25,701 bases of DNA from a virus, in the IMG/VR virus record IMGVR_UViG_3300033141_000944, positions 1-25,701 of that record; one strand, given 5' to 3'. Positions 1-25,701 of this stretch are shown in pieces. The position numbers were made by a program, and so were the translations under genes. How positions within the stretch are numbered: the stretch's first letter is position 1; the number at the start of each line of letters is the position of its first letter. The notes below the pieces were generated by a model. It was given only the letters and a program-made list of their open reading frames with translations. It did not search any database and was not told the origin of the DNA.

Positions 1-267
1 GTTCTCCAATCTAAATGATCTATACTCACCGTTTGATTGTCTGAATACTAATGATGAACCTAGTTTTGACAAATCAATAGCGTCAGGCTCAATACAGCGC
101 GTTGTAGGCTCTTCATTTAGTTTTTGAAAGGTAAGATACACCCAGTTGTTTTTTAACGCCTGTAAGAGCTTGTAAATGCGCCAAGCTAATCTGAAGGCTG
201 CTGTTCGTGTTGCGCATGTTGGCAACTTGAATAACGTGTTTGCTAGTGTTGTGATTTGTGATTTCAT
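1..267 (-). CDS. Partial small protein, SH3-barrel / WYL_2 (DUF2693)-like
   Basis: An open frame starts at the ATG read from 267 and stays open for 89 codons to the window edge, so the C-terminus is missing. The first 40 residues are basic and helical (RLAWRIYKLLQALKNN around 26-41). They are followed by strands ending in an FRQSNGEYRSFRLEN block (75-89). This layout, a helical AW-containing lead followed by a short barrel with R-S-F near the end, resembles the WYL_2/DUF2693 SH3-barrel proteins common in Bacteroidota phages. The match is from memory of the family pattern and was not searched. The gene has its own perfect Bacteroidota promoter at 300-330 and is divergent from the gene at 471, so it is probably the first gene of another (early or middle) minus-strand operon. 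Confidence 0.6.
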   Translation of the reverse strand, partial: MKSQITTLANTLFKLPTCATRTAAFRLAWRIYKLLQALKNNWVYLTFQKLNEEPTTRCIEPDAIDLSKLGSSLVFRQSNGEYRSFRLEN

Positions 268-299
268 CGTATTGCGTTTTAGTTGTTGTTATCTGTTTA

Positions 300-330
300 C
301 AAATGTAGCACTATTTTTCTATTCTGCAAA
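300..330 (-). promoter_or_regulatory. Bacteroidota-type promoter for the partial gene at 1-267
   Basis: On the minus strand TTTG (327-330) is followed after exactly 19 nt by TACATTTG (300-307), fitting the Bacteroidota sigma-ABfr consensus (-33 TTTG, -7 TAnnTTTG). The predicted transcript starts about 25-30 nt before the ATG at 267. Confidence 0.75.
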
Positions 331-337
331 TTGTTTT

Positions 338-398
338 GTAAAAAATATTGAAAAAAGTTTCACTATACCTATATATAATAAGAAAGGTAAAAAATATT
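338..398. repeat. Direct repeat pair GTAAAAAATATT in the divergent control region
   Basis: The 12-mer GTAAAAAATATT occurs at 338-349 and again at 387-398, both between the two divergent promoters. The surrounding DNA is strongly A/T-rich, so part of the match may be compositional. Paired sites between divergent phage promoters are commonly regulator-binding sites, but that role is an inference here. Confidence 0.4.
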
Positions 399-408
399 TG
401 CAATTTGT

Positions 409-439
409 TTTGCGGTTTGCGGAAATAGTTGTATGTTTG
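409..439 (+). promoter_or_regulatory. Bacteroidota-type promoter for the plus-strand operon
   Basis: TTTG (409-412) is followed after 19 nt by TATGTTTG (432-439), a full match to the Bacteroidota -33/-7 consensus. The ATG at 471 would have a leader of about 25 nt. The -7 element overlaps a dyad: TGTTTG at 434-439 and CAAACA at 450-455, which could be an operator covering the start site. Confidence 0.75.
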
Positions 440-470
440 CTGATAGATACAAACAACTAAAACAACACTC

Positions 471-752
471 ATGACCCCACAAGAACTAACAACACAACAC
501 CTACCTTTCAAAATAGAACACCCAAGCGCACGTGGAGGAATCTGTACTATTGATTCAGAGAACTTACTAGAGCGCTGGAAGAAAGCTATGGAGAGATGGC
601 CTAACGCAATCCTGATGGAAGCTAGTGAGTCTGCCCCTGTTGATTACGTTATTGCCTGTGAAGACTTTCTACTCGAAAGAGATCGTATTGAGCAGTGGAG
701 AAAAAGCCCAGAAGGAAGACACATGAAACGAATGGCAAACTTTAATCATTGA
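471..752 (+). CDS. Small soluble hypothetical protein (93 aa)
   Basis: I do not recognise this protein. It is hydrophilic, with a central segment rich in Trp, Glu and Arg (ERWKKAMERWPNA, about 35-47) and an acidic stretch after it. It has no signal peptide or membrane segment. It is one of only two plausible plus-strand genes here and opens a small operon from the promoter at 409-439. The ATG at 471 is the first start after that promoter. Its TGA stop overlaps the TTG of the next small frame (TTGA), suggesting translational coupling. The position next to a divergent control region suggests an early or regulatory-phase gene. Confidence 0.75.
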   Translation: MTPQELTTQHLPFKIEHPSARGGICTIDSENLLERWKKAMERWPNAILMEASESAPVDYVIACEDFLLERDRIEQWRKSPEGRHMKRMANFNH

Positions 753-919
753 GATATGAAAGAAAACTACAAGAGGCATACTACGGCTTGAGTCGTGACT
801 TTGAAAAGGGAATGGGTTTATTGGGAAACGCATGTAAAAATTTGGCTGAAAGCCTTAATGCGTTCAGTTCCGAAATGCCTAAACTAGAAAAGAATGAGAT
901 CACTAAAAAAACGGCCTAA
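749..919 (+). CDS. Small hypothetical protein with TTG start (56 aa)
   Basis: This short frame was found by hand immediately after the 471-752 gene. A TTG at 749 overlaps the upstream TGA, and the frame runs to TAA at 917-919. The translation is protein-like: an amphipathic helix with ERKLQEAYYGLSRDFEKG at the start, then NACKNLAESLNAF, and a lysine-rich end. Such helical proteins often act as small binding partners, but no family is recognised. The TTG start is chosen because an in-frame stop lies just upstream (743-745) and no ATG occurs before the middle of the frame. The 3' end overlaps the end of a possible minus-strand small ORF at 903-1040. Confidence 0.55.
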   Translation: MRYERKLQEAYYGLSRDFEKGMGLLGNACKNLAESLNAFSSEMPKLEKNEITKKTA

Positions 920-1040
920 GCACCCAGTAAATATCATCCAAGTAGTAGAGCATGAATAGTAGTAGTAAATACGGCCTCTTGAGCAAAACTGCCGTGACAA
1001 CTAAAACCGCAAATAGTAAACGTTGTCTCTTAGGTAGCAT
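903..1040 (-). CDS. Possible small membrane protein (45 aa)
   Basis: A frame from ATG 1040 to TAG 903-905 gives a very hydrophobic 45-residue peptide. It has a basic start (LPKRQR), one segment of about 14 hydrophobic residues (LLFAVLVVTAVLLK), then a second one (YLLLLFMLYYL). It lies just beyond the late operon's small membrane-protein genes (1128-1746), so it could be a further lysis-region membrane peptide. Against this, it is short, lies beyond the hairpin at 1091-1123, overlaps the convergent gene by 17 nt, and its start codon lies in a small hairpin (GGTAGC 1033-1038, GCTACC 1048-1053). Confidence 0.35.
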   Translation of the reverse strand: MLPKRQRLLFAVLVVTAVLLKRPYLLLLFMLYYLDDIYWVLRPFF

Positions 1041-1053
1041 GTACAAAGCTACC
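1033..1053. other. Stem-loop between convergent genes
   Basis: A perfect 6-bp stem, GGTAGC (1033-1038) with GCTACC (1048-1053), has a 9-nt loop. No T-run follows on either strand, so a terminator is not well supported. It would hide the start codon of the possible 45-residue membrane peptide. Confidence 0.4.
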
Positions 1054-1080
1054 CAATTTCATGGACAATAGAATAGGTGT

Positions 1081-1138
1081 AAAAGCGTATTCGTTTGCCT
1101 TTTCGACGAATCGACGCAAACGATAGACTACTTTTTTT
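1081..1138. terminator. Candidate bidirectional terminator between convergent operons
   Basis: An 8-bp perfect stem, TCGTTTGC (1091-1098) with GCAAACGA (1116-1123), encloses a 17-nt loop. Reading minus, it lies 5 nt after the stop of the 1128-1391 gene and is followed by a short T4 (1081-1084). Reading plus, a T7 run (1132-1138) follows 8 nt later. Its placement at the point where the late operon meets the plus-strand genes supports a termination role, although neither T-run is ideally placed. Confidence 0.5.
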
Positions 1139-1391
1139 CGTCCTCGATTTCCTTCTCTACCTCTTCGCGGATGCGCTGCACTTCACGCTTGTGTTTAAGA
1201 ATGCTTCGCATGTACGCCAATGCCAACCACCCGACGGCCAATAGAAACGAACTCCACCAAGGCCAGCCCTCGGTACTTGGAATCTGTTCAGCGACAATAG
1301 GACTAGCCACACCGCCAGCGAGATAAAAAATTTGCTCAGGATCGTTCGCAATGCTATTCAACCCCTCAATAACTTTATCAACTATTATCAT
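1128..1391 (-). CDS. Small single-span membrane protein, holin-region candidate (87 aa)
   Basis: The protein has one clear membrane span (SSFLLAVGWLALAYMRSIL, about 47-65). A short amphipathic N-terminus precedes it and a highly charged C-terminal helix (KREVQRIREEVEKEIEDEKK) follows. One span with a charged cytoplasmic tail is typical of phage holins, antiholins and i-spanins, but there is no family-specific motif. It overlaps the upstream membrane-protein gene by 14 nt and is the last clear gene of the late operon. No endolysin is visible nearby, so a lysis role rests only on topology and position. Confidence 0.7.
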   Translation of the reverse strand: MIIVDKVIEGLNSIANDPEQIFYLAGGVASPIVAEQIPSTEGWPWWSSFLLAVGWLALAYMRSILKHKREVQRIREEVEKEIEDEKK

Positions 1392-1746
1392 CTTTCCGCT
1401 TTTTTAGTCGTGCAATTCGTAGTGTTTCGAAGGTTGCAATGGTCACCATAACGCCCACCGACGTCCAAATAGAACCATAGTCACCGTGGTACATCCAGAT
1501 AGTATATTGATCGCCAATAACAAAGCCACACACACCGAGGGCAATAGAGCGCGATAGGCGTGTTTTAATCACCAACATGTTAGCAAGTATCGCAAGAGCT
1601 ATAGAAACGCGCTCAGACGTTATTAAAAACGCTGCACGCTCAAATGAACCCATCTCAAATAACTCTTGTGCATAGTACCCGCCGATAAATAGCGCGGTAG
1701 TTAAGAGCATCAATATCTCTGGTATGCCTATCTTGAGCCTCCGCAT
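1378..1746 (-). CDS. Polytopic membrane protein, possible holin (122 aa)
   Basis: About four hydrophobic segments are visible: residues 9-27 (EILMLLTTALFIGG), about 47-60 (VSIALAILANMLVI), about 67-83 (SIALGVCGFVIG), and about 92-110 (IWTSVGVMVTIATFE). A basic, charged tail (ARLKKRKDD) ends the protein. Size, span count and tail fit a holin-like protein placed in the inner membrane. It overlaps both neighbours (19 nt upstream, 14 nt downstream), so the three small genes here are co-translated. No named holin family is recognised. Confidence 0.7.
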   Translation of the reverse strand: MRRLKIGIPEILMLLTTALFIGGYYAQELFEMGSFERAAFLITSERVSIALAILANMLVIKTRLSRSIALGVCGFVIGDQYTIWMYHGDYGSIWTSVGVMVTIATFETLRIARLKKRKDDNS

Positions 1747-1904
1747 GGTAGCGAGTTTCCAGGTGTAGTAATGCCCAAGTAAAGGTCAACCGCCGCAGCG
1801 CGTTCCGTCCAATATGTTTCTTGGTCGATTTCTTCGGCGTCGAATTGATCCGCTAAATCTTCTAGCTCTGTCTTTAATGCTGCTTTTTCTGATTCACGCG
1901 ACAT
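1728..1904 (-). CDS. Small acidic hypothetical protein (58 aa)
   Basis: I chose the ATG at 1904 over an upstream ATG at 1940, because 1904 lies 11 nt past the preceding gene's stop (1916-1918), while the upstream start would overlap it. The protein starts MSRESEKAALKTELEDLADQ. It is predicted to be a charged helix or coiled coil over about 40 residues, followed by a Gly/Pro/Cys end. No family is recognised. It sits between a structural-looking gene and two membrane-protein genes. Confidence 0.6.
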   Translation of the reverse strand: MSRESEKAALKTELEDLADQFDAEEIDQETYWTERAAAVDLYLGITTPGNSLPCGGSR

Positions 1905-1915
1905 GATGAGTGGTT

Positions 1916-2488
1916 TTAAGCGCAAATATCCTCCAAGCAATCGGTAGGTATTGCGACGTTAATGTTAAAATCTAATTGAAAATAGTGGTATAAATAGTCA
2001 ACATCTACTGGACCTACGTTCTTGTATTGCTTGTCTAGTATTTTTTTACGGTCTGTAATCCAGTTTTGGTTCCCATACTCTACCGAAATAGCGCCAATTG
2101 AGGACTTTAAAGCCTTGTTACTCGTAATAATAGCCTTGGTAATCGTCTGCATAACTCCAAAAGTAGTAGTAGAGCAGTCGTTTTCGATGAGGTCACGAGG
2201 TATAACACACACCAGACCTACAGGAATAGTCAAGTTATTAAGCCATTTACCCGCCTGCTGTGGGTGTGGCTGTGGTCTGTTTTGAACATTGTTGTTCAAG
2301 AACCAGTAACTAATCCCTCGGTAATTAGAAAAGTCCTGATTACTAAACGCATACTGAGAATCGGAGTGATACACCGCATACCACTCCTTATTCCCATCGC
2401 AAACGCGTTCGGCTAAGTCGAAGTTCGCCTCAAAAAAACCTGTTTGATAGAGCAGATTATTGTAATATGTCAGAATGTCTTGTAACAA
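1916..2488 (-). CDS. Hypothetical virion-associated protein (190 aa), TTG start
   Basis: The frame starts at TTG 2488, as there is no ATG near the 5' end, and overlaps nothing of note. It is a mixed alpha/beta protein. The N-terminus (LQDILTYYNNLLYQTGFFEANFDLAERVC) looks like the start of phage neck or tail-terminator proteins. The C-terminus, a strand ending NVAIPTDCLEDICA, is a pattern I associate with Bacteroidota phage structural proteins. A tail-completion role is possible but weakly supported. It follows the tail-fibre module and precedes the small membrane-protein genes. Confidence 0.7.
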   Translation of the reverse strand: MLQDILTYYNNLLYQTGFFEANFDLAERVCDGNKEWYAVYHSDSQYAFSNQDFSNYRGISYWFLNNNVQNRPQPHPQQAGKWLNNLTIPVGLVCVIPRDLIENDCSTTTFGVMQTITKAIITSNKALKSSIGAISVEYGNQNWITDRKKILDKQYKNVGPVDVDYLYHYFQLDFNINVAIPTDCLEDICA

Positions 2489-2492
2489 TGTG

Positions 2493-2798
2493 TTAACTTT
2501 TCTTCAATTCTTCTAAGTGATCGGCAAACGCTAGTATATCCTTATGGGCAAAGTTAAAGCCGTCCTGTGACAATTCATGCAGCTTGTCTAGTTCAGCGTC
2601 TTCTAGCTCAATTGTTTCATCATTTACGCCAGCCACTAGCTTGTCCTGAATCTTAAAGCGTAAACGCATCTCGTTAGGATGCCACTTTCCGCCCGCAGGA
2701 GTGATTGTTAGTAACTGCCCCGCTAAATGCGAGAATTTGAGCTTTTCTTGTTCACCCTCGTAGTGAATTTCCGTTTGTCTGTTTTCAAAAGTTTTCAT
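2493..2798 (-). CDS. Hypothetical protein (101 aa)
   Basis: This protein is not recognised. It is soluble, with a beta-rich first half (QEKLKFSHLAGQLLTITPAGG) and a strongly acidic helical second half (ETIELEDAELDKLHELSQDG, then a helix to the end). It has no signal peptide or membrane span. It lies in the late operon between the fibre accessory genes and the 190-residue protein; the next start is within 5 nt of its stop, so the genes are probably co-translated. Confidence 0.7.
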   Translation of the reverse strand: MKTFENRQTEIHYEGEQEKLKFSHLAGQLLTITPAGGKWHPNEMRLRFKIQDKLVAGVNDETIELEDAELDKLHELSQDGFNFAHKDILAFADHLEELKKS

Positions 2799-2815
2799 CT
2801 GTTGCTGTTGTTTTG

Positions 2816-2998
2816 TTAATCTTCGTCTTCGCTAAATTCGTAATTACCCTTAGATAAAGTCTCTATAATTTCGTCCTTTGTCTGTTGGCTAAAATAACTA
2901 TTTTGGGCGAAACCATTAGTAGTAAAGTCTACCCTAGTGCCTCCGATAGTCATTGAACCGTTAGTCAACCATAGGAAAAGAATTTTAATAACTTCCAT
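2816..2998 (-). CDS. Small hypothetical protein (60 aa)
   Basis: ATG at 2998 is preferred; a TTG one codon upstream (3001) is also possible. The frame overlaps the end of the 2985-3743 gene by 14 nt, which suggests coupling. The protein has a hydrophobic start (MEVIKILFLWL), a short beta segment (MTIGGTRVDFTTNGF), and an acidic C-terminal helix ending SEDED. The hydrophobic start is too short for a confident signal or membrane anchor. No family is recognised. Confidence 0.55.
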   Translation of the reverse strand: MEVIKILFLWLTNGSMTIGGTRVDFTTNGFAQNSYFSQQTKDEIIETLSKGNYEFSEDED

Positions 2999-3743
2999 CA
3001 ATAATCATTAATAGCTCATCTGCAACTGTATCTGGCGTGTGTCCCAGTCTAAACTTTGAAGCATTAAGCCCTCGGAAACCGTTACCGTTTTGAAAGGGAG
3101 TGCCTGATGTTTCGTCAATATAATCTTTGATTGCAATAACACCATCATCCTCCAAAGATTCCAATCCATTAACATACATACGAGTTAACCGCTTGATTCT
3201 AACTGTGCTATTCAGAACATTAGTAACATCATCAACTTCAATCACGGTATCCTTCATGATTTGCGTGAGGCTAGCAAGAATATCTTTGGCGTAAGACAAA
3301 TCAGATACCCTAAGGAAAACTATCGCCTCCATCAAATTCAATCTCAGTCTGCGAGACTCCATTGTCCAATCCCTGTATTCTTTTGCCATTATGGACCAAT
3401 ACCTAAAATCGTTGACCACCTCTAAAAGAAAATCCTCTTTGGTTACCAAAAACCAATGGGCAGCGATTGATTTTTCTTCAGATGTTAGTAGATTCCATTT
3501 AGCTTCTTGTTCAATATGTTCAGGTGATGTTACTTGCATTTTATTGTACACTACTTCTTTCAGCTTTTCTCGAACACATCGTTTATCTATCCATCCAGCA
3601 GTGTAAACATTTACGGCCATCATGCCGTATTTAGCTACACCATCAATCGAATTAACCTCTGCGTAACCATCGGGCATCGGTTCAGAATCCTTCAAGACTA
3701 TAACTGCGGGAACTGTCTCCCCGTCTTCAATGTAAATTTTCAT
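2985..3743 (-). CDS. Hypothetical protein downstream of the tail fibre (252 aa)
   Basis: The first 45 residues are beta-rich with an acidic loop (IYIEDGETVPAVIVLKDSEP). The rest is mainly helical, with many Arg/Trp/Glu residues (MAKEYRDWTMESRRLRLNL). The gene directly follows the tail fibre gene (2 nt apart). This position is typical of fibre accessory, baseplate or chaperone proteins, but there is no motif to choose among them. It has no signal peptide or transmembrane span. Confidence 0.7.
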   Translation of the reverse strand: MKIYIEDGETVPAVIVLKDSEPMPDGYAEVNSIDGVAKYGMMAVNVYTAGWIDKRCVREKLKEVVYNKMQVTSPEHIEQEAKWNLLTSEEKSIAAHWFLVTKEDFLLEVVNDFRYWSIMAKEYRDWTMESRRLRLNLMEAIVFLRVSDLSYAKDILASLTQIMKDTVIEVDDVTNVLNSTVRIKRLTRMYVNGLESLEDDGVIAIKDYIDETSGTPFQNGNGFRGLNASKFRLGHTPDTVADELLMIIDGSY

Positions 3744-3745
3744 AT

Positions 3746-5236
3746 CTATCCTATTCGGTTATATGGCCTCCATCTTGAATCAATGTGATCATACCAAAAC
3801 CATGCGGTTTCGTTAGGTTTGATGGATTTATTTCCGTTGTCTCTTAATAAAATTCGATTGGCCGCACTGCTCGTTGCTGCGTTGTGTACGAAACGAATAT
3901 CAGCCGACGCCCCGTTTATGTTGCACCATCCAATAACACGATTAACACCTGCGGGTGGAGCAGGAAATCCCCGTATTTCATTGTTATTACTATTAGTGTT
4001 AATTCGAATGATGCTTGCTGTTGCATAACCAGCTGGGGCAAAATCATCCTCATCAGTTGTTAGGTTGGGTGCTGTGACAATGTTATTAATGATAGCTGAA
4101 TCAGCAAAAGACAACTGACCAGCTCCATCTGTTATAAGCATTTGATTCACTGATCCATCGTTCATAGGATAAGCAATACCAGACACTTGAAGCTCACCAT
4201 CTTGAGCGATAGACATAGCCTCTATAAACGTGTTCTGAGTCGATCCCGTTGTGCTCGCTGGAGCAACAAACCACTTAAAGCCGCTACCAAGACCAGTACC
4301 CGTACCAGCCGCAGCGTAGAATTTGTAATCATAGTTCGCAGCGGATTCATCTGTAACACCTGACGATACGCTAGTCAAACGGAAGCTCACACCGTTAATG
4401 TCAAGTGAAGTATTCTCAATACCTCCACCGAAGTAATAGTTGATGAACTTAGCGCCGTTTGTGAAAGACCCCGTTACAAACTGATTATTATCACTGTACC
4501 TAGCGTTTCTACCTAATGCTGCTGAGTGACTGTAAGAACCTGACGAAGTCGCTCCCGTACAAGCACCAATATTAAGGACTCCATTACCACCAGTAACATT
4601 AATCCCCGACTGTGAGCCTAAAGATGAGTTTTCCGTACCTGAACTACTACTAGTGAAAGATGCATAACCTATACTGGTGTTACTAGAACCTGTGTTAGAA
4701 CTTGCGCCATAAGAAAACGCCCCTAAAGCCGTGTTTCTATCAGTGGTGGTGATGCCGTCGCCTGACAAGGCGCCTATAAAAGTGTTTTGTTTACCCTGCG
4801 TTAAATTCGTACCAGCATTAAAGCCTAGAGTGGTGTTTTCTTCTCCGTCACCCGAACCGCCTGATATACACCCAGTGGGCGACCCTTGACCTATAAAGGT
4901 GTTTCTAGCTGTGTCGTTGTCTCTGTTTCCGTCATGAGTAGCATGGATAAATAGGTTAACTCCAAGTGAATATCCTTGTTCGGCTAAAACATCAGTGGTG
5001 AAAGTAGTTCCTGACCCGCCAGCCGTGACGGTCATGGTTCCATCGGAACTAATAAGCATGGTCTCGTTCGTAGCTCCCGCCTCGATCTTAACGCCGCTGT
5101 CGTATCTAATGACGTTTCCAGCGGTTGACCCTATACGAAACTCTGTAGTGTCGCTTAGTATAATGTTTTGGTCTACACTCTCATTGCCGCGTTTTAGCGT
5201 CCTTTGTAGTGTAGGCTTTTTGATTACGTTTGTCAT
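3746..5236 (-). CDS. Tail fibre / tip protein with short NTxxG repeats (496 aa)
   Basis: Likely a trimeric receptor-binding fibre on the virion surface. After an N-terminal beta region (1-110), residues about 112-245 hold a ladder of degenerate repeats of the form N-T/S-x-x-G, such as NTFIG, NTTLG, NTALG, NTSIG and NSSLG. These are usual in phage fibres and trimeric adhesins that form beta-prisms or beta-helices. A Gly/Ser/Thr-rich section follows. The last about 105 residues form a compact C-terminal domain that ends FWYDHIDSRWRPYNRIG, a knob type I know from many phage fibres (YD...RW near the end). It overlaps the upstream gene by 4 nt. No chaperone-type intramolecular protease motif was seen. 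Confidence 0.85.
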   Translation of the reverse strand: MTNVIKKPTLQRTLKRGNESVDQNIILSDTTEFRIGSTAGNVIRYDSGVKIEAGATNETMLISSDGTMTVTAGGSGTTFTTDVLAEQGYSLGVNLFIHATHDGNRDNDTARNTFIGQGSPTGCISGGSGDGEENTTLGFNAGTNLTQGKQNTFIGALSGDGITTTDRNTALGAFSYGASSNTGSSNTSIGYASFTSSSSGTENSSLGSQSGINVTGGNGVLNIGACTGATSSGSYSHSAALGRNARYSDNNQFVTGSFTNGAKFINYYFGGGIENTSLDINGVSFRLTSVSSGVTDESAANYDYKFYAAAGTGTGLGSGFKWFVAPASTTGSTQNTFIEAMSIAQDGELQVSGIAYPMNDGSVNQMLITDGAGQLSFADSAIINNIVTAPNLTTDEDDFAPAGYATASIIRINTNSNNNEIRGFPAPPAGVNRVIGWCNINGASADIRFVHNAATSSAANRILLRDNGNKSIKPNETAWFWYDHIDSRWRPYNRIG

Positions 5237-5847
5237 GCCAAGTAGTTAAAAGTTACACCCTCACCGTTAAAGTCAGAATCAATAAATACCTTAGCTAAAT
5301 CATCAATGCTGATAATAGCCACTTCTTCGGCCTCTAGCGGAGTGCCGTTGGTGCTTGCGACACCAGCTCCACCAACGTAGATAGTGCCTGTGTTAGCTTC
5401 TTTAGCCGTGACAATAACCTCAACGATTGCCGTACTAGCGCCCAACGCCTCAGCAGTTCCCGCCGTAGCAACGTCCTTAAACCCGCTAGTGATAGAACCT
5501 GCAACCTGAGCCGCAATAAGTGTATCGAGCTTAGTGTTGGTGTCCGTGGCTAGTGAAATCTGCGTAGCTTGGTTGGCCGCTGTAGCGTCACCACCACCGC
5601 CGCCACCACCAGTAGGCAGAAGACCGTTAATAAAGTCGCGCAAATCTTCAGCGCTTGTCAATCCTGCTGGGGTTGTTACGTCAGTGTAGACAACAACGTA
5701 AGAGTTTCGGCCGTCTGATACCGCTACGCGATCATCATCGACAGTTAAACTTAAGTCATCTTTAGTAAAGTCAACGTCCTTATCTCCATCTCTGCCAAGC
5801 CCCGTAATGCGAACCGCCGCGCCTTCGTCTGTGATTACTATACTCAT
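5233..5847 (-). CDS. Virion protein with Gly7 hinge (204 aa)
   Basis: Two beta-rich halves are separated by a run of seven glycines (about 80-86) and a short helical segment (TAANQATQISLATDTNTKLDTL kept as a single heptad-like stretch, about 89-110). The C-terminal half (TGTIYVGGAGV and onwards) resembles small beta domains of phage fibre-base proteins. It overlaps the upstream gene by 4 nt and the fibre gene by 4 nt. I infer a fibre-attachment or neck-whisker role from this position and the hinge; no family is recognised. Confidence 0.75.
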   Translation of the reverse strand: MSIVITDEGAAVRITGLGRDGDKDVDFTKDDLSLTVDDDRVAVSDGRNSYVVVYTDVTTPAGLTSAEDLRDFINGLLPTGGGGGGGDATAANQATQISLATDTNTKLDTLIAAQVAGSITSGFKDVATAGTAEALGASTAIVEVIVTAKEANTGTIYVGGAGVASTNGTPLEAEEVAIISIDDLAKVFIDSDFNGEGVTFNYLA

Positions 5848-6365
5848 AGCGATTGTATTTTGTTTTTAATGTTGAAATTGAATGAATCAACCATTAGCTG
5901 TTCCTCGGCACTGGTGAAACCCGTAAATATGGTTCCAAATCGCGCCTCTTGCCCTTTGATCTTTTCGATGTTCTCAGGACGATTGATTACAATACTGTAC
6001 TCTAGCTCGCCCGTTTGATTGAGTTTAAATCCAGACTCCGAGTTATTGAAGTCCGACTGTAGACTGTTGCTTAATCTAAAATTGATGAACCCCGCTTCTC
6101 TTCCTTGTTGTGCGCGATACTCACGGTAACCGCCAGCATAATAACCACCCTGAACAGGGTTTCCAGTCTTACCAGTGCCGTTGGTCGCACGCGGAGAGGT
6201 TTTAGCATTGGCGTAAAATGGCTTTGTGCTGTAACTTCCTACTTTCGAGTCCTTAGCGTTCTTCCCTTCAATGAATATGCGCTCGCTTGCCGCCGCAAGA
6301 GTGTCATTGGCAGCGTCCTTAAACGCTGAATTAACCGCCGCTAATATGTCATTAAGATCAAACAT
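5844..6365 (-). CDS. Putative neck / tail-completion protein, HK97 gp10-like (173 aa)
   Basis: The N-terminal helix (ILAAVNSAFKDAANDTLAAASERIF) is followed by a Gly/Tyr-rich loop with GGYYAGGYREYRAQQGR. Next comes a strand-rich part with a NFRLSNSLQSDF block, then a C-terminal helix. This order matches the HK97 gp10 / phage virion morphogenesis type of tail-completion protein as I know it from Bacteroidota phages. It sits two genes after the capsid, the usual place for head-tail connectors. The start at 6365 overlaps the upstream stop by one base. Confidence 0.65.
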   Translation of the reverse strand: MFDLNDILAAVNSAFKDAANDTLAAASERIFIEGKNAKDSKVGSYSTKPFYANAKTSPRATNGTGKTGNPVQGGYYAGGYREYRAQQGREAGFINFRLSNSLQSDFNNSESGFKLNQTGELEYSIVINRPENIEKIKGQEARFGTIFTGFTSAEEQLMVDSFNFNIKNKIQSL

Positions 6366-7366
6366 TAAGGTAGTTTCAAAGTGGTCTTAACTGGTTGGTC
6401 GCACCTAAAGCATACTATGTCCTTTGGTGGACTCATAGTAGCAAGTACGCCCGCCATGTGCTTCTCATACTCCATATTGTACTGGTCGCGACGCTTTTCT
6501 ACGTCTTGGCGTCTAATTGAGGTGTTGCTATTCCATTGCTTTTGCTGTAGAGCGTAGTCCATAATCATCTTAGCAGATAAATAAAGGATTGGTAATGCCG
6601 CTGAATACTTAACACTGCACAACCAGTTACTAAAGTCGCAAGCTACGTTGTACTCTACCGACAAACCGCCCGTGTTATTCGAGCTGGTTACGTTCTGGTC
6701 GAGCTTCTGAGCTGCATTTAGAATAGTGCCGCCTTGGTTTCTCACATATTGAGAACTAAAACGCCATGAACTGCCTCCACAACCCGCGCATCCGTTCGTG
6801 TACACCGTGCTACGATAAGACGCAAAACTAGAATCATAGCCTACAAACAAGTTAAGTCGCTGCTTTAGCCCCGCGTAGTTCTTATTGAGTGTTACCCTAA
6901 CTTTCTCTCCCGCTACCGCGCTCACTGTAATCGTGTCTAATAGCTTATCTTGTACTAAGTCATACACAAATACATCTACGTCGCCTGTATTGTCTACAAG
7001 CAGCGTTAATGCCGTTAGGTTGAGGTTTAAGTACGAGGTAGTATTGCAAAGTTCGAGTTGAATGCCCGTAAGGCTACCCGTAACCGCCGCGTCTTGGATA
7101 AGATTGTCTTGGTAAACACCTACTCTAGTGTTATTGAGTAGCGATCCTGTTTTAAACTTTCCTCCGAAATGCGTGTTTAAGATGTTCTGCACAGACTTAG
7201 CCGCAAAGCTAACCTTGTTCTGCGCTAGCTCAATCCCACTTTCGAACTCATCCCCAATATACGAGTCTAGCTCGCTACGAGAAATGCCCAAATCAATGAA
7301 ATTGTAACCTGACTCCGAAATTGGAGTGCAAACAGAATCAACGCCTATGAAGTTATCCCAACACAT
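6365..7366 (-). CDS. Putative head-tail connector / virion protein (333 aa)
   Basis: This protein directly follows the major capsid gene. Residues 1-75 are helical (EFESGIELAQNKVSFAAKSVQNIL). The middle is beta-rich with a sandwich-like domain (QLELCNTTSYLNLNLTALTLLV onwards is read as alternating strands; about 100-185), then a Cys/Gly motif CAGCGG at about 194-199. The C-terminus is a long charged helix with QDVEKRRDQYNMEYEKHMAG and a terminal CFRCDQP. The helical frame around a beta insertion would suit an adaptor, but the family is not recognised. Its start codon is 14 nt beyond the terminator-like hairpin that follows the capsid gene, so its expression probably depends on read-through. 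Confidence 0.7.
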   Translation of the reverse strand: MCWDNFIGVDSVCTPISESGYNFIDLGISRSELDSYIGDEFESGIELAQNKVSFAAKSVQNILNTHFGGKFKTGSLLNNTRVGVYQDNLIQDAAVTGSLTGIQLELCNTTSYLNLNLTALTLLVDNTGDVDVFVYDLVQDKLLDTITVSAVAGEKVRVTLNKNYAGLKQRLNLFVGYDSSFASYRSTVYTNGCAGCGGSSWRFSSQYVRNQGGTILNAAQKLDQNVTSSNNTGGLSVEYNVACDFSNWLCSVKYSAALPILYLSAKMIMDYALQQKQWNSNTSIRRQDVEKRRDQYNMEYEKHMAGVLATMSPPKDIVCFRCDQPVKTTLKLP

Positions 7367-7370
7367 ATGA

Positions 7371-7415
7371 AAAGAAAATAGTGGCTGGATTCAGCATAGA
7401 GCCTAGCCCAGCCAC
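7371..7415 (-). terminator. Terminator-like hairpin after the major capsid gene
   Basis: On the minus strand GTGGCTGG (7408-7415) pairs perfectly with CCAGCCAC (7381-7388) around a 19-nt loop. It is followed by TATTTTCTTT (7371-7380). It lies 20 nt after the capsid stop and just before the next gene, as expected for a partial terminator (attenuator) that keeps capsid mRNA in excess over the connector genes. Confidence 0.65.
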
Positions 7416-7426
7416 CGAAGCAACAG
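7409..7426 (-). repeat. 18-nt inverted repeat, copy A (capsid 3' region)
   Basis: The minus-strand RNA here reads CTGTTGCTTCGGTGGCTG, the perfect complement of the minus-strand RNA at 23253-23270 in the tape measure leader. It lies 10-27 nt after the capsid stop and overlaps the first arm of the terminator-like hairpin. Confidence 0.8.
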
Positions 7427-7435
7427 ATAAAAAGA

Positions 7436-8494
7436 TTACGTATTTACTACTTCAATAGGAGCGAAGAAGTTGATGCCATCGTAGTCTGATCCCGTTGGGA
7501 ACATATCGGCTGGCATAGAAACAACCTTAGTAGTTGAGTACAGGTTGAAACTCAAGTTCTCACAATCATCCTTGATCTTAAGGTCGTAACGTACGCCCGT
7601 CTTAGGTGAACGAACCACCATAGATACGTAGTTAGCAGATGCTTGGATGTCTTCAATCGCACCTTCTTTCCATGTTGAGTTGGTCCACTGAAGCAACTGA
7701 AGCGCTCCAGCTTGTACAGCCCATGAGAATTCGTTACCACCAGCGGCAGCAACAACACGCTTGTCCCATGCAGCGGCAAAACCGAATGCATCAACCATAG
7801 CGCCGATGTCTACACCTTGATTAGCGCAACATCCGTTCTCAACACGACGGAAGTACTTGTAGAGGTCTTGACCACCTACGATAAGCGTGTTAGGGTTGAA
7901 CAATGAAATGTTCTTAGCCAACTCAATGTCTTCCATTGCGTAAGGAGCAAGCTCGTCACTTGTACCAGAACGAAGTGTCTCTACTTCAAGAACGCCAGCG
8001 TTAACGTTTTGTACGTCAGCACCCCATGCGCCCAAGAGAGCAACCGCGTCGTTAGCAGTCTTTGTAGCTACTGCGCGGTCCATCGCGTTAATCATACGCT
8101 CGATCACTTCAAGGAAGTATGTAGCGTTGTCTTTACAGTTCTCACGGAGAGACTCTTCAGAAACCAACTCCTCTACATTGAGGCGGTCCGTTGGATCAAT
8201 AGTGTAAGTCTCGTTACAATCACCACGCTCTGTAGTAGCTACACAGCTAGTAGATGATTGAGTCGTTACTTGATCCTCTTGGATGAATTGGTTATACAAA
8301 AGCTCTACTTGGCGAACTTTGTTTTGACCTGGATGTACGAGTTGTTCTACTCCCCCTGTGTTGTTCACAATGAACTGAAGGAATGGCATTGGTTCGTCGA
8401 TCACACCGCGACCGCTGCCGTTTGTCGAAAATAAGTTGTCGAGACCGTCTTGAATATCAGGACATGCCGTCAACAACGTTGAAAGATATGACAT
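7436..8494 (-). CDS. Major capsid protein (352 aa)
   Basis: Assigned as the shell-forming protein from length and position: directly after a coiled-coil scaffold-like gene, in a portal - minor head - scaffold - capsid order. The sequence has a long N-terminal arm, a helix with EVIERMINAMDRAVATKTAND (read in two parts, about 126-148), and a core of alternating helices and strands. It contains several Cys pairs (for example GCC at about 220) and a beta-rich C-terminal part with DLKIKDDCENLSFNLYSTTKV split over about 300-325. I cannot assign an HK97-fold subfamily without a search. It has a 129-nt leader without a Shine-Dalgarno site but with hairpins, and a terminator-like hairpin follows. Confidence 0.8.
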   Translation of the reverse strand: MSYLSTLLTACPDIQDGLDNLFSTNGSGRGVIDEPMPFLQFIVNNTGGVEQLVHPGQNKVRQVELLYNQFIQEDQVTTQSSTSCVATTERGDCNETYTIDPTDRLNVEELVSEESLRENCKDNATYFLEVIERMINAMDRAVATKTANDAVALLGAWGADVQNVNAGVLEVETLRSGTSDELAPYAMEDIELAKNISLFNPNTLIVGGQDLYKYFRRVENGCCANQGVDIGAMVDAFGFAAAWDKRVVAAAGGNEFSWAVQAGALQLLQWTNSTWKEGAIEDIQASANYVSMVVRSPKTGVRYDLKIKDDCENLSFNLYSTTKVVSMPADMFPTGSDYDGINFFAPIEVVNT

Positions 8495-8532
8495 GTTTAT
8501 AACATTTTAAAAAGTAACCTATTCACATTATT

Positions 8533-8555
8533 TGGCCTGAATAGATTGAGCCACC
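8533..8555 (-). other. Leader hairpin before the capsid gene, shared motif with the tail tube leader
   Basis: Read on the minus strand, GGTGGC (8550-8555) and GGCCA (8533-8537) are separated by 12 nt. They can form a short stem (TGGC with GCCA, plus a G-U pair). The tail tube leader at 15478-15499 has the same GGTGGC...GGCCA arrangement with an 11-nt spacer. Confidence 0.4.
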
Positions 8556-8601
8556 TTAATAAAATGCTGTCTATTATGCCCGATCAGCAAGGCACATAAC
8601 A

Positions 8602-8622
8602 CGTCTGTCAGTAAACCAGACG
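8602..8622 (-). other. Stem-loop between scaffold and capsid genes
   Basis: A perfect 6-bp stem, CGTCTG (8602-8607) with CAGACG (8617-8622), has a 9-nt loop and lies immediately after the scaffold stop. No T-run follows, so an RNA-processing or stability site is more likely than a terminator. The capsid gene has no visible promoter in this 129-bp gap. Confidence 0.45.
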
Positions 8623-8623
8623 A

Positions 8624-9520
8624 CTATCGCCCAGAATTTCTATACTTGAAACCGCCGCCTGTAGCGATCGGCTTATTACTCTTGCTTTGCCCGTTGTTGC
8701 CTGCGGGCTTACGCTCTGGCTTAAAGTTTCCAAGTCCGCTACTAGCAGGCTTGCCGCCATCGTCGTTAATCTTGAGAATCTTGTGCGTTGCCGCTCCTTG
8801 CTTGTATACATCGGTATACGATAGCGATTCCCCGTGCTTCTTAGGGTCAGATACCAACTCTCCGTCCAGACCTCTGATCTCAAGGCCGTAACTAACCTTG
8901 CCTTCATCGTCGGTCGTCTTTTTCAAAGAAGTCTTATACGTCTCGTTCATCTCCGCAAAGAACCCTTTTACCTGCAATTTGTTTGCGTTAGGGTCTAATC
9001 CTAGCTTTGCGTGTGCGTCGTTACGCAACTGATTAAAGATAAACGACTCTTTTTCTTTCTGTGCCCCCGCAATCAAACCGTCTTTCTCCTCAATAGTGCC
9101 CTTAAGCTGAGTGTTGATATTCGTGAGGTCTTGAAGATTCTTTTTTAAATCATGAATCTCCGCAATCTTAGCTTCGAATTCTTTTGTTTGATCTGGGTTG
9201 CCTTTGCTTGCCGCTTCAAGTTTACCTGTAAGCTCCGTAATTTGGTTCTGAAAGTATTGTACCCCCGACTCCATTACGTCCTCCCAGCGATCTGCTTTGC
9301 CGTCTGGAAATACAACGCCAGCATCCTTAAAGGTTTTCTTTGCTGCCGTCTGGTTCGATCCCAAACGCTTTCCGATTAAGTCACGCACTACCTTATGGTC
9401 GCCCGCGTCTTTCACGTTAATTAGGTTTTCTGACCCCCACTTCTGTAGGTCGTCTGCTGTTGTTTCGTCTGTTAAGTCAAAACCTAAGTACTTAACAAAA
9501 TTTACTGCTGCTTCACTCAT
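8624..9520 (-). CDS. Putative capsid scaffolding protein (298 aa)
   Basis: The protein is highly charged. Residues 1-90 form a small helical domain. A clear coiled coil follows at about 90-165 (repeated Leu/Ile heptads: ITELTGKLEAAS, KIAEIHDLKKNLQDLTNIN, TIEEKDGLIAG). The C-terminus is Gly/Lys/Asn-rich and basic (PERKPAGNNGQSKSNKP). A central coiled coil with a basic tail that can bind the shell protein is usual for tailed-phage scaffolds, and the gene lies directly upstream of the capsid gene. It starts just 2 nt after the preceding gene. No protease domain is visible. Confidence 0.75.
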   Translation of the reverse strand: MSEAAVNFVKYLGFDLTDETTADDLQKWGSENLINVKDAGDHKVVRDLIGKRLGSNQTAAKKTFKDAGVVFPDGKADRWEDVMESGVQYFQNQITELTGKLEAASKGNPDQTKEFEAKIAEIHDLKKNLQDLTNINTQLKGTIEEKDGLIAGAQKEKESFIFNQLRNDAHAKLGLDPNANKLQVKGFFAEMNETYKTSLKKTTDDEGKVSYGLEIRGLDGELVSDPKKHGESLSYTDVYKQGAATHKILKINDDGGKPASSGLGNFKPERKPAGNNGQSKSNKPIATGGGFKYRNSGR

Positions 9521-9521
9521 A

Positions 9522-9896
9522 TTATTCTGTTAATTTTGCCTTAATCTTTGTAATCAGTTTCACTTCCCCTGTGTTGCTATGGTTGCCTTTCAATGAAAGT
9601 GACTTTGCAAGCGATACCCAGTCATCCCGCTCATACTTTTCCTGAAGCTCTTCCACTCCCATGCTTAGCACGTCCTCGCGAATGTCTTTAATCTCTTCCT
9701 TGAATTCAGGAGTTACCACATCTACTTCTATCTCTGCAACTGGTGGCGTGGGATTAACTGCTGGTTCACTAAGTGCTGGAACTAAACGCAAGTTATGCTT
9801 GTGCATATAAGCCGCGTTATTAGCAAGACGGTCAGAGATGCCGATAATACGCTCGGCGCCGTCCTTGTCTGTTCTGATTACTTTTACCTGTTTCAT
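9522..9896 (-). CDS. Small head-module protein (124 aa)
   Basis: The N-terminal half is a small basic domain (KVIRTDKDGAERIIGISDRLANNAAYMHKH) that resembles short phage head-associated proteins preceding scaffolds. A Pro/Val-rich linker follows at about 44-58, then an acidic helical C-terminus. It is the first gene after the promoter at 9902-9933. The ATG at 9896 lies only 5 nt beyond the -7 element, so the mRNA may be leaderless. The function is not known. Confidence 0.7.
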   Translation of the reverse strand: MKQVKVIRTDKDGAERIIGISDRLANNAAYMHKHNLRLVPALSEPAVNPTPPVAEIEVDVVTPEFKEEIKDIREDVLSMGVEELQEKYERDDWVSLAKSLSLKGNHSNTGEVKLITKIKAKLTE

Positions 9897-9901
9897 AATA
9901 A

Positions 9902-9933
9902 CAAATATAGTTTATTCATGTTTAAATATCAAA
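9902..9933 (-). promoter_or_regulatory. Bacteroidota-type late promoter for scaffold/capsid genes
   Basis: On the minus strand TTTG (9930-9933) is followed after 20 nt by TATATTTG (9902-9909), a perfect -33/-7 match. It lies inside the head module, so it can raise scaffold and capsid expression independently of the upstream portal genes. Confidence 0.8.
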
Positions 9934-9966
9934 TACTTAGCAAGTCTACCTAAAGTAAAGGTTTAA
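9931..9966 (-). promoter_or_regulatory. Shared 36-bp control block, copy A
   Basis: This segment aligns without gaps to 15533-15568 with 28 of 36 identities: AAATACTTA at one end and TAAAGTAAxGGTTTAA at the other (plus-strand reading). Both copies include the stop codon of the upstream gene and sit just upstream of, or across, a late promoter's -33 box. A binding site for a phage late regulator is the simplest reading. Confidence 0.6.
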
Positions 9967-10904
9967 GCCACTAGCCCAAACTCGTCTATCTCGGTTTGTG
10001 TTGGGGTGTAATTGCCATTGTTAATATTCCGCTGTATTACGCTCTTTGGCACCTTGAAAATAGACACAGGCATCAAAGAATGATTGCAATTATACCCACC
10101 GCAAAAGCTAAATATTGTCGTTGAGGTGGTTAAAGGCCGTTGCCCTTGCCACTTTTTACTTGGATCGGGGTTTCCTGCCCCTCTTTGTTCGTTTGTAACC
10201 CATAGCTCTACTTCTTTTTTATGAAAATACTTTCCGTCCCGAGCCTCACAGAACTTGCGTGTGTCCTTGACTCGCCCTCCTGTGTAGAAATACCACTCTA
10301 CGCCCTGTAGGTTGGCGCTCTGCTGTGTAAACTCTCTATCTGATGTTGAGAATTGATCTCGTATATTGTTCTCTCTACTTGTGTAGCTTGATAAAGCCCC
10401 TAGCCTATCATCGTTGCCAGTTATCAAAACGCTCATATTAGCAAAGAGGTCTTCTAATAGTCCGTTCTGGCTTACCGCGTTATCCATTAACGCCTTTATA
10501 GGGCTAAACAATGGCTTATTTAAGCTATCGCCAACCAACAATAATAATGAAGCGTCGCGACTGCTCTCAAAAACACCCTTACTAGCTGGCGTGCTTTTAA
10601 AATCGCCTATCTCTTCCTCGAATAATTGCTTGGTTAGTTTTGCTTGCTTGTCGAATTCACTACCAAAGTTCTTAACAATGTTGGTGTACCTGTCGGTCTT
10701 CATGAAACGGCGTATCTCGCCTAAGATACTATTAACCGTCTTTAGGTTTCCCGCCGTAGGCTTGATGCGGTCGTTCTTGATGTCTAGTTTGCCTAGTAAG
10801 GAATTGATTTTTGCCAATAATCGCGGCTCGAACTTAGCCAATGAGTCGTAGAAGTCCTGCGGTACGGTATCTAACCTATCTGCTTTTTCAGTAATCGCTG
10901 ACAT
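9963..10904 (-). CDS. MuF / SPP1 gp7-like minor head protein (313 aa)
   Basis: The first 190 residues are helical. The C-terminal part carries the typical MuF-type block: EWYFYTGGRVKDTRKFCEARDGK at about 203-224 (read as W-T-x-D-T-R-x-F-C and D/N-G-K), a Trp in VELW, and CGGYNCNHSLMPV at about 268-280. Key residues are Cys219, Cys268, Cys273 and His275, probably a metal site. In SPP1 and Mu, homologues are minor head proteins that bind the portal and may pass into the host with the DNA. It directly follows the portal gene (stop and start 2 nt apart), as usual. No toxin domain fusion is visible. Confidence 0.85.
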   Translation of the reverse strand: MSAITEKADRLDTVPQDFYDSLAKFEPRLLAKINSLLGKLDIKNDRIKPTAGNLKTVNSILGEIRRFMKTDRYTNIVKNFGSEFDKQAKLTKQLFEEEIGDFKSTPASKGVFESSRDASLLLLVGDSLNKPLFSPIKALMDNAVSQNGLLEDLFANMSVLITGNDDRLGALSSYTSRENNIRDQFSTSDREFTQQSANLQGVEWYFYTGGRVKDTRKFCEARDGKYFHKKEVELWVTNEQRGAGNPDPSKKWQGQRPLTTSTTIFSFCGGYNCNHSLMPVSIFKVPKSVIQRNINNGNYTPTQTEIDEFGLVA

Positions 10905-10906
10905 TA

Positions 10907-12793
10907 TTATACGTCAATTGGAGGTGCTATAGGTGCTTGTGCGTTTCTTGCCGACTCGGCCGCTTCTCTTGCTACCGCTTCAAGCTGCTCTACTTGGTCT
11001 GATAGTGGCAATTCTAGGAAATCAGGGTTGTCTCGTACCAGTTCTGACACAAACGATAGCCCCGAACGGTGCAAGATGATCTGCCAAGGCTCAATCTCAC
11101 CTCTACTAGCGCCCATATCAATGTCTTCTTGGCTTGCCGTAAGTAGTTTATCAGCGTCAGTGAGCAAGTTGAGCACCTTAATGCTTGAGTTTTCACCGTG
11201 GAACGCGCTCTTAATGTACATTCTAAGCAACTCAGCAATAACTGGGTACGGCACATTACCAGATTCTGAAGCCTCTTTGATGTCTGCCAAGTAATCCGAC
11301 TGCGTTTTGAAATCAAAGTCTTTAGGCTCGATGATGTCAGGCATATTAAAGCGGTTTTTATATCGCATAATGCCAGTCATTTTGAACAAAAACCGTACAA
11401 TCTGCCAAGTCTGACCCGATGGAGGTGCTACAAACGAAATCAAATTCTTTAAATCAAGCGCTTTAGCTGTAGCTGTGGCGTCTTCACGGCCCTTAGCTTC
11501 GCCCATAGTAGTATTGAGGTGTAGAAGCCCTCTAGCCTTGTTGATATTGTTTTCAACCTCTTCTCTAAGCATCTTAGGTGCGTCGAGCGGTGGAGCAACA
11601 AACTTAATAGGCTCTGTAATGTCTTTATCACCAGCAGGGTTGAACTGATCTGGCGGCGCAATTAACATCTCGCCAAATGGAGCCATACGGCTAATCATAC
11701 CCTGCCCGTTACATTTTGGGCAAATCTTATTATATTCATCCCCTTCTACTGTATGGCCTTTTAAATATCCTCCTGAGCATTTAACGTTGTAAGCCTCAGT
11801 AATTTCTTCGTATTCACACTGGCTGGCCAAAGTGATCTTATGAGGAAACACCACCTTAGCCTTAATCATCTGCAAGTAGCCGTTATCTAAAATAGCTTCC
11901 TCTAGCAGCGCTGTGCCTAGCATGAATGGGGACTGGTAAATAATCTGATTATCGTCAATACCTGCAACGCCCATGAGTTTAATAACTGGAACCTCCCCAG
12001 CCTCGTGCTCAAACCACGGTATTACGTTATATTCGTTGTCTTCTTTCTTGCCTACTTGGATAATACGGTAAATCCACTGATCGTCATATAGCTCATAGAT
12101 ATAACCGTCCTTGACTGGCTTTTTGTCAATTATCACAATTGACTTCTCAGGCGTCTCGATCATTGCGTAAACGCCGTCTTTATACCCTACCACTCGGTTA
12201 ATGTCGTAGTAGTAAGGGAGTGGTTCAGGCAAATCAACACCTGAAACAACCAATTCACCATCCTCGTTCTCTACTAATGGAATGTCTTTAGGGCGGACAG
12301 CAATAACGCCGTTAGCATCCTGAGCCTTGATTGTGGGCAAGAAATTACGAGCATAGTTCATCAGAGACCCATATTGGCCGTACTCCTTAGTTACATATTG
12401 CTCGTATGTTGTCTCAGTGTTTACAAAATCGTCATCCTCGGCCTTGTAAGAGATATTGAAATTACCCTGTATGAAACAACGTCCTACAGTATTAACGTAG
12501 TCCATCGCTACTGGACCTGTAATTAACTTGTAATTAGCCTTTAACCATTTCGCTTCCTTATCGGTTTGGTTTGGTGAGCGGTTCTCGAACAGTTGCATAG
12601 GCACTACTCGGTTATCAAAGTGCATGCGCACAGCGTCATACAGCCTAACCATGTAGTTGTAATTTGGATAGTACTCAGCTTTATATTCTTTGATATAAGC
12701 GTTCTTATCCTTTTTTAGCTCATTTTCACGCGCCTCACGTACTGTGATTGTATGATTGAGTAACGCTTCTATTTCCTGTCCTTCGAGTGCCAT
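10907..12793 (-). CDS. Portal protein (628 aa) with zinc-finger-like insert
   Basis: This protein would form the dodecameric vertex through which DNA enters the head. The first half resembles the SPP1 gp6-type portal: helical start, a wing-like beta region (about 160-280), and a clip/stem region with NINKARGLLHLN and KDFDFKTQSDYL. An unusual segment at about 326-363 has Cys326, Cys339, Cys358 and Cys361 in an order ending CPKCNGQG, like half of a DnaJ zinc finger. The C-terminus is acidic with Ala/Glu and a Pro end. It overlaps the upstream 27-codon gene by one base (TAATG) and is followed by the MuF-like gene. Confidence 0.85.
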   Translation of the reverse strand: MALEGQEIEALLNHTITVREARENELKKDKNAYIKEYKAEYYPNYNYMVRLYDAVRMHFDNRVVPMQLFENRSPNQTDKEAKWLKANYKLITGPVAMDYVNTVGRCFIQGNFNISYKAEDDDFVNTETTYEQYVTKEYGQYGSLMNYARNFLPTIKAQDANGVIAVRPKDIPLVENEDGELVVSGVDLPEPLPYYYDINRVVGYKDGVYAMIETPEKSIVIIDKKPVKDGYIYELYDDQWIYRIIQVGKKEDNEYNVIPWFEHEAGEVPVIKLMGVAGIDDNQIIYQSPFMLGTALLEEAILDNGYLQMIKAKVVFPHKITLASQCEYEEITEAYNVKCSGGYLKGHTVEGDEYNKICPKCNGQGMISRMAPFGEMLIAPPDQFNPAGDKDITEPIKFVAPPLDAPKMLREEVENNINKARGLLHLNTTMGEAKGREDATATAKALDLKNLISFVAPPSGQTWQIVRFLFKMTGIMRYKNRFNMPDIIEPKDFDFKTQSDYLADIKEASESGNVPYPVIAELLRMYIKSAFHGENSSIKVLNLLTDADKLLTASQEDIDMGASRGEIEPWQIILHRSGLSFVSELVRDNPDFLELPLSDQVEQLEAVAREAAESARNAQAPIAPPIDV

Positions 12794-12876
12794 TACGCAG
12801 CTTTCAAATAAGGTAGAATAATTGTGCTTTGACAGCCTGACTTTTTGCCGCCACAGCGCATCTTAATAATCTTCAT
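12793..12876 (-). CDS. 27-residue micro-gene between methyltransferase and portal genes
   Basis: A short frame fills the gap between the two large genes exactly. Its ATG (12874-12876) overlaps the upstream TGA as ATGA, and its TAA (12793-12795) overlaps the portal ATG as TAATG. The peptide is basic, with two cysteines in MRCGGKKSGC, followed by a hydrophobic end (IILPYLKAA). Two exact coupling junctions make chance less likely, and it could also act only as a translational bridge. A missing partner Cys pair means that a complete zinc finger is not formed unless it dimerises or joins the portal zinc site. Confidence 0.6.
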   Translation of the reverse strand: MKIIKMRCGGKKSGCQSTIILPYLKAA

Positions 12877-14051
12877 ATCGTTGCAAAATTTTTCTGTTGT
12901 CCTTCGTGTACCGTCATCTTACGACCCAATGCCTTAGATAATTTCTTAGCCAATGACATTTCAGCGTCTCGGTTAACGTCGTCAAGTACAAATATAGCAT
13001 CCTTGTTAAATAGGTCTAGGTTCTCTATAAGTTTGCCTCGGTCGCAAATCCGAGCAGGAGGGCCGTCAATCAAATAAACATCTGCATTCTTAATGTCCTG
13101 CATCTTGTCTACGTCGTACCAGTCATCTACAATAGGGGCTAGTATGGTGTTTTTGTGTGATCTTAACCACTTAGGGTTATGCTCAATAGATGTTAGGTCA
13201 TAATTTTTAGCAATCTCACGAGACGCATTACCAGCACCCAGTTCAACTACCTTCCCTCCCTTAACGTTTCCAACTAACCATCGTAATAAATTCCACTCGA
13301 TAGATGCATCGCCTAGCTTGTTTCTGTCCGCACGTTGTGCTGGGAAGTGCTGTAGCTTAGGAATAGAATTGATAATATCGGTCTGTACCGAGTCGTCCTT
13401 AGCTACGCTTTTCCAAATAGCTAAATCCTGACTTCCTTTTTGCTCTATAATCCACGCTCTGTTACGTCTTAAAGTAATTTGCGGCAATGACAAATAGTGC
13501 AAGTGTCTAGCCATCTGTGGGTCTAGCATGTTCTTTTGATCCTTGAACAACTCCCAATCGAACTTCAATGTGTTGGTGTGGAACGCCATAGTTCCCGTTC
13601 CTAGCATGTGTACTGATTGAGTCTTATTCCATCGCTCGTAGCAGTAAAATATTTGGCGCGACTTGTCGCGGTAGTACGATTTAATAGGGTGTCTACGGTA
13701 GATTGTAGCGTGAACGCCTACAACAGCCTTACGATAGTGTAGGTCGATTTCGTTGGTCAAGTATGATACATAGTCCTTTGGATACTTTATATCGTCGTCC
13801 ATTGAAAAGTAATAGCCATCAACGTCCTTAGCTTTATAGAACTTGCCTAAGGCACGTAAATCTCCATCAGCTTCCGAGGATAAGATAGGCGTGATTTTCT
13901 CGTGTTTTAGAAACTCGGGAACCTTCTTGTAGTTGTTGAGGTATACGTAAATCTCGTCGAACTGGTCGATAATAGATTCAATGGTAACCTTTAGAAACTC
14001 CTCTCTCGCTGGATGCGAAGCTATACCGCCAATGACTTTACTTGTTCGCAT
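12873..14051 (-). CDS. Glycosyltransferase fused to a methyltransferase-like domain (392 aa)
   Basis: Residues 1-230 look like a GT-A fold glycosyltransferase: an N-terminal strand with conserved Ser-His-Pro-Arg-Glu near 12-17, and an acidic metal/nucleotide-sugar motif FSMDDDIKY (Asp85-87). The C-terminal part (about 250-392) looks like a Rossmann SAM-dependent methyltransferase: WNLLRWLVG then VVELGAGNAS (268-277), an acidic IEH after the second strand, VYLIDGPP (325-332) and FVLDDVNR (354-361). The order fits known glycan-modifying pairs, in which one protein adds and caps a sugar. The acceptor is unknown; a virion protein is plausible because the gene is embedded in the structural operon, and a host surface glycan is an alternative. 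It overlaps the upstream glycosyltransferase by 14 nt. Confidence 0.75.
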   Translation of the reverse strand: MRTSKVIGGIASHPAREEFLKVTIESIIDQFDEIYVYLNNYKKVPEFLKHEKITPILSSEADGDLRALGKFYKAKDVDGYYFSMDDDIKYPKDYVSYLTNEIDLHYRKAVVGVHATIYRRHPIKSYYRDKSRQIFYCYERWNKTQSVHMLGTGTMAFHTNTLKFDWELFKDQKNMLDPQMARHLHYLSLPQITLRRNRAWIIEQKGSQDLAIWKSVAKDDSVQTDIINSIPKLQHFPAQRADRNKLGDASIEWNLLRWLVGNVKGGKVVELGAGNASREIAKNYDLTSIEHNPKWLRSHKNTILAPIVDDWYDVDKMQDIKNADVYLIDGPPARICDRGKLIENLDLFNKDAIFVLDDVNRDAEMSLAKKLSKALGRKMTVHEGQQKNFATI

Positions 14052-14895
14052 GCTTGCTCTTTAGTAATGGGGCAACCTTATACATGTGTCGCGTGTTCAT
14101 TTGCTTGCAAATGTTTCGCATATGACGGTCGTACAACTCTTTATAGCGAACCTTAACAAGGCGCCGCCCTCCGTAGATAGCTAAAATATACCATCCCTCG
14201 AATACCTCGGAGATAGTCTCTTTGTTCTTCCATCCAAAATAGATATGTCTTCCACCATGAGCATCGGTGTTCATGCCTAGCTGCGCCATAGTGCCTGAGT
14301 AAATCAACTCATCTGGTATACTGCCTCCCCATCTCATTGTTAGCTTACGCTTGTCAAACTTCTTATCGTAGTTTTTAGCTACTTTATCGAAGAACGCTTT
14401 GGCCTCATCGCATTTTCTAACAAATACGTATGAGCTTTGAATTGCAGGCAATACCGCATCCTCTTCTAAGTCAAAGAACTCCCAAATATCATCATTGGTA
14501 GCCCAAATAGAGTAAGGTATGTCGTCTGATTTACCGCCTTTACCGTTGACTTGAGTATAGAACCAGCCTTCTTTGGCTGTTAACTCATCCATAAGCGGAT
14601 CGAGGGACTTTAATGCACATCCGTCAACATCTAAGTACAAGTTCTCCTCATAAGGCATGTATTTGTACATGTTGCACTTAATCTGTCCAGCATCTGTGTG
14701 TTTTTTTTGTAGAGGTACCAGCTTATCGAAAACGTCCCAATTCTCGGCTGGCATTGGCTTTAATTTGAAGTTATGAAGGTCATGCACCAAAGCTACCTTT
14801 AATTTAGAGGTAGCCTTGATGCTTAAAGCCATATTGTAGGCCATATTGTAATAGGCCCTGTCGCCAAAGGCGAAAAGTACAATTCCTTTGCTCAT
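14038..14895 (-). CDS. GT8-like glycosyltransferase (285 aa)
   Basis: Likely transfers a sugar from a nucleotide donor. The N-terminus has the GT-A start IVLFAFGDRAYYNMAYNMA (about 5-23), as in family GT8-type enzymes that begin with a Tyr/Ala-rich nucleotide pocket. The DxD motif lies in LYLDVDGCAL (Asp89, Asp91). Downstream are a Ser/Tyr-Val-Phe block (SSYVFVRKC) and a Gly/His pair (AHGGRHIYFGW), which often bind donor or metal. It starts on the stop of the tail tube gene (ATAATG-type junction) and is co-translated with the GT/methyltransferase fusion. The two together form a small glycosylation cassette. Confidence 0.75.
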   Translation of the reverse strand: MSKGIVLFAFGDRAYYNMAYNMALSIKATSKLKVALVHDLHNFKLKPMPAENWDVFDKLVPLQKKHTDAGQIKCNMYKYMPYEENLYLDVDGCALKSLDPLMDELTAKEGWFYTQVNGKGGKSDDIPYSIWATNDDIWEFFDLEEDAVLPAIQSSYVFVRKCDEAKAFFDKVAKNYDKKFDKRKLTMRWGGSIPDELIYSGTMAQLGMNTDAHGGRHIYFGWKNKETISEVFEGWYILAIYGGRRLVKVRYKELYDRHMRNICKQMNTRHMYKVAPLLKSKHANK

Positions 14896-15437
14896 TATTG
14901 ACCGAAAATTCCAGCAGGTGCTGCGTGTAAGGTCGGATCAGTTTTTGATCTCCAACGCAATTCGCCCTCCCATTTTGACTGCTCGTTTTCTACGTCGTTA
15001 AACCCGCCAATAAGGCGTGAGTTACCTTGAATGAACTTTACTTGATCCGATTCGCAGTAGTACAACAATGCTCCACCGAACACTTTTCCGTTAGAGCTAT
15101 TCATTGCATTGTACGCATCGATGTTCAACGCATTAACGTTTCCATCAATCCAAGATATAGTACGATCATAGTTAGATACAGCGTCAGTTTCGCCTGCAAC
15201 CAAAGAAGCCTGTGAAATCTCACTAGGAGCATTCACAAGTACCTTAAGGCTTTTGTACAATACCGCGTCGCCAGCAGCAAGTAGAGCATTAATCTCCGTA
15301 TCGTCTGAAGGGTCTGTTGGTGTTGCACCACATTTGAATAGCATGACTTCAGGAACTACCCCAGTGAGAGGGTCACAGTCGATATTCAACACCTGCTCTT
15401 CGAGGTCGTCACACGTATAGCATGATTCGCATCCCAT
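14895..15437 (-). CDS. Putative tail tube (major tail) protein (180 aa)
   Basis: Beta-rich and about the usual length for a siphovirus tail tube protein. It begins with a Cys-rich stretch (Cys3, Cys6, Cys9), then strands with VLYKSLKVLVNAPSEIS, a helix near NALNIDAYNAMN, and alternating strands to the C-terminus. Strong evidence for an abundant protein comes from its context: its own promoter with shared control block and a long hairpin leader, similar to the capsid leader. The tube assignment is inferred from size, secondary-structure impression and expression signals; no sequence motif proves it. A head-decoration role is an alternative. Confidence 0.6.
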   Translation of the reverse strand: MGCESCYTCDDLEEQVLNIDCDPLTGVVPEVMLFKCGATPTDPSDDTEINALLAAGDAVLYKSLKVLVNAPSEISQASLVAGETDAVSNYDRTISWIDGNVNALNIDAYNAMNSSNGKVFGGALLYYCESDQVKFIQGNSRLIGGFNDVENEQSKWEGELRWRSKTDPTLHAAPAGIFGQ

Positions 15438-15477
15438 GATTGTAAATTATTAAATTCAAAAATCTTGGGTCACTATA

Positions 15478-15499
15478 TGGCCTCCCAATCTAGGCCACC
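15478..15499 (-). other. Hairpin in the tail tube leader
   Basis: TGGCCT (15478-15483) and AGGCCA (15492-15497) form a perfect 6-bp stem around an 8-nt loop, about halfway between the promoter and the ATG at 15437. A similar GGTGGC...GGCCA motif lies in the capsid leader. A 5' stability element is a reasonable guess. Confidence 0.55.
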
Positions 15500-15515
15500 T
15501 AAAAGACGTGTGTAA

Positions 15516-15547
15516 CAAATATACTAATTACTAAATACTTACGCAAA
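15516..15547 (-). promoter_or_regulatory. Bacteroidota-type late promoter for the tail tube gene
   Basis: On the minus strand TTTG (15544-15547) is followed after 20 nt by TATATTTG (15516-15523), a perfect -33/-7 match with the same -7 octamer as the promoter at 9902-9933. The leader is about 70 nt. Confidence 0.8.
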
Positions 15548-15568
15548 CCACTTAAAGTAATGGTTTAA
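15533..15568 (-). promoter_or_regulatory. Shared 36-bp control block, copy B
   Basis: This is the partner of 9931-9966, with 28 of 36 positions identical without gaps. Here the block lies 9 nt from the -7 octamer, while at the other promoter the gap is 21 nt, so the offset differs by 12 nt, about one helical turn. Confidence 0.6.
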
Positions 15569-16065
15569 CTGAAGTCTAGTATAGTGTACCATGTAATTAA
15601 CTCAAATTCGTTGGTTCCTACTGTGGGATTAGCGCCATTAACCTTGAAAACTAAAGAGTCGTTCTCTACAAATTTCTGCTGTGGTTTTCTGTCCGATTGC
15701 TCTACGTACTCTGTAATGCTTTGCGCGATAGCTAAATCAAATTCATGGAGCGCCTTAGTTCCTGTTGAGTGCCAAATTCCAGCTAAATCAGCGATAACAT
15801 AAGCGCCGCCGCCTCCAATGTTTCGAAGAACTGCAAAAACAGGATTGATAAACGTGTTGGCTCCTTGAGCTGGTAGAATCTCAATAGGTGTAGTCCCTGC
15901 CGCTAGGAATTGAGCCGAGCTGATCTGTGTTGTAATCTTAGAGTAGGTAACTAAATCAAGTGCATCGCCTTGGTAGTCTTTACCTGCTCTAACAATATGA
16001 GTAATATCCCCCGATTCTGGTGCTGACGGCAGGATATCTAATTGTGATAGTGATTTATCTGGCAT
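15565..16065 (-). CDS. Small virion / tail tip protein (166 aa)
   Basis: The N-terminus (KSLSQLDILPSAPESGDITHIVR split here at about 4-26) is a pattern common in phage tail-fibre or tip proteins: K-x-S-x-L-x-x-L-P, then a strand and a V-R turn. The rest is beta-rich with a Gly4 turn near 86 and a FELITWYTILDFS end. It lies 3 nt after the large two-domain protein and just before the tail tube promoter. It probably attaches to, or forms part of, the tail tip. No catalytic residues are evident. Confidence 0.7.
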   Translation of the reverse strand: MPDKSLSQLDILPSAPESGDITHIVRAGKDYQGDALDLVTYSKITTQISSAQFLAAGTTPIEILPAQGANTFINPVFAVLRNIGGGGAYVIADLAGIWHSTGTKALHEFDLAIAQSITEYVEQSDRKPQQKFVENDSLVFKVNGANPTVGTNEFELITWYTILDFS

Positions 16066-16067
16066 AA

Positions 16068-17735
16068 TTAAGGGTTTATGATGATCTTACCACCATCGGT
16101 TTGTGTTATAAATAAACTGTTGTCCTCCTCCTGTACTAAGAAGTTTGAGTTTGTACATGAGGTGGCGAGACCTGTGCAGTCTCTAAATGTAATAGCTGGA
16201 TCATTCTGCTGCGGGTGAGTAATAATGTTCATGACGTGCGTGGCGTTGCAGTTTAGCCCGTCTGTATAGGTTGGTGTTAATTCGTCGTCTTGTAAGTGGC
16301 GTCTAACGCCGTCGATTGCCCAGTACTTAAACCCTAACATCAATGACAAGAAGTCGTACACATACTCAGGCTGGAAATCAATTTGAAACTCCTTGATCTT
16401 ATCGCGGTCATAGTACACGTTTAAGTAAGAGCCGTTGCTAAGTTTATTAGCTACTCGTGTTCCTGAATATGTCGCGCGACCAATCTTAGACTTTAGCCGT
16501 ATAGTAGGCGAAAACCCGCCATCAAAGTTAAAGCCCGCCGCTGGTCCATTATGGCAAGCGTTGACAAGGTGCGTGCAATGGTGATTGCCTAGATTTATTC
16601 TCGGTCCCTCCTCGTTGCATACGTAGTCCTCTGTATTGGCTTTAGTTACTGTAATCGAGTCAATCGTTATATCCGTAGCTCCTGCGCCTGCTGTGAGTGT
16701 TGTTAGGTTTAAATCTGTGTCGTCTGGTGTGATTTGGAAGTTATATGTGCCTACTGCGTTAATTGACGGACCTGCTACGGTTCCAATCTTAACGCTTAAC
16801 TGAGTGTCTGTGACAGCCGAAACAACTACCTCAACGTCATACAATGTACCAACTTCATACTCTGTAAATATATGTTCAGCTAGACCAATGTCGCCAGCGC
16901 CGCTAGAATTATATTCTAATCCACCTCCCGTAATTTGCCATGTTCCTACAGTACCGTTAGTCAAGAGCCAACCAGTAGTATTTTCATCACCCGAAAAGCC
17001 GTCTATATCAAAGCTGTTATTATACAGGAAGTTCTGACCACCTGAATTTATGTTAGGGTCTGCTATGCAAATCGTATAACACCCCTCGTCGATTCCTAGT
17101 TGAGTCCAATCAATATAGTTAGTGATACTATTGTCAATGATTTCAAATGCGTCGGGATTGTCTGTGATATTCAACTGCTCTATTACCGTTCCTGTGGAAT
17201 CCTTTATAAGTATCTTTGTGTGCTGAGGAAAAACCTCGTACGCATCTACGCGACTTAAGCACCCTAACACATCGTCGTCACCAAACACCCGAACGCCGTC
17301 CGCTGAGGCTTGGATATAGAATGTGTAATCACCTATAGCGCTAATCTCAAATGCATTACCTCCTAACGTAAGGTCAAAAACTCCACCACTCAAAGAATCT
17401 ACCGAGACATTAACCTGATAGTAGTTGCCTATTACGAAAACGCCGTTTTGAAATGATGTTGAAGCACTGGCCGCGCCGTTGAGCACCTTACATAGTTGCC
17501 CACCGCCTACCGTCCATGTGGGACTTACAATAGTCCAAGGACTGCCACCACCAACCGTAAGACTGAACGATGGATCATCAACCACCTGTGGAGCAAATCC
17601 CGAAATGTCGATAAGGTTCTGGAACTGCGTTACGTCGCTCTGATTAACTAACTGATCGATGTCATTCTCATCGCAACAATCACACTCATCCGCAGCTATG
17701 TCAAAAGGGTACGCTTGGTTTCTTAGGTAAATCAT
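16068..17735 (-). CDS. Tail-associated protein with two carbohydrate-binding-like beta-sandwiches (555 aa)
   Basis: The N-terminus (1-50) has a cysteine cluster (CDCC at 18-21) and a short helix (DVTQFQNLID). Two similar beta-rich domains follow, at about 51-168 and 238-365. Each starts with a Phe/Trp and Asn/Asp turn (PSFSLTVGGGSPW; NNSFDIDGFSG), runs through a Gly-Gly-x-L strand, a Y-x-V strand, and ends at a D-x-V/I-T strand. This is the layout of CBM-type jelly rolls found in many Bacteroidota phage virion proteins. The remainder has a CNATHV and Cys-Thr-rich region with possible disulphides or metal ligands. A role in binding host polysaccharide is inferred. Confidence 0.7.
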   Translation of the reverse strand: MIYLRNQAYPFDIAADECDCCDENDIDQLVNQSDVTQFQNLIDISGFAPQVVDDPSFSLTVGGGSPWTIVSPTWTVGGGQLCKVLNGAASASTSFQNGVFVIGNYYQVNVSVDSLSGGVFDLTLGGNAFEISAIGDYTFYIQASADGVRVFGDDDVLGCLSRVDAYEVFPQHTKILIKDSTGTVIEQLNITDNPDAFEIIDNSITNYIDWTQLGIDEGCYTICIADPNINSGGQNFLYNNSFDIDGFSGDENTTGWLLTNGTVGTWQITGGGLEYNSSGAGDIGLAEHIFTEYEVGTLYDVEVVVSAVTDTQLSVKIGTVAGPSINAVGTYNFQITPDDTDLNLTTLTAGAGATDITIDSITVTKANTEDYVCNEEGPRINLGNHHCTHLVNACHNGPAAGFNFDGGFSPTIRLKSKIGRATYSGTRVANKLSNGSYLNVYYDRDKIKEFQIDFQPEYVYDFLSLMLGFKYWAIDGVRRHLQDDELTPTYTDGLNCNATHVMNIITHPQQNDPAITFRDCTGLATSCTNSNFLVQEEDNSLFITQTDGGKIIINP

Positions 17736-17772
17736 TGCTTTAAGTTATGAGTGCTAACATTTTGTTACACAA

Positions 17773-17788
17773 CACTATAAAGATAGTG
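17773..17788 (-). other. Short hairpin in the 17736-17793 gap
   Basis: A perfect 6-bp dyad, CACTAT (17773-17778) with ATAGTG (17783-17788), has a 4-nt loop. It lies after the lipoprotein stop and before the two-domain protein gene. No T-run follows and no TTTG/TAnnTTTG promoter fits nearby, so it is left unassigned; a protein operator or an RNA-processing site is possible. Confidence 0.35.
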
Positions 17789-17793
17789 AAATT

Positions 17794-18165
17794 TTAGTAT
17801 TTGCTAGTTGATATAGTAGTGTTTAGTACCAATTTATTGTCTTCAATGTGCGTGCTATAAATCTGTCTGCGGAATAACCCGTTGAAGTTCAGCAGTATTT
17901 CAATATGTTGCGTTGAATCCTTTAACGTTGATTCGCTTTGTATGTGGTATTGGGCATTTTCAAACAACACAATAGACTTAGAGCCGCGTAGCTCGTCACT
18001 AAATGCTGTGTGTTGGTCGTTAAATATTGTCAGTTGATCCAATTTTACGTCTGTTGTTACGGTCGCATGAACATATCTAGGAGTATCCTTGTCACATGCG
18101 GCAAATAATGCCATCACCAACACTAAGAGAACGGTGTTTCTGTTTCGTTTGATATTAGTTGCCAT
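17794..18165 (-). CDS. Phage-encoded lipoprotein (123 aa)
   Basis: The start at 18165 is preferred over an upstream ATG at 18210, because it puts a standard signal peptide at the N-terminus: basic region (NIKRNRN), hydrophobic core (TVLLVLVMALFAAC), and a lipobox ending LFAAC with Cys24 as the lipid-bearing residue. The residues after Cys are acidic (DKDT), resembling the charged surface-export signal of Bacteroidota lipoproteins; that reading is an inference. The remaining about 100 residues are beta-rich with no known fold. The gene overlaps the end of the large tail gene by 43 nt. Candidate roles are outer-membrane superinfection exclusion (as for T5 Llp-type proteins) or an outer spanin; neither is shown. 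Confidence 0.75.
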   Translation of the reverse strand: MATNIKRNRNTVLLVLVMALFAACDKDTPRYVHATVTTDVKLDQLTIFNDQHTAFSDELRGSKSIVLFENAQYHIQSESTLKDSTQHIEILLNFNGLFRRQIYSTHIEDNKLVLNTTISTSKY

Positions 18166-20072
18166 GTTGTTTCTCCTGTTATTAGGTTCCTTGTTATTTC
18201 TTGCGGCCATGCTCCGAGCACTTTAGCGTGCCCAAACTCAACATCGTTAAATACCTGTATCTGTCTAGCGGGGTTTTCTTCCATATCTCGCCATAATGTC
18301 TCGTCTATAGCGTGCTCAAACTGGTAATTAATAGCAAAGTATTCTGAAGCCTCTTGGTCTGTTGTGGCCTCTCCTGCTGTTACCGTATTACGAAGCTCAA
18401 AGAATGTATCAGAACCGCCTGAAGATGCAATGTAAGTAGCTGACCACGGAGCGCCCGTCAATGTTGCTACGAGTCGTAGTTGTGCTGTGTTACCTTTTTT
18501 TAGGTATGCTGGTTGATCTTGCCAATCCAAACTAAAAACTAAATTAGCGGCCACTTGCTGCCCAATAGCTAATAAAGTATTGGAAACTATTTCGCCTGCT
18601 GGGGTGATTTGCTGGACAATTGCTGTCAAAGTAATGGTCTCTGGAGCACCTGGATTTGTTGTTACATCTACAAAATATTCACCATGAAATCTATAAACTC
18701 CCGTTTCCTGTACCGTGAAGTCATAGCCTACCGTGTCCCATCGTGAGTTATCATTGAAGAATGGCAGTGGTGAATCAACGTCCAACTCTGTTGGGTTCCA
18801 CTCTGTACTGACCGCAAAAGGCCCAAAAGTATTGGTTGTGCCAACCAAAAACTTGTCGGTAGTCTGTACAAAATTGTTAGTAATGTTGCCTTGCAACCTA
18901 TATCTGTCGATTACACGAATGTTTATAAGCTCAGGGTTATAGATGTACGGACCTCCCGTTACAGGGTCTGTAAGTCGCTCTGATGAGGCTTTAAGTGTAT
19001 TTTGATCGTACTGAACAATAAAAATGTCATCGTCCTTGTCCTCGTCTCCGTCAATTATGGCCTTAGAGATCAGATTGTGGTCAATAACCCAATCAGTAAA
19101 CAACTCCAATGAAGTACCGCCTGTGCATTGCCCTTCTACGTTCCATGTTTCTTCTACGTGTGTGATAAGCGGAATGTATGGAAAGTCGCTCATTACGTCG
19201 TAAACTGGCGTAAGCTCTTGTACGCCGACCTGATCCTTATCTGCATCGCTTGAGCCTACCTTTACGTTAGAATAAAAGCGTTGTATGTCTGTTGTTCTTT
19301 GGATAGCACGCACGTCATCAAGGCGAACCGTAGCTGACTGGGTAATAAATGACTCTTCCTCAAGCCTCAATGTAGATACGTTGTCTATCGTAATGGCGAA
19401 AAACCATAGATTGTACTTCTTAGAAATGTTCTCAAATAGGTCTTGTAGTGAGATGTAAGGGTCTTGCCATGACTGCTGACGCATATTTAGGCCCGTTGTG
19501 ACGCAATAACGCTCATCGTCTGGTAGATTATCATACCATGTGGATTCAAAGTTAATTGTGTCCTCTGATAACGCTTTAACCAAATCCGTAAAACAATCTT
19601 TTAGGTCGTATGCTTTTACTTTTCCAGCTAAATTACTGTTATCACTAGGGTCAAACGTCTGCAACTCAATTGGAGTGCTAGGCGTGAATGTGCCGCCGTT
19701 TATATCGATACCTTCACCAATAAAAAACTCTTTATTCTGTTGGTCTACAATTTTAGCGCCGAAACCTTCATCTTTAAGCTCTACTGTTAACTGCTTTTCC
19801 GATGAGTTGTCCTCTACAAATGAGTCAATAGTAAACAACTCAACCTCTCCTTTAACTGCACTATAAGCCTCGGTGTCGTCCTTTCGTAGGATAATTTCAA
19901 CATCTACCTTGCCGCAAGCTCCTAAAGCGGTGCGTTGGTCACGCATATATTTAGCAGCCTCGTCGCCTAACTCCAATGGCCCTACCTGTTGAACGGTAAA
20001 CACCTTTAGAGTATCATTACGCTTGATTTGCTTGCTTAGGTCACGCCAGTTAAGATAACCCTGCATCAGCAT
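18123..20072 (-). CDS. Large distal tail protein (649 aa as read), 5' end altered
   Basis: Directly follows the tape measure, the usual place for distal tail and tail-tip proteins. It is mostly beta-rich. The N-terminal 120 residues (VFTVQQVGPLELGDEAAKYM split at about 25-44) look like a tail-tip platform domain. A late section at about 420-590 (GVYRFHGEYFVDVTTN...) reads like a carbohydrate-binding-type beta-sandwich. The first ATG in frame is at 20072, but comparison of the two copies of the 38-bp duplication shows the original start was probably GTG at 20137, overlapping the tape measure stop as GTGA. This gives an extra N-terminal MRAELYLDG before the present Met1. The longer form is blocked here by the duplication. 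Confidence 0.75.
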   Translation of the reverse strand: MLMQGYLNWRDLSKQIKRNDTLKVFTVQQVGPLELGDEAAKYMRDQRTALGACGKVDVEIILRKDDTEAYSAVKGEVELFTIDSFVEDNSSEKQLTVELKDEGFGAKIVDQQNKEFFIGEGIDINGGTFTPSTPIELQTFDPSDNSNLAGKVKAYDLKDCFTDLVKALSEDTINFESTWYDNLPDDERYCVTTGLNMRQQSWQDPYISLQDLFENISKKYNLWFFAITIDNVSTLRLEEESFITQSATVRLDDVRAIQRTTDIQRFYSNVKVGSSDADKDQVGVQELTPVYDVMSDFPYIPLITHVEETWNVEGQCTGGTSLELFTDWVIDHNLISKAIIDGDEDKDDDIFIVQYDQNTLKASSERLTDPVTGGPYIYNPELINIRVIDRYRLQGNITNNFVQTTDKFLVGTTNTFGPFAVSTEWNPTELDVDSPLPFFNDNSRWDTVGYDFTVQETGVYRFHGEYFVDVTTNPGAPETITLTAIVQQITPAGEIVSNTLLAIGQQVAANLVFSLDWQDQPAYLKKGNTAQLRLVATLTGAPWSATYIASSGGSDTFFELRNTVTAGEATTDQEASEYFAINYQFEHAIDETLWRDMEENPARQIQVFNDVEFGHAKVLGAWPQEITRNLITGETTWQLISNETETPFS

Positions 20073-20114
20073 GCCGGGTCACGCCAGTTAAGATAACCCT
20101 GCATCAGCATGCCG
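20039..20114 (-). repeat. Perfect 38-bp tandem duplication at the 5' end of the distal tail gene
   Basis: Copies at 20039-20076 and 20077-20114 are identical over 38 bp. As 38 is not a multiple of three, the duplication shifts the frame. The unit covers the segment that encodes MLMQGYLNWRD in the distal tail protein. It is either a very recent mutation in the phage or an assembly artefact. Confidence 0.95.
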
Positions 20115-20137
20115 TCTAAATACAACTCTGCTCTCAC
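20066..20137 (-). pseudogene. Disrupted true N-terminus of the distal tail gene (23-codon remnant)
   Basis: Starting at GTG 20137 (GTGA overlap with the tape measure stop), the frame reads MRAELYLDGMLMQGYLNWRD, then PAC and TGA (20066-20068). The stop overlaps the in-frame ATG of the downstream copy as TGATG (20064-20068), a geometry that permits reinitiation, so a slightly shortened protein could still be made. Confidence 0.75.
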
Positions 20138-23100
20138 ACGTTACCCCTTCCTTTGTAGTTAGATTTTTTCAATTGATCTACGATTCTATCACCTATCTGG
20201 TATATTGCTTGCTGTGTTTGTCTCTCGCTTCTCAGTAGGTTGCTATCCGTAAAGCCTGATCCTTTTTGTACGTTGTTGGTTGTTTCGTATTTAAGATATA
20301 GTTCTCTTTGTCGGTGCTCGTCCATCATGTTAGTGATTCGAGAGCCTGATACACCTTGTCTCATAATACGACGTGTTTCTGAGGCTGTTTTTACCTGTGA
20401 ACCTCTAGGCAAATATACAATCTCTGGTCCTTCTTCACCAACAAGCGCCATACCTTCAGGAGAATAATTAGTACCCTTGGCAAACTCAGGCAGTGGTTGT
20501 GAGTTAATAAGTGCTATCTGTGCAAGTGTCTGCGCCGCTGTAATTCCCGCTAAAATACCAGTAGGATCGACCGTTAACGCTTTGGTAAATGCTACAGCAC
20601 CATTAATAAGGGCCTCAAACGTTGCAATTGCCCTCTCGCGTTCTGCTTGTTCGCGTTGTAGTTTTTTAGTTTTCTCGTCTGCCTCGCGTTCAATGCGCTC
20701 TCTTTGCTGTATGAGCTGCTCTCTTTGAGCTTCGCTAAGGTTTTCCGCTTCTAGTTTCTCGTCGATAGCTTTTAGTTCGGCGTCCTTTTCCTCTTCAATC
20801 GAGTTTATTTGCGCTTCTGTTTGTGCTTGTAGAGAAGCTATAGCAATATCACGTAAAGTTCCTGCAAGCTCTAACGCTGCGTCCTTACGTGCTTGGGTAA
20901 TCTCTTGTTCACGCGCTACCTCTTGTTGTCTTATGCCTAGTCTTATGTTAGCTAGTTCTTGCTCTGCCTGTACTGTACTCTCGCCAGCGGCCTTGCGTGC
21001 AGCTATAATGGCTTCCAGCTTCTCGATTTCTATCTGTAGCTCTGCATCTGCTAACTCTTCTGCGTTCGTTAAGGTGTTTGTAGCTGATAGCGTCTCTAGC
21101 TCGGCCTTTTTATTGATCTTGCTAATTTCTAACTCTAGTTCTGATTCCGCTAAAGTTTTACGTTGCTCTAATATTTGAGCATCTACATCTTGCGTTGAAA
21201 GACCAGCATTTAGTAATACCTGTCTTCTCTGTTCTAGCCTGTCTAACTCGATTCTGTTTAACTCAACTGTAAGCTCCTCGGCTGCTCTGATACGTTGTTC
21301 AGCTTCAAATTCTGCCGCAGATGCGTTTTGTTCTACGCCTAACTCGTCAAACTTGCGATTAATGTCTAGCTGATCCTGCGCAAACTTCTCACGTACTAAT
21401 TTTTTACCTTCCTCGCTCTTTTCAACTGCTTCTAATTCCTTCTGGAAGCTCAACTCAAGTAAAGCTAATTCACGCTCTCTCTCGTCCTCTAGTGCGTTCG
21501 CTCGTAAACTTGCTAGCTTCTCTTCAAGTTTTCTCCGTTCATTAGCTTGCTTTTCTCTTTGTTTGTCAGATTTTGAAGTGTCTGCAACCTCCTCTTCTGG
21601 TGGTATTACCGTGGTTAATCCCGCAAAAGCTCCTGTTTGAAGATTGGATATTGCGTCTTGTCTAGCTTGCTCCCTTGCATCCACCTCTGCTTGAATAGCA
21701 TCAACTACTTTTTGCTGTAATTCTAAAGAGTTTTCTGCACGTGTTCTCTCTGCGCCGCTTGTTGTGAGTACTTGGTTTAGAAGTTCCTTGTATTTTTGGC
21801 GCTCTATTTCAATGTTTGCCGTGGTTTGCTCGGATGCGGCTTTTATTTCTTCTGCGCTAGCGCCTGAAGCTATAGCTAGGTCCTCGGTCGCAAATACAGA
21901 CTCTGCCGTTTTCTCTACGTACTTATCCAGAGTCGCGTTAATCCCTGCTAATTGCTTTTCTGCTTCGCTTAACACTCCTGATCCCCCTGAAAAGCGTTCG
22001 AATGTTGCCGTGAAACTATTTAGTGATTCTAAAAGCTGTTGATTGCTGGCTGTTGCATCGTTTGCGGTAGTTAGAAATTCAAATAGAGACTGTTTTAGCT
22101 TTTCATATCCTACCAAGGTTTCAGTTAGCGGACCTGTACCGTTGTCTAATGACAAGACTAAAGACTCATAAGCGGCGTCTGTCTTAGCTGTTTGAAATTC
22201 TAGTGTTTGGCTTGCTATTGCGGCCTGCTCAACTGCGGTATTGGTTCCTGTTACTGCCTCTGTTAATTTCTCAAATCTATCTACGTTTTGAAGTAGGATT
22301 GCTCCCGCCTTTTGACCGCCCTCACCGAATAACTTAAACTGTGTTGTGCCATCGTTGGCAATCTTACTAAGCTCCCTAAGCCTAGTTGCTACTGGTAAGG
22401 TTGTATCCCCTAATATGTCGAGGTTTACCCCAGCTGCTTCAAGCCTTTGTATAGTGTCCTTTGGTAGCGCTTCTGCTGCGTTCAATCTATTGAAGACAGC
22501 GTTTAGGGCAGTTCCCGCTTCAGCTCCAGTTAATTGCTTATCCGCAAGCGTCTCAGCTAATGCAATAGCCTCTTCCGTGCTAGCATTACTCTGGCCAAGG
22601 ATAATACCAGACCTATTGAGTGTTTCCGCTAATTGATCTACTGGGGCGGCTCCTGCTTTAGACCCCGCAGCAAGTGCATTAACAATTTCTCCTGCTCTCT
22701 CGGCTGGCTCGTTAAACTGTGCTAGAATTGTGGTAAGTGATCCAACGGACTTTTCAAGGTCATCACCTGACGCTTGAGATAGTAATAATGCCTGCTCCGT
22801 TACCTTGGCAAGAGCGTCTGCATCATCAAGAAGTAGTGGTTGCGCAGAACCAACGAGCTTAAATGCATCAACAATTTCGGTGGCAGACTTTGCAAATTGC
22901 GGGCCTAAGCCAATAGCTTTTTGCCTGAAGAAGTCTAAGTCTTCACCTGTGGCTCCTGTAATAGCGCTCAATTCAGCTACAGCGGTGTCAAACTTATTAA
23001 TGATCTCGACAGCCTCTTTTACCGCTCTACTTACTCCAGCGATCAACCCGCCAATAGCAAATACAGGAAGTAAGTTGTTCTTGATTGTACTCCCCAACTT

Positions 23101-23238
23101 GTTAAACGCGCCGTTTAGTCTGCCTGTTACCTTTTTCTCGGTGTTGTCTGCAAATTTCTCTGCGCTTTGACCTGCTTTGTTTAGGTCTTGCCTTAAACAT
23201 TCAGCATCTCCGCATATCTGTAAAACTAATTCGCTCAT
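20134..23238 (-). CDS. Tail tape measure protein, TP901/PhageMin_Tail type (1034 aa)
   Basis: Sets tail length and helps DNA passage. After a short N-terminus there is a hydrophobic segment (LLPVFAIGGLIAGVS, about 56-70). Then comes the family's typical block (FDTAVAELSAITGATGED, about 83-100) and a Gly/Ala-rich helical region up to about 440. A long Glu/Arg/Gln coiled coil covers about 560-890, with EELADAELQIEIEKLEAI-type heptads. A second hydrophobic patch (TFEALINGAVAFTKALT) follows, and near the C-terminus the tape-measure motif with SPEGMALVGEEGPEIVYLP. By the lambda rule of about 1.5 angstrom per residue, the tail would be roughly 150 nm long. No lysozyme domain is visible. Confidence 0.9.
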   Translation of the reverse strand: MSELVLQICGDAECLRQDLNKAGQSAEKFADNTEKKVTGRLNGAFNKLGSTIKNNLLPVFAIGGLIAGVSRAVKEAVEIINKFDTAVAELSAITGATGEDLDFFRQKAIGLGPQFAKSATEIVDAFKLVGSAQPLLLDDADALAKVTEQALLLSQASGDDLEKSVGSLTTILAQFNEPAERAGEIVNALAAGSKAGAAPVDQLAETLNRSGIILGQSNASTEEAIALAETLADKQLTGAEAGTALNAVFNRLNAAEALPKDTIQRLEAAGVNLDILGDTTLPVATRLRELSKIANDGTTQFKLFGEGGQKAGAILLQNVDRFEKLTEAVTGTNTAVEQAAIASQTLEFQTAKTDAAYESLVLSLDNGTGPLTETLVGYEKLKQSLFEFLTTANDATASNQQLLESLNSFTATFERFSGGSGVLSEAEKQLAGINATLDKYVEKTAESVFATEDLAIASGASAEEIKAASEQTTANIEIERQKYKELLNQVLTTSGAERTRAENSLELQQKVVDAIQAEVDAREQARQDAISNLQTGAFAGLTTVIPPEEEVADTSKSDKQREKQANERRKLEEKLASLRANALEDERERELALLELSFQKELEAVEKSEEGKKLVREKFAQDQLDINRKFDELGVEQNASAAEFEAEQRIRAAEELTVELNRIELDRLEQRRQVLLNAGLSTQDVDAQILEQRKTLAESELELEISKINKKAELETLSATNTLTNAEELADAELQIEIEKLEAIIAARKAAGESTVQAEQELANIRLGIRQQEVAREQEITQARKDAALELAGTLRDIAIASLQAQTEAQINSIEEEKDAELKAIDEKLEAENLSEAQREQLIQQRERIEREADEKTKKLQREQAERERAIATFEALINGAVAFTKALTVDPTGILAGITAAQTLAQIALINSQPLPEFAKGTNYSPEGMALVGEEGPEIVYLPRGSQVKTASETRRIMRQGVSGSRITNMMDEHRQRELYLKYETTNNVQKGSGFTDSNLLRSERQTQQAIYQIGDRIVDQLKKSNYKGRGNV

Positions 23239-23241
23239 CGT

Positions 23242-23280
23242 TAGGGTTTAGCCTGTTGCTTCGGTGGCTGAACTCGCCCT
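23242..23280 (-). other. Hairpin-forming tape measure leader
   Basis: The 65-bp gap before the tape measure holds AGGG (23243-23246) that can pair with CCCT (23277-23280). Inside it, AGCC (23250-23253) can pair with GGCT (23266-23269). The loop contains the sequence complementary to the capsid 3' region. No Bacteroidota promoter was found in this gap. Confidence 0.45.
23253..23270 (-). repeat. 18-nt inverted repeat, copy B (tape measure leader)
   Basis: The minus-strand RNA reads CAGCCACCGAAGCAACAG, fully complementary to the RNA from 7409-7426. It lies 15-32 nt upstream of the tape measure ATG, the region a ribosome would load on. Confidence 0.8.
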
Positions 23281-23303
23281 ATGATGCGCTCTATAATAAT
23301 AAT

Positions 23304-23888
23304 TTAGTTATGCGCTAAGATAGCATTTATTTGTGTGTTAGTCAATTTGCTGCGTTTCTGTACCTCAGCAAGTAATTCTCCCGATATGCCTGAGTCGTAA
23401 AATATACGGTACTCTGGCAGTCTAATTAACTGTTCTGGATTGCTATTTAGTATCTCTAGAAGGTGGTCTACTTTTTTGGCGTGTGTTGCCTTGTCGATCT
23501 TGGACGGGTCTTCATCTTCTAACACCAAGGTCGTAGCCAACATGTCTAGTATAACGTTAATGTTTGGTTCACTTGCACGCTCTTGAAGTTCAAACAGCAA
23601 AGCAAAGACAACTTGAAGCTGTATATTTTTCTTCTTTTTGTTCGCTAACTCAATGCCGTACTTTAAGTTATCAACAATCTTATCAAGTGTCGCGCTGTAG
23701 TCCTCGTGGCTCAAGCCGCTTACTAATAGCTGATAATTTCTTTGAATGCGTGCGTGTCGAATTGGAGGTGGTTTGTCTTTGAATCCGTAGTATTTAGTAT
23801 TGTCGTTACTGATAAACCTAAGTGCCAAGTCTCTCGACGAGTGGCGCGATAGTATCGATAAAAGGTATTTAAGTAGCTTGGTTTTCAT
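23304..23888 (-). CDS. Hypothetical tail-module protein (194 aa)
   Basis: Basic, helical N-terminus (KTKLLKYLLSILSRHSSRDLALRF, about 2-25), then a run of helices rich in Leu/Ile and Lys. It has no signal peptide or metal motif. Its ATG (23886-23888) overlaps the stop of the -1 frame of the upstream gene as ATGA, which shows that the frameshift frame, not the zero frame, is its natural upstream neighbour. Placed between the chaperone-like gene and the tape measure, it is probably a further tail-assembly factor. No family is recognised. Confidence 0.75.
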   Translation of the reverse strand: MKTKLLKYLLSILSRHSSRDLALRFISNDNTKYYGFKDKPPPIRHARIQRNYQLLVSGLSHEDYSATLDKIVDNLKYGIELANKKKKNIQLQVVFALLFELQERASEPNINVILDMLATTLVLEDEDPSKIDKATHAKKVDHLLEILNSNPEQLIRLPEYRIFYDSGISGELLAEVQKRSKLTNTQINAILAHN

Positions 23889-24603
23889 CTTCTGCTTCTC
23901 AGTTTAGCTTTCATACGGGCCTCACGCTCCTTGTCTCTTACGCACTTTGAAACAAATGACTTAACCCTAAGGGTGTATTCCCTAATAGGCATCTGTATCA
24001 ATCGCTCGTACTGATCTAGGTCTTCTTGTACTATAGCCATATTTAGGCTAGTATCCGCGTCTATGTTGGCGAGACGCGACGCCCTAACATTAAATCTATC
24101 CGCTGCCTGCTTATCTCCACCTGATCCAAGTTTCTCAAGATGTTTTGAAATTTTTGCTTCGTATGTGGTGGTTTGCTTAACAATGGCATTAAAGGTTTCA
24201 AGGCAAAAAAAAACTGCATGTCTTCCGTCATGTCCTTTTCGATCATCTCGACCTTTTCGTCTTGTATCTCTTTGTGGAAGCCTAACGGGTTTTCATCCTC
24301 CCTAACTATCGAAACGGCCATCATTTGATACACTAATTGTGGTCTAATGGTGTTTACCCTAAACTTTAGCTCGTTCATTACCTTAGAGACGGTGGTTAAG
24401 CCTTTAACGCCTTTCGTCAGTGAAGCTGCGCCGTGATCTATTAAACCTAAATACTCTGCCTCACTTTGGCCTATCTGTAGCCACCTGTGAAATTCACGTT
24501 GTTGCTGGTAGCGCACAAAAGGCATTGTTCCAGATGCAAACGTGTAGTACTTGCGTCCCTTTTTGTCGGTGAACTTGTGGTATAGGTTCTCGAATCCTTT
24601 CAT
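23885..24603 (-). CDS. Tail assembly chaperone fusion made by -1 frameshift (239 aa)
   Basis: Residues 1-133 are shared with the zero-frame product. At the T9 run (24205-24213) a one-base backward slip opens a 107-codon frame, ending in TGA 23885-23887. The added 106 residues read as a genuine soluble protein: KQTTTYEAKISKHLEKLGSG, a helix with DKQAADRFNVRASRLANIDA, then basic helices ending KAKLRSRR. In lambda, gpG and gpGT arise the same way just before the tape measure gene and act as tail assembly chaperones. Here the same geometry and position occur one gene earlier. A T8/T10 sequencing error, making one continuous gene, is the alternative explanation. Confidence 0.7.
24061..24603 (-). 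CDS. Tail assembly chaperone, zero-frame product (180 aa)
   Basis: The N-terminal domain (about 1-130) has YYTFASGTMPFVRYQQQREFH split at about 19-40, then a helix with SEAEYLGLID and a cluster of basic and hydrophobic helices. I associate this pattern with Bacteroidota phage proteins that lie just before the tape measure. After three phenylalanines (131-133) the zero frame adds 47 residues that are Pro/Leu/Arg-rich and less protein-like than the -1 frame. The start at 24603 overlaps the stop of the upstream gene. Both products probably exist if the slip is programmed. Confidence 0.65.
   Translation of the reverse strand: MKGFENLYHKFTDKKGRKYYTFASGTMPFVRYQQQREFHRWLQIGQSEAEYLGLIDHGAASLTKGVKGLTTVSKVMNELKFRVNTIRPQLVYQMMAVSIVREDENPLGFHKEIQDEKVEMIEKDMTEDMQFFFALKPLMPLLSKPPHTKQKFQNILRNLDQVEISRQRIDLMLGRRVSPT
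24205..24213 (-). promoter_or_regulatory. T9 slippery site for -1 frameshifting
   Basis: On the minus strand the zero-frame codons are CAG TTT TTT TTT GCC. This contains the standard slippery heptamer T_TTT_TTT in frame. No clear downstream pseudoknot or strong stem was found by eye. Confidence 0.7.
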
Positions 24604-24890
24604 TAGGCTAGTTTACAAATGTTTTTGAACGATTCACGCGCCTCTTGTAAGCTCTCTATGGGTTCTTCTGGTATGTGTAGTTGATGAACAAGTAGGTGTA
24701 TTACTCCTTTGTCGCTTAGTGTGGATTCATTGCCCGATTCTTTAAGGTAACATATCACACATGCTGTGTGCAGTATTTCGGGTAGGTTTTTTCTAAACTC
24801 TTCGTCTGTGTATAACAGATATTTGTGATACAACTCCCTTAGTTCTTTATAAGATAGGTCGTACTTAGTTCCTGAGACTACGTATTGCAT
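24603..24890 (-). CDS. Small tail-module protein (95 aa)
   Basis: Predicted mostly helical and acidic (YDLSYKELRELYHKYLLYTDEEF split at about 10-32), with a CVICYLK segment about 43-49. It could be a small adaptor or chaperone of the tail-assembly set. Both junctions overlap: the start lies on the upstream stop at 24890 and the stop lies on the downstream ATG at 24603. No family is recognised. Confidence 0.75.
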   Translation of the reverse strand: MQYVVSGTKYDLSYKELRELYHKYLLYTDEEFRKNLPEILHTACVICYLKESGNESTLSDKGVIHLLVHQLHIPEEPIESLQEARESFKNICKLA

Positions 24891-25162
24891 TATTTATCTA
24901 TCAGTTGCTTTAAATTTTCTTCACTTGTAAAGTTAGGACCCCATACACCAAAATCACAGCTTTCCTCTTCAAATGCGCTCTTGGCATTAAGATAACATCC
25001 GCACCCTCCATTAGCAACTCTGCACCAGCCTGAGTACTTACCGTTCTTTTGAGATATAGGGCATCTCTTGCATAGATTAGTGCGCTCCTTTATTAAGGCT
25101 TTTGAGTCTGTAAATAGGTATCTGTACCAACCTATAAAAATGCTTCTTAACTTGTTAATCAT
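24890..25162 (-). CDS. Cys-rich zinc-ribbon-like small phage protein (90 aa)
   Basis: The pattern is Cys31-x2-Cys34-Pro, Cys47, Cys54-Gly-Cys56 and Cys69, with a basic N-terminal helix and an acidic C-terminus. The arrangement C-x2-C-P...G-x-C...C-G-C-x-L-x-A-K...C is a recurrent small zinc-binding protein in Bacteroidota phages and others; its role is unknown. Coupled to its neighbours by ATGA (start) and a stop/start overlap (end). Two segments (FIGWYRYLF) are aromatic-rich but too short to be a membrane anchor. Confidence 0.75.
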   Translation of the reverse strand: MINKLRSIFIGWYRYLFTDSKALIKERTNLCKRCPISQKNGKYSGWCRVANGGCGCYLNAKSAFEEESCDFGVWGPNFTSEENLKQLIDK

Positions 25163-25326
25163 AAGAAATGATTGCTCGAACGAACAAATACAGACGCTCC
25201 TTGGCGGTAACGGGCTAATTCTGGATGCTGACCTATCTTTCTCTGTGATAATATCCGAATCATCATGCGTGTGTGGCGTATCACATGCAATTTAGCCTCT
25301 AGTATCTGTTGTTCTTTATCTGTCAC
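25159..25326 (-). CDS. Small protein with GTG start (55 aa)
   Basis: Found by hand in the gap between two genes. GTG (25324-25326) overlaps the upstream TAG as TAGTG, and the TGA stop (25159-25161) overlaps the next ATG as ATGA, so it fills the gap exactly. The translation is protein-like: a helix with KEQQILEAKLHVIRHTRMM (about 4-22), a basic block RILSQRKIGQ, and an ARYRQGASVFVRSS end. It is basic and may bind nucleic acid or another tail protein; no family is recognised. Confidence 0.65.
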   Translation of the reverse strand: MTDKEQQILEAKLHVIRHTRMMIRILSQRKIGQHPELARYRQGASVFVRSSNHFL

Positions 25327-25682
25327 TATAATTCTACTCTTATTGTGGTGTAATTTCCTGCTTGGGGTTTGCTAAATCTTAACAAATAGCAATCAACATC
25401 CGTAGTGCCCCCGTCTTCTGGTAGTGTAATCGTCAAGCCTTCGCTCTGTTGTTCAGAACTTTGCTCGGTAATCCAAATCTTATAGGAAGTGTGAGCTGCT
25501 AGTTCTGGAGTGTTAATTGTTACTATTCCCGCTACAGGGGTAGCCTCGTATCTGTTTAGTCGCTGAGTTCCAATGCTCTCAAAGTAAACATAAACAGGGT
25601 TAGCTGTTGCTACTGTTCCCATTATTAGATTATCCGCGCACTGTGGGACTCTTAGAGTGCTTCGGCAATTATCACAACTCAT
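25326..25682 (-). CDS. Small virion-like protein with Cys-rich start (118 aa)
   Basis: Cys3, Cys6 and Cys15 open the protein (MSCDNC ... PQC), and the rest is beta-rich with a Gly-rich turn (EDGGTTDVDCYLLRF). It reads like a single immunoglobulin-like or beta-sandwich domain, common in small virion proteins. ATG at 25682 is the first start in the window; the upstream 19 nt contain no further gene information. It starts the tightly coupled run leading to the tape measure. A promoter, if any, lies outside the window. Confidence 0.75.
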   Translation of the reverse strand: MSCDNCRSTLRVPQCADNLIMGTVATANPVYVYFESIGTQRLNRYEATPVAGIVTINTPELAAHTSYKIWITEQSSEQQSEGLTITLPEDGGTTDVDCYLLRFSKPQAGNYTTIRVEL

Positions 25683-25701
25683 TTGATTCTGTTGATTTTG
25701 T

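Follow-up and report, generated by a model that had tools for sequence, protein, structure and literature searches.

A two-frame gene ahead of the tape measure

The window (the whole stretch of viral DNA analysed here, that is, all 25,701 bases of record IMGVR_UViG_3300033141_000944) carries on its minus strand a gene in which a run of nine T residues (T9) holds an in-frame T_TTT_TTT heptamer, a slippery site of the X_XXY_YYZ type that leads into an open −1 frame (Table 1). The zero-frame codons at the run are GAC ATG CAG TTT TTT TTT GCC, and the slip site takes up codons 131–133 of the zero-frame open reading frame (ORF; 24603 to 24061). A shift at this point would join 133 zero-frame residues to the 106 codons that run from 24205 to a stop at 23885, giving a fused protein of 239 amino acids (aa). 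The TGA that ends the −1 frame overlaps the ATG (23888) of the following gene as ATGA, and a gap of 172 bp separates the zero-frame stop from that same ATG. These features, from the coordinates of the run to the length of the gap, had been listed in a preliminary description of this DNA and agree with our rereading of the sequence and translation of the ORFs.

That description also placed the gene just upstream of the tape measure. The gene does lie in the tail operon shortly before the tape measure, two genes upstream of it, but a 194-aa gene stands in between. A point that the description missed is that this intervening gene is paralogous to the zero-frame product, as seen in the window (Table 1) and again in the related contig L016 (BLASTP E = 2e-6), with a profile–profile E-value of 7e-10; these E-values each refer to a single comparison. 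The order of frameshift gene followed by paralogue recurs in L016 and in a second related contig, L009. Between the paralogue and the tape measure, the short leader at 23239–23275 includes a stretch, AGCCACCGAAGCAACAGGCTAA, that is identical in L009 and could form a small hairpin.

Table 1. Coordinates of the features at the locus, with the evidence for each (substitution counts: window against L009, by codon position 1/2/3)
Feature	Coordinates	Strand	Evidence
Zero-frame product, 180 aa, 'G-like'	24061..24603	−	ORF; 24/10/79 substitutions before the slip (zero frame); paralogy to 194-aa neighbour
T_TTT_TTT slip heptamer	24205..24211, inside T9 24205–24213	−	Identical T9 in L002, L003, L009 and L016; no other zero-frame heptamer within the overlap
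'T-like' extension in the −1 frame, 106 aa; helical by prediction, C terminus basic	23885..24205	−	9/7/24 substitutions (−1 frame) and 8 aa changes against ~23 expected, both past the zero-frame stop; weak phrog_18291 match
Dual-coding overlap, 47 zero-frame codons also read in the −1 frame	24064..24204	−	No wobble bias; no stops
194-aa gene separating frameshift gene and tape measure, paralogous to the zero-frame product	23304..23888	−	BLASTP E = 8e-9; profile–profile probability 96.5%
Tail length tape measure protein, 1034 aa	20134..23238	−	phrog_28, E = 9e-35; PF10145, E = 5e-23

Conservation of the slip site and of both frames

About 1.2 runs of nine T residues are expected in a shuffled window, so the run by itself proves nothing; what rises above chance is its conservation, in exact length, phase and surrounding architecture, across lineages. 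Five contigs carry an exact T9 in the same phase: the window, two that are ~99.5% identical (L002 and L003, the latter with 28 substitutions in 5.6 kb), L009 and L016. In L009, where the fused protein is 77% and the tape measure 65% identical at the amino acid level, the run, the −1 ORF (105 aa) and the overlapping start (there TTGA) are all kept. In L016, at 60% amino acid identity, eight codons have been inserted before the slip, yet T9, the −1 ORF (103 aa) and ATGA persist. The zero-frame stop and the −1 ORF are present in all of these relatives, at ~99.5%, 77% and 60% identity, and every lineage has a −1 stop that overlaps the start of the following gene.

Across the three lineages represented by the window, L009 and L016, the zero-frame product measures 180, 186 and 192 aa, and the distance from the slip to the zero-frame stop (142–160 nt) is longer than usual. 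In each of them the stretch from the opening of the −1 frame to the zero-frame stop contains no zero-frame X_XXY_YYZ heptamer other than that of T9, and in L016 the −1 frame opens merely 12 nt before the slip.

Substitutions between the window and L009 concentrate at third positions of zero-frame codons before the slip and at third positions of −1 codons after the zero-frame stop (beyond −1 nucleotide 180), and in the overlap show a wobble excess in neither frame (counts in Table 1). Against L016, the corresponding counts by codon position are 38/17/66 before the slip and 14/15/32 after the zero-frame stop. In the stretch tested past that stop, random substitutions should change ~23 residues of the −1 frame; 8 had changed, and none of 5,000 simulations gave so low a number. 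Within the overlap, which is free of stops in both frames in the three lineages, zero-frame changes fall below expectation in all three comparisons (P = 0.009, 0.0006 and 0.002), and −1 changes do so for the window against L009 (P = 0.002), not against L016. Constraint shifts along this stretch: the zero frame is the stricter one close to the slip, where FFFALKPLMPL is invariant, and the −1 frame becomes the stricter one toward the zero-frame stop. Synonymous recoding of the zero frame leaves the −1 frame open in 3%, 2% and 6% of trials for the three lineages (P = 0.03, 0.02 and 0.06), values that are not to be multiplied because the lineages are related.

The zero frame shows codon-position bias upstream of the slip, the −1 frame shows it past the stop, and both frames are constrained in between, which indicates that the predicted 180-aa and 239-aa products are both under selection. 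By this pattern of conservation the gene is a real, conserved two-product frameshift gene. The −1 recoding put forward in the preliminary description is supported by the homologues with exact T9, by the selection on both frames and by the lack of an in-frame start for a separate −1 part; the observations it had named as contrary did not appear, as no copy has T8 or T10 and no homologue encodes an unshifted 239-aa protein. Termination in the zero frame does occur in the homologues, but together with the conserved −1 extension, and so does not contradict the fusion.

How the shift may arise and what the products may do

By analogy with other tailed phages (PMC5009743), the shift is most likely ribosomal, the ribosome slipping back one base on U_UUU_UUU. 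Most rounds of translation would then yield the 180-aa protein, and a minority of events at T9 would yield the 239-aa protein with the same N-terminal part followed by a 106-aa helical and basic C-terminal extension; we infer both the part of the ribosome, as opposed to the polymerase, and this ratio of products.

A less probable but serious alternative is that RNA polymerase adds one or more U at T9, so that a fraction of mRNAs would encode the fusion by ordinary translation, with the products and their role unchanged. T9 would suit this mechanism equally well: bacterial polymerase is known to slip where nine A or T residues stand in a row (PMC5009743), and every copy has a run of just this length. 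The usual ribosomal stimulators are, moreover, missing: downstream of T9 we found no RNA fold better than those of shuffled sequences, a Shine–Dalgarno-like sequence precedes the start of 1 of the 25 genes of the window, and Bacteroidia ribosomes ignore such signals (PMC9976891). Against this, T9 follows automatically once three Phe codons and T_TTT_TTT are retained and therefore gives no preference to polymerase slippage, and a ribosomal shift performs the same task in other phages. A further argument comes from the more distant contig L028 (IMGVR_UViG_3300033417_000026), whose tape measure domain is 52% identical. There, terL is followed by a 205-aa gene, an 85-codon −1 ORF reached via a canonical C_CCA_AAA site and, directly, the tape measure. 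This resembles the window in its sequence of terminase, two-frame gene and tape measure and in an overlapping −1 ORF with a basic end, and differs in the type of site, its position near the 3′ end and the absence of a paralogue. C_CCA_AAA suits the ribosome, not the polymerase, and a like layout with another type of site points to selection for the shift rather than for a T run. Homology between the 205-aa gene and that of the window is weakly suggested (probability 26%; no HMM match).

As to role, we favour, with a probability of roughly 0.78, a single gene whose two products, made by −1 slippage, both serve as tail assembly chaperones, much as lambda gpG and gpGT do. On this view the region common to both proteins would coat the tape measure protein and the rarer extension would recruit the tail tube subunit; the 194-aa paralogue probably acts on the same tape measure without such an extension. 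This role is inferred from architecture and position. The earlier suggestion of a lambda G/GT-like gene is well supported in the sense of 'works like', given the slip heptamer, the selection on both products and the nearby tape measure. It is not supported as sequence homology: no chaperone family matched, and just upstream no tail tube gene was found.

Neither Pfam, PHROGs nor NCBIfam yielded a match to chaperone families. For the 106-residue −1 product, a search proposed at the outset, there was no match among 50,697 phage records, in which the fused and neighbouring proteins likewise found none, and a weak match to phrog_18291 (E = 4e-4), a family whose function is not known. A sequence search of solved structures returned nothing, a search for folds similar to the zero-frame model (pLDDT 73) produced nothing confident, with the name tail assembly chaperone on four low-scoring BFVD rows, and scans of genome collections gave nothing useful. 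Taken together, the sequence and fold results speak neither for nor against a chaperone role. The −1 part modelled alone is helical, at low confidence (pLDDT 62).

The lack of homology or fold match to known chaperones and of an adjacent tail tube gene would also suit a real frameshift gene with some other tail role, such as a baseplate or tail-completion protein made in two forms. We consider this improbable, since the place before the tape measure, the predicted helical folds, the two products made by slipping and the absence of a match to structural-protein families together fit a chaperone best.

Two remaining readings would dispense with the frameshift. In the first, the −1 part is a separate 51-aa gene starting at an ATG (24040) just after the zero-frame stop. 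All three lineages do have an in-frame ATG at −1 codon 55 (0-based), which lies between a few and ~20 nt past that stop, and coupling of this sort is common in phages. However, the codons before it tell otherwise: over −1 codons 42–55 the −1 frame has changed 2 of 14 residues and the zero frame 8 of 14, which argues that this stretch is translated in the −1 frame. Moreover, no upstream start codon is common to the lineages, the window has no ATG, GTG or TTG in the −1 frame before 24040, and a T9 together with a −1 frame held open across 47–53 codons would have no purpose. Conservation upstream of the ATG, with the missing start codons, rules out separate initiation, which we regard as very improbable. 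A homopolymer error of sequencing or assembly that broke one ordinary 239-aa gene, as a nine-base run at the break in a metagenome contig might suggest, is barely credible and is ruled out by the presence of exactly nine T residues in all five contigs, two of them from lineages only 77% and 60% identical, and by a zero-frame tail that is itself selected and aligns with the C terminus of the paralogue.

In the joint alignment, the post-slip zero-frame residues ALKPLMPLF lie opposite the C-terminal LPEYRIFYDSG of the paralogue, a hint, though no proof, that the zero-frame tail came first and that the −1 extension was superimposed on it. We tentatively put forward, as a model that is possible rather than probable, a duplicated chaperone pair serving one tape measure: one copy would carry a −1 extension, retained or newly acquired, that is overprinted on the C terminus of that copy, and the other would be a plain zero-frame protein, the slip would occur without a Shine–Dalgarno stimulator or RNA structure, and a set of three proteins (180, 239 and 194 aa) would replace the two-protein G/GT.

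Genomic setting and comparison with known systems

In related contigs the genes follow the order terS, terL, small genes, frameshift gene, paralogue, tape measure, other tail genes, and portal and head genes. The frameshift gene of the window is preceded by terL and four small genes of no assigned function, and none of the genes from terminase to tape measure was recognised as encoding a tail tube protein; a candidate picked by eye lies far downstream, at 14895–15437. This 180-aa candidate is 100% identical to L037:6416–6958, on a contig where the tape measure shows just 65% identity, a contrast that we read as strong mosaicism. Between the candidate and the portal, at 12873–14895, the structural module includes two transferase-like genes, one of them glycosyltransferase-like.

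The 95-aa gene directly before the frameshift gene (24603–24890) matches phrog_7083 (E = 1.7e-20), also present in Pseudomonas Pakpunavirus phages, where it lies outside the tail operon. In L016 the gene directly ahead of the frameshift gene encodes a 290-aa protein (L016:5132–6004) that looks, by eye, similar to the product of 7436–8494 in the window, a candidate major capsid protein. Two contigs, ~99.5% identical over the tail genes, differ in the large terminase genes upstream (L005:3775–5097 and L006:787–2115), which are similar only in their C-terminal half; we read this difference as recombination within the terminase gene. In Flavobacterium phage FCV-1 (L004:4247–4910), the tape measure is preceded by a 138-aa gene, after which an unannotated −1 ORF of ~70 codons extends into a gap of 247 nt; with C_AAA_AAA_G lying where the two overlap, this is possibly another frameshift that has gone unannotated.

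The scarcity of Shine–Dalgarno-like sequences in the window fits the Bacteroidota host assumed in the preliminary description (PMC9976891, PMC6847099), without proving it. Our literature search found no report of this frameshift in Bacteroides or Flavobacterium phages, which does not establish that none exists.

The slip site of lambda is G_GGA_AAG, and phage P2 makes its E and E+E′ proteins by a −1 frameshift at T_TTT_TTG. In the lambda system (Levin 1993; Xu 2004, 2013, 2014, reviewed in PMC5009743, which also mentions P2), a short zero-frame product and a rarer −1 fusion are encoded ahead of the tape measure. The gene described here shares with gpG/gpGT the slippery heptamer, the two products and the position in the tail operon before the tape measure. 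It differs in its T_TTT_TTT site within T9, in a zero frame that extends well beyond the slip, in the paralogue that separates it from the tape measure and in lacking a recognised tail tube gene just upstream, and no sequence similarity was found. With P2 E/E+E′ it shares a T-rich site and the place in a tail operon before the tape measure; the exact site differs, the sequences are unrelated as far as tested, and P2 has no paralogue in between.

For two data sets used to train or test a current predictor, the mean slip-to-stop distance is 26 nt in one and 36 nt in the other (PMC10885494). The 142–160 nt observed here are far above these averages, and genes of this kind will therefore probably be overlooked by gene callers and recoding predictors. 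The mechanism is a known one, and the gene, in a family that databases do not recognise, is a new, unannotated variant marked by its paralogue and its unusually long dual-coding overlap. It would extend G/GT-type recoding to a phage family absent from libraries and probably infecting Bacteroidota, and would offer a test case for slipping without the Shine–Dalgarno signals that stimulate many bacterial frameshifts. The paralogue beside the frameshift gene may provide a way to separate the parts of a chaperone needed for the tape measure from those needed for the tube.
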